From assembly GCA_013306675.1 (NCBI GenBank), contig JABLUY010000209.1, forward strand, positions 18,575 through 66,762: a stretch of 48,188 nucleotides of DNA. The letters are read 5' to 3'. The position numbers were made by a program, and so were the translations under genes. Shown one piece after another: positions 1 to 48,188 of this stretch. Position 1 is the stretch's first letter. Each line of letters opens with the position of its first letter. This DNA comes from Thraustochytrium sp. TN22. Its lineage: Eukaryota > Sar > Bigyra > Thraustochytrida > Thraustochytriidae. The notes under the pieces are model-generated. The model was not told where the DNA came from. It did not search any database and saw nothing but the letters and a program-made list of their open reading frames with translations.

Positions 1-1470
1 GTTCTCGAGGTCGGAAGTGCTGGCGTTGTGGTGCCCCTGATGCAGATCCTGTTGTCCCTCGTTCGCGGTTGCCGCGTCCTGTGCCGCCTCGCGTCTCATA
101 CGGGGTTGCAGCATTGCGGATTCGATCAGGGCGTCGTCGCCGGATCGTCGTTGTCACTCATTGTACCGCTGCGTCACCTCGAGTCTCGGTTAGTCCGCGT
201 TGAGAATAACTTTGGGGCCCATAACCTTTTGCGTGCAATACGCTGGCTGCAACTCAAGTAACTCGTAGACGGCGAAAGTAGATGGAGATCTGCTTGGTGA
301 GCATGCTCGCTGGCGCGAGGCTTCGGTGCTAGTCAAAGGATCAGCCGATGTGTTCGGCCGATGTGCCATCCTGTGTTCGGCCCTGAGCGGACGTGGAGTG
401 CCCTCATAGTGTTCTCATAGTGTTCTCGTGGTGTTCTCAGAGCAGGCTGCCGGCTGGCTTCATCTCGACATCTCGACGTCGGTGTCTCTGTTCGTGCTGA
501 TGTCGGCCGGCTTGTGCCATCCGTCCAACAGCTTCACAAGCACCATGAATTTCGAATAGCAGCCCAGATGCTTGGTTCGGGAGCTTGGTCTCGTGATTCG
601 TGTTACTCACGGCGTCGACGTCCTGGTGAGGCAGCGCAATCGCTGCTCATTTGCTAGGCATTTGCAGGCGAAGGTTCGGACAAACACGTTCCAGCTTGAG
701 ACTTGGCCTGCGATCATCTCAGTGAGCAAAGGTGATGCTCTCATTCTGCCTGCCACAAAGAAGACGCTCGCTACTGGTATTCTGCAGCTCGCCCTTGCCA
801 TTCCATCGATGCCCTTGGAGTACAGATTCGTGTACCCCTTGGAGTGCAGATTGGTGAATCCATTCGCAACTGGGACGTTGGACAAGAGCTGTGTGTCCCT
901 GGTCTCACCGGCCTCTGCCGCCGCCTCTCGTGTCGTCAAACCAACAACTTTTCAATCGAAGCGTGCAAAGCGCCGTGCAAAGCGCCATGCAACCCCGCGC
1001 GCTGCCGCCGCCGCCGCCGCGCGCTCGCGCTCCATCGCGCGCACCTCCGCCGTGCCTCGGGTGTGCCTCGGATGAGCCAAGGAGGCTGCCAGGATTTTGT
1101 AATTTGGATTGGGATGAGGATGAGTTACTGGTGACTCTCCGTGGCGGCTCGAGTTGATACTCCGCGGTCACCTGCCGATCTCTCCCTCAGGCTCTCTCTC
1201 TCGCGCGCGCGCCCGCTCGCCAGCCCGCCCGCCCGTCTGGTTGACGTTTGCGCCTGCTCCGCGCGCGCCCTTGCGCAAGGCTGCGCGTTTAGGCGAGCGC
1301 CGCCGAGTCGGACTTGGACCCGCGGCCGTCCTAGCTTGCGCGACGCGCCAGATGGCGAGCCTGGGCATGAACTCGCAGCAGCAACAACAGCAACTCGCAG
1401 CAAGAGCACGACGCTGAGCGCAGAGCAAGCCGAGCGCGCAGAACCCAATCCGCCGCGCGCGCCGGCTACG
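1..1470. other. Left-end region without a recognised gene
   Basis: No reading frame here carries a motif I recognise. The longest frames (for example 572-1075 on plus) are biased in composition and look like chance frames in GC-rich DNA. Visible structure: three near-identical 11-nt copies of a tagtgttctc-type unit at about 407-440, and a 20-nt imperfect direct repeat at about 814-857. From about 1180 to 1250 the sequence turns into a CT- and CG-rich stretch just upstream of the hydrolase gene, which probably contains its promoter and 5' untranslated region. The frame upstream of 1471 is open but has no ATG. Confidence 0.5.
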
Positions 1471-2829
1471 ATGGAGAAGAAGGTCTTGTTCGGCTTGGGC
1501 ATGGGTAGGTCGGCGGGCGAGGGCAGCCCGGCCGGCAAAGGCGGCTTGCCCGACAGCAAGAGGAGCAGCAGGCACCTGCAGATGCAGGACTGCATCGGTG
1601 AGATGGAGAATCGCGAGGCGCCAGAGCCTTCGAAGCGCTTGTACGAGCGCAAGCCCATCAAGATCGTCTTCCAGGATAAGACGGCGGCGGATGAGCGGTA
1701 TGGAGGCAGCGGAGATGTAGCGATCCTGGAGGGCGAGCTCATGGAGCCCGTGGCGACGCAGTCGGCCACCGTCTTCGTCTTTATGCACCCGAGCGGAATC
1801 CAGAACCTGCTGCCCATGCCCGTGGCCATGGCGCGCGCCGGCCTGCACGTCATCACCTGCACGAGCCGGTACCCGAACAACGACTCGTGCCTCATAATGG
1901 AGAAGGTCGCCATCGACCTGGGTGCCTGCGTGGCGCACGCACGCGAGGCGCTCGGCTATCGCAAGGTTGTGCTCTGCGGCTGGAGCGGCGGCGGCTCGCT
2001 GTCCTCCTTCTACCAGGGTCAGGCCGAGAAGCCGTCGATCCGAACAACGCCTGCCGGGGACCCGGTGGACCTCGTCGCGGCGCATCTGCCACCCGCGGAC
2101 GGCCTCTGCATCCTCGCCGCGCACGTCAGCCGCGCCAAGATCTTCACGGAGTGGCTCGACCCGGCGGTGCTGGACGAAAAGGATCCTTCGCGCCGCGACC
2201 GTGACCTCGATCTCTTCGATCCTAGCAACCCGAACCAGCCGCCGTACTCGGAGGACTTCGTGCGTCGCTTCCGCCAGGCCCAGATTGACCGCAACCGCCG
2301 TATCACGCGCTGGGTGCGCCAGCAGCTCGCCGAGGTGGACGCCGTCGCGGCGCAGCATCCGTCCGATTGGCGCCAGGCGCAGCGCGACCGTGCCTTTGTC
2401 GTGCACTGCACCCAAGCCGACCCGCGCCGCCTCGATCCCGCCATCGACGCCAACGCACGCGCGCCCACAACGCTCCCTACGCTGGCCGCCGAGAATCACT
2501 CTCCCGTGGGCCTGGCGCGCTTCACCACGCTGCGCAGCTGGTTGTCCCAATGGAGCTATGATGAGTCCCAGGCCGACGGCCCCGCCAGCCTTGCCCACGT
2601 CAGCGTGCCTGTGCTCGTCATGGCGAACGAAGCAGACCACCTCGTGCCGCCCACGCATCCCCAGGCCATGTACGACGCGGTCGCGCACGAGAAGAAGCGC
2701 TTCCTGCTCATTCCGGGCGCCACGCACTACTACTTTGGCCAAAAGCCGCTCATGGCCAGCGCGATTGACCGCATCAAGGCTTGGCTGCGTGAGAACAATC
2801 TCCTCGAGCCCGAAGCCGCACGCATCTGA
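1471..2829 (+). CDS. Alpha/beta hydrolase fold protein
   Basis: A 452-residue protein. The first in-frame ATG is at 1471 (purine at -3); the same frame is open upstream but only through non-ATG codons. After about 95 weakly conserved residues comes an alpha/beta hydrolase core. The nucleophile elbow GWSGGG places the catalytic Ser near residue 172, a candidate acid is Asp389 in NEADHLVPP, and the His is in GATHYYFG (about residue 419), so the whole triad appears present. Between them lies a long helical lid with an FDPSNPNQPP segment. The substrate is unknown; the family includes esterases, dienelactone hydrolases and acyltransferases. No signal peptide or membrane segment is evident, so a soluble cytosolic enzyme is the simplest reading. 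Fold confidence is high; specific activity is undetermined. Confidence 0.85.
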   Translation: MEKKVLFGLGMGRSAGEGSPAGKGGLPDSKRSSRHLQMQDCIGEMENREAPEPSKRLYERKPIKIVFQDKTAADERYGGSGDVAILEGELMEPVATQSATVFVFMHPSGIQNLLPMPVAMARAGLHVITCTSRYPNNDSCLIMEKVAIDLGACVAHAREALGYRKVVLCGWSGGGSLSSFYQGQAEKPSIRTTPAGDPVDLVAAHLPPADGLCILAAHVSRAKIFTEWLDPAVLDEKDPSRRDRDLDLFDPSNPNQPPYSEDFVRRFRQAQIDRNRRITRWVRQQLAEVDAVAAQHPSDWRQAQRDRAFVVHCTQADPRRLDPAIDANARAPTTLPTLAAENHSPVGLARFTTLRSWLSQWSYDESQADGPASLAHVSVPVLVMANEADHLVPPTHPQAMYDAVAHEKKRFLLIPGATHYYFGQKPLMASAIDRIKAWLRENNLLEPEAARI

Positions 2830-2901
2830 CCAGGATGCAAGTAAGTCGTCTTGTTGAAAAGAAACAAGCTGAAGGGAAAAATGTTCCAACCAGTGGTAAT
2901 C

Positions 2902-2982
2902 AACAATGGAAATGGAACACCAGCCGAATTTTTTGTCGAATAAACAATGGAAATGGGAGACCAGCCGATCTTTTGTCGAATC
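2902..2982. repeat. Tandem direct repeat, two copies of about 40 bp
   Basis: Two adjacent copies (about 2902-2941 and 2942-2982) of a unit that begins aacaatggaaatgg and ends ttttgtcgaat, with a few differences. It lies in the 394-bp tail-to-tail gap between the hydrolase and the WW-domain gene and is much more AT-rich than the flanking genes. Confidence 0.75.
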
Positions 2983-2997
2983 AGAAGCGCCGTTCGC

Positions 2998-3238
2998 TGG
3001 AGAGCAGCTGATTCACAGGAGCTCTGCTGTTCCTTTGTGTCCATGAGTACCAGTAAAGAACTGAACTTGGTCAGCTCGCCTTCAATCGAAGAATTGATCA
3101 ACAAAGGAAACTAAACTAAGAGAGCCGCCGCCTTGGCTATGTGTTCAGCAGAGAGCAGCGGATTCGTCGGATTTTTGGGCTGGACTTCTTTGTGGTCAGA
3201 ACTGCACTTGGTGAGTTTGTCTTCTACCGAAGATAGTT
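2998..3238. repeat. Degenerate direct repeat overlapping the 3' end of the WW-domain gene
   Basis: A segment of roughly 95 bp at about 2998-3095 matches another at about 3148-3238 at scattered positions. Shared pieces include gagagcagc, ctttgtg, gaactg.acttggt and the cgaaga.a.ttg end. The second copy contains the stop codon and last codons of the minus-strand gene ending at 3224, so this looks like an old duplication of that gene's 3' end and flank. The rest of the gap holds nothing I recognise. Confidence 0.5.
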
Positions 3239-6200
3239 GGAAAGCAGCTTGCGCTTGTACTTCCAGGCCTCGGCCTTGGATGCGCCGAGTTGCACATGGA
3301 GAGCCCGAACCTCCTCCTGAAGAGCCTCGGTCTCCATGTTTCGCATGAACTCTCCGAGGCGCTTATTGCCACCGCTGGCGCAGACTGCACAGGGCGGCTG
3401 CGGGGCAGAGGATGCTATCCCTGCTGCTGTTGCTACTTGCGCGGCTTCTGCTGCTTCTGCCATGGCCTCCGCCACAGCGTGCGCGCGGAGGCTAGCCCAC
3501 GCACGAGCCTTGAGAAGCGCACGGCGACGCTCCTGCAAGCCGTCCAGACGCTGCAGAACGGCACAGGTGATGAGCCGCCAGTCGTCGCTCGGTCCAGTGT
3601 TAACAGCACAAGCCCCAGCGCCCGCCGTCGGCCCACCTCCAGGCCCGCGCACACCTGCCGATGCAGGGGTCGTTGTCGTGACCGCACCAGAAGACACTGA
3701 AGCAACAAAAGAAGAAGAAGGAGGAGGAGGAGGAGAAGAAGAAGAAGAAGGAAAACTCCCGGGGCGCCGGCAGGCATCCGGGACAAAGACGGCGATGAGG
3801 GCGCCGTCGAACTCTCGGCCGGACCGCCGCCACACACGCTCGCGAGCAAGCAGCTCACGATGCAACGTGCGTGGCTCGACCTTGCCGTTCACGTTCACCT
3901 CGAGCGAGTCGCACATACGGTCCACCTCTGGATGGAGGTGGCTCTGTGCGATCCGCCGCCGTAGCTTGCGCCGCAGCTCGCCCGGGTACAGGGGCTCCTT
4001 TTGGTACAGGTCTGCACGCACTGCGTCAATGCCGGGCCCTTCCGCGGCAAGCCGCCGCCAATGCGCAAAGGCACGTGCCATGGCGCGCGTGAGCACCTTG
4101 GACCACAGCAGCGCCACACGCCCGCCCGCCGCGGCCTGGTCGATGGCCGCGCCGTACACCTCCACCAGCTCGTCGGCGCGCTCGCGGTCCAGTGCGCGCG
4201 TCCACCTGCCAAAGGCGTGCGCCTGCGCCGCCAGCCGCGCCTTGCCGGCCGCCAAGGCCACGCAACGCAGCGCACCCTGGCGCCGCGTCTCCACGGCCCA
4301 ACGCTGGTGCACGGCCTCTGCCTCCGTCCGCGCAGCCGCCGCCAGCTTGCGCTCCTCCGCTCGCGCCTCCTCAACGGCCTCGCGCACAGACGCCTCGTGC
4401 GCGTTCTTGAGCTGCGCCAGCGCCTCCACGTGGCCCTCGCTCTGCGCGCGCAGCCGTGCCTGCAGCTGCTCCTCCAGCAGCCGTGCCTGGTTCGCCAGCT
4501 TCTCACGCTGCTCTTCCAGGCACGCTGCATAGTGCTCCTTGGCCTCGCACAGGCCAGTCGCCAGCTCCATGGCCTGAGCGCGCTTCAGATCCGCCACGGC
4601 GTCCGCGTGCTCCTGCTTGAGCGCCGTCACGCTCTGCTCGTGGTCCATGCGCAGCTCCACCGCCTCTTGACTCGCTCGCGCCGTCGCCTCCTGCGCCTCG
4701 CTCAGCTGCGCGCGTAACTCCTCCACGTGCATCGCCAGCGTCGCCACCTCTTGCTCCGCCTCGCCTCGTCGCGCCTCGGCCTCACGCACGCGCGTCAGCG
4801 CCTCCTTGTGCCGTGGCGACGCCGTCAGGGCAGAGCGGTTCTCCAGCTCCTTGCATTGTGCCGTCAGCCGTGCGATGCACAGCTTTGCGTCCACCAGCTC
4901 GCTTCGGGCGAGCATCTCGGCGTCCTTTTCTTCCTCGCCACCCGCCGCCGCGGACCCGCCCACCTGCTCCTCCGCATCCTCCACAAAGTCGCCAAAGTTC
5001 GTCGCCACCACGAGCTGCTCGCCCGTCACAGGGGAGTCCTCGTCCACTTTCTTCGCCTCCACCTGCTGCTGCGCCTGCTTCTTCGGGTCTACCTTGCTGC
5101 GGGTCGTCTTGAGCCACCGGGCTTGCATCGCGCGCAGTTCCTCGCGCAGCACCGCCCGCTCGATGCGCTCGCGCTCCAGCTGCCGCGCGTGCTCCATTTT
5201 CAGCTCATGCATTTCAGCCTCCATGTCGTCACGCTCCGCCTCGGCCTCCTCCACGCGCGCGTGCAGATCCGCGTCCTGCTGGTCGTTTACACCAAGGTCA
5301 CTGCCGCCCATGGCTTCTCGCTGATGTGGCTCACCTTGCGCTTGCTGCTGCTGCTGCTGCTGCTGCTGCTGTCGGGCGACCTGCAGCTCGCGCTGCAGCT
5401 GCTCTCGCGCGCGTTCCGACATGACCAGTCGCCGCTCGAGCTGGACGATGCGCTCGTACGCCTCATCCTCGCACGCGTAGGGATCCTCTTCTTCCTGCAC
5501 CTTGTTGTCCTGCGCCACCATCAGCTCAGTCTCGTGCTGGTCTTGGCCATTTTCTTCCTCCGCGGCCGGCGTCACCGGCACATAGGGGCTCTCCTCCTCC
5601 TCCTCCTCCCGCTCCTCCTCCTCGTCGTCATCGTAACCCACCACGTCCACCCGCAAAGCCGGTGCGCTGCCTGCGGAGCGCGGCCGGGCAGAACTTGGCC
5701 GGGCACGCGCGCGGCGGTCGCTGCGGCTCCCGGAGGACACGACGGATGCGGCAGAAGAAGAGGGCGCCTCGGGGGCCGCCGCCGCTGCTCCGACAGACCC
5801 GGCCGACTCGGGCCTGACAAGGCGGATACTGGGCAACGCCGCGCGCGGCGTGCGCGGCGCCTCGTGGCGTGGCGAGCCGGCGCCAAAGTGCTTCTCCGCG
5901 TCCCGCTTGCGCTCGTTGGCCGACTCGATCTCCTGCATGCGGCGCTCGCGGAAGCGCTGCGCCTGCAGGCTGCCGTACTCAGCCAGCGAGAGCGAGCCGC
6001 TTTCGGGCCCGCGCGCCACGCTGTCCTCTTCGAACGTGAAGCTGTGATGCGAGTGCTGCTGGCGGCCCGACTTGCACGAGCGGCACGAGCCGGGCGTGTG
6101 CGGCCGCGATGGCGCGTCCTGGCCGGCACCCACCGCCAGCGCCGCCGCCGACGCCACGTCCAGATCCGCCGAGTGCGCGCGCTTGCGGACCGGCAGCCCA

Positions 6201-6754
6201 CGCAACACGCGCTCCACAAAGGCGGGGAAGTCCTTCGGGCGCACCTTCATCTTGCGCGCCTGCTTGTGGCACTCGGCCAGCGTCGGCACCTCCGGCTCGG
6301 CGGTGCCCGCCGAGAGTCGCTCGCGTACCACCTCATCCAGCACCATGTGGTATAGCGCGGAGAAGAGCTTGCCACGGTCCTCGTCCGCCTCCAGCGTCAC
6401 GCGCACCCACTCGTGGTCCACGCCGCGCGACAGCAGGTGTGGCAGCAGGCCGGCCACGCCTCGGTACTTCCACCCGACCTGAACCACCAGCGGCCGCGTC
6501 CAGCTCGAGTGCCCTGACTCGCGGTGCAGAAAGTACGTGCGTCCGTAGCTGTCCTTGGTCTCCTCCCACCCGCGCGCCAGCTCGCCGCGCGCCGTTGGCG
6601 ACGTGGACCCCGAGCGACGTTCGAACCGCCGCGCATGCTCATCGTGCAGGTCCAGCACGCGCTCGCGGGTCACCACGCCGCCGCCGCCGCGCCGCGGGCT
6701 GCGCAGCCGCGTCATGCTCTTGGCGCTCCGCCCGCCCTCGTGCGCCAGCGGCAT
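3224..6754 (-). CDS. WW-domain, coiled-coil protein (CEP164-like architecture)
   Basis: The first in-frame ATG is at 6754, giving about 1176 residues; the frame continues upstream only through a TTG. A WW domain lies at about residues 58-88 (GWEETKDSYGRTYFLHRE, then the second Trp in SSWTRP). A basic linker and a Ser/Arg- and Glu-rich disordered part follow. A polyglutamine run (about residues 460-470, CTG repeat at 5341-5374) leads into a long Glu/Ala/Arg coiled coil reaching to about 840. Further on are two AFxxW motifs (AFGRWTRAL, AFAHWRRLA) of the kind seen in Sfi1/centrin-binding repeats. The C-terminus has a Ser/Pro run and a short helical end. A WW domain before a long coiled coil recalls centrosomal CEP164, so a cytoskeletal or basal-body scaffold role is possible but inferred. 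It is divergent from MCC beta across 1.3 kb. Confidence 0.75.
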   Translation of the reverse strand: MPLAHEGGRSAKSMTRLRSPRRGGGGVVTRERVLDLHDEHARRFERRSGSTSPTARGELARGWEETKDSYGRTYFLHRESGHSSWTRPLVVQVGWKYRGVAGLLPHLLSRGVDHEWVRVTLEADEDRGKLFSALYHMVLDEVVRERLSAGTAEPEVPTLAECHKQARKMKVRPKDFPAFVERVLRGLPVRKRAHSADLDVASAAALAVGAGQDAPSRPHTPGSCRSCKSGRQQHSHHSFTFEEDSVARGPESGSLSLAEYGSLQAQRFRERRMQEIESANERKRDAEKHFGAGSPRHEAPRTPRAALPSIRLVRPESAGSVGAAAAAPEAPSSSAASVVSSGSRSDRRARARPSSARPRSAGSAPALRVDVVGYDDDEEEEREEEEEESPYVPVTPAAEEENGQDQHETELMVAQDNKVQEEEDPYACEDEAYERIVQLERRLVMSERAREQLQRELQVARQQQQQQQQQQAQGEPHQREAMGGSDLGVNDQQDADLHARVEEAEAERDDMEAEMHELKMEHARQLERERIERAVLREELRAMQARWLKTTRSKVDPKKQAQQQVEAKKVDEDSPVTGEQLVVATNFGDFVEDAEEQVGGSAAAGGEEEKDAEMLARSELVDAKLCIARLTAQCKELENRSALTASPRHKEALTRVREAEARRGEAEQEVATLAMHVEELRAQLSEAQEATARASQEAVELRMDHEQSVTALKQEHADAVADLKRAQAMELATGLCEAKEHYAACLEEQREKLANQARLLEEQLQARLRAQSEGHVEALAQLKNAHEASVREAVEEARAEERKLAAAARTEAEAVHQRWAVETRRQGALRCVALAAGKARLAAQAHAFGRWTRALDRERADELVEVYGAAIDQAAAGGRVALLWSKVLTRAMARAFAHWRRLAAEGPGIDAVRADLYQKEPLYPGELRRKLRRRIAQSHLHPEVDRMCDSLEVNVNGKVEPRTLHRELLARERVWRRSGREFDGALIAVFVPDACRRPGSFPSSSSSPPPPPSSSFVASVSSGAVTTTTPASAGVRGPGGGPTAGAGACAVNTGPSDDWRLITCAVLQRLDGLQERRRALLKARAWASLRAHAVAEAMAEAAEAAQVATAAGIASSAPQPPCAVCASGGNKRLGEFMRNMETEALQEEVRALHVQLGASKAEAWKYKRKLLSNYLR

Positions 6755-8054
6755 CGGCCCCGCGCGCAGCGCCGCCGCGCGCCGCGCAGCGCCTGCTGCT
6801 GCTTTCCAGCTCTGGCTTGCGCTGAAGCCGTTGGGGAGCCGCGGTCTCAGGCTCCTCAACCGCAGCAGGGCCTGCCTGCCAGGCCGCTGTCAAAACAGCG
6901 CCGGCGGCCCAACCACCGCGAGCTGCCTCGCGCGTGCTGCTAACTTACGTTCAGTTGAGCTAGGCCTAAGTTGAATAGAAAACCTACGCGATTGCTGTGT
7001 CGCCGAGGCTGCCAGGCTCCAAGTCCGAGTCCGGGTCGTCCTGTCCTGTCCAGGTCAGTGACGAAACTGTCACCGCGCACAGGGCACGAAACAGCCCCTT
7101 CGCCCGGAGAAGGGCACGGCCGAGCACACGCCCGGTCCCGCCGATCAGTGACGCGGCGCGACGGACGTCGTAAGTTTCATGATGATGGAAAGAGAGCAAG
7201 CCGTCCGAGTCGCGGCAAGAGCGCGCTCTCGCCGAGTCGCGCGCTCTTGCCGAGTCTCGCCAAGTCTCGCGGTCAGGCGTCACCACCCTCCGTCGGGACC
7301 CGTGACCGTCTGGCACGTCGTCCTGTGCAAGCATGTACTTTGCTCAAGATGCGCAGCAATTCCTACTCGCTCGCTCGCGAGCAATGTATTTATTTTTTTC
7401 CCAACAGCGCCGGCGGTCTTGCGTCGCAGGCTCGCAGCCCGCTTGGTTCTCCACATCACTGCACGTGCACTGCAGCAGTGCAGCTGCATTGCTCTTTCGC
7501 TGTCAGTCTGAGTCAGCCCCGCGTTTTGCCGCAGGCCTTCGCTCTTTGCTCTGCATTTTCCTGCGTCGCGCCTCACTTCGGCCTCGCTTCGCCGAGGTGG
7601 GCGCTCAGGTCGCCCCAAGGCGTCGCGCAGACGGCGCAGCCTCCGTCGCACGCAGGGTGGCCTTGATCCGTCTGCCTAAAGACACAAACACAGCTCGCGA
7701 GTCGCGCTTGCTAGTAGCCTAAACTAAGTTTTCATTGCCAGCCAGGGGCTCGCCGGCCGTGGCTTGCATTGCACGTCTCTGCTCTGGCGGCGCTGGCAGC
7801 GCTGGGATTGATTTGCGATTTGTGCGCAGCGTCGCGGCACGAATTCCCTCCAAGCCAGAGCGGCCTGTTGTCCTCTCTGTCCTCTCCTCCTCATCACAGG
7901 CGCAGATCTGGATCACCGACCCCGTCGCGCCCGGCGTCAGAGCGCGCGGCGACGCGGGCGGCGGCAGCAGAGCGGCAGCCGGGCCAGGCGCGCGCGAGCT
8001 CAGCCCGCGTGCACTCAGAGTCAGCTCGTGCGCGTGGCGGGCGTCGCGGAGAGG
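6755..8054. other. Divergent intergenic region between the WW gene and MCC beta
   Basis: This 1.3 kb lies between two divergently transcribed genes and should hold both promoters. The 231-codon frame at 6971-7666 has no recognisable domain and looks like chance. Visible structure includes a GTGAC/GTCAC inverted pair near 7059-7074, the longer inverted repeat at 7213-7252 listed separately, and a GCACTG/CAGTGC pair near 7467-7480. No TATA box could be assigned. Confidence 0.45.
7213..7252. repeat. Perfect 14-bp inverted repeat
   Basis: The arms cggcaagagcgcgc (7213-7226) and its exact complement (7239-7252) are separated by 12 nt. It could form a hairpin or be a dimeric protein site in the divergent promoter region, though GC-rich DNA yields such arms fairly easily. 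Confidence 0.7.
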
Positions 8055-9773
8055 ATGAGCAGCGCCATGGCGACGGCGGCGCGGGCGACGCGGCTGGGAC
8101 TGCGGCCGGCGGGGCGGCGGCTGCTGGCGACGCGCGCCGGGGAGTGGGAGCAGCCGGGCAACGTGCTGGACGGCCAGGTGCAGGCCGGGTCCGAGGCGTT
8201 CGAGGCGAACCGCAAGGCGATGCGCGGCGAAATTGATCGCCTGCGCAGCCTCCTGGATAAAATCCAGCAGGGCGGCGGCGCCAAGGCGCGCGAGAAGCAC
8301 GTGCAGCGCGGCAAGCTGCCGGTGCGCGAGCGCATCGACAAGCTCGTGGACGCCGGCGCGCCGTTTCTGGAGTTCTCGCCCCTCGCCGGGCACGAGCTCT
8401 ACGACGGTCTCGACGTGCCGGCCGGCAGCATCGTGACGGGCGTGGGCCAGGTGCGCGGCGTGCCGTGCATGATCGTGGCCAACGATGCCACCGTCAAGGG
8501 CGGCACCTACTTCCCCATCACCGTCAAGAAGCACCTGCGCGCGCAGGAGATCGCCATGGAGAACAAGCTGCCCTGCATCTACCTGGTCGACAGCGGCGGT
8601 GCCTACCTGCCCATGCAGAGCGAGGTCTTCCCGGACGCCGACCACTTCGGCCGCATCTTCTACAACCAGGCGCGCATGTCCAGCATGGGCATCCCGCAGA
8701 TCGCCTCGGTCATGGGCTCCTGTACGGCCGGCGGCGCCTACGTGCCGGCCATGTGCGACGAGTCCATCATCGTGCGCGGCACCGGCACCATCTTTCTGGG
8801 CGGCCCGCCGCTCGTGCGCGCCGCCACGGGCGAGGTCATCGACGCCGAGTCGCTCGGAGGCGCCGACCTGCACTCGCGCGAGTCCGGCGTCACCGATCAC
8901 CTCGCGGAGAACGATCACCACGCCATCCAGATCGCGCGCGACATCGTTGGCAACCTCAACCTCGAGGGCCGCATCTACCGCCCGCCCGCGCAGCCCGAGG
9001 AGCCGCTCTTTGACGTCAACGAGATGGACGGCATCCTTCCGGCTGACGCGCGCCAGAGCTTCGACGTGCGCAAGGTCATCGCGCGCGTCGTCGACGGCTC
9101 GCGCTTCTCCGAGTTCAAGGCCAACTACGGCACCACGCTCGTCTGTGGCTTCGCGCGCATTCAGGGCCAGAATGTCGGCATCATCGCCAACAACGGCATC
9201 CTCTTCTCCGAGTCCGCGCTCAAGGGCGCCCATTTCATTGAGCTCTGCTGCCAGCGCCGCACGCCCATCATCTTCCTCCAGAACATCACCGGCTTCATGG
9301 TCGGCTCCAAGTACGAGGCCGAGGGCATCGCCAAGAACGGCGCCAAGCTCGTCACCGCCGTCTCCTGCGCCAACGTGCCCAAGATCACCTGCATCATCGG
9401 CAACTCCTACGGAGCTGGCAACTACGGCATGTGCGGCCGCGCCTATGGCCCGCGCATGGTCTTCATGTGGCCCAACGCCAAGATCGGCGTCATGGGCGGC
9501 GAGCAGGCCGGCATGGTGCTCGCCCAGGTTGCCCGTGACAACTACGAGAAGGCCGGCAAGGACCTCCCGGCCGAGGAGGAGGCCCGCATCAAGGACCCCA
9601 TCCTCAAGCAGTTCGAGCGCGAGTCTCACTCCAGCTTCTCCTCCGCGCGCCTCTGGGACGATGGCGTCATCGAGCCCTCGCAGACGCGCAACGTCCTCTC
9701 CTATGCGCTTCATGCCGTCACGGCCTACGAGGAGCCCCAGGCCAACACCAAGTTTGGCGTCTTTCGCATGTAG
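8055..9773 (+). CDS. MCCC2: Methylcrotonoyl-CoA carboxylase beta subunit, mitochondrial
   Basis: 572 residues from the ATG at 8055; human MCCB has 563. The first 30 or so residues are rich in Arg, Ala and Ser and lack acids, as in a mitochondrial presequence. The rest is a full acyl-CoA carboxyltransferase. Its N-terminal half has [13 protein letters not shown] and [17 protein letters not shown] followed by the [14 protein letters not shown] segment, wording that fits MCC beta better than propionyl-CoA carboxylase beta. The C-terminal half has [17 protein letters not shown], the NITGFMVG motif and the [12 protein letters not shown] and MGGEQAG segments. It transfers carboxyl from biotin on the alpha subunit to 3-methylcrotonyl-CoA in leucine breakdown. 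No alpha-subunit gene lies in the window. Nothing looks damaged. The gene ends tail-to-tail with the next, 167 bp away. Confidence 0.95.
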
Positions 9774-9940
9774 ATTGATACGAAGTCGCAACCTCCTGCC
9801 ACCAAACCGTGCCTGCCTTTTTCTTCTTCTCTTTCCCTTTTCTCTCCCCGAGTCCTCCCCTTTTCACCGTCCTCCACCACTACCCAACATCACTTTTTAT
9901 TCCTTTTGAAAGAGTCGCCGCTTTTCAGGCTGCGCTGCGA

Positions 9941-12589
9941 TCATGCCACCGGATCGCAGATCGTGCCAATCGCGTTGTTGCGGTGCGCCGTCGTGCCGGC
10001 CTTGTCGCTGTAGAGCGGTGAGTGGACACGCAGGCGGCGCTCAATGTAGTCATCCGGGAGCCCTTGCAATTTGGCACCCTTGATGACACAGTTGCGATAC
10101 TGGCGCGACGGCTTGTGGCGCTTGAACTTGTGCATGACGTCGTCGCCCGCGTCCGGCGCAGCCACCTTGTATGTGATGCACGTGTACTCCGTGCCCTTGG
10201 CGTCTGTCACCTTGACCCTCACCGGCCGCAAAATGCCCGTGTCTACCGTCGCCAGGTTATGGCGGTCCAGAATATCACGCTGGGCACGGTCGATGCGGTA
10301 CACCACGCCCATGGCCGTGGCACTGGAGGATGACGACGTCGACGTCGACGGCACCAGGTCAATCAGCCCGCTCTTCCACGTCTTCTTTGACAGACCCGTG
10401 TAGTCCACCACGTAGCCGTCCAGGCTCGCAACGGCCACCTTCATGGCACTCGTCACGCCGCTCACGTACAGCACGTCGAACAGCATGTCCGGACCGTATG
10501 CAAAGTACAGCATGTACTTGCTGTCGCTCCCCTGCAGTGTACTGGCGCTCACACCAGACGTCGACCCGCGAGCGAACCGCAGCGCCTTTTGCACGTCGTC
10601 CTCGGAGTCCGCAAACGAGTGCCGCTGCTGCTGCAGGTCCGCCTGCCGCGACGAGTGCGAAGCGTGCTCCGCCGCCGCCAGCGTCGCCGCAGACGAATGC
10701 TGCGCGAACCGCTTCGACAGCTCATAGTCGCGCCGGTCCTTCTCCGACAGCCCCACGTCGCCGCTCTGCAGGGACCCACGCAGCGATGCGCCGCCATCGT
10801 CCTCCCCATCATCGTCGTCCATAACCGCGGCCTCGCCGTCCACATCCTCCTCGTCTTCGTCGCCACTGCCGCGCACGTCGTCCTCGTCCTCTTCGTCGGC
10901 ATCCGCGTCGGCATCCTCGCGCTCCGCGCCCTCGCCCTCGTCGTCGCCCACGACCTCGGACTCCTCCTCTTCGTCCTCTTCGTCCTCGCCGCCGCCGCGC
11001 GCAAAGCCGCCTCCTCCGTCCTCGTCCTCGTCCTCTTCCTCCTCCTCCTCCTCCTCCTCACCATCATCATCGTCGACGGCCCTCTCGCTGCCGCCGTCCT
11101 CGTCCTCGTCTTCGTCCCCGTCTGTGCGGGCACTACCGCCGTCCTCCCCGCCGGCGTTTGCACACAGGGCCGAGGGCCGCCGGAACTCGCCCACGAGCTG
11201 CTTGGCGAGCGCCACGACGCCCTGCGCGACGTCCTTGGAGTCCGGCACGATGTCGTCCTCCGGCACCAACACAGACTTCTTGTCGCTAGACTTGGACGAG
11301 GACTTGTGCTTCTTGCTCGAGGTCGGGAGCGGCTTGGCGACGCTCAATTGGTACGAAAGGCTGAGCCCCAGCTTGTTCTGCGCCCAGTGCACTGCGACGT
11401 CCTCGGCGCGCGACTTGCTGTGCTTGCTCGGCTTGGTCTGCATCACCGCCGAGTACGTCTTGGTGCTGCTCATCTTCTCCGCCATGGTCTGTGCGATCTG
11501 CTCCTGCTCGCGAAGCGCCGCCGGCTTGACGCACGTCGAGTTCAGCGGACGCACCACGAGGCCGGCGCAGCACTGCACCGCCACAAAGGCCTCCAGGCCG
11601 TCCTCCTGCAGGCCCGCCACATAGTCGCGCACCGCCTTGGTCTCTAGCTGCGAGAAGACGCCCCAGTCCTGCCGCAGGTCCACGCCCTTGGACGAGCTGT
11701 GCCGCCGCACGGGCGCGCGGTTCTTCTGGTAGTACCGCGCGTCGTGCGACTTGGATTTGACCGTGTACGCCATGCCGTCCGGGTTGAGCACCGGGATGAC
11801 GTGCAGCTTGAGGGACTTGAGCACGTGCGTCACATCCTCGTTCACGCCATACAGCAGAGTGAACCGACTCACCAGGTACGAGAGGTACATGGGCACGCTC
11901 CACTCGGACCCGTACTCGGACCCGAGCACCACGACGTGTCGACTGCCCTGGCCCACCACGTAGACGTCCAGATTGCGCTTCTCGTACGTCGTGCCGATGG
12001 TCGTGCTGCTGATGATGCCCACGCCCTGGTATTTGCTCACGTACGACTGCAGGAACGTGCGCACCTCGGCCTCCTGCTTGAATGCCTTGAAGAAGTCCAC
12101 AAAGTCCGGCTTCATGTCCGCGAACCGCGCCTGCTGCTCGGCGCGCAGCGAGGCCGCCTCGGCCTCGTCGCTGGCGCCGCCGCCGCCGCCGCCGCCGCCG
12201 CGGCCACGGCTGCCGCCGTCCTCGTCCTCCTCGTCCTCCTCCTCTTCCTCGTCCCCCGCATCCTCGTCCTCGTCGTCCTCAGCGAGGCCGCCGCCGCCGC
12301 CGCCGCCGCCGCCGTCATCGTCCTCGTCGTCGTCAAAGGATCCCAGCGCGCCGCCGCTGGCAAACGCGAGATTGCCGCCGCCGCCGCCACCTCCAGGCGC
12401 ACCTAGCTCTGTATCCATGCCGGCGTCCGAGAAGGCGACGGCCGCAAAGAGCAAGAGCACGACCACACCCACAAAGTACATGAGCCTGACGCGCCCGGCC
12501 TGCGTCGACGTGTCGAACTGCTTGCGCACCTTGACCGAGAAGAAGATCAGGACTTGCGTCTTGAGCCTCGACAGCGCATCGCCCGCCAT
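9941..12589 (-). CDS. Membrane-anchored M14 carboxypeptidase-like / gamma-glutamylcyclotransferase-like fusion, both sites apparently inactive
   Basis: 882 residues from the ATG at 12589. A short cytosolic part and one hydrophobic anchor (about residues 37-53) suggest a type II membrane protein. Gly- and acid-rich stretches flank an M14-type domain at about 180-415 that keeps NPDG and KNR. Where the zinc motif HxxE is expected it has YGSE (His to Tyr), where IHSYS is expected it has VQCCAG (His to Gln), and the NRNF position reads RQDW. After a long Asp/Glu region comes a domain at about 690-850 resembling animal GGCT: FAYGPDML for FAYGSN, KTWKSG, MGVVYRID, and a PSRQYRNCVIKGA segment ending in GLPDDY. 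The catalytic Glu expected after LDxx is Asn (LDRHN). Domain calls rest on motif comparison by eye. A binding or scaffold role is inferred. It is divergent from the MORN gene. Confidence 0.75.
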   Translation of the reverse strand: MAGDALSRLKTQVLIFFSVKVRKQFDTSTQAGRVRLMYFVGVVVLLLFAAVAFSDAGMDTELGAPGGGGGGGNLAFASGGALGSFDDDEDDDGGGGGGGGGLAEDDEDEDAGDEEEEEDEEDEDGGSRGRGGGGGGGGASDEAEAASLRAEQQARFADMKPDFVDFFKAFKQEAEVRTFLQSYVSKYQGVGIISSTTIGTTYEKRNLDVYVVGQGSRHVVVLGSEYGSEWSVPMYLSYLVSRFTLLYGVNEDVTHVLKSLKLHVIPVLNPDGMAYTVKSKSHDARYYQKNRAPVRRHSSSKGVDLRQDWGVFSQLETKAVRDYVAGLQEDGLEAFVAVQCCAGLVVRPLNSTCVKPAALREQEQIAQTMAEKMSSTKTYSAVMQTKPSKHSKSRAEDVAVHWAQNKLGLSLSYQLSVAKPLPTSSKKHKSSSKSSDKKSVLVPEDDIVPDSKDVAQGVVALAKQLVGEFRRPSALCANAGGEDGGSARTDGDEDEDEDGGSERAVDDDDGEEEEEEEEEDEDEDGGGGFARGGGEDEEDEEEESEVVGDDEGEGAEREDADADADEEDEDDVRGSGDEDEEDVDGEAAVMDDDDGEDDGGASLRGSLQSGDVGLSEKDRRDYELSKRFAQHSSAATLAAAEHASHSSRQADLQQQRHSFADSEDDVQKALRFARGSTSGVSASTLQGSDSKYMLYFAYGPDMLFDVLYVSGVTSAMKVAVASLDGYVVDYTGLSKKTWKSGLIDLVPSTSTSSSSSATAMGVVYRIDRAQRDILDRHNLATVDTGILRPVRVKVTDAKGTEYTCITYKVAAPDAGDDVMHKFKRHKPSRQYRNCVIKGAKLQGLPDDYIERRLRVHSPLYSDKAGTTAHRNNAIGTICDPVA

Positions 12590-12717
12590 CCTGCTGTCCG
12601 CGTCCTCGTCCTCGTTCGCGCTCGCGCTCTGCGCCGCGACCCCGGGTCCGCGCGCAGCACAGCAGGCGCCCCCGAGCTCGCGGCGACGCAGCGAGCGCGC
12701 GCGCACGGGCACGGCCG

Positions 12718-12758
<41 letters not shown>

Positions 12759-13084
12759 TGCTGCGGCCCCGCGCGGCGCGCGTGATCGCGTGGGACTGGC
12801 CGCCGTGGCCCGGCCTCGCCGTCTCGTTGAGCAGGACAAGACGCGCGAGTCGACCACGGTCGCCTCTGTCTACGCCAGTGTCGTCATTCGACGAAGGCGC
12901 ACACCCGGTGCGCGCGAGGAAAAAGCGAGCCTCGCCGGCGGCGCTTGCTTGTCTTCGTCTGTCAAGTTGTCTCTTTTCTTCCCGCCTTGTCTCGGCTCGG
13001 CTCGCCTCGCCTTGACTCATCTGGCTGGCAGGACCCGCCGCCGGGCGCGGGCTCGGCTGGACTCCCCGCAGACCGCAAAGCGCC
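12590..13084. other. Divergent intergenic region, M14/GGCT fusion and MORN gene
   Basis: About 495 bp between divergent start codons. Apart from the CCG run listed separately it is GC-rich near the minus-strand gene and more CT-rich near the MORN start. In-frame extensions upstream of 12589 lack an ATG. No regulatory motif could be named. Confidence 0.4.
12719..12758. repeat. (CCG)n trinucleotide run
   Basis: About 13 uninterrupted CCG/CGC units, located about 130 bp upstream of the start codon of the M14/GGCT-like gene, probably in its 5' untranslated region or promoter. Confidence 0.9.
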
Positions 13085-13957
13085 ATGGCGGCGGCGGCGG
13101 CGGAGGAGGACGCCGAGGAGCTGGCGCCCGCGCCGTCGGCGGAGCAGCAGCAGCGCAAGAAGGAGAAGCAAACGTCAGCGAGGAGGCAGTCGAGGGCTTC
13201 TCCTTCGGACGACGGCGCCGCGCCGCGCAAGGTCCTGGCGGCGGGCGCGGCCAAGAAGAAGAAGAAGACCAAGGCAGCCACGGGCGCCCGCGAGGCGGCC
13301 AAGGAGGAGCGCGCAGGGCTGGTGGAGGGCAAGTACGATGGCCCGCAGAACGAGGACGCGATGCGCCACGGCAAAGGCCGGCTGGACTGGGCGGACGGCG
13401 CGTGGTTCGAGGGCGACTTCGACCAGGGTTTGCGGTGCGGCGGCGGCAAGTACGTGACGGAGCGCGGCCAGCACGCGTACGAGGGCGGCTGGCGCGACTC
13501 CAAAAAGCACGGCCGCGGCTCCGAGTCGTGGGCGAACGGGGACAAGTACATTGGCGAATTCCGCGAGAACAAGTTTCACGGCCAGGGCGTGCTGGCCACG
13601 CGCACAACGCGGTACGAGGGCGCCTGGGAGGCCGGCCTGCGGCACGGGCGCGGCCGCATGGAGTGGAAGCTCACCGGCGACGTGTACGAGGGCGAGTGGC
13701 GCCACGGCCGCATGCACGGGCAAGGGCGATACACGCGCGCCAAAGATGGATCTATATACAATGGGAGCTGGCAGAACGGCATGCGCCATGGCCAGGGCGC
13801 GCAGGCGCACGGCAACGGCGAAAAATACGACGGCGACTGGGCCGAGAACCGCCCCCACGGCGAGGGCATCGTCCGCTTTGCGAATGGCCGCTGGCGCCGC
13901 GCTCGCTTTGAGGAGGGCGAGCGCAAGGCGTGGCTGGGCGAGGAGCGCATTGGCTGA
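13085..13957 (+). CDS. MORN-repeat protein
   Basis: 290 residues from the ATG at 13085, in a good context (gccATGg). Residues 1-85 are Ala/Lys/Glu-rich and probably disordered. From about 95 to 270 there are roughly seven or eight MORN repeats with the usual (Y/F)xGxWxxxxxHGxG pattern, for example WFEGDFDQG, YEGGWRDSKKHGRGS, YIGEFRENKFHGQG, YEGEWRHGRMHGQG, YNGSWQNGMRHGQG and YDGDWAENRPHGEG. No kinase, SET or other enzymatic domain follows, so this is a pure MORN protein. Family members act as membrane- or cytoskeleton-linked scaffolds, including flagellar radial-spoke proteins. Which role applies here cannot be told. The stop lies only 34 bp from the stop of the convergent THH1/TOM1-like gene, so the 3' untranslated regions must overlap. 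Confidence 0.9.
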   Translation: MAAAAAEEDAEELAPAPSAEQQQRKKEKQTSARRQSRASPSDDGAAPRKVLAAGAAKKKKKTKAATGAREAAKEERAGLVEGKYDGPQNEDAMRHGKGRLDWADGAWFEGDFDQGLRCGGGKYVTERGQHAYEGGWRDSKKHGRGSESWANGDKYIGEFRENKFHGQGVLATRTTRYEGAWEAGLRHGRGRMEWKLTGDVYEGEWRHGRMHGQGRYTRAKDGSIYNGSWQNGMRHGQGAQAHGNGEKYDGDWAENRPHGEGIVRFANGRWRRARFEEGERKAWLGEERIG

Positions 13958-13991
13958 CCTCCGCGTCGCGTTGCGCTCTCGTATGACTAAC

Positions 13992-15185
13992 TCAGACTTG
14001 GGAGAGCGAATGATTTTGCCGACTCGTTTCCGCCGTCACCGTGGCTGCTTGGCCCAGACGAGCCGCACGCGAGGCTTGCTGCCGTTGCTGCTGCAGTTGT
14101 TGCTGTTGCTGTTGCTGCTGTTGTTGCTGCTGCTGCTGATCTTGGAACTCGGTGTCACGCAACAGACGCGTCGTGAGCGACTCGGTCTGCGCTCGCGGCG
14201 TGGCAATGGCGTAGGCGTCGAGCGCCGTGTCGTCCGAGAGGAGGTCGCGGCGGCTATTGCGGCCATGGATCGACGGCGTGGTCTCGCGGCTCTGCGACGT
14301 GCGGCGCCGTGAGGGCGCCGTGGCGTAGAGGATGAAGAGCGAGGGCACGAGCTCAAAGACCGTGTAGGAAAGCGCCTCGAAGGCGTGCGTGCCGATGCCC
14401 GGCGGGTAGCCGAGGTTGTCCGATAGCACGGTGAGCGCCACAACGCAGTAGACCGTGTGCAGCAGCAGCGTCGAGCTGCACAGGACGCAGAGCGCCGTGA
14501 CGCGGCGCAGAATGGCGGCGTGCGCCGGCGGAGCCTGGCCGCCGGAGGCGGCCGCCGACGGCTTGTAGCGCAGCGCCGAGAAGACGCGGTACCCAAAGTA
14601 CATCATGACGCCCGAGGAGACCAGGTACGCGCTGCCAAGCAGGTAGTACATGTACCAGCGCAGCAGTCGGTAGTTCTCCTCGGCCAGCGAGATGATGGCG
14701 ATCACCACAAAAATCGTGTAGAGCAGCACGTTGGCCGCCACAAAGCCCGGGCGCAGCGAGGCGTACGAGATGCCGTGCATTGCATAGTACAGCTGCGCCC
14801 AGAAGAGCGTCAGCAGCGAGTACAGGCTCATGAAGAGCATGTCAGGCACGCCATGGATCATGGACAGCGCCCAGCACGTCAGGTGCAAGCACGTGTCAAG
14901 GCGCGTCAGCGCCAGCGCCAGCTCCACCACGATGCTCACGCTGCGGCAGAAGAGCGCCGCGGCCAGCACGATGTAGCACCACTTGCGCATGGCCCACCCG
15001 GCGCTGGCGCTCGCCAGATCCGGCTCTCGCCGCAGCTGCCTCAGGTTGCGCGCCACCTCCGCCATGCACCACACCGTCGCGCACACGAAGCATCCCAGCA
15101 CGCCGCCCAGCCACGCCCTCCCCTCGCTCACCTGCTGCTGCCGCTGCAGCTGCAGCTGCTGCTGCAGCAGCTCCACCGCCTCCAT
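13992..15185 (-). CDS. THH1/TOM1/TOM3-like multi-pass membrane protein
   Basis: 397 residues from the ATG at 15185; upstream frame without ATG is ignored. A Gln-rich N-terminus precedes about seven hydrophobic segments (around residues 30-330). The segment LLTLFWAQLYYAMHGI, followed by LRPGFVAANVLLYTIF, is close in pattern to the plant TOM1/TOM3/THH1 family (a GPCR-like 7TM family), where an LLVLFWAEIYYQ-type motif sits in a central helix. Plant members are tonoplast proteins first found as host factors for tobamovirus replication; the native role is unclear. The C-terminal tail is Ser/Thr/Arg-rich and ends in a long polyglutamine tract encoded by CAG/CAA repeats (about 14084-14140). The gene is divergent from the twin-CX9C gene (about 320 bp between starts). 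Confidence 0.75.
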   Translation of the reverse strand: MEAVELLQQQLQLQRQQQVSEGRAWLGGVLGCFVCATVWCMAEVARNLRQLRREPDLASASAGWAMRKWCYIVLAAALFCRSVSIVVELALALTRLDTCLHLTCWALSMIHGVPDMLFMSLYSLLTLFWAQLYYAMHGISYASLRPGFVAANVLLYTIFVVIAIISLAEENYRLLRWYMYYLLGSAYLVSSGVMMYFGYRVFSALRYKPSAAASGGQAPPAHAAILRRVTALCVLCSSTLLLHTVYCVVALTVLSDNLGYPPGIGTHAFEALSYTVFELVPSLFILYATAPSRRRTSQSRETTPSIHGRNSRRDLLSDDTALDAYAIATPRAQTESLTTRLLRDTEFQDQQQQQQQQQQQQQQLQQQRQQASRAARLGQAATVTAETSRQNHSLSQV

Positions 15186-15508
15186 TCTCCGAGCAGCGGC
15201 CGCTCGCCCGCTCGCTCGCTCCGCGCCGCCGCCGCTCCGCCCGCTGGCTGGCTGCGCCGCCGGGCCTCGCCGCGCCGCCGCCCTGCCTCCCTGCCTCCCT
15301 CCTCCCCGCCCGCCGCCGCGCCACGCTCGCTCGCTGCGCCGCGCCCCGCGCCCCGCGCCCGCGCCGCGCCCGCGCGCCTCGCCTGCGGCTCTGCTGATCA
15401 GGGCCTCTCCTTTCCTCTCTCTTTCCTCTCCCCTCCTCTCCTCCGCTCTGGCGCTGGCAGCGCAACCGCCGCAGCGGCCGTTCCCGTAACCTCCCGTAAC
15501 CCCCCTAT
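15186..15508. other. Divergent promoter region, THH1/TOM1-like and twin-CX9C genes
   Basis: 323 bp with extreme GC content, a pyrimidine-rich tract at about 15408-15450 and the sequence ctatatgg at 15505-15512, which is TATA-like but overlaps the ATG at 15509. The tract and the TATA-like site could serve transcription of the rightward gene, in which case translation would begin further downstream than 15509. Confidence 0.35.
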
Positions 15509-16591
15509 ATGGCCCAAGCGCGCGCGGCGCCGAAAAGCGCCCCAAATGGCGGCGTCCTCGCCGCGGCGTGCAGGCCGCCCCACCGCGCGGCTCCCCGCGT
15601 TCCCTCCCGCCGGGGCCCCGGTGTCCCCACTGGGGCGGCCCCGCCTGGGCGCGCGCTTTCGCCGCGCCGCTCCCCCCCGGCGCCACTGCCCCCTGACGCG
15701 CCCCCCCCGCGCGGGGCAACGGGCGGCGCGCCCTCTGCGGGTCGGCCCGGGGGCGGCGGCTGCGCAACGCGAAGAGGCGGCCAGTGGGGCGGGGGGGCGC
15801 GGGCGCGCAGTGGGCGCAGGGGGGCCGCCGCAGGGCGCGAGGATCTAGCGGCAGCAACGACCAGACCACCTTCTTTGCCGACGAGGCCGCGCCGACGCCG
15901 CCCGCCGCTCGCGCCCGCGCCGCCCGCCCGCGCGCAGCGCCGCCGCGCGCCAGGCCGCCGGAGCCGCGCCCGGAGCCGCGCCCGCCCGCGCCTGCCCGCG
16001 CCCGTGCGTGCGCGCCTCGTGCGAGGCGCTCGCCGCCGGCCGGTGGCCGCGTGGCGGCAGGAGGCCCGGAGCGCGCAGGCAGACAGGCAGGCAGGCAGGC
16101 AGGCAGGCAGCGCGCGCCGTCCGCTCGTGCGCGCTCCTGCTCGTGCGCGCGGAGCTCGCGGAGCTCGCAGGGGCCGCCCGTGCGGCCGCGCCCGTCCCGC
16201 GCCCGTCCCGCGCGCTCGCGTCCGGCTCGGGGAGCCGGCAGGTAGGCAAGCGAGGCAGGCAGGGGCGGCTCAGGCCGCCGAGGCTAGCACGACGTCGGGC
16301 AACAGCGGCGACGAGCGCCTGCCCGCCTTCTTCCCCCGGGTGGACAAGGCGAAGAAGTGCAAGGGCGTGGCGGAGACCTTCTTCGCGTGCTTCGACGAAC
16401 ACGGGCAGCAGGCGGCCGGGTCGCGCGACCCGGACGCGGGGCTGGCCGTGTTCACCAAGTGCGCCAAGCCGCTGCAGGCGTACCGCTCGTGCATGATCAA
16501 GCAGGGCGCTGACAAGGACGTCAAGCTCACCCGCGCGCCCGAGGCCTACCTCGAGGAGATCCGCGTGCGCAAGGAGGCCTCGCAGCAGTAG
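15509..16591 (+). CDS. Twin-CX9C (CHCH) protein, start uncertain
   Basis: The last 80 or so residues of this frame (from about 16325) form a small CHCH domain. It has CKGVAETFFAC and CAKPLQAYRSC, each a Cys pair spaced by nine residues, as in CMC1, COX17/19 and CHCHD proteins imported by Mia40 into the mitochondrial intermembrane space. The only in-frame ATG upstream is at 15509, which would add about 275 Arg/Ala/Pro-rich residues that look like translated GC-rich leader rather than protein. Two explanations are possible: an upstream intron (a CAG/GTAGG donor-like site occurs near 16242), or initiation at a non-ATG codon. The domain is certain, the 5' end is not. The stop codon is 17 nt before the SIN3 start. 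Confidence 0.65.
   Translation: MAQARAAPKSAPNGGVLAAACRPPHRAAPRVPSRRGPGVPTGAAPPGRALSPRRSPPAPLPPDAPPPRGATGGAPSAGRPGGGGCATRRGGQWGGGARARSGRRGAAAGREDLAAATTRPPSLPTRPRRRRPPLAPAPPARAQRRRAPGRRSRARSRARPRLPAPVRARLVRGARRRPVAAWRQEARSAQADRQAGRQAGSARRPLVRAPARARGARGARRGRPCGRARPAPVPRARVRLGEPAGRQARQAGAAQAAEASTTSGNSGDERLPAFFPRVDKAKKCKGVAETFFACFDEHGQQAAGSRDPDAGLAVFTKCAKPLQAYRSCMIKQGADKDVKLTRAPEAYLEEIRVRKEASQQ
16083..16111. repeat. (GGCA)n microsatellite
   Basis: About seven tandem GGCA units in the GC-rich leader of the twin-CX9C gene. Such a run in a putative coding stretch supports the idea that this part is untranslated or intronic. Confidence 0.85.
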
Positions 16592-16608
16592 GCGAGCACA
16601 CCGCAGCC

Positions 16609-19600
16609 ATGAAGCGCTCCAGCTCCGACGCGCTCGTCCCGGACGACCAGGCGCTGGCCAACAAGCGCCCTGCGCTTGAGCCCGGCGTCGCCGCCTCGGC
16701 GGCGGCGCCTGCCGCGACCTCTTCCGAGGCGACGGCGACGGCGCCGACCACGGCGACGGCGCCCGCCGCAGCCGAGGGATCTGGCACCGGCAGCGGCACG
16801 ACGCCGGCCGCCGGCGCTGCCGGCGCCGTGGCCCCAGCCACTACCACCACCACTACCGCCCCGTCGTCGTCGGCGGCGGCGTCGTTGTCGTCGGCTGCTT
16901 TCCCCGCGAGTGCCCCTGGGGCCTCCGCCACCGCAGCGGCCGCCCCAGCGGCCGGCGAGGCGGCGCCGACCGCGCCGGCCGCGCCGGGCTCCGTCTCGGG
17001 TCAGGCCAGCACCATCTCTACGACTGCCTCGCAGGGCTCGGCGAGTAGCAGCCTGTCCACAACGGAGGCAGCCGCCAGCAAGATGACGCCGCCCGCGCCC
17101 GCGGTGCCGGCCGGTTCCACCACGGCCGGTAAGGCGCAACCGGCCACCACCGGCGCGACCCCGGCGTGGGATGGGCCCGGGTCCTCCGCGTCGACGCCGT
17201 CCCCAGCCGGGTCCCTGGGCGGCGCAACGGCGGCCGGCAAGCCTTCGCCCGCCTCGACAACGGCGCCTGCCACGACGGCGCCGCCGCCACCCTCGGTGGT
17301 GGGCGGCAGCGGCCCGGGCAGCAGCACGACCGGCGACACCAAGCTCGGCAGCTCGGCCGCTGTCGAGGCCAAGAAGACCACCCCCACCACCACTTCCGCC
17401 TCCTCCAAGCCGGGCTCAGAGACGCCGGCGACGGCGGCAGCGGCGGCGGCGGCCTCGACCACGACGCCTCCTGCGGCTTCCGGCGCCGCCGGCAAGGGCC
17501 CGGGCGGCCCGGCCTCCGCCGCGGCCATGTTGGCGCCCAACGCGCCGTCCGGCGGGCGAGCCGGCGGCAAAGCTGGCAAGGATCCGGGCGCGCAGCCGGC
17601 GGCGGCGCAGGCCGCCCCTTCGGCAGCGCCCAAGCGCAAGCCGTCCAAGGAGAGCACCGCCAAGAAGGAAAGCGGGCCGGCCGCGGCTCGTCTGCAGCAG
17701 ACCCTTCAGGAGCAGCAGCAGCACGTCAAGATGGAAGGCGCGTTTGGCGCCAGCAAGGGCGGCAACGCCAAGGGCGTCGGGAACGCGGCGGGTGGCCGCG
17801 GTGGTGCCGGCGGCCCCGTGGGCGGCGCCGGCGGCGTCACGCTCGGCAACATGGCTGGCTTCGGTGGCGGACCCGGAGGTGCCGGCGGCGGCATTCCCCG
17901 CCTCGGTATGGCCGGCCTGGGAGGCCTGGGCGGCGCTGGCAAGGCCGGGGCCGGTCTGGGCCTGCAGGGCGGCGCCGGTGCCGGCCTGCAGGGCGGCGGC
18001 GGCATGAAGATGCCCTCGAACGTGTTCGCCGGCGGCATGGGCGGGCCGGGCGGCACTGGCGCCGGCGGCATGCTGGGCACCGGCGGGCCGGGTCCCGGTG
18101 GCGCGGGCGCGAGCGCCGGTGGCATGCTGGGCGGCGCGCCGGCGGGCGCCGCCGCTGGCCAGAAGCAGCTCGGCGTCGAGGACGCGCTCGCGTATCTGGA
18201 CAAGGTGAAGCGGCAGTTCCAGGACAAGCCGGAGGTGTACAACCAGTTCCTGGAGATTATGAAAAACTTCAAGTCGCAAACCATCGACACGCCGGGCGTC
18301 ATCCAGCACGTGTGCGAGCTCTTCAAGGGCCATGACAACCTGATTTTGGGCTTCAACACCTTTCTGCCGCCCGGCTTCAAGATCGAGCTGCCCGGCCGCG
18401 GCGCCGGAGTCATGCTGCCGGGCGGCATGCAGCTGGGCGGCTCGGCTGCCGCAAACATGCCCATGCTCAGCGGCGCCGGCCCCGTCATGACGGGCGTCAA
18501 CGTGCCGGGCGCCGGCGTGGGCGGCGCTGCCGTGGGCGGTGCCAACAACAGCAACAACCGCGGCGGCGGCGCGGGCGGCAAGTCCGGCCGCGGGGGCCGC
18601 GGCGCGGGCGCAGGCGGCGGCGCGGGCGGGCGCGGCGGCAAGGCTGGCGCGGGCCGCGGCGCGGCGGCTGCGGCCGCGGCCGCGGCTGCAGCCGCGCCTG
18701 CGCCTGGCGCGGCTGGCATGGCGCCCGTGGGCATGGATCTCAAGTCGGAGGCCATGGTGATTGACACGGACGACACGGCCGGCACGGCGACGGCGCAGGG
18801 TCAGCCGGTTGAGTTCGACCACGCCATCAACTACGTGACCAAGATCAAGAAGCGCTTCTCCGAGGACGCCGAGACGTACAAGACCTTCTTGGACATCTTG
18901 CACAGCTACCAAAACGAGCAGCGGTCCATCAAGGAGGTCCTGAACCAGGTGTCGACGCTCTTCAAGGACCACCCGGACCTGCTCAAGGAGTTCACGTACT
19001 TTCTGCCGGACGCAGTGCGCGAGTCGGCCAAGACGGAGCTGGAGCGCGCCGCCGCCAAGGCCCAAAAGGCCAGCCAGCGCGCCAAGGACAAGGCGGCGCG
19101 CCGCCGCGAGAAGAAGGGGCTCCCGCAGGCCGAGCCCGCCCCCGAGTACGACGACGCGCGCGTGCCACAGCTGGAGCGCAACCTGCTGGGCCGCATCAAG
19201 GCGGCGCTCGGCACGCGCGAGCTCTGGGGAGAGTTCCTCAAGTGCCTCGACCTCTTCGCGCAGGAGCTCATCTCGCGCGCCGAGCTGCTCTCGCTGGTGA
19301 GCGACATCCTCGGCGAGCGCGCCGACCTCCTCGAGGAGTTTGACCGCCTGCTCGCCTCGCGCGGCGCGACGGATGACCCGGTCGAGAGCGCCTGGTTCTC
19401 CATGCCCCTCGCTGATATTGACTTTGAGAACTGCCGCAGCTGCACGCCCTCGTATCGCGGCCTGCCCGCTGCCTTTCCCAAGGCGCCCTGCTCCGAGCGC
19501 ACGGCGCTCTGCCGCTCTGTGCTCAACGACACCTGGGTCAGCGTGCCGTTTGGCTCCGAGGACGCCGGCGCGCGCGGCTACCGACGCAGCCCCAACGAGG

Positions 19601-21765
19601 ACGCGCTCTTCCGCTGCGAGGACGACCGCTACGAGGTGGACCTCGTCATCGACTCCAACCTCGCGGCCATCCGCGCACTCGAGCCGCTCGAGCAGGAGAT
19701 TTCCGCGCTCGGCCTGCAGCACGGCGAGAGCTCCAAGTTCCGCTACCGCCTCGAGAAGCGCTCGCTCTCGGTCATTCACCTCAAGGCCATTGCGCGCATC
19801 TATGGCGACCACGGCACGGAAATCCTTGAGCTCTTGCGCCGCAACCCGGCCGGCGCCATCCCGGTCATCTTGCGCCGCCTCAAGGAGAAGCACGAAGAAT
19901 GGGCGCGCGACCGCCAGGAGCTGAGCAAGGCCTGGCGCGAGCAGATGGAGCGCAACTACCTCAAGTCGCTCGACCACCGCTCGTACTACTTCAAGCAGAG
20001 CGAGAAGCGCGCACACACCCAAAAGGTGCTTCTCGGCGAGCTGCGCGCCGCGCACGACGCAAAGGTCAAGCACGCCGCCGACGCCGCGGCCTCTTCGTCT
20101 TCCTCGCGCCTGGCCGCCTCGGCGCCCGCGCCCAGCGGCGCGCTCGAGCTCGAGTTCGCCGACCCGGTCGTGCACCAGCATGCCTGGGGCATCATCTCGC
20201 TCAAGGTCGACCGCGTCTGCGAGAAGGCCGTGGCGCAGCGCATCGCCGCCTTTTACAACTACGTCTTCATCCCGCTCTTCATGCTCCCGCGCTCTTGGCT
20301 CGCGGCCGGCACCTCGCTCACCGACACGCTCAACGTCAACAAGCACCTCAGCGAGGCGCCCAGCCCGCGTCGCCGCGAGGACGCGCTCGCCGATGGCACC
20401 AAGGTGCAGACGCCCTACGGCCCGGGCGTCGTCTCCTCCTACTCGGTGGATTCGGGCTTTTACACGATCCAGCTGCGCTTTGCCATTGGCTACCTTCGCC
20501 CGGGCGATGTCTTCAAGGCGGTCGACCCGAACGAGGACGAGGACACCTCCCCTGTCGTCGCTAGCTTCTCGCGCACCGTTCCCATGGACGATGCCGAGGC
20601 CGTCGAGGCCGCCCTGGACAAGCCGGCGCGCGACTTCATCCCTTCCGTGCAGGCCTACTGCCTGCTCTGCCTCTACCACCTGCTCTACAGCCGCCTCGTG
20701 CGCATCAAGGAGCTCTGCGAGGCGCGCGAGACCGCGCGCAGCGTCAAGCCCATGCAGCAGACCCCTGCGTCCGGCGCCGCCGCCGGCGACGACGATGCCG
20801 ACATGGCGGTCGATGAGGGCGCCGCTGGCTCCACGACCGCCAGCCCCGGTGCGCAGGAGTACACGCAGTTCCTCTCGCTCGTCTACAGCCTCATGAACGG
20901 CACGCTTGACACGCCCAAGTTCGAGGACGAGTGCCGTGTTCTGCTCGGGCCCGAGAGCTTCGTCGTCTTCACGATCGAGAAGCTCGTGCTGGCCATCCAG
21001 AAGCAGCTCGTCACCATTGTCAGCGACGACAAGCCGCGCGAGACCGCCGAGCTCCTGGCCGCCATGCAAAGCCCCTCGGACGCCTCCAAGGCCTTCGCGG
21101 AACGCCACCCGGACCCGCCGCACACCGTGCGCGCGCTCGCCAAGGCCTACAGCTTCACCAACCACCTGCTGCTCCAGCAGCAGGAGAGCCTTGCCATCAA
21201 GGGGCGCTTCGAGCCCGGCCAGCGCCCCGACCCGGCCAAGCCTGTCAAGGACCCCAAGGAGGACATCCTGCCGGTGCCCAAGGACACGCTCGTCAAGGTC
21301 GCGACCAAGCGCCCCAGTCCCTGGGCCAAGCCGCCGCGCCTTGTCTTCTCGCTGGGCGAGCTTCCCTCGGCACAGGCGCCGCTCCCGGCTGCCGACGACT
21401 CCGTGCGCATCCCCATGCCCGTCACGCTCCTCTTCAAGTCTGCGGATGGCGTCCAGAAGGTCGATCCAGCCGTTGCCTACGACTTTGACGGTGAGGCCTC
21501 GGCATCCCTGACTGCGTATGCCGACGCCGCCGACAAGTCTCTCACCATGTGTACCCCGCTCTATGTCGAGGCGCGCATTCCTGTCTCGCGCGAGCTCCGT
21601 GACTGCATTGCCGGCTTTGCTGCCGCGCGCGACGCCGCCACCACTGGCGGGCCCGGTCCCGAGGGCGACACCTGGTATGCCGACGTCCTCGCCAAGACCG
21701 CAGCCCTCGTTGAGGCTGATAAGCAGGCCGACGCCGACAAAGACACTGACATGAAGACCGATTAG
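16609..21765 (+). CDS. SIN3: SIN3 transcriptional corepressor
   Basis: 1718 residues in a single exon. The start MKR at 16609 is supported because animal and plant SIN3 proteins also begin with MKR. Residues 30-515 are low-complexity Ala/Pro/Thr then Gly-rich. PAH1 is at about 522-590 (ALAYLDKVKRQFQDKPEVYN, FLPPGF), PAH2 at about 733-800 (AINYVTKIKKRF, FLPD) and PAH3 at about 854-915. The histone-deacetylase interaction domain (about 938-1125) has CTPSYRGLP and the WVSVPFGSED segment. The conserved SIN3 C-terminal domain fills about 1185-1680. An unusual inset at about 1262-1305 (GTKVQTPYGPGVV and following) resembles a small SH3/Tudor-like beta module. SIN3 scaffolds the Rpd3/HDAC complex; PAH domains bind transcription factors and the HID binds HDAC. 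The gene begins 17 nt after the preceding stop codon. Confidence 0.95.
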   Translation: MKRSSSDALVPDDQALANKRPALEPGVAASAAAPAATSSEATATAPTTATAPAAAEGSGTGSGTTPAAGAAGAVAPATTTTTTAPSSSAAASLSSAAFPASAPGASATAAAAPAAGEAAPTAPAAPGSVSGQASTISTTASQGSASSSLSTTEAAASKMTPPAPAVPAGSTTAGKAQPATTGATPAWDGPGSSASTPSPAGSLGGATAAGKPSPASTTAPATTAPPPPSVVGGSGPGSSTTGDTKLGSSAAVEAKKTTPTTTSASSKPGSETPATAAAAAAASTTTPPAASGAAGKGPGGPASAAAMLAPNAPSGGRAGGKAGKDPGAQPAAAQAAPSAAPKRKPSKESTAKKESGPAAARLQQTLQEQQQHVKMEGAFGASKGGNAKGVGNAAGGRGGAGGPVGGAGGVTLGNMAGFGGGPGGAGGGIPRLGMAGLGGLGGAGKAGAGLGLQGGAGAGLQGGGGMKMPSNVFAGGMGGPGGTGAGGMLGTGGPGPGGAGASAGGMLGGAPAGAAAGQKQLGVEDALAYLDKVKRQFQDKPEVYNQFLEIMKNFKSQTIDTPGVIQHVCELFKGHDNLILGFNTFLPPGFKIELPGRGAGVMLPGGMQLGGSAAANMPMLSGAGPVMTGVNVPGAGVGGAAVGGANNSNNRGGGAGGKSGRGGRGAGAGGGAGGRGGKAGAGRGAAAAAAAAAAAAPAPGAAGMAPVGMDLKSEAMVIDTDDTAGTATAQGQPVEFDHAINYVTKIKKRFSEDAETYKTFLDILHSYQNEQRSIKEVLNQVSTLFKDHPDLLKEFTYFLPDAVRESAKTELERAAAKAQKASQRAKDKAARRREKKGLPQAEPAPEYDDARVPQLERNLLGRIKAALGTRELWGEFLKCLDLFAQELISRAELLSLVSDILGERADLLEEFDRLLASRGATDDPVESAWFSMPLADIDFENCRSCTPSYRGLPAAFPKAPCSERTALCRSVLNDTWVSVPFGSEDAGARGYRRSPNEDALFRCEDDRYEVDLVIDSNLAAIRALEPLEQEISALGLQHGESSKFRYRLEKRSLSVIHLKAIARIYGDHGTEILELLRRNPAGAIPVILRRLKEKHEEWARDRQELSKAWREQMERNYLKSLDHRSYYFKQSEKRAHTQKVLLGELRAAHDAKVKHAADAAASSSSSRLAASAPAPSGALELEFADPVVHQHAWGIISLKVDRVCEKAVAQRIAAFYNYVFIPLFMLPRSWLAAGTSLTDTLNVNKHLSEAPSPRRREDALADGTKVQTPYGPGVVSSYSVDSGFYTIQLRFAIGYLRPGDVFKAVDPNEDEDTSPVVASFSRTVPMDDAEAVEAALDKPARDFIPSVQAYCLLCLYHLLYSRLVRIKELCEARETARSVKPMQQTPASGAAAGDDDADMAVDEGAAGSTTASPGAQEYTQFLSLVYSLMNGTLDTPKFEDECRVLLGPESFVVFTIEKLVLAIQKQLVTIVSDDKPRETAELLAAMQSPSDASKAFAERHPDPPHTVRALAKAYSFTNHLLLQQQESLAIKGRFEPGQRPDPAKPVKDPKEDILPVPKDTLVKVATKRPSPWAKPPRLVFSLGELPSAQAPLPAADDSVRIPMPVTLLFKSADGVQKVDPAVAYDFDGEASASLTAYADAADKSLTMCTPLYVEARIPVSRELRDCIAGFAAARDAATTGGPGPEGDTWYADVLAKTAALVEADKQADADKDTDMKTD

Positions 21766-22345
21766 CCAAAGCCAAAGACTCGTAGAGTAGCCTAGCTCTA
21801 GCTACGATAGAGCAGAGAGTAGGTAGGTAGAGAGAGAGACAGCGAAACCAAAAGTCAAAAACGATTATTTTTTACAACCAACCACAATAACCCAATCACA
21901 CCTCTATGCTTACTCGTATCCGCCTACCACGCGGGGGTCCCTCGGTGACGCCCGGCACAGGGGGCACTAAAGCGTATTAAGAGGGTACTTTACTCCCGAT
22001 TTGCTCCAAAAAAGTGGCCTAGAGTCTGGCGAAGTTAGTTCCGCATTCGATCAAAAACGCAGCGATGGGGCCGAGCTTGAAGAGGCCCACTCGAAGCGAC
22101 CCAAGGCTCCTGCCCCCTATTCATTTTGGCCGAAGGCGTGGTGGTTAGGATGAGATGAGCTCGGCAGTTCGCCCAGAGCGGCTTTGGGGGGAGCTCGCGC
22201 GCGACTTCGTCGCGGAGCGCGCTGGAGCCGCAGGCGCTGCGGCGCGCGGCTGCAGGCGGCCCTGGCGGGTGCCTTGTGCCTGCTCTCAGCTCGCACGCCC
22301 CTGCCGCAGCGCTTGGACGTGGAGTCGGGCCCGCACTGCGACATC
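21766..22345. other. Intergenic region after SIN3
   Basis: The SIN3 3' flank is AT-richer than its coding region, with short repeats of tagc/taggtagg and gagagag (21780-21842) followed by an A-rich stretch. From about 22150 the sequence becomes GC-rich again and leads into the transposable-element remnant. No gene or terminal inverted repeat could be recognised. Confidence 0.4.
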
Positions 22346-24021
22346 ATGGCATCGGCGAGGCCTAACCACCGCGTGGAGGACGACAGCGACAGCGACAGCG
22401 ACAGCGAGTTCGTGCCCCTGGACAAGCGGGACACAGGGGACGAAGACGAAGAAGGAGAGGAGCTTGGCGACGAGGATGCTCGTGCTGAGGCCGCTGCGCA
22501 GCAAGACTTCGAAGACATACTTGCGTTGGTCGACGAACCGACGCGTGGTGCGAGTGCATGTTCGAGGTCGGCCTCATTCAGCACAAGACCGTTCCGGGGC
22601 TCGCAGTCTCGCCGGATGGAGTCGCTCGCGTCCGGCTTCCAGGCGCGGAGTGCGACGCATCGTCAGTACTATGCAGCGTCGAGATCAAGACGCGCGTCGC
22701 GCCTGGAGGCGCGGTAGACGCACGTATCGTGAGCACCCAGATGAACACGTGGGGGACGAGACTTGGTGGAAGGCCATACCTGCCGAGCACCGCGCGCAAG
22801 TCTTGCACCAAGCTGTGGTCCTCCAAATCGATCACGTGCTCTACGTTGCTGCCAGCACGAGTTCGTGTTTGTACGCCTGCCTCGTTGAAGTGCCTCCGGA
22901 CGCCCGGCTCGCCATGGAGCGCGCTCTGAAACCGTGGGCGGACAAGCTCACGACATGGGCGCACCAGAGCATCGACAGCGGGTGCGCCGCCCAAGCCACC
23001 TGCCATCTTCGGCGAGGAGGAGGGGGCGGTGCTGAGCTCGCACTTCCGGCTGTGGCGCGCCATGCGCAAGCTTGTCGCTCTGAAGGGGCCCATGCGGCCC
23101 GTGCATGTCATCAAGTGCTTACCGCAGGAGCTATACAACGTCGCAAAGGGCGGCGTCGACGGAAGCACACAGTACGTGGAGCAGATCACCAACACGCAGT
23201 GCATGAATCTGAGCTGCGACCAGAACATCGCGTTGCGCACGTACAAGCAGCTCGTTGTCAACGCCATCGTGGTCTACCGCTACTTACAGGCTGCGAGGAA
23301 GAGCAACCTCGAAGACAGCGACGGGCTAAAGGCCCTCCGCGACAAGGTGAACCGCTCTGAAGCGCTCAGCACTGTCTCGTTCCGCCTCACTGTCGACATG
23401 GTCCGTCACGTCTACAGGAGCAGGCAGCTCGATACGGCGCAGGTGGAGTTCAACATGCAGCCAAGCATGCCCAAGCCCACTGGGCTCACCAGGGAAGCGG
23501 CGAGGGACCTCGTGACCGCCGGTAAGCGCAAGCGAACCCCCGAGTTGCAGAAGTTCTTCAACCACGGCCAAGCCCGCGACATCCGCCTCGATGCCGCACT
23601 GCAACATGACTCAGAGGCAGCGGGAAAGGCATCCTTCAACGCCAACAACAAGAGGATTCCCGCCAAGCGGCTCTGCGTCATCTGCGGCAAGCAAACGCAC
23701 CGTCGTTGCACCATCTGCGGTGTGCCTCTGCACGTGTTCATGAGAAAGAATGAACGCACAACCTGCTTTTCCAAGTGGCACACGCGCGTGCGCGTCGAGC
23801 CTCACGAAGGCTTCAAGAAGCGCAAGACAAACGTCAACGGAACACCTTCGCCCATTTGCCTCGATCATGTCGATTCGAGCAGCGCCAGTGCCTCGTCCGG
23901 TACCCCTACAGCGCAGAGCAGGAACGACCACGTAGCCCAAGCCAGCTACACCGACACCCCATCAAGCCATAGTTCAAGATCCTCTCGCAGCAGCCTCAGC
24001 ACGAGTCCATCGTGCCCTTGA
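22346..24021 (+). mobile_element. Decayed transposable element: YqaJ-like exonuclease plus piggyBac-like C-terminus
   Basis: The coding sequence is spread over different frames, so the copy looks broken, with about two frame changes. The left part has an acidic Asp/Ser leader from the ATG at 22346. Next is a stretch with HKTVPGLAVSPDGVARV and SVEIKT, followed by IPAEHRAQVLHQAVV and DHVLYV, the order expected of a YqaJ-type recombinase/exonuclease. The right part (about 23029-24021) has YNVAKGGVDGSTQY and NAIVVYRYL, recalling the end of a piggyBac DDE domain. It ends in a Cys-rich piece, CVICGKQTHRRCTICGVPLHV then CFSKWHT, like the piggyBac C-terminal zinc finger. The two modules appear in one sense and order, suggesting a chimeric element. 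TTAA target sites and terminal inverted repeats were not resolved. Degeneration is moderate, motifs still being legible. Confidence 0.6.
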
Positions 24022-24671
24022 TGCAGCCCAAGTTGGCCTCAGCATCCGCACAGGCCAGTCGGAAGTGACCAACACTTTACGCTTCCATACAAACCCAGTA
24101 GTTGAAAGTTCCAAAAATGATTAGAATCATGATAGCAACAGGTCAGTCGAGCGCAAGCAGGAGAGCCGATTTACTAGGGATAATATGGCTATCCTGATTA
24201 AACTCCGTCTAGGGCGATGGGATTGGGATAAGCCTTTTGGAGAGAAGTAAACGCGAAAGCATGTTGAGGTGAAGCCGAAGCAGGACCTTTTTGATCGCCA
24301 CGGCAAAAGCCGGCCCTTTTTATAGCCACTGCAGCCGAAGCTGTACAGCCAGCCAGGAAAGAGTCCAAGGCGAATGGTTCGCTGCAAGATGAGCTTGCTG
24401 CTTGTTTTCATGGTTTTTCCGTGCCTGCTGAGAGAAGCCGTTAGAACTGGGGGCACCGTGACACGTGAGGGCCCACTGGTCTGGCACACCGTGGCCCAAT
24501 CAAAGATCATCACCGAGCTGGTCAAGCCTAGGTCGCGCGCAAGCACGGTCAAGCGCGCGTAGGCGCGTGCACGCGCGTGTGCGGTAGCTTGGAGTCTTGG
24601 GGCTGCAGGACCGATCGGGTCGCCTGCCCAAGTCCGAGGACAGACAGACACACAGCACAGACGGAGAGCCC
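24022..24671. other. Intergenic region, right flank of the element
   Basis: 650 bp of lower GC content than its surroundings. The minus-strand frame at 24127-24708 shows no domain and is probably chance. A perfect 14-bp palindrome gcgcgtgcacgcgc is at 24563-24576, about 100 bp upstream of the next start codon. Otherwise nothing recognisable. Confidence 0.35.
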
Positions 24672-26516
24672 ATGCTGCACGTGGCCGAGCCGCAGCAGAC
24701 AAGCCCACGCGATGCTACGGAGCTTTGCGAATGGCTCCAGGGAGCCCCGGCGCCGGGCCGCGTGGAGCAGGTGATCTGCAACACGATCTTGCCCCAGGCT
24801 GCCAAAGACCGCAGCCTCGAAAGCCTGGCGCTGCGCCTTGTGCATATCGTCGTTGGCGTCGAGGCGAGGCCGGAGCTTGGCGAGCCCCAGCTGGACTGGA
24901 CACCGCAAGTAGCAGACGTGCTGCTCAAGTGGCCTCGCGAGATTCGCAGAGCGGGCGCCCCCCTGGCCGCGCTCCTCGTGCTCATGGACTTGCCGTGCCA
25001 CCTGCACCGGCCCATGCCTGAGCTCAAGGGCAAATCATGTATGGACATGGCCGCCGCGACGAGCGGGCTCGCCTTTCGCGTTCTCGTGACGGCCGCAGCC
25101 CGCCAGGAGACGCGCCTGCAGCTTCTGGGTCATCGCTTCCGCCCGCAGGCCGACTTGGCGTCGGCCTCGCGGCTCGAGGCCGCGAGGGCCCGCCTTGCGG
25201 CCTCGCACCGCCTCTACCAGGAGGTTCTTCTCGCGCAGGTGACAGTGCTGCAGGAGCATCAGGACCAGCTTGACTCGGACTCCGAGTCTGGATCCGGCGC
25301 GGCAGGGCTCGGCGACGAGGCCATGCCTGCGTTGACTGCAGACAATGAGATTTACGAGGCTGCAACGAACGGCGAGGCTGCATCAACCAGCGAAGCTGCA
25401 GCCACCGGCGAGGCTACAACGACAGCTCGTACCGGCATCTCGAGCGAACAAGCGTCGCCTAGAAGCGAGACTTTTGCATCGCAAAGACACAGCGAAGAGA
25501 CTTTGCGGAAACCGTCTCAGGACAGCGCGCGCACCAGCGTGTCGCAGCACATGCCTCAGCACTCGGACGAGGAGGGCGACAACGAAGAAGAAGAAGGAGA
25601 AGACGACGACGACGATGACGACGACGAAGAGGAAGAGGTTGGGGAGGAGAACGGGGGGGGGAAGTCTGGGTCGCAAGCGCCTCTGTCACCGCGCTCGGCC
25701 GGCGAGACCGATGCAGTACCGGCCCACAAGCGCGTGCCCAGCGTGGTCTTGCGTATCGCGAGCATGGTTCGTGAGGCCTTTCGCAATCGTTGGCGCAAAA
25801 GAGCTGCGGCCGCGGAGCTCGAAGCCCCGGACGAGGCTGCAGAGACAGTTCACGCGAACGAGGACAGCGAGGCTCTGGGCGAGACTGATCAGAAGGCTTC
25901 AAGTGATGGCGGGCGGCAGGCCTCAACCAACAATGATCCGGGAGCAAATGCAGGAGCGGATGCTGACGATGGCCAAGACGAGGCTGGCGATGGCCAGGGC
26001 GAGGCTAACGATGGCCAGGACGAGGCTAATGATGGCCCACAGAGGGCTCCAGATGGTCAGGACGAGGCCGACGATGGTCGGGACGAGGCTAGCGATAGTC
26101 AAGACGAGGCTAGCGATAGTCAGGACGAGGTTGACAATGGTCAGGACGAGGCTGACAATGGTCAGGACGAGGCAGAAGATGGTCAGGACGAGGCCGACGA
26201 TGGTCGGGACGAGGCTAGCGATAGTCAGGACGAGGCTAGCGATAGTCAGGACGAGGCTGACGATGGTCAGGACGAGGCAGAAGATGGTCAGGACGAGGCA
26301 GAAGATGGTCAGGACGCTCCAACTGCTGCGAACGCAAAGGATGAGGCTGACGATAGTCAAGATGATGCAAGCGAGAGTGACGAGGCCAGCAAGAGTCAGG
26401 ACTCTTCCGAGGAGGATCGAGATGAGGACTCGGACGAATGCAGTGAGAGTGAAGCGCATGAACAGGAGGAGGCGGATGACAAGCCCATTCAAAGTGTCGG
26501 CGCGGATAACAAGTGA
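24672..26516 (+). CDS. Hypothetical acidic protein with 7-residue tandem repeats
   Basis: 614 residues from the first ATG at 24672. Residues 1-200 look like an ordinary helical globular domain (many Leu, Ala, Arg; a short LPCHLHRPMPELKG segment) that I do not recognise. From about 200 the chain becomes Glu/Asp/Ser-rich and disordered, with an acidic run near residues 310-325, a basic helical patch (FRNRWRKRAAA) near 370, and then about 17 copies of a DDGQDEA-type heptad at about 430-550. It ends in another acidic Ser-rich stretch. No signal peptide or membrane segment is seen. Acidic tails of this kind occur in histone or nucleic-acid chaperones and nucleolar proteins, but no function can be assigned. 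It lies 104 bp tail-to-tail from the MAPR gene. Confidence 0.7.
   Translation: MLHVAEPQQTSPRDATELCEWLQGAPAPGRVEQVICNTILPQAAKDRSLESLALRLVHIVVGVEARPELGEPQLDWTPQVADVLLKWPREIRRAGAPLAALLVLMDLPCHLHRPMPELKGKSCMDMAAATSGLAFRVLVTAAARQETRLQLLGHRFRPQADLASASRLEAARARLAASHRLYQEVLLAQVTVLQEHQDQLDSDSESGSGAAGLGDEAMPALTADNEIYEAATNGEAASTSEAAATGEATTTARTGISSEQASPRSETFASQRHSEETLRKPSQDSARTSVSQHMPQHSDEEGDNEEEEGEDDDDDDDDEEEEVGEENGGGKSGSQAPLSPRSAGETDAVPAHKRVPSVVLRIASMVREAFRNRWRKRAAAAELEAPDEAAETVHANEDSEALGETDQKASSDGGRQASTNNDPGANAGADADDGQDEAGDGQGEANDGQDEANDGPQRAPDGQDEADDGRDEASDSQDEASDSQDEVDNGQDEADNGQDEAEDGQDEADDGRDEASDSQDEASDSQDEADDGQDEAEDGQDEAEDGQDAPTAANAKDEADDSQDDASESDEASKSQDSSEEDRDEDSDECSESEAHEQEEADDKPIQSVGADNK
25965..26325 (+). 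repeat. 21-bp minisatellite with 126-bp higher-order unit
   Basis: Tandem 21-bp units (gatggtcaggacgaggctgac type) coding for the DDGQDEA heptad. A block of six units recurs almost unchanged 126 bp later (starts at about 26052 and 26178), showing a recent multi-unit duplication. The count stays in frame throughout. Confidence 0.9.
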
Positions 26517-26620
26517 AAGCAGCAACCGTGGCTCGTGAAATGAAATTGCAAGGGGAACTATGGGTCTTTTGTTCTGTACAGCGCGTCCGAGCCGCTCTCC
26601 CCCTTGCACTTGTGCGCCGT

Positions 26621-27481
26621 TCATGACGAGGCCGCCGGAGGCGCAGGCGGATCGGCATCCGGAGTGTCCGCATTGTCCGCGTCTTGGACGTCTTCTGCGG
26701 CCTTGGAGTCGTCAGCGTCACCAGGCGCAGAGTCAGTCTCGGCATCCTCCTCGTCGTCAGCGGTGAGGGCGCCCGGGGCGGCCTTGGCGTCGTCGGCGTC
26801 GGCGTCGGCGTCGGCGTTGGGGTCGGCGTCGGCGTCGGGGTCGTCGGCCTTGGCCGGCGCTGCCGAGGGCTCAGAAGGGCTGCTGAGCAGCGTGCCGATG
26901 AGCGGATACTTGAGGTAATACTTGTCGATCCAGTCGTCAAGAATCTTGAGGTCCTTGGGCTCAAGGTCGTCGATGGCGGTGTTGACCACGTCCTCGGGCT
27001 TGAGCGACATGAGCGCGAGCGCGCGCTGCGCGTTGTGGCCCGCAAAGAGGTGGTAGCCGCCGCCGGGGCCGTAGAAGCTCTCCCCGGTGCTCACGTCGAA
27101 GACGAGTCCGCGCGCGGCGATATAGATGGGGGCGCCGCTCTCGCCCGTGGCGCGCGCGAGCTCCTCGGGCGAGATGACGCGCTGGTCGATAAGCTTGCCA
27201 AGCGTAAAGTAGGTGGCGCGAAAGTGCTCCATCTCCTCGTCCGTGGCGTCCTGCTTGTTCTTGCCAAGCCAGTCCGCGTACGCGACCTTCGCGCCCGCGG
27301 CCGTCTCGTCGTTGGTCACGTCAAAGATCTCCCCTCGCAGCGCCACGTACGCGTGCGCCTCGCCCTGGCCGTCATACAGCGCCAGCTGCGGCGCGCTCAT
27401 GTCGCGCTCGCGGCCCTTGCGCGCCACGCGCCCGCCCAGGTCCTCCTCGCCGGCCTCGCCGCCGCCCGCCGCGTTGCCCAT
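26621..27481 (-). CDS. MAPR / cytochrome b5-like heme-binding domain protein
   Basis: 286 residues from the ATG at 27481; Met28 is an alternative start. A first, weak b5-like segment lies at about 33-60 (LALYDG, AYVALRGEIFDVT). A second, better one is at about 118-165 (IYIAARGLVFDVSTGESFYG, then YHLFAG). The second has the FYGPxGxYxxFAGxxAxRALA pattern of the membrane-associated progesterone receptor family (PGRMC1, Dap1, neudesin), including Tyr residues that serve in heme coordination there. Unlike PGRMC1 there is no N-terminal membrane helix; an MG start offers only a weak myristoylation possibility. The C-terminus (200-286) is an acidic Asp/Ala low-complexity tail from GGCGTC repeats. Family members bind heme and support cytochrome P450s and sterol metabolism. 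The exact role here is inferred only from the domain. Confidence 0.8.
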   Translation of the reverse strand: MGNAAGGGEAGEEDLGGRVARKGRERDMSAPQLALYDGQGEAHAYVALRGEIFDVTNDETAAGAKVAYADWLGKNKQDATDEEMEHFRATYFTLGKLIDQRVISPEELARATGESGAPIYIAARGLVFDVSTGESFYGPGGGYHLFAGHNAQRALALMSLKPEDVVNTAIDDLEPKDLKILDDWIDKYYLKYPLIGTLLSSPSEPSAAPAKADDPDADADPNADADADADDAKAAPGALTADDEEDAETDSAPGDADDSKAAEDVQDADNADTPDADPPAPPAASS

Positions 27482-28988
27482 GCTCCCGGGTGCGCCGGAC
27501 TTCCCGCGGCCCTCCCTTCTTTGGCTCGCTCGCGCGGCCGCCGTCGAGCGCGCAGCTCCTCTCCGCCTTGCCGTGCCTCCGCCTCCTCCCTCCCGCCGCG
27601 CGCCGCCCGCCGCGCGCTCTCCCGCGCCCTCCTGCGCCGCGCGCCCGCGTCAATCGATTTGCATTTCGTGCTGCTTCGCCACGAGAGGCAGGGCCTGGCA
27701 GGCGCCTCATCAGCTCCGCCTGCCTGAGACATGAGATGACAAACTTGAGCTTGTCACAACATCGGTCACCTGAGCGTGAGCATCTGTCACCTCCGAGTCT
27801 CGCTCGCGCCCTCTCGCCACCCGCTTCAAGTTCTCGATAGCCTCTACGACCCTCCGCGCGTGGACCTCGTGCTGCCGTCGTGCACTGCCCGGTCTCCGCC
27901 GTGCTCTCGCCCTTGTTCACCTCCGTCCAGCTCGCTCAACTCTCCAGCGTTGAGCTTAGCTGACGAGGCTCTAAGCATCAAGTTGTCGATGACCTCGACG
28001 AGCCTGCGCGCGTGGATCTCGTGCTGCCGTCGTGCACTGCCCAGTCTTTGCCGCGCTCTCGCCCTTCTTCACCTCCGTCCAGCTCAGCTCTCCAGCCTTG
28101 AGCTGAGTCGCCTCAGCTGACGAGGCTCTAAGCATCAAGTTGTCGATGACCTCGACGAGCCTGCGCGCGTGGACCTCGTGCTGCTGTCGTGCACTGCCCA
28201 GTCTCCGCCGCGCTCTCGCCATTCTTCACCTCCGTCCAGCTCGCTCCCCGCCTCGCCTTCGCTTCGTTGCGCTGAGGCGCCTCAGCTGACGAACATGAGC
28301 TTTAAAACATCGTTCACCGCTCCAAGTTCTCACTAACCTCCACGACCCTCCGCGCGTGAACCTCGCGCTGCCGTCGTGGCCTTCATCCTCGTCGCGCTGC
28401 CCGCCATCTCGCCGCCTGCCTGCTTCGCGTTGCGCAGTTTCCCCAACGCGCGTCGCTCCGTTTCGCAACCGCCCTCCCGCCCCTGCGCCCGGCCGTTTCC
28501 CAACGGCGCCGCGGCGGTTGCGGCGCCGGCCGGCTACGTCCGCCGCCGGGCCCGCCTTACGCGGCCGGCGCGGCCCCGCCCCGCGCGCGGCGCTTCGCGG
28601 GCGCGTAAGGCGGCGCGCGCGCGGCTGCGCAGCTCTAGCTTGGAGCTCATCAGCTGCCGACTGCGGCCTCGCTCGCGCTGCCGCCCGCGCGAGCAGACCA
28701 CACCGACCAGCCAGGCCGCAGGTACGTCGGCGCGGCGCGGCGGCGCGCGGCGCGGCGCGGCGCCTCGCCCGCCCGCCCGCGCGGCGGGGCGCGGCGCGGC
28801 GCGGGGGATGGATGAGCGGGATCCGGGGGCGGCGCAGGCAGGGCCGGACTCTGGCGCTGCGCGCGGGTGAGGCGCCGCGCGAGGCGCGGCGCGGCGAGGC
28901 GAGGCGCGGCGGAAGGCGGGCAGGAGGACTGACGACGAGAACGCCGCTCGCAGAGACGCGCAGGCAAAGAGCAAGCAGAGCAGGGAAG
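27482..28988. other. Divergent intergenic region, MAPR gene and SDH cytochrome b subunit
   Basis: 1.5 kb between divergent start codons, holding the tandem-repeat block listed separately at 27740-28400 and then about 590 bp of CG-rich sequence leading to the SDHC ATG. That CG-rich part has dense gcggcgc repeats at 28730-28910. No further gene is recognisable; open frames here start with non-ATG codons. Confidence 0.45.
27740..28400. repeat. Tandem repeat, about 3.5 copies of a 152-157 bp unit
   Basis: The landmark ctcgtgctgccgtcgtgc recurs at about 27866, 28018 and 28175, with a diverged copy at about 28362. Spacings are 152, 157 and 187 bp. Neighbouring landmarks repeat in the same order: cctccgcgcgtgg, ctcacctccgtccagctc-type and cagctgacgaggctctaagcatcaagtt. 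The copies have many small differences, so the array is not recent. It sits in the upstream region shared by two divergent genes. Confidence 0.85.
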
Positions 28989-29471
28989 ATGCTGGCCCGC
29001 CAGACGCCCATGGTTCGCGGCCTCGCGGCCGCGTGCGCGCAGCGCAACGTGCTGACGGCGGCGCGCAAGCCGCTGGCCTCGCAGATGACGCACGTGGCGG
29101 ACCTGTCCACCCAGAAGGAGCGCCCGGTCTCGCCGCACATCCTCATCTACGCGTGGCCGATCGCCGCCATCTCCTCGGTCACCACCCGCATCACCGGCGT
29201 CATGCTCACCGTCGGCGTCTACGGCATCGGCTGCGGCGCGCTGCTCGGCGCTGACATGCCGGCGCTCATGTCCAGCCTCGGCTCGGGCGGCCTCGGCCCG
29301 CTCGTCAAGCTCAGCGTCGCCTTCCCCCTCTCGTACCACTTCCTCGGCGCCGCCCGCCACCTCTACTGGGAGAAGTTCCCGGAGGGCCTCAACGTTGACT
29401 CGCAGCGCATGTCCTCCCTCGGCATCTTCGGCGGTGCCGGTGTCTTTAGCTTCATCGCCATGTTCCTTTGA
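28989..29471 (+). CDS. SDHC: Succinate dehydrogenase cytochrome b subunit, mitochondrial
   Basis: 160 residues from the ATG at 28989 (aagATG). Upstream frame is open but contains no ATG. The N-terminal 40 residues are basic and Ala-rich, fitting a mitochondrial presequence. RPVSPHILIY (45-54) is the family signature, then SSVTTRITG (62-70) where most members have SxxHRxTG, and LSYHFLGAARHLYW (115-128), which carries the heme-ligand His117 and a second His124. Three hydrophobic stretches fit the three-helix membrane anchor of complex II, which holds heme b and the ubiquinone site with SDHD. The signature His is Thr here, while the quinone-site Arg is kept. A tandem-repeat block lies upstream. 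Confidence 0.92.
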   Translation: MLARQTPMVRGLAAACAQRNVLTAARKPLASQMTHVADLSTQKERPVSPHILIYAWPIAAISSVTTRITGVMLTVGVYGIGCGALLGADMPALMSSLGSGGLGPLVKLSVAFPLSYHFLGAARHLYWEKFPEGLNVDSQRMSSLGIFGGAGVFSFIAMFL

Positions 29472-29654
29472 GTGAGCTGAGCGGTAGATCCCATGTCCCG
29501 TCTCGCGCACAGAAAGAAGCGTTGCACTGATAGCACCAAGCAACTTTATCTCTCTCCTCCTCTTTCCATCTCACTCCGGCGCCCGAGGGCCAAGAGAGCG
29601 GGCGCTGGGATTGCGCCACTTTGCCACAATACTTGAAAGGATCATCTTTCAAAA

Positions 29655-29726
29655 CAGAAAGGCCTCGAGGTCAAGGTCGCCGCTCCTTCAGTCTTCGGCC
29701 AGAAAGGCGTCGAGGTCAAAGTCGTC
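29655..29726 (-). repeat. 45-bp-spaced duplication spanning the stop codon of the PDI-like gene
   Basis: A 27-nt piece (cagaaaggcgtcgaggtcaa type) occurs at 29700-29726 inside the last codons of the PDI-like gene and again at 29655-29681, just after its stop. The offset is 15 codons, so the second copy stays in frame and would code for DLDLEAFL, mirroring the real DFDLDAFL end. Confidence 0.8.
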
Positions 29727-31025
29727 GTCCTCCGCCTCGGGCGGCTTGCCCTCCTCGCCATCCCACGGCTCCACGGGCTCCACGCGCGGCCACCCGGCGT
29801 CAATGAACTCACCCAGCGCGTGCCCGGACGAGGCAAAGGCCGCGAGGCCGACGCCGGAAAACCCGGACCCGCGCATCGGCAGGCCCAGCGAGCTGTCGCC
29901 GTGCCGCCGCAGCAGCAGGACCGCGGGGAAGCCGAACTCCAACGAGTACGCCTCCTCCCACGCCGGCTGCGAGCCGGCCTCGAGCCAGGCGAACCGCAGG
30001 TGCCGCGCGGTGCGCTGCGCGCTCTCGAGCTCCGCCAGGAGCGCCTCGCGGCCCTCCTTGCCCGAGTCCAGAATGTGGGGAAGAAACGCCAGCACGCACT
30101 TGCCGTCCGCGCTGCACGCCTCGTCAAAGTCGTCCTGCGAGGCCACCTCCGTAATGTCAACGCTCACCTGGCCGCCGTGGCGCTCGAACTCGGCCAGGCT
30201 CCAGCTCACAATGGCCTCCGCGGACCGCTCCATCTGGTAGTCGATGGCCGAGGCGTCCTGCTTGTTCAGCACGCCCGGCGGGAAGAACTTGATCGTGGGA
30301 AATCCCTGGATGCCGAAGCGCTGCGCCAGCCGCTCGTTCGCGGTCGCGTCCACATTCGCCACCACCACGCCCGACCCGGCCAGGCCCTTGGCGGCCTCGC
30401 GCCACTCTGGCTGCAGTCGCTGGCAGTGCCCGCACCACGGCGCCGTAAAGCTCACCAAGTACGCGTCGTCGCTCGTCATCACGGTCTCCTCGAACGTTGC
30501 GTCCGTCAGCTCCGCCACCTCGCCGCTGCCGGCCTGCTTTTGCTGCTTCTTCTGCTGCTGCTTTTGCTTCTGCCGCTGTTTCTGCTGTCCGTGGCTCTGG
30601 CCGGCCTCGCGTTCGCTCGCCGGCAGCCGCGCCAGCGCGGCGCGCTTGATCTCATCAAGCGCCTCGCTCACCACATCGCCGACGCGCAGGCTGCCCTTGG
30701 CGCCCGCCAGCTGCTTGTACGAGTCCGCGCCGCCCAGGTACAGCCTCAGCCCGGGCTTGCCGCCGCCGCAGCTCTGCTGCGTCGTCTGGTCCACAACGCC
30801 CACGCGCACGCCGAAGCCCTCGAGCGCGTCCGCCAGGGCGCCCAGCGCCTCGCGCCGCTGCGGCCCGCCCGCGTCCTGGTTCTGGCAGTCCACCAGCCAC
30901 GGCGCCGCGCCGGCCTGCACCTGCGCCGCGAAGGCCTTGTCCGTCAGCTGCGCGGGCGCGCCGCCGGCCGCCGCGGCCGCCGCCAGCGCCGCGGCCGCGG
31001 CCAGCGCCGCCGCGGCGCGGCCCAT
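29688..31025 (-). CDS. Protein disulfide isomerase-like protein (PDIA6-type layout)
   Basis: 445 residues from the ATG at 31025, starting with an Ala/Leu signal peptide (about 1-22) for ER entry. The first thioredoxin-like domain (25-130) lacks a CxxC; where the motif belongs it reads PWLVDCQNQDAGG. A Gln/Lys linker (145-165) precedes an intact domain with APWCGHC (active Cys198 and Cys201), GFPTIKFFPPG carrying the cis-Pro, and a third thioredoxin-like domain without active cysteines. The end, EPWDGEEG then an acidic run, parallels the end of animal PDIA6 (P5). However, the last residues are LAED, not a KDEL-type retrieval signal. It should catalyse disulfide exchange in the secretory pathway with a single active site. 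Start-side DNA is a CT/CTCG microsatellite. Confidence 0.88.
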   Translation of the reverse strand: MGRAAAALAAAAALAAAAAAGGAPAQLTDKAFAAQVQAGAAPWLVDCQNQDAGGPQRREALGALADALEGFGVRVGVVDQTTQQSCGGGKPGLRLYLGGADSYKQLAGAKGSLRVGDVVSEALDEIKRAALARLPASEREAGQSHGQQKQRQKQKQQQKKQQKQAGSGEVAELTDATFEETVMTSDDAYLVSFTAPWCGHCQRLQPEWREAAKGLAGSGVVVANVDATANERLAQRFGIQGFPTIKFFPPGVLNKQDASAIDYQMERSAEAIVSWSLAEFERHGGQVSVDITEVASQDDFDEACSADGKCVLAFLPHILDSGKEGREALLAELESAQRTARHLRFAWLEAGSQPAWEEAYSLEFGFPAVLLLRRHGDSSLGLPMRGSGFSGVGLAAFASSGHALGEFIDAGWPRVEPVEPWDGEEGKPPEAEDDDFDLDAFLAED

Positions 31026-31028
31026 CAG

Positions 31029-31143
31029 CTCTCTCTCCCTCTCGCTCTCTCTCTCGCTCTCTCGCTCGCTCGCTCGCTCGCGCTCGAGGCCGCGCTCGGG
31101 TGTTGCTCCAGGTTCTGGGTTCTGGTTCTGGTTCTGGTTCTGC
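31029..31143. repeat. CT/CTCG and GTTCTG microsatellites
   Basis: 31029-31086 is a CT then CTCG run that directly abuts the PDI-like start codon (GA/GAGC in the sense of that gene's 5' untranslated region). At 31111-31143 there are about five tandem GGTTCT units. Confidence 0.9.
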
Positions 31144-31292
31144 GCTTGGCGGCGGCGGCGGCCGCGCAGGCCTGCGTCGCGAGCGCGCCTTCGTCCCGCG
31201 CCAGCGTGGCGCCGCCTTCTGGAGCGCCGGGACGCGCCGCAGGCGCCGCGTTCCCCTGCACCGCGGGAAGAACCTCAGCCTGGCCGCCGCCG

Positions 31293-31346
31293 GGCAGGGC
31301 ACGGCACGGCAGGGCACGGCAGGGCACGGCACGGCACGGCACGGCC
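31293..31346. repeat. (GGCAC/GGCAGG)n microsatellite
   Basis: About ten tandem 5-6 nt units mixing ggcac and ggcagg. No coding role is apparent. Confidence 0.85.
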
Positions 31347-32745
31347 GGCCTCAGCCCAGCACGGTAGCCGGGCGATGCGAGCTGAGCTTGACAGCAGGGC
31401 AATCAGATTCGTGGGAAGGCTGGCTTGACGTATGCGCTCGCGGCGGTGAGGAGTCTTGGCAGGATGACGGCGCAGCGCCGCTCGACGAGGTCCCGACGCG
31501 CCGCGACGCGCCGCGAGGCGAGGCGAGGCAGCGAAGGAGACACGCAGCATGAGCACGACGATGGCCGCGGCGGCCACAGCGGCGAGCGCAAGGGAGGCGA
31601 GGAGAAGACCGACCTTGCCCAACACGGACTGCACGAGGGCGAGCGCGGATTCGTTCTTGCTGAAGATGCGCGACTACACGGGGCGGTAGTCATAGAGCTT
31701 GCCGCCAAGGCCGTTCTCTTCCCCTGTCTACTAGGCATCGGTCTCCTGGAGTCACTCGGGCGCCTCCGACTCCTCCTGCTTGCCCGACGCCATCGCGCGC
31801 CGCAAAGGCAGTGCCGTCGTGGCGGCAAGGGCCAGATTCTTTTTGCAAAGAAGAAACAACAGCGAGGCGATGATAAATAATCATACATGTCACAATGGTG
31901 GTCTTCAGGCGGCGGCATAGAGATTTGTGGACCTATCGATGCTCATCCGTCACCTGCCCTCTAGCTGCGTGCGGAAAGAGCAGGCAAGCCTGGCAAGCAG
32001 GTCTGGCCGGGACCTGCGCAGACGCTGTAGAGCGAAAATAACGTTTTGCCGAGCGGGCGTGGCGCGCCCACGCCAAGGTTCTCTGCCGCGGACTTGGGCG
32101 CGAGCGCCGCGAGGACGAGCCGCTGGAAGCCTGGGAGCTGGGGCAACCGGCTGCGGACTTTTTTCTCCTTGAGCACGCCATGGTGGGTGGAGAAGACCGT
32201 CGCCGGGGGCTGCGCGCGGAGCGCTTCCTCCTCCTCGTTCATGCGCAGCGCGTACGAGCGCGTTCTTCACACCTCCTCTGGCACTTGAGCAAAAGGCGAC
32301 GCAGTGGTGGGGACGGACGCGGTCCGCCGCCAGCAGCGCTTCCAGGCCAACGCCAGCACGCCGCTCCATCACCGCCGACGCCGCCGTTGACGCGGTCCTC
32401 ATCTTGGGCGAGCCGGCCTGCGCGGGCGGCGAGGTCCGCCAGCTGGGCCGCGTCGCGCGTGTGCACGAGTCGCTGCCGTCGGCCATGGCCACGGCCGGCA
32501 GCGGCATCGTCACCAGCGCGGGCGCCGTCGCGGACGCCGGCAACGAGTCGCCCACAAACCCCTCCTGAAGGACGCTGGACAAGGTCGTCTACGGAACGCT
32601 CGGCGCCGTGCTCCTCGTCTTCGTACTGGCGCCGATAACGCGCGGCCTGCGCGCAAGAGGGCGCTCCGCCGCAGTACTCCTCTGTGAGCTCGAGCCCTCA
32701 CGAGCGCTTTCCCCTTGGCGCTGCTGTAGAGGCCCAGGTCCGAGG

Positions 32746-33190
32746 TCACACCCAGAACACATGTTGACCGGACCGTGCGCCTCGTCGCCATCGCCGCGGT
32801 ACTTGAAGTCGGCCGAATGCGCCGCCTCGTGCAGCGCCGCCTCGTGCAGCGCTCCGCGAAAGACCGTGTTGAAGGGGTTGAACGCCGTGGGCTTGTACTG
32901 GTTGCGCAGGCACATCTCGGTCAGCTCGCCAGTCTCGCTGTTGAAACCAATGGTAAGGTCGCCCGAGTTGCGATGCTCGGCCAGCGGCCTGAGCTTGCCG
33001 TGATGCCGTCGCACCAGCTTCTTTCTGTGGTGTGGATGTCCGTGCCGTTGCCCGCCTTGACGCGCCGCGCGTCCTCCGGGTCGTCGGTCGTGGAGCGCGC
33101 GGGCATGACGACGTACTGGCAGGAGCTGCCCGAGTTGCACAGTTGCGCGCCCGAGAAAGACCGCTGAGATCTCTGGGTCGGTCAGCGGGG
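32746..33190 (-). pseudogene. Relic of an unidentified Cys-containing protein gene
   Basis: The minus strand has two adjoining protein-like stretches in different frames. The first (about 33190-33030) reads EISAVFLGRAQLCNSGSSC, then YVVMPARSTTDDPEDARR. The second (about 33000-32746) reads GDLTIGFNSETGELTEMC, then NPFNTVFRGALHEA with an ALHEA duplication, ending near VNMCSG. Residue make-up (Cys, Asn, Thr, Gly, Phe) is unlike the Ala/Arg shadow frames around it, so it probably was coding. There is a frame change between the two and no clear start or end. No homologue is recognised; a secreted or surface protein is a guess. Confidence 0.4.
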
Positions 33191-33413
33191 TTTCTCCGGC
33201 GGCGCCGCTGCCGCGCTGGCGAGCGCGCCCACTGGTGCCAACTTCTGCCGCCGCGCCTGCTTTCCCTCGTTCGCGCACGACGTCCATTGGCCCTTGGGGC
33301 TCCGCTGGAAGGTAGGTTCACGGGGGAAACTCCACTGACAGTGAGTGTCCGCCACTGGCAGTGGGAGCCTGCGACGGATGCACGCGGCGCGCGCGCTGCA
33401 GATGCTCTTCTCC

Positions 33414-33456
33414 GCTGCACTGCACTGCATTGCACTGCGCTCTGCACTGCACTGCC
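33414..33456. repeat. (TGCAC)n microsatellite
   Basis: Tandem tgcac/tgcat units just upstream of the NACHT-WD40 start codon at 33500, probably in its 5' leader. Confidence 0.85.
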
Positions 33457-33499
33457 GCGCGCTCATTGCACGCCCAGCCCCGAGGCCTCGCCTGGGAGG

Positions 33500-36466
33500 A
33501 TGCGGCACGAGATGGCGCTGCAGCTGGCCGAGGGCAGCCGCACGCAGGCGCTGGCACGCGCGCGCGAGTGGGCGCGCAGGGCCGGCTCGCGCGTCTTGGT
33601 CGTGAGCGGGCCGCCCGGCTGCGGCAAGTCGGTCTTCGTCGCCAAGGTGTGCGCCGACGGCGAGGCCGCGCCCGGGAGGCGGCCGTCGCTTGTGCAGCGC
33701 AGGCTGTCCGGCGCGAAGGCCTGGATGCTTGGGGCGAGTTACTTCTTCTGCTACGCCGAGCACGATGCAAGGGACGTGCTGGAGTGCCTACGGTCCGTCG
33801 CCCACCAGCTCGCTGAGAGTGTCGCCGGACTCAGCGAGCACCTCAACCCGGGTCTCCTGGCCGGCGCAGCGAGAAACTCAGACCCCGTGGCGCTCTTTTA
33901 CCGCATCATCGCCGAACCCTGCGCCAGGCTGACGCCGGCACCCGCGGCGCGCGTCATCGTCGCCCTGGACGGCCTCGACGAAGCAAACGAGCGACAGCGG
34001 GATGCCCTCATGCGCATCGTCCAGCAAGACTGGGTCCAGAGCACGCCGCAGTGGCTCTGCCTGCTCGTGTCGGTACCACTGGAGGACCTCGGCGCGAACT
34101 ATAACTTTGCCCCGAGCGTCATAGACCTTGCGTACACCACGCGAGCGCCCCAAGATTGCGAGGCCTCCATTCGCGCCAGCCTCGCGCCATACATGCGCTC
34201 GACGGCCGATCTCATGGAGGCGCTTCCGGAGCTTCTGGACCGCTCCCAAGGTCTGCTCCTGTACCCAAGCCTGCTCGCGCGCCGGCTTCGCCTGGAGGAT
34301 TTGCCGGAGAGCTCCCTCACCGCGGAGGACGCGCGAAGCCTCGCTCCGGGCAGTCTGGACTCCTTCTATCGGAGCTCCTTGCTGCGCCTTCGGACAGCCG
34401 AGGCGGACACCTGCGCGCTCCTGAGCGCCCTATGCGTCTCGCGCGACCCGTTGCCCTCGGCACTCGCCGCGCACCTCCTCGGCGCCCCGACCGAGAGCGT
34501 GGAAGCGCTTCTTGCGGTTGCAGCGGAGCTCTTTCATGAGGATCTTGGCACCGCCGTGCGTTTCGTGCACAAGTCGACGCGCGACTTTCTCCTCGACCCA
34601 GAGCGGAGCCAAACCCTCGCCGTCGACACGGTAACCGGTCACCGCAAGCTCGCCGATGCGCTCGCGCACGCCAGCTTCCGAGAGACGCGCTTTGCCTTGA
34701 GGCACGCCATTCACCATCTCGCGGAGAGCGGCAAGCACGAGCAGGCCGTCGCGGCGCTCGACGACTTTGCATGGGTGCAGGCCATGATCCTCGAGACCGG
34801 CGCACTGGCCTTGGTCGCGTCGGACGCGCGCGAATACCACCTCGACGGCCTGGGCAGCAGCGACACGCCGCGCCTGCTGGCCGCAGCGGCGGACGTCCTG
34901 GCGCGCGATCCCGACGAGCTCGCCGGCCAGGTCTCCGCTCGCCTCGGTGACGAAAATCACCCGCTGCGCCGGTCGCTGCGCGCCCCAGCGCATGTGTGGC
35001 TACGGCCCACCAGGACTTGTCTCCCGCCGCCGCGCGACCCGCTCGTTGCGGAGCTGGAGGGCCACAAAGAGCTGGTCTGGGCAGTCGCGCTACAGGGAGA
35101 CTGTCTGGTGTCAGGCTCGGGCGACTATAGCGTGCGTGTATGGGACGCCTCGAGCGGCGCGCTGGTGCACGTCATGGAGGGCCATTCCGGTGAAGTCAAC
35201 GCGGTGGCCCTTGACGGTGACTGCGCTGTGTCCGCTTCGGACGACAAGACCGTGCGCGTGTGGGACGTGCACAGCGGGCTCCTGCTCCGCGTGCTGACGG
35301 GCCACCCGGACGCGGTGCGGGCGGTTGCGCTGCACGGCACTCGGCTCGTGTCGGGGTGCGCCGACAGCCTCGTGCGCGTGTGGGACGCAGACAGCGGCGT
35401 CCTGGTCCACACCTTGCGAGGCCACTCGGGCGCGGTTCTCTGCGTGGCGCTGGATGAGCGACGGGCCGTGACAGGATCAATGGACTGGTCTGTTCGCGTG
35501 TGGGATGCCGAGCGCGGCGCGCTGCTTCACGTGCTAAGTGGGCAGGCCAGCTTGGTCTGGTCGGTGGCGCTGCACGGCGATCGCATCGTGTCGGGCTTTG
35601 GGGATGGCAAGCTGCGCGTGTGGAACGCGGAGACCGCGGTCTGTCTCCGCGAGCTGCACGGCCACGCGCGGGAGGTCAACGGGATTGCGCTGCGCGACGA
35701 CCTCATCGTTTCAGTGTCGAGCGACAACACGGTCCGCATGTGGGATGCCGAGAGCGGCGCGCGGCGCAGCACCTTCGCGGGCGACTTTAGCGAAGTCTTG
35801 TGCGTCGCGTTGGACGGCGACCGCCTTGCGACTGGTTCCGCGGACGCCGTGGTCCGCATGTGGGACGCGGAGAGCCGGGCGCAGGTCTTTGGGCAGCTAA
35901 AGAACGAGAGGCATACGGCCAAGGTCAACTGCGTGGCGCTGGACGATGGCCGCGTCGTCTCTGGCTCGGACGACGAGACCGTGCGTGTGTGGGATGCGGA
36001 CAGCGGCGAGTCGCTGCGCGAGCTCCGGGGCCACGCGGGTCCCGTTCTGGCTGTGGCGCTGCAGAAAGGCCGGGCCGTCTCCGGGTCGCGCGACGCGTCA
36101 GTGCGCGTGTGGGACGTGCAGAGCGGCGCCCTGCTCCACGTGCTGGAGGACGCAACGGGCGCCGTGGGCGCCGTGGCGATTCGCGACGAGCGCGTCATCG
36201 CCTGGGCCGCCGGCAAGTGCCTCGCGTGGCGCGCCAGCACTGGGGAGCGCACCTCCGTCGAGGCGGATGACCCCGCCCGCGTTGACGGCGACGGCGTGGA
36301 AGCCCTCACCGTGGAGAACGGCACACACGTGGTTCTAGGAGCTGGCTTCGTCGGCTTCTCCACGCGCGCCGCTGTGGACCACGCCTGGCGCCTTGGCGAC
36401 GTCGTTTGCGTGGCACAGGCGGGCGGCGCGCTGACCATCCTCCAGGTCGCGAGCGCGGCGCCTTGA
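33500..36466 (+). CDS. NACHT-type STAND ATPase with WD40 repeats (NLR-like)
   Basis: 988 residues from the ATG at 33500; an earlier start at 33032 would need a non-ATG codon and a microsatellite-derived leader. The nucleotide-binding domain starts almost at once, with Walker A SGPPGCGKS at about residues 34-42 and Walker B VIVALDGLDEANE at about 153-165, as in NACHT/STAND ATPases. A helical region with the FVHKSTRDFLLD segment (about 355-366), typical of NACHT-WD40 proteins, follows. From about 514 come nine clear WD40 repeats of 40 residues, nearly all ending VRVWDAxSG, and two worn ones, forming one or more propellers. There is no N-terminal effector domain. Such proteins in fungi, animals and bacteria act as ligand-sensing switches in immunity or cell death, a role only inferred here. 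The strong likeness among repeats suggests recent repeat exchange. Confidence 0.9.
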   Translation: MRHEMALQLAEGSRTQALARAREWARRAGSRVLVVSGPPGCGKSVFVAKVCADGEAAPGRRPSLVQRRLSGAKAWMLGASYFFCYAEHDARDVLECLRSVAHQLAESVAGLSEHLNPGLLAGAARNSDPVALFYRIIAEPCARLTPAPAARVIVALDGLDEANERQRDALMRIVQQDWVQSTPQWLCLLVSVPLEDLGANYNFAPSVIDLAYTTRAPQDCEASIRASLAPYMRSTADLMEALPELLDRSQGLLLYPSLLARRLRLEDLPESSLTAEDARSLAPGSLDSFYRSSLLRLRTAEADTCALLSALCVSRDPLPSALAAHLLGAPTESVEALLAVAAELFHEDLGTAVRFVHKSTRDFLLDPERSQTLAVDTVTGHRKLADALAHASFRETRFALRHAIHHLAESGKHEQAVAALDDFAWVQAMILETGALALVASDAREYHLDGLGSSDTPRLLAAAADVLARDPDELAGQVSARLGDENHPLRRSLRAPAHVWLRPTRTCLPPPRDPLVAELEGHKELVWAVALQGDCLVSGSGDYSVRVWDASSGALVHVMEGHSGEVNAVALDGDCAVSASDDKTVRVWDVHSGLLLRVLTGHPDAVRAVALHGTRLVSGCADSLVRVWDADSGVLVHTLRGHSGAVLCVALDERRAVTGSMDWSVRVWDAERGALLHVLSGQASLVWSVALHGDRIVSGFGDGKLRVWNAETAVCLRELHGHAREVNGIALRDDLIVSVSSDNTVRMWDAESGARRSTFAGDFSEVLCVALDGDRLATGSADAVVRMWDAESRAQVFGQLKNERHTAKVNCVALDDGRVVSGSDDETVRVWDADSGESLRELRGHAGPVLAVALQKGRAVSGSRDASVRVWDVQSGALLHVLEDATGAVGAVAIRDERVIAWAAGKCLAWRASTGERTSVEADDPARVDGDGVEALTVENGTHVVLGAGFVGFSTRAAVDHAWRLGDVVCVAQAGGALTILQVASAAP

Positions 36467-36815
36467 CGACTCGGAGTGATGAGCGGAAGTGAGCGCGCAT
36501 GAGGATAAGTTAGCTCCAAGTGTCCCGCCAGCCACCCACTGCCACTGCGGCAGCTGGCCCCGGGATCAGGTCTTGATGAATAAGTTACCACGGTGAGAAG
36601 GAAGAAACTCTGAGGCTCTCCATCGGATCGGTCCACTCAGGCGCATTGCAGCGCCTGCCTGCCTGCGTGCTGCGGCGCGCCTTGACTTTGGGGGCAGCGC
36701 CATCCCGCATTGCAGGACCGTGGCGAAGGACATTCACCGCGCAGAAGCGCTGCGTCACAGACTCCGAGCGCGACTCCAACTCCGCCTGGGCGCCGGCGCG
36801 TGGCGCGCGAGCAGG
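36467..36815. other. Intergenic region, NACHT-WD40 to double-ABC gene
   Basis: About 350 bp between same-strand genes. It is less GC-rich in its first 150 bp. No motif is recognisable; the open frame from 36720 upstream of the chosen ATG starts with GTG. Confidence 0.4.
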
Positions 36816-38615
36816 ATGCTGTGGCGGGTCGGACGGCGCGCCCTGTCGACGGCGAGCGCGGGCGGCGGCGCGCCCGAGCGAGCCCTGGCCGGCTGGGTGG
36901 CCGATGGCGCGGAGGAGATGCGGTCGGCGGCGCTGGTGGGGCGCATGAGCTCCGGCAAGACGCGCGTGCTGCGCGGTCTGCTGCAGCGGTACGCGGGCGA
37001 GGGCGAGGGCGAGGAGGCGGAGGCGACGGCCCCGCCACCGCCACCGCCACCGCGCCTGGAGATGGTGAGCTTTGAGACGACTCTGGACTTCGTGCGCGAC
37101 CACGGCAACGAATCCGTGGGCTTCGTGTGCGGCGGGATCAACTCGGCGCGCGCGCGGTCGCTCGTGGTGCGCTTTGGCCTCATCAACGCGTGGACCAAGC
37201 GCGTGAGCTCGCTGTCGAGCGGCGAGCTGCGCAAGGTCACGCTGGCGCGCGCCATGGCCAACGCGCCGGACGTGCTGCTCGTGGACGGCGCACACGACGG
37301 CCTGGACCCGACCTCGCGCCAGCAGCTGAGCGGCTTGCTGGCCGGCTTGGCGCGCGGCCTGCCCAAGCTCCTCGTGCAGCTGGGGGGCAGTGGCAAGGAG
37401 GCGCCGCGGCTGCGCGCGCGACTCCTTCAGGTGTCGCACCGCGCCGAAGAGATCGCCACGGAAATCGCCGACGTCTTCGTGCTGGAGCGGCCCGAGCAGG
37501 CACCCGCGCACAAGACCATGGAGGTAGGCTTGCCGCACAGCGTGCGCGTCGCGGCCATGCAGGAGACGCTGGCCGAGGCGCACGCCGCCGCGGCGGTCAC
37601 CAGCGCCGGCGAGGCGCCCCGCGGGGGCGGGGCGCGCGCCGTCCTGCGTGCGCCGGCGGGCCGCGAGGCGTGGGAGGCCGCGTACGAGGCTTCGGGCGAG
37701 CCGCTGGTGCGCTTCGAGGACGCCACAGTCACGTTCGCCAAGCCGCCCGGCGCCAACGATCGCGAGCAGCGCGACAGTCTGCGCTCCGAGCATGTGGGCG
37801 GCATCCGCGACCTGCAGCTGCGCGTCGAGGCGGGCCAGTTCTGGGCCTTTGTCGGCAAGAACGGCGCCGGCAAGAGCTCGCTCGTCAAGCTCATGGCGTC
37901 GCCGCGTCTTCTGGACGCGGACCTCAGCCTGTCCGAGGCGGCCATGGGCGCCACCGAGACCGCCACACGCTTTGTCGCCAACAACGAGACCTCGCTGTTC
38001 CTCTTTGGCGCACGTCGCGGCTCGGCCGAGGCCGTGCAGCGCATCACCGACGCTGTCAGCCTCGTCTCCATGGACGGACATATGCGCACGCTCTTCTTCG
38101 CGCAGCAGCGCGCCGGCGCCGTACCGGCCTCGGCCATCGTGCGCAGCGGTCTGCGGGGCGCCGCCTGCTCCGGTGGCGCCAGCATTGCGGCGCTGGAGGC
38201 GAGCCTGAAGGACGCGGCAGCGACAGCGGCTCAGGACGAGGACGACTCCCTCGTGCGCGACGTCTGCGCCATGGTCGGCTTTCCGCATGAAAAGCTGGAC
38301 CAGCCATTTGAGACGCTCAGTCTGGGCGAGCAGCGCCTTGCGCTCGTGGCGCGCGCCCTCATCAACCGCCCGCGCCTACTCATTTTTGACGAGGCCTGCC
38401 AGGGCCTCGACGAGCCGACGCGGGACGCGCTCAAGGCCCTCCTCACTGCTTTGCACCGCGACCTCCCAGAGATGGCCATCCTCCTCATCACTCATCATGC
38501 CGACGAGATCCCCGAGGGCGTCAACCACATGCTCCACATTGAGGCTGGTGCCGCTCGCTTCAGCGGTCCCGTCGCCGATCACACTGAGGTCCAAGGCCTC
38601 CTCCGATCCCTCTGA
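36816..38615 (+). CDS. ModF/YDR061W-type double ABC ATPase, probably mitochondrial
   Basis: 599 residues from the ATG at 36816. The start MLWRVGRRALSTASA is a typical mitochondrial presequence. There are two ABC modules and no membrane segments. Module 1 has Walker A VGRMSSGKT (about 40-48), signature LSSGE and Walker B LLVDGAHDGLD, in which the catalytic Glu is replaced by Gly. Module 2 has Walker A VGKNGAGKSS (about 346-355), signature LSLGEQR and an intact LLIFDEACQGLD. Wording such as GLDPTSRQQL, RRGSAEAVQRI and HHADEIPEG follows bacterial ModF/PhrA and yeast YDR061W. These are soluble tandem ATPases whose role is poorly known; a molybdenum link for ModF is not established. One consensus and one degenerate site suggests asymmetric ATP hydrolysis. 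Confidence 0.88.
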   Translation: MLWRVGRRALSTASAGGGAPERALAGWVADGAEEMRSAALVGRMSSGKTRVLRGLLQRYAGEGEGEEAEATAPPPPPPPRLEMVSFETTLDFVRDHGNESVGFVCGGINSARARSLVVRFGLINAWTKRVSSLSSGELRKVTLARAMANAPDVLLVDGAHDGLDPTSRQQLSGLLAGLARGLPKLLVQLGGSGKEAPRLRARLLQVSHRAEEIATEIADVFVLERPEQAPAHKTMEVGLPHSVRVAAMQETLAEAHAAAAVTSAGEAPRGGGARAVLRAPAGREAWEAAYEASGEPLVRFEDATVTFAKPPGANDREQRDSLRSEHVGGIRDLQLRVEAGQFWAFVGKNGAGKSSLVKLMASPRLLDADLSLSEAAMGATETATRFVANNETSLFLFGARRGSAEAVQRITDAVSLVSMDGHMRTLFFAQQRAGAVPASAIVRSGLRGAACSGGASIAALEASLKDAAATAAQDEDDSLVRDVCAMVGFPHEKLDQPFETLSLGEQRLALVARALINRPRLLIFDEACQGLDEPTRDALKALLTALHRDLPEMAILLITHHADEIPEGVNHMLHIEAGAARFSGPVADHTEVQGLLRSL

Positions 38616-38650
38616 TGATCTCACCATGGCGCTCGCTCCAGAAAGAGAAT

Positions 38651-38717
<67 letters not shown>

Positions 38718-39001
38718 CTTGTCTGTATTTTGTCTCCCATGTCAACCTGCAAGGCGCTGGGCTGTTACGTATGGCTGGACCCTCTTGTCAATATTCATCT
38801 CTCCTCGAAATGAAAGATTGTTTCATGATTTTGAATTGCAGGAATAGGTCCGTACAACGATTGCCTAACTTAGACAGAAACAACGTCGTCGCCGGCGGCG
38901 GCTTTCCATCGCGTTACTTTTCTCTAATAATCAATGATGCAGCTTGGGCTGTCGTTTGCGGCCGGAGTGTTCTGCGCGTCGCGAGGGTTGCCCGCGCAGG
39001 T
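38616..39001. other. Convergent intergenic region
   Basis: 386 bp of mostly AT-richer sequence between converging genes, containing the TG microsatellite listed next and no recognisable gene. Confidence 0.45.
38653..38716. repeat. (TG)32 dinucleotide microsatellite
   Basis: 64 nt of uninterrupted TG, starting 37 bp after the stop codon of the double-ABC gene and so probably in its 3' untranslated region. Such alternating runs can adopt Z-DNA and are highly polymorphic. Confidence 0.97.
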
Positions 39002-39373
39002 CTATCCGCGCGCCCGTACTCTCGGCCCGGGGCTGCCTTCGTCCTTGGCGGGTAACGTGACTTGGACGACCTTGGCGTTCTGCTTCGCGTTCCTCCAGCA
39101 GCTCTCCTTGCCGGTGTAGTTGCTGGCTTCCTCCAAATTGCACCGTTGGCAGGTAGGCAGAATGTAGCAGATCGCGTTCGACTTGAAGCCTTTGATGAAG
39201 ATGTGCGCACCCACCTGTGCCGCGTTGCCGCAATAATACACTTGGCATTTGCTCGGCCAGCCCCGGCCCGAGTTGGCCACCCAGTACGCCTTCCAGTTGC
39301 GCCGATGTTCGCTCGTCTTGCGCACATGGGAGATCTGGTCGTCGTCTTCCAGCACAATGGCGGCAACCTTCAT
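39002..39373 (-). CDS. Small CX4C-H-CX2C zinc-binding protein (paralogue A)
   Basis: 123 residues from the ATG at 39373. It starts with a short hydrophobic and acidic piece (AIVLEDDDQISHVR), then WKAYWVANSGRGWPSKC. A Cys/His core follows: CQVYYC, GAHIFIKGF, CYILPTC and CQRCN, so likely zinc ligands are CX4C, the His of GAH and the Cys pair CX2C. This order suggests a treble-clef or HNH-like zinc fold, but the catalytic residues of an HNH nuclease cannot be confirmed. The same layout with the same spacing is in the gene at 40138-40620, so the two are tandem paralogues on the same strand. Function unknown; small proteins of this pattern occur in bacteria and viruses as far as I recall, so acquisition by transfer is possible. 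Confidence 0.7.
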   Translation of the reverse strand: MKVAAIVLEDDDQISHVRKTSEHRRNWKAYWVANSGRGWPSKCQVYYCGNAAQVGAHIFIKGFKSNAICYILPTCQRCNLEEASNYTGKESCWRNAKQNAKVVQVTLPAKDEGSPGPRVRARG

Positions 39374-40137
39374 GCTCCCCGCCGCGGCCTCGCTTCGTCT
39401 TCGTCTTCTTCTGTCGGGGCGGAGCGGAGCGCTGTTTCGGGGTCTGCCGCCGACTGCGCCAGCGCAAGTGGCAGCGGCGGCCGCACTGCACTGCAGCCCC
39501 GGCGCGGCCCGGCCCCGGCGACTGGCTTGACAACGCCGTCACCGTGACGCGGGTAAACCATTGCCGCGGATAACCACAGCCTGTCCCGGGGGTACTCGTC
39601 TTGCGAGACTGGCATCAGGCACGCGCGGCCACGCTGCACGAGAGAGCCTGACCCGGAAGCCAGCGGCCGTCCGTCTCAGAGGGTAGGGTACCGCGCCTCA
39701 TCTGCACTGGGAAGTGGCTTACGGGGCGTCTGTACAGACGTCTCAGACTGCTCTCATCAGAATTACACGCGCGTCGATGCGCATTGTGCTCAAGTCTGGA
39801 CCGCACCCCTGGGAGGCAAGCAGGCATTCAATTGGGTGCACGCGGGAAGCCGCACGCTTGCTTGCTGACAAGGCATCGCGCCGGTCCCAGGGAAAGGGGC
39901 AGGGGAGGCTGGTCAAGGCCTCTGGAGAATGGCGGCCTGGCTGCTGATGAGTGAAAGGAGCACTATCTGTCATTCAGCAAGATGACGAGGCGCTTGACGC
40001 TTGATTGAGTGCAACGACCACAAATGCCGCATCGACTTTGGTGTTGTGTCATTGAAATTTACCTCGCAAGTCCTTCCGATTCTAGCTAGGCTACCTCTGA
40101 AACGAGTGAAAAGATCAAATTTTGAAGCGAGATAGTC
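39374..40137. other. Region between the two zinc-protein paralogues
   Basis: 760 bp. The first 200 bp upstream of paralogue A are GC-rich; the rest is mixed and AT-richer near 40000-40130. Short frames (for example minus 39743-39973) show no domain. I see no gene here. Confidence 0.4.
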
Positions 40138-40620
40138 CTAGGCGATAACACAGCCTGAGCTCTCCTGCTCGGCCTCACTGTAAGAGTCCTGCTCGATGCA
40201 GGACTCATCATAGACACCGGCGGAGCTCACGTCCTTCGCGTCGAGGGTCCGCAGTCGAGGGCCTGAGACAGGGTTGGTAACTCTGAGGACCAGGGCACGT
40301 TGCTTCGCACTCGCCCAGCAGTCCTCTCCACCGTTATAGTCGGTGTCCGGGTCCTTGTTGCAGCTTTGGCAGGTTGGCAGAATGTAGCAAAACTTGTTCG
40401 ACGTCACGTATTTGATAAAGATATGCGCACCTACCTCGGCCGATCTGCCGCACCCATACATCTGGCAACAGCTCGGCCAGCCCCGACCCGAGTGGCGCAG
40501 CCAGCGGTCCTTCCAGTTTTTTCTATCGACGCTGCTTCCGCGCACGTGCGAGACCAGATCGTCATCGTCTAACACGATGACTTCGACTTCGTCATCCGCA
40601 TCGCGGCCGCGCTTCGTCAT
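40138..40620 (-). CDS. Small CX4C-H-CX2C zinc-binding protein (paralogue B)
   Basis: 160 residues from the ATG at 40620, chosen because it aligns with the start of paralogue A (VEVIVLDDDDLVSHVR here, AIVLEDDDQISHVR there). An upstream in-frame ATG at 40980 would add 120 Arg/Ser-rich residues translated from a minisatellite and is less likely. The core reads WKDRWLRHSGRGWPSC, then CQMYGC, GAHIFIKYV, CYILPTC and CQSCN, with the same presumed zinc ligands CX4C, His and CX2C. A Ser/Glu tail with several acidic residues and a final CVIA follows; the last four residues fit a CaaX-like pattern, which might be chance. The core is clearly homologous to paralogue A, with an unrelated C-terminus. The molecular function is unknown. 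Confidence 0.72.
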   Translation of the reverse strand: MTKRGRDADDEVEVIVLDDDDLVSHVRGSSVDRKNWKDRWLRHSGRGWPSCCQMYGCGRSAEVGAHIFIKYVTSNKFCYILPTCQSCNKDPDTDYNGGEDCWASAKQRALVLRVTNPVSGPRLRTLDAKDVSSAGVYDESCIEQDSYSEAEQESSGCVIA

Positions 40621-41069
40621 TGCTTCGACGCTCGCGGCGCTCGCGGCGCCTGTTTGGGTTCTGCCGCTGCGACTGGCGCGCTGCGCGCAGCAATCTCTCG
40701 AGACTCGCACGTCTGCGCAGACGCTGGCGGGTCCGGATCCGCAGAATCGCCAGCTGCCAGTGGAGCTGTCTTGCGGGAGTCTGCTCAGACTTGTCTGACA
40801 AGGTGAAGAAGAGCGCAAGAGACGGCAAGAGAACGGGAGAGCGCGCCGCCGCTCGCCACCGCTCGCCACCGCTCGCCACCGCTCGCGGCTCTGCCGCGCT
40901 CTGCCGCGGCTCTGCCGCGCTCTGCCGCGCTCTGCCGCCGCTTTGCCGCGCTCTGCCGAGACACTTGAACTTGATGTCATGATGTCGTTCGTTGTAAAAA
41001 AAGAGAGAAGCCACGAAAGCTCTGCGTTGCAGCTGGAAAATGTACAAATGGTTACAAAGCGGCGGTCGG
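40621..41069. other. Upstream region of paralogue B
   Basis: About 450 bp between paralogue B and the stop of the Atg14-like gene, both on minus. It holds the minisatellite at 40851-40959 and a short AT-rich stretch after about 40970. No further gene. Confidence 0.4.
40851..40959. repeat. 10-bp minisatellites
   Basis: Three exact copies of gctcgccacc at 40851-40880, followed by about seven copies of a gctctgccgc-type unit to 40959. They lie upstream of paralogue B. Confidence 0.88.
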
Positions 41070-42302
41070 TCAGCCGTCGAGAGCGCCGGAGGAGACCCAG
41101 TGGAGAATGTCGTCGTCCTTGGATGGCTTCGGGGGCTGGGGGCGCTCAATGAGGTCCCAGTTCTCCCCGCCGGCCGCGGCGGCCGGGTCGGCCTCGTCGA
41201 AGGAGACAAAATCCATGGAGCCGGATCCGTCCTTGAAGGAGGAGGCGGAATCTGTCATGTGGGCGCGTCCGGTGCCGGCCCCTGAGGGACGGGCGAGATG
41301 GTGGTCGCGGGCGCTGCGCGCGGCGACCTCGGCAGCGAAGAGATTCTCGAGAACGTCGACGGGACGGCGCAAGGACTGGCCAGGCTTGACGCGGCCGACG
41401 CGTGAGTCGGCCTCGAGCAGGCTCTGGTGCACGCTGTTGCCGAGCGACGGAGAGTGGAAGAGCTGCCACAGACTGTGGATGAGGCTCCACTCCTTGACGA
41501 GGTCGGGCGGGATGCCCTGGTAGAAGCAGAGCGCCTCGACGTTTTTGCGCAGCATGAGCATGCCGGTCTCGAGCGCCGCGCCAGTGCCGGTGAGCATGGT
41601 CTGCGGGGCGTCGTCGCCCCAGCGGCCGATGCTGGCCTTGGAGCCCAAAAACTCCATACGAAAGGGCAGCGTGAGCGAAAGGTAGCTGGAGGCAATGAGC
41701 AGCACACGCACGACGATGGCGAGCGCGGCGGAGCGCGCGTCCTCGTTCATGGCCTTGAGCAAGCGCATGTCGGAGGGCAGCGGCAGGCTGGCGATGGTCT
41801 CGGCGGCCGGGCCGCCGCCGGGCTCGAGCGGGAAGAGCTCGAGCAGCTGCATGACGAGCTTCTTGCGCTCGAGCGCGACGCGCTCAGCGTAGTCCTCGAG
41901 CTGCATGCTGAGCCCGTGCAAGATGGCGCCAGACATGCCCTTGTCGCCCAGCATGACGGCGTTGTAGCGCGCAAGCCCCTGCTGCGCGGCGGCCAGACGC
42001 TGGCGCCGTAGGCGCGCGGCGGCCTGGCGCTCGCGCAGCGCCTCGCGCTCCGCCTGCAGCTTGGCGCGCGCCGTGGCGACGCGCGCGCGGTACGCGGCCA
42101 CGTTGCCGTCTAGCTCTGCCACGAGGCGCTGCGAGCGCGTGGCGCGCGCGCGGCCCTCCAGCCGCGCGGCCGCCGCCTCGGCCGCCGCCGCCGCCTCGCG
42201 CCGCTTGTGCGCGACGCTGCGCCGCAGCTCCGCGACCGTGCCGCCCACGCACACGCCGCAGTGCGTCTCATCGCTCGTGCGCCGGCACACGCTGCACTCC
42301 AT
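41070..42302 (-). CDS. ATG14: Atg14/UVRAG-family subunit of the autophagy PI3-kinase complex
   Basis: 410 residues from the ATG at 42302; the upstream frame has only a TTG start. Right at the N-terminus is a Cys motif, CSVC at residues 3-6 and CGVC at 15-18, as in Atg14/Barkor, where paired CxxC motifs are needed for function. An Ala/Arg/Glu coiled coil (about 25-120) follows, then the conserved Atg14/UVRAG/Vps38 domain with LPLPSDMRLLKAMNED, YLSLTLPFRMEFLGSKASI and NVEALCFYQGIP. The C-terminal third is Ser/Asp/Pro-rich and ends DDILHWVSSGALDG. The protein should join Vps34, Vps15 and Beclin-1 (Atg6) and direct PI3P production at the autophagosome site. The Cys pairs favour Atg14 over UVRAG. 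It lies downstream of STT3 on the same strand. Confidence 0.82.
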   Translation of the reverse strand: MECSVCRRTSDETHCGVCVGGTVAELRRSVAHKRREAAAAAEAAAARLEGRARATRSQRLVAELDGNVAAYRARVATARAKLQAEREALRERQAAARLRRQRLAAAQQGLARYNAVMLGDKGMSGAILHGLSMQLEDYAERVALERKKLVMQLLELFPLEPGGGPAAETIASLPLPSDMRLLKAMNEDARSAALAIVVRVLLIASSYLSLTLPFRMEFLGSKASIGRWGDDAPQTMLTGTGAALETGMLMLRKNVEALCFYQGIPPDLVKEWSLIHSLWQLFHSPSLGNSVHQSLLEADSRVGRVKPGQSLRRPVDVLENLFAAEVAARSARDHHLARPSGAGTGRAHMTDSASSFKDGSGSMDFVSFDEADPAAAAGGENWDLIERPQPPKPSKDDDILHWVSSGALDG

Positions 42303-42753
42303 CGTGCTCCGCGCCGTCGCCGTCGCCGCGCCGCGCGCGTCGCCGCCGCCGCGCCGCCGCGCCGCCGCGCCGCCGCCGCCGCCGCCGCCGCGCCGGCCAC
42401 CCCGACTCGGCTTTGCTGTTTGCTCGTCTGTCTTCGAGTCTTCTCTTCCTTCCGAGGCCGAGTTCGACTTGTCGGCGGCGGACCCGGACTTCTTCTCCCT
42501 GTTCAAGCCTGTCGCAGAAGGCGGTCATCGTCAAAAGAACATCGTTCGGTGGCTTTCCCCCTAATCAGAGCATTGCACGTCTCCCCACGGTTGGAAAGAG
42601 AAAAGACAGGGTCGCAAAACCAAACCTCGCTCTCGCTTTCTCCTTTCCCGCCGTTTGTGTGAGCACACACTCACATGGTTCTCTCTCGCTCTCTCGCTCT
42701 CCCGCTCTCGCACTCTCGCGACTAGCTAGCTAGCTAGAGCTAGTAGCGCCGGA
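42303..42753. other. Intergenic region, STT3 to Atg14-like gene
   Basis: 450 bp between two minus-strand genes. Near the STT3 stop are four tandem TAGC units (42723-42738) and CTCTCG-type repeats at about 42680-42720. The part near 42302-42410 is a GC-rich cgccgc run, probably the 5' leader of the Atg14-like gene. Confidence 0.45.
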
Positions 42754-45264
42754 TCAGTGACCGCCGCGGCTGCCGCTGGCGCTGCCGCGCCGCGCCATAC
42801 TCTCGTGGTAGCGCTTCTGGTACTCCTCGGCGTCCTTGTTCTTCTTGCGGACGTTAAAGTCCTCGATCTGGGCGAAGTCCTTGCGGTCCTTGATGTACTT
42901 TTGGAACTTGGGCGGGTAGTCGCCCTTGCAGATGAAGTCGTAAGGGGGCGGGTCGCACTTCTTGTTGGCCAAGTCGGCAGCCCAGGCCTTGGACTCGGCG
43001 TCGACGGACTTGACCTTCCAGATGCGCACGCGGTTGTACTTGGAGGAGAAGACGTTCTCGAAGCGGTTGGTGTCGACGGTGACGCCCTCGCGCTGGAAGC
43101 CGGAGTGCAGCTTGTAGATGAGCGAGTCGGCCATCATGGGCGAGGGCGTACCCTTGCGGTCCAGGTAGCCGAGCTTGGAGCAGAGCGGGTCGTCCGCGCC
43201 GCACACGGTGTTGTAGACCGAGTTGGCGATGCGCGCGATGTGCGGCATCTTGGCGAGGTCGTCGCCGCCACCGCCGGTCCACACGAGCACGTAGTCCGCG
43301 AGGTGGCGGATCATCTTGTGCGCCTTCTCCTCGGGCGAGACGAGGCAGCGGCCGAGCGTGGCGATGTGCTCGTGGTTCCACGTGTTGCCGTCGGCGATGG
43401 TGGTGCGGTTCGCGATGCCGGCGATCTGGTAGCCGTAGTCCCACCACGCCATGACGCGCGAGTCGGCCGGCGTGTTGTCGCGCAGCCAAAAGTACGCCTC
43501 ACGGTAGTCGTCCACCAGCACCTCGCGCCCGTCGCGCGTGCGCGCCTTGTACATGATGCTCGGGTTCGACATGGCCCGCGCCATCATGTGCGAGTACTCG
43601 TAAAAGTCGCGCGCGCGCACCGCCATCAAGACCACCAGAAAGACGGCCAGCGCCTTGCGCAGCGTGCCGTTGCGCGCGTACGCCACGGAGCCCTGCTTGA
43701 GGAGGCGGTCAATGTCGGGGCCCAGCACCGAACCGTTGCCGCCGCTCTGCGCCGCGGCCGCCTTGGCGGCCTTCTTCTTGCCGCCCTTGCCGCCCGTCAC
43801 GGTGTCGGTCGCGGCGGCTCCGTCCTCCTCCGGCGTCACCGGCACCTTGGTCGCGAAGAACTGGTCGTAGGACCACTCCAGCATGCTGGCGACCGCGAAG
43901 CCGCTGAGCGAGGCCGAGATGGGGCCCAGCAGGATGATGAGGCGCACCATCTTGGCCGAGAAAAAGTAGCCCACCAGGCCGTAGAGCGGCAAAAACACAC
44001 GCGCTTCCGAGAGCCCGAAGAAGGAGCGCATGAAGCCGAGCGGGGCCAGGTAGCAAGTGTAGTGCAGGTACTGGTAGTATGCGTTGGCGCTGGCAGGCTG
44101 ATGCTCCGCCACAGAGTCCACCAGAGGGTTGCCCGTGCGCGTGTGCGTGACGAAGAGGCCGCGCACGCGCGCGCTGAGCGGGCCAAAGTAGCCCGTCGGG
44201 TACAGCAGGGCGCACACCACGGCAAAGACGACGCCGGCCGCCGCGAAGACCTTGAGCCGAAGCTGCAGCAGCGCGCGCGAGTCCAGGTTCTGCCGCTCGC
44301 GAACCACGTCGCAGAAGTAGAGCAGCTGCAGGATGCCGCAGACGCCAAAGGGGCCGAGCTGCTCCAGCGACTTGAGCGGCGCCAGGCCCACCACGGGAAC
44401 CTGAATGGCGCCCAGCGTGCCAATCACGTAAAACAGCGTGTACGCGTGGTGCAGCCGCTTCGAGAAGCGCCCCAGCGACACCAGAAAGATGGCGTGCAGG
44501 CCCACCATGTTGAGTACGAACACGTAGCCGCCCCAGGCCGCCACCATGTACGTGTACGCCAGGCCGGCAAGAATGCCAAAGGGCCAGGACGAGTCGTCGC
44601 GGAGCGCGCGCACCCAAAGGAAGAACGTCAGCACCATGGCCGTCACGGCGATGGACTCGTTGTCGTAGCCGCCGCCCACCGACCGCATCGTGTGCGCCGG
44701 CACGCACGACATGATGAGCGCCGCAAAGGCGCCCGCGTTGCGGTTGCCCGACGCCTCCGCCGTCAGCAGGCCCACCAGCAGCGACGCCACCACGCCGAAC
44801 CACGCCGGCACGTAGCAGCAGATGTCGTTGAGCGACATGGGCATGCCGGCCGCCTGCAGCGCGTTCCAGATCGCCACCGACGTCAGCTGCATGCCCGGAT
44901 AGATGGTCGTGCCCACCGGCCGCCCAATCGGGTACCAGCTCTCATGATCGTACCACCTGAAGAACGCCTTGACGCCGTGCTCATGTAGGTACTCGGTCGC
45001 GCGGTAGTTGAACCACGGGTCAAACTCGTGGATCACCAGCCCGTACTCCTTGATCGCGTACAGCCGAATGTTGTACGCCACCTGCACCGCCACGCCCACC
45101 GCCACCGCGCGCACGCCCCACCACGCGAGGTTGTCGTGGTTCCCGACCTCCTTGAACTCGGGCTCGCCCGCCGCGTCCGTCGTCGCCGTCGCCGCCGCCG
45201 CCGCGCCGCCGCTGGCGCCGCCCGCGTCCGCGCCCGCGTCCGCCGCCGCCTTCTTGCGCGCCAT
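42754..45264 (-). CDS. STT3: Oligosaccharyltransferase catalytic subunit STT3
   Basis: 836 residues from the ATG at 45264 (MARKKA start); the long open frame upstream lacks conserved sequence. The N-terminal 45 residues are Ala/Gly/Thr-rich, then about 13 membrane helices. Motifs of the family: HEFDPWFNYRAT (about residues 78-89, with the metal-binding Asp), a YDNESIA segment near 198 and SVAEHQP, in which SVSE is usual. In the lumenal domain are the WWDYGYQ signature (about 605) and DGNTWNHEHIATLGR, then SPEEKAH. It transfers the lipid-linked glycan to Asn in NxS/T sequons in the ER. Length and motif order are complete. The C-terminus ends in Ser/Arg/Gly. No other oligosaccharyltransferase subunit is in the window. 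Confidence 0.96.
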   Translation of the reverse strand: MARKKAAADAGADAGGASGGAAAAATATTDAAGEPEFKEVGNHDNLAWWGVRAVAVGVAVQVAYNIRLYAIKEYGLVIHEFDPWFNYRATEYLHEHGVKAFFRWYDHESWYPIGRPVGTTIYPGMQLTSVAIWNALQAAGMPMSLNDICCYVPAWFGVVASLLVGLLTAEASGNRNAGAFAALIMSCVPAHTMRSVGGGYDNESIAVTAMVLTFFLWVRALRDDSSWPFGILAGLAYTYMVAAWGGYVFVLNMVGLHAIFLVSLGRFSKRLHHAYTLFYVIGTLGAIQVPVVGLAPLKSLEQLGPFGVCGILQLLYFCDVVRERQNLDSRALLQLRLKVFAAAGVVFAVVCALLYPTGYFGPLSARVRGLFVTHTRTGNPLVDSVAEHQPASANAYYQYLHYTCYLAPLGFMRSFFGLSEARVFLPLYGLVGYFFSAKMVRLIILLGPISASLSGFAVASMLEWSYDQFFATKVPVTPEEDGAAATDTVTGGKGGKKKAAKAAAAQSGGNGSVLGPDIDRLLKQGSVAYARNGTLRKALAVFLVVLMAVRARDFYEYSHMMARAMSNPSIMYKARTRDGREVLVDDYREAYFWLRDNTPADSRVMAWWDYGYQIAGIANRTTIADGNTWNHEHIATLGRCLVSPEEKAHKMIRHLADYVLVWTGGGGDDLAKMPHIARIANSVYNTVCGADDPLCSKLGYLDRKGTPSPMMADSLIYKLHSGFQREGVTVDTNRFENVFSSKYNRVRIWKVKSVDAESKAWAADLANKKCDPPPYDFICKGDYPPKFQKYIKDRKDFAQIEDFNVRKKNKDAEEYQKRYHESMARRGSASGSRGGH

Positions 45265-45837
45265 CCTGCCGCGCGCGCCTCGCCCGCCGCGCCGCGCCGC
45301 GCCGCGCCGCCGCGATTTGATTTGCCGCGCTCGGCTCGCCCGCCGCGATCCGCCGCTCGCCACTCCAACCGCCGCGCCGCCAACCCGCCTATCCGCCTGC
45401 AAGTCGGCTTCCCGCGCGCGCGCCACTTGCGCGCCGCGAGCGCCCACTTGCGCGCGCCCAGCCGCCACTGCCGCCGCGCTTAAAGTTACAGCCTGGCAGG
45501 GACGCCGCCGCCGCGTCCCGCCCTGCGCGTACGAGCGCGGCGTGGACCTGCGCGCCGTGCACGGCCACGGGCAGGCCGGCATCCACGAGGCCGGCTTCGA
45601 GGCGCGGCCAGCACGGGCTGGGACTTTGCTGGATGGAGGACGGCCCGCCGAGGGCGGAGGACGCAGAGCGGGAGGTGGAGGAGCTCTGCACGGAGAGGGG
45701 AATTTGGGAGGAAGGGAGGGAGCGAGCGAGGCGCGGCGCGGCGCTCGCGTGCGGCTGCGTCGTATGAGGGTCGTGACGGTGGCGCGCGAGTGGTCGCGCG
45801 AGCTGTCGTTGAGGTTGAGGATAGAGAGAACAGATGC
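45265..45837. other. Upstream region of STT3
   Basis: About 570 bp of very GC-rich DNA holding the STT3 leader (gcgccgc runs at 45270-45310). No recognisable gene; frames here have no conserved features. Confidence 0.45.
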
Positions 45838-46390
45838 CTTCTGAGGCGCTTGCGGCACATGGGACACAGGCCGCGCTTGGCCAGCACGTGTCGCAGAAGC
45901 CACCGTGAGCGCAGTGCAGCGAGGTCAGGTCCGCGCCCTACTCTCCACACAGCAGATGAGGCACTCGGCGGCCCCGCTCGAGCCGTGGCGGCTGATGCTG
46001 CCGCTACCGTCGCCGCCGTTCAAGGGCTGCCGCGGCACCATCGCGGAGCGTGACGTGAGCGAAGAGGTGCAGCTTGCGGAACAAGTTGGTGCCCATGATC
46101 GCGCCAGCTCTAACGGCATGTCGACGCCAAGCTTTCGGCGAGTTCATGTCGAAGTTTGCCACCGATTAACGTTGCGCGCGCTCTCCCACGAGTCCCTCCA
46201 CGCCATATCGTACTGGTCCTGGACGGTCGCGAGCAGCTGAGGATGCGCGTTGTTGTGGCGCTGACCGCCACGGGGAAGCGCAGGTTATCCACCATCACCT
46301 CGTCCGTCATCGCCAAGTCCGCGTCCGCGTTCGCCGCGCAGCCAGTCAAGGCCAGCACGAGGACAGCATTGCAAGAAAAAGAAACATCAT
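45838..46390 (-). pseudogene. Decayed RING-finger gene
   Basis: Pieces of a C3HC4 RING finger lie in order on minus but in three frames. AECLICC is at about 45969-45949, LHCAHGGFCDTC at about 45922-45887 and CPMCRKRLRR at about 45865-45836, which together cover the expected Cys/His series. There is at least one frame change after the first piece and another before the last; the first frame also meets a TGA. Just upstream (about 46105-46030) AIMGTNLFRKLHLFAHVTLRD looks coding, again in another frame, and a further stretch DEVMVDNLRFPVAV lies near 46310. RING proteins with the finger at the C-terminus are usually ubiquitin ligases. The many shifts argue for a dead gene rather than introns, since no splice pattern fits. 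Confidence 0.55.
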
Positions 46391-46421
46391 GCACATGTCT
46401 CGCGATCGACCTTGTGCCATC

Positions 46422-47538
46422 TCAACGCAGCTTGGCGCGGCAGCGCCGTACCTGAGCCGCAGCGTTCAGCGTATCTGAGTGATCTGAGCCCAACACCTTC
46501 TCGAAGATGCTCCGCGCCTCCTCGAACAGAGGCAACGCTTGACCGAAGCGACCGTTCGTCTTGAGAAGAAGTGCGATGTTGCACAGCGTTTCCGCAACAT
46601 CTCGGTGCCGCGGCCCGAGGGCCTCCCGGCGCAGCTCCAGCGCCTCGTTGTAGTAGCGCAGCGCATCCTCGTAGCGGCCCTGGGACTGCTTCACGGCACC
46701 CATGTTGTTGAGCGTTGTCGCCACGCCCGGGTGCCGCGGCCCGAGGGCCTCCCGGTACAGCTCCAGCGCCTCGTTGTAGTACTGGAGCGCCTCGTCATAG
46801 TCGCCGTGGGCCACAAGCAGCATGGCAGCTTGGTGCAGCATTCGGGCCATCTCGACGGGGTCTCCGTCGCCGCGCTGCCGGAGGTCGGCGACGCGGTCGC
46901 GCGCGATGGCGGCGAGCCAGGCGCGCTGCCGGCCCTGGATCTCCATGTTGAGGGTGGAGTAGCCGCCCTCGAGCTTCTCGGCCACGGACTGGTCGATCAT
47001 GGCCTTGTCCACGGGCTTCCAGCAGGCCGCGTTCCTCATGTCCATGTTGCGGGCCATGATGGTGGCGATCTCGTTGGCGTCGTCCAGCAGCTGCTCGACG
47101 AAGCTGTCCTCCTGGCCGAGCGCGAAGACGACGTCGATGGCGGCCGCATCGCACGGCGCCGTAGATCTTCCACACGCACCAGGCGCGCTGGAGGGGCAGG
47201 GGCTCGTCCCACGTGTCGAAGAAGATGATGGTGCTGTCGAAGCGCTTGAAGGCCTCGTGGTGGCTGGCCGCGCCAAGCCCACAGCGGTGGGTCGGTCCTT
47301 GCTGGTGAGGAGCAGCTGGCTGGCGCAGAAGAGGTCCAGCCACATGAAGACACTCTTGGGGTCGCTTGCCGTCCAGCACGCCCTCGAGCACCATTTGCAC
47401 CTAATAGAGGCTGACATTGATGCTGCGGTGGTCCACGATCTTGGCCTCCTCGGCGAGGTAGCGCGCGCTCTCGCGGCGGCCGTCCAGGCTGCGGTGCAGG
47501 CTGGCTCCGAGTTGCGCGCGCGAGAAAACGACCGACAT
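46422..47538 (-). pseudogene. TPR (kinesin light chain-like) protein gene with a broken N-terminal domain
   Basis: The C-terminal 130 codons hold about three intact TPR units with the kinesin-light-chain pattern: YDEALQYYNEALELYREALG, YEDALRYYNEALELRREALG and FGQALPLFEEARSIFEKVLG. Upstream is a domain seen in large families of protist TPR proteins, with MWLDLFCASQ, then FDSTIIFFDTWDEPLPLQRAWCVWKIYG, then DVVFALGQEDSF. These pieces lie in different frames: the DTWDEP piece is out of phase with both neighbours. A plausible start (MSVVFSRAQLG, ATG at 47538) is in a third frame that meets a TAG at 47401-47403. So at least three lesions or sequence errors separate the start from the TPR part. A 417-codon frame spans it but begins without ATG. 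Likely a recently broken member of an expanded family. Confidence 0.65.
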
Positions 47539-48036
47539 GCGGCGCTGGGGCCTCGCGTCGCCGGCGAGGCGATTGGGAGACGCGGCGCTGGGGTGCGACC
47601 CGAGAGCGACCGACCGCTGTTGCTTGCAAAGCCTGCAGCGGAGAAGAGCGAGAAGAGCGAGCCGCACAGAAGCAAAGTAGATCTTAGAGAGGCTTGGCTA
47701 GGCCAGGCAGAGGCTTAGAGGTAACATCTCTTGTTGCACGCCCGGTTCACAGGGCGCCTTTGCTCACGTCACGGTTCATGGCCCCGGGGCGGGCCGGGGC
47801 GCTTGGCTCAAGTTCACGGGACCCTGGCTCGTTGACGGAGGCTCGTTCGAGTTTGTTCACGGGACGTTCACGGGACGTTCAAGGTCTTGGAGATCCCTCG
47901 GCGATCCACGGGACAAGGGCTGCAACGGAGCAAAAGGGGCGCGGCCTCCAACGACGGGCCGCAGATCATCATCGTCGACCTCGACCTCGCCCGCGCGGTC
48001 GGCGGCGGCGGCGCGCGGGAGGCAGCGTCGCGCGCG
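47539..48036. other. Right-end intergenic region
   Basis: About 500 bp without a recognised gene. A short direct repeat ttcacgggacg occurs at about 47856 and again at 47868, within a region of several gttcacgg-like pieces (47755-47880). The plus frame that enters the next feature is open from 47836 and reads GPQIIIVDLDLARAV near 47959, possibly coding. Confidence 0.35.
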
Positions 48037-48188
48037 ATGGCGCCCGCGGAGCGGGAGGTGGCGCTGGCGGAGCTGGAGGACGCGCGGTGGCGCTGGCGCA
48101 CGCGCGCGCTGCTGCGCGAGAGCGAGGGATGGCGCGGCGGCGGCGGCGGCGCGGCGGCGGCTGCGGCGGCGGCCGCGGGCGGCGGCGG
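48037..48188 (+). CDS. Possible 5' end of a gene, runs off the window
   Basis: The frame from the ATG at 48037 (MAPAEREVALAELEDARWRW) stays open to the end of the window, 50 codons. It is helical and Arg/Glu-rich, then turns into Gly and Ala runs from GC triplet repeats. The same frame is open upstream to 47836 without an ATG. No domain is visible; this could equally be chance in GC-rich DNA. Confidence 0.35.
   Translation, partial: MAPAEREVALAELEDARWRWRTRALLRESEGWRGGGGGAAAAAAAAAGGG

Follow-up and report, generated by a model that had tools for sequence, protein, structure and literature searches.

Single pseudoenzymes are common, and pseudopeptidases of the M14 family are already known. In M14 enzymes the residues R127, N144, and R145 (CPA numbering) grip the C-terminal carboxylate of the substrate. 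CPD belongs to the N/E-type M14 subfamily, and human GGCT, from the second family considered here, is located in the cytosol. In CPD, one chain combines a signal peptide with two active M14 domains and a C-terminal membrane segment, and its domain III, an M14 pseudo-domain in the secretory pathway, may serve to present substrates (PMC11266112). The same source describes the pseudopeptidases AEBP1/ACLP, CPXM1, and CPXM2, in which the second domain is a discoidin domain and which all retain H69 and E72 but have H, N, or Q at position 196, as well as Ecm14, which keeps both zinc histidines, E72, and R127 and harbors H145 and K270 (PMC11266112). Ecm14 is a secreted protein whose prodomain is removed by cleavage (PMC7706225). 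For GGCT, Glu98 has been assigned the role of acid/base residue (PMC7022552).

The locus analyzed here, probably that of a thraustochytrid, encodes an 882-aa protein that resembles each of these systems in part. Like CPD with its domain III, it appears to be a membrane-anchored secretory-pathway protein carrying an M14 pseudopeptidase domain, but this domain is CPA-like, single, N-terminally anchored, and fused to a GGCT-like domain. With Ecm14, the fungal A/B-type pseudopeptidase, it would share a CPA/B-type M14 pseudoenzyme in the secretory route, though no GGCT part has been described for Ecm14. As in AEBP1/ACLP, CPXM1, and CPXM2, the putative M14 pseudopeptidase is joined to a second domain; however, both Ecm14 and the AEBP1/CPXM proteins retain more of the zinc site. 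The second domain belongs to the same fold family as human GGCT (PDB 2pn7, 2rbh, 3cry, 2i5t), with 29% identity, but where the human enzyme has YGSN and E98 this domain has YGPD and Asn, in a protein with a signal anchor and a Cys-containing C-terminal segment. Among the open-access matches listed, neither an M14–GGCT fusion nor a GGCT pseudoenzyme appeared, which cannot prove absence but fits the statement in the first-pass annotation that no protein with this combination has been described.

The window, a stretch of 48,188 bases, corresponds to positions 18575-66762 of contig C121 in a 37.9-Mb genome of 453 contigs. The 882-codon frame contains no internal stop, while the five remaining frames of 9941-12589 contain 5-24 stops each, with open runs of up to 418 codons. 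Its neighbor is a convergent carboxyltransferase gene (8028-9773, plus strand), and 167 bases separate the two gene ends. The encoded protein comprises, in order, a signal anchor, an acidic/Gly linker, an M14-like domain, an acidic linker, and a GGCT-like domain (Table 1), an architecture proposed from the letters of the DNA and upheld by Pfam, hydropathy, and composition. The only other Pfam match, to CENP-K (E=0.5), lies under its cut-off, and among 583 pattern matches in bacterial genomes there was no close relative of the full-length protein. Residues preceding the hydrophobic segment are basic and those following it acidic; because of these flanking charges the protein is predicted to be a type II signal-anchored protein. 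Four weak, linker-only matches to the acidic linkers occur elsewhere in the genome (on C77, C131, C198, and C134). Because similar linkers are found elsewhere and the DNA has the look of triplet-repeat expansion, these segments may have no special role. Elsewhere in the window, a frame at 33032-36466 (plus strand) joins an NPHP3_N (NACHT-like) NTPase domain to WD40 repeats, a STAND-type architecture. The gene content is eukaryotic, as seen for instance in a PAH-repeat Sin3 protein and a THH1/TOM1/TOM3 protein. In the same genome, a 1682-aa frame (L199:531-5579 minus, G000:C415), in which two FabA domains accompany a FabD helical insert and an NMO match below threshold, fits the DH-DH-ER subunit of a PUFA synthase; such synthases are typical of thraustochytrids, and the genome is probably one of this group.

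Table 1. Features of the probable double-pseudoenzyme gene (window positions; catalytic residues in CPA or human GGCT numbering)
Feature	Positions	Strand	Basis or remark
Double-pseudoenzyme coding frame	9941..12589	minus	882 aa, single open frame, ATG at 12589-12587
Predicted signal anchor/transmembrane segment, residues 36-54	12428..12484	minus	Kyte-Doolittle maximum 2.6 over 19 residues from residue 36
Linker 1, Gly/Asp/Glu-rich, residues 66-150	12140..12394	minus	D+E 34%, G 36%; triplet-repeat-like DNA
M14 (CPA-like) domain, residues 159-472 as modelled	11174..12115	minus	Pfam Peptidase_M14 and AlphaFold2
Zinc motif: H69>Y226, E72 kept as E229	11903..11914	minus	Site table
R127>Q288, N144>R306, R145>Q307	11669..11728	minus	Site table
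Zinc ligand H196>Q339, then Cys-Cys pair	11573..11575	minus	Site table
General base E270>S416 (Q414 if alignment shifted two places)	11342..11344	minus	Site table
Linker 2, acidic, residues 473-640	10670..11173	minus	D+E 44% over residues 472-640
GGCT-like domain, residues 687-882	9944..10531	minus	AIG2_2, human GGCT match and AlphaFold2
YGSN to YGPD, residues 698-701 (S>P700, N>D701)	10487..10492	minus	Site comparison
Catalytic E98>N778	10256..10258	minus	Site comparison
Cys834 (QYRNC) and Cys878 (ICD)	9956..10090	minus	Both common to C115 (C-terminal ICD/ACD)

The M14 assignment is supported by several searches. The Pfam Peptidase_M14 profile matches residues 192-418 at 80.8 bits (cut-off 21.6, E=1.7e-22), as the first-pass annotation had anticipated for this segment, a phmmer search of the PDB retrieved CPA2 at 1e-9 and other carboxypeptidases more weakly, and a profile built from eight of the genome's own M14 domains, the window's included, matched CPA4 at 2e-54. 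An AlphaFold2 model computed with 57 bacterial M14 rows has a pLDDT of 84.2 and a pTM of 0.88. This predicted fold coexists with the loss of essential residues. The zinc ligands H69, E72, and H196 read Tyr, Glu, and Gln, in agreement with the two histidine replacements reported earlier, and neither this zinc site nor the general base and substrate residues are those of an active M14 enzyme; only E72 is left of the seven catalytic residues. Also, the stretch following R145, which spans 22-29 residues in the seven own paralogs compared and at least 3 in the 58 bacterial relatives, is reduced to 0 residues here, an absence that fits relaxed constraint as well as new function. Because R127, N144, and R145 have been lost as well, carboxypeptidase-style recognition of peptide C termini by this domain is unlikely, judged from its residues.

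Comparison with relatives indicates that these losses fall preferentially on the active site. The bacterial set consisted of 80 of 89 M14 relatives, from which 61 entered the site table and 58 remained after the too-short loci L070, L071, and L095 were dropped. H69, E72, R127, and R145 are present in 58/58 of these and N144, H196, and E270 in 57/58; the N144 and R145 columns are biased, since the scan pattern covered them, albeit with some alternatives, and the other sites lay outside it. The single exception is a locus on a Myxococcota MAG contig (L093, 532-1320), which has R at N144, D at H196, and S at E270 and may be a further pseudoenzyme or else reflect a frameshift or misalignment; because it lacks three of the seven sites, such losses are not unique to the window protein. 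The M14 family is found at 13 places in the genome itself, of which 8 entered the site table; C68 was aligned only, and C137, C432, C213, and C31, cytosolic-type by eye, were left out of the site-by-site comparison. All seven sites are intact in 6 of the 8 CPA-like proteins compared, the exceptions being the window protein and a second M14 pseudoenzyme, C15b.

C15b (L027:1944-4358 minus, G000:C15:45500-53500; 805 aa from a chosen start) has R, E, C, E, H, K, and D at H69, E72, R127, N144, R145, H196, and E270, and by eye it too begins with a membrane segment, read as a signal anchor, and carries an acidic stretch. It forms a divergent pair, dead and intact, with C15a (L027:4660-7098 plus), an intact M14 protein that by eye contains a signal peptide, an acidic stem, and a C-terminal membrane segment, with 301 bases between the chosen starts. 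The cysteine-rich N-terminal part of C15b had looked PAN/apple-like by eye, a candidate that was dropped since Pfam returned nothing credible. With L093, which was counted among the 58, omitted from this comparison, the window domain keeps 15/22 near-invariant noncatalytic residues against 1/7 catalytic ones (Fisher p=0.026) and C15b 17/22 against 1/7 (Fisher p=0.0055), these being single-test values on few columns taken as independent. Because near-invariant residues are retained more often than catalytic ones, the pattern in both proteins is one of selective loss at catalytic positions with the fold kept, more pseudoenzyme-like than general decay, as far as the alignments tell.

In the M14 tree, the window domain falls within a clade of seven of the genome's own CPA-type proteins (support 100/99), with C114 outside. 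Its branch is long (2.44 in the 66-row tree), as is that of C15b; the two lie apart in the 66-row tree and together in a 14-row tree (34/38), and their losses could stem from a single ancestral event or from separate ones. A Cys-Cys pair directly follows the H196 position in all seven members of the CPA-type clade, both dead ones included, and is absent from the eight commonest residue pairs at this place in bacteria, which account for 55/58 relatives; judged by sequence, this pair is possibly a vicinal disulfide.

The GGCT-like domain presents a comparable picture. Pfam AIG2_2 matches residues 761-851 at 55.4 bits (cut-off 27, E=8.3e-15), so that here also the family proposed at first sight was recovered by profile search, and human GGCT is retrieved from the PDB by phmmer at 9.9e-12 and is matched at 1.7e-18 by a profile built from the genome's two anchored GGCTs. 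The AlphaFold2 model, computed with 53 viral-contig GGCT rows, has a pLDDT of 82.2 and a pTM of 0.82. Thus the domain has the family score of a GGCT, but Glu98 and the YGSN loop are not those of an active enzyme. As a control we used the best 80 of 300 viral-contig relatives, found with human GGCT added to the query profile, in which Y, G, S, N, and E98 are all kept in 80/80; these loci include near-copies (68 different among 83 rows, three of them added), and the patterns used for the scan included the Y-G-S-N columns, with alternatives permitted, but not E98. Against this background the changes of Glu to Asn and of YGSN to YGPD, both read in the first-pass annotation, are confirmed. G99 and Y105 are also missing and the YFAYG run is kept; in all, 13/21 near-invariant residues are retained, the lost catalytic ones included in the count, a proportion compatible with relaxed constraint and also with a new function.

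A second GGCT in the same genome, C115 (L010:1438-2277 minus, 280 aa), has by eye an N-terminal membrane segment, an active site reading YASD (N25>D) and Lys in place of E98, and it keeps 15/21 near-invariant residues. The confident model and this parallel copy are the grounds on which we regard the GGCT part as a pseudoenzyme rather than a decaying domain. When the assembly was queried with human GGCT, only the window protein and C115 were recovered, although intron-split genes may escape such a search, and the profile of the two proteins found no relatives among 163 matches in viral contigs. They are 31% identical and group together in the tree (SH-aLRT 89, not strong). Both share the cysteines corresponding to Cys834 and Cys878, columns in which Cys occurs in 1/80 and 2/80 viral-contig GGCTs, never both, the second column being gapped in 43/80; the pair is a candidate lumenal disulfide. 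Three other cyclotransferase-fold proteins of the genome, at C407, C288, and, as a ChaC protein, C261, by eye retain YGSL or YGTL together with a Glu at the matching place, and the parts inspected reveal no anchor. One of these frames (L029:1620-2690 plus, G000:C407) joins a GGACT-like domain with YGTL and the Glu kept, through a serine run, to a methyltransferase domain.

The Asn-to-Asp change in the YGSN loop raises the question of whether catalysis has migrated to new residues, chiefly in the GGCT part with its lost Glu. Asp replaces N25 in both of the own anchored GGCTs, each without E98, while Asn is found in 80/80 of the viral-contig proteins, and pseudoenzymes with migrated catalytic residues are a known class (PMC10211241). 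However, as the two anchored GGCTs group together, N25>D may represent one shared event, and no comparable substitution was observed in the M14 part; a changed enzyme thus seems a very remote prospect.

A further explanation is that the gene is a silenced, drifting copy, whose frame has stayed open since stops are rare at ~67% GC. The long M14 branch, the occurrence of losses in both domains, and the length of the open runs in other frames would all be in keeping with decay. Against it stand the 882 open codons where every other frame is interrupted, a GC3 of 0.93 across the M14 part, the preferential retention of the other near-invariant residues, and the presence in the same genome of a second protein of each kind, C15b and C115, with the same pattern. 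We therefore regard decay as improbable. Indeed, the single frame, both homologies, the near-total loss of catalytic residues, the confident predicted folds, and the parallel losses in the same genome are direct observations, and the designation as a double pseudoenzyme, first made from the sequence alone, is well supported by the family matches and by losses at positions where the controls show little or no variation.

What such a protein might bind is a separate matter. The first-pass annotation envisaged a receptor or binder for peptide or gamma-glutamyl ends; in this reading the protein would still bind or sense its ancestral ligands, peptide C termini in the M14 groove and gamma-glutamyl ends in the GGCT cavity. 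Both folds are retained with confident models, and the 13/21 near-invariant GGCT residues kept include the YFAYG run, as such a receptor would lead one to expect. However, residues that hold peptide C termini and gamma-glutamyl ends are among those changed in both sites. In the M14 domain R127, N144, and R145 have been exchanged along with two zinc ligands, and the stretch after R145 is missing; in the GGCT domain Y105 is altered, as are Ser and Asn within the YGSN loop. Because the ligand-holding residues have changed too, recognition of the ancestral ligands is less likely than noncatalytic binding of another kind, and we consider it improbable. Of the original interpretation, then, the double pseudoenzyme is well supported, and binding of peptide or gamma-glutamyl ends is improbable.

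We favor the reading, with a probability of roughly 0.7, that the 882-aa protein is a secretory-pathway protein acting by noncatalytic protein binding. It would be held in the secretory pathway by its type II anchor, with an ectodomain that is lumenal or exposed at the cell surface, where CPA-type M14 and GGCT folds, both without catalysis, would be kept apart by flexible acidic linkers serving as an extended, charged, and possibly calcium-binding spacer. In the specific version that we prefer, tentatively and by analogy with the role suggested for CPD domain III, the protein would act as a scaffold or present substrates for those M14 paralogs of the cell that are intact and membrane-bound. 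More broadly, the canonical GGCT branch (both members found) and two of the seven own CPA-clade M14 proteins may have been diverted into anchored, dead lumenal proteins, one of each being fused here, and it is conceivable, if doubtful, that they form a lineage-specific system for noncatalytic recognition or scaffolding in the secretory pathway or the ectoplasmic net. The main text of an Aurantiochytrium ectoplasmic-net proteome study contains none of the terms carboxypeptidase, M14, glutamyl, AIG2, or signal anchor (PMC12221091).

The locus appears to combine two unrelated dead enzyme folds in one membrane protein and, if the reading is true, would provide a testable case of enzyme folds turned into binding modules. 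Its probable setting is the labyrinthulomycetes, a group in which, in our judgment, the machinery of net formation and secretion is still little known.
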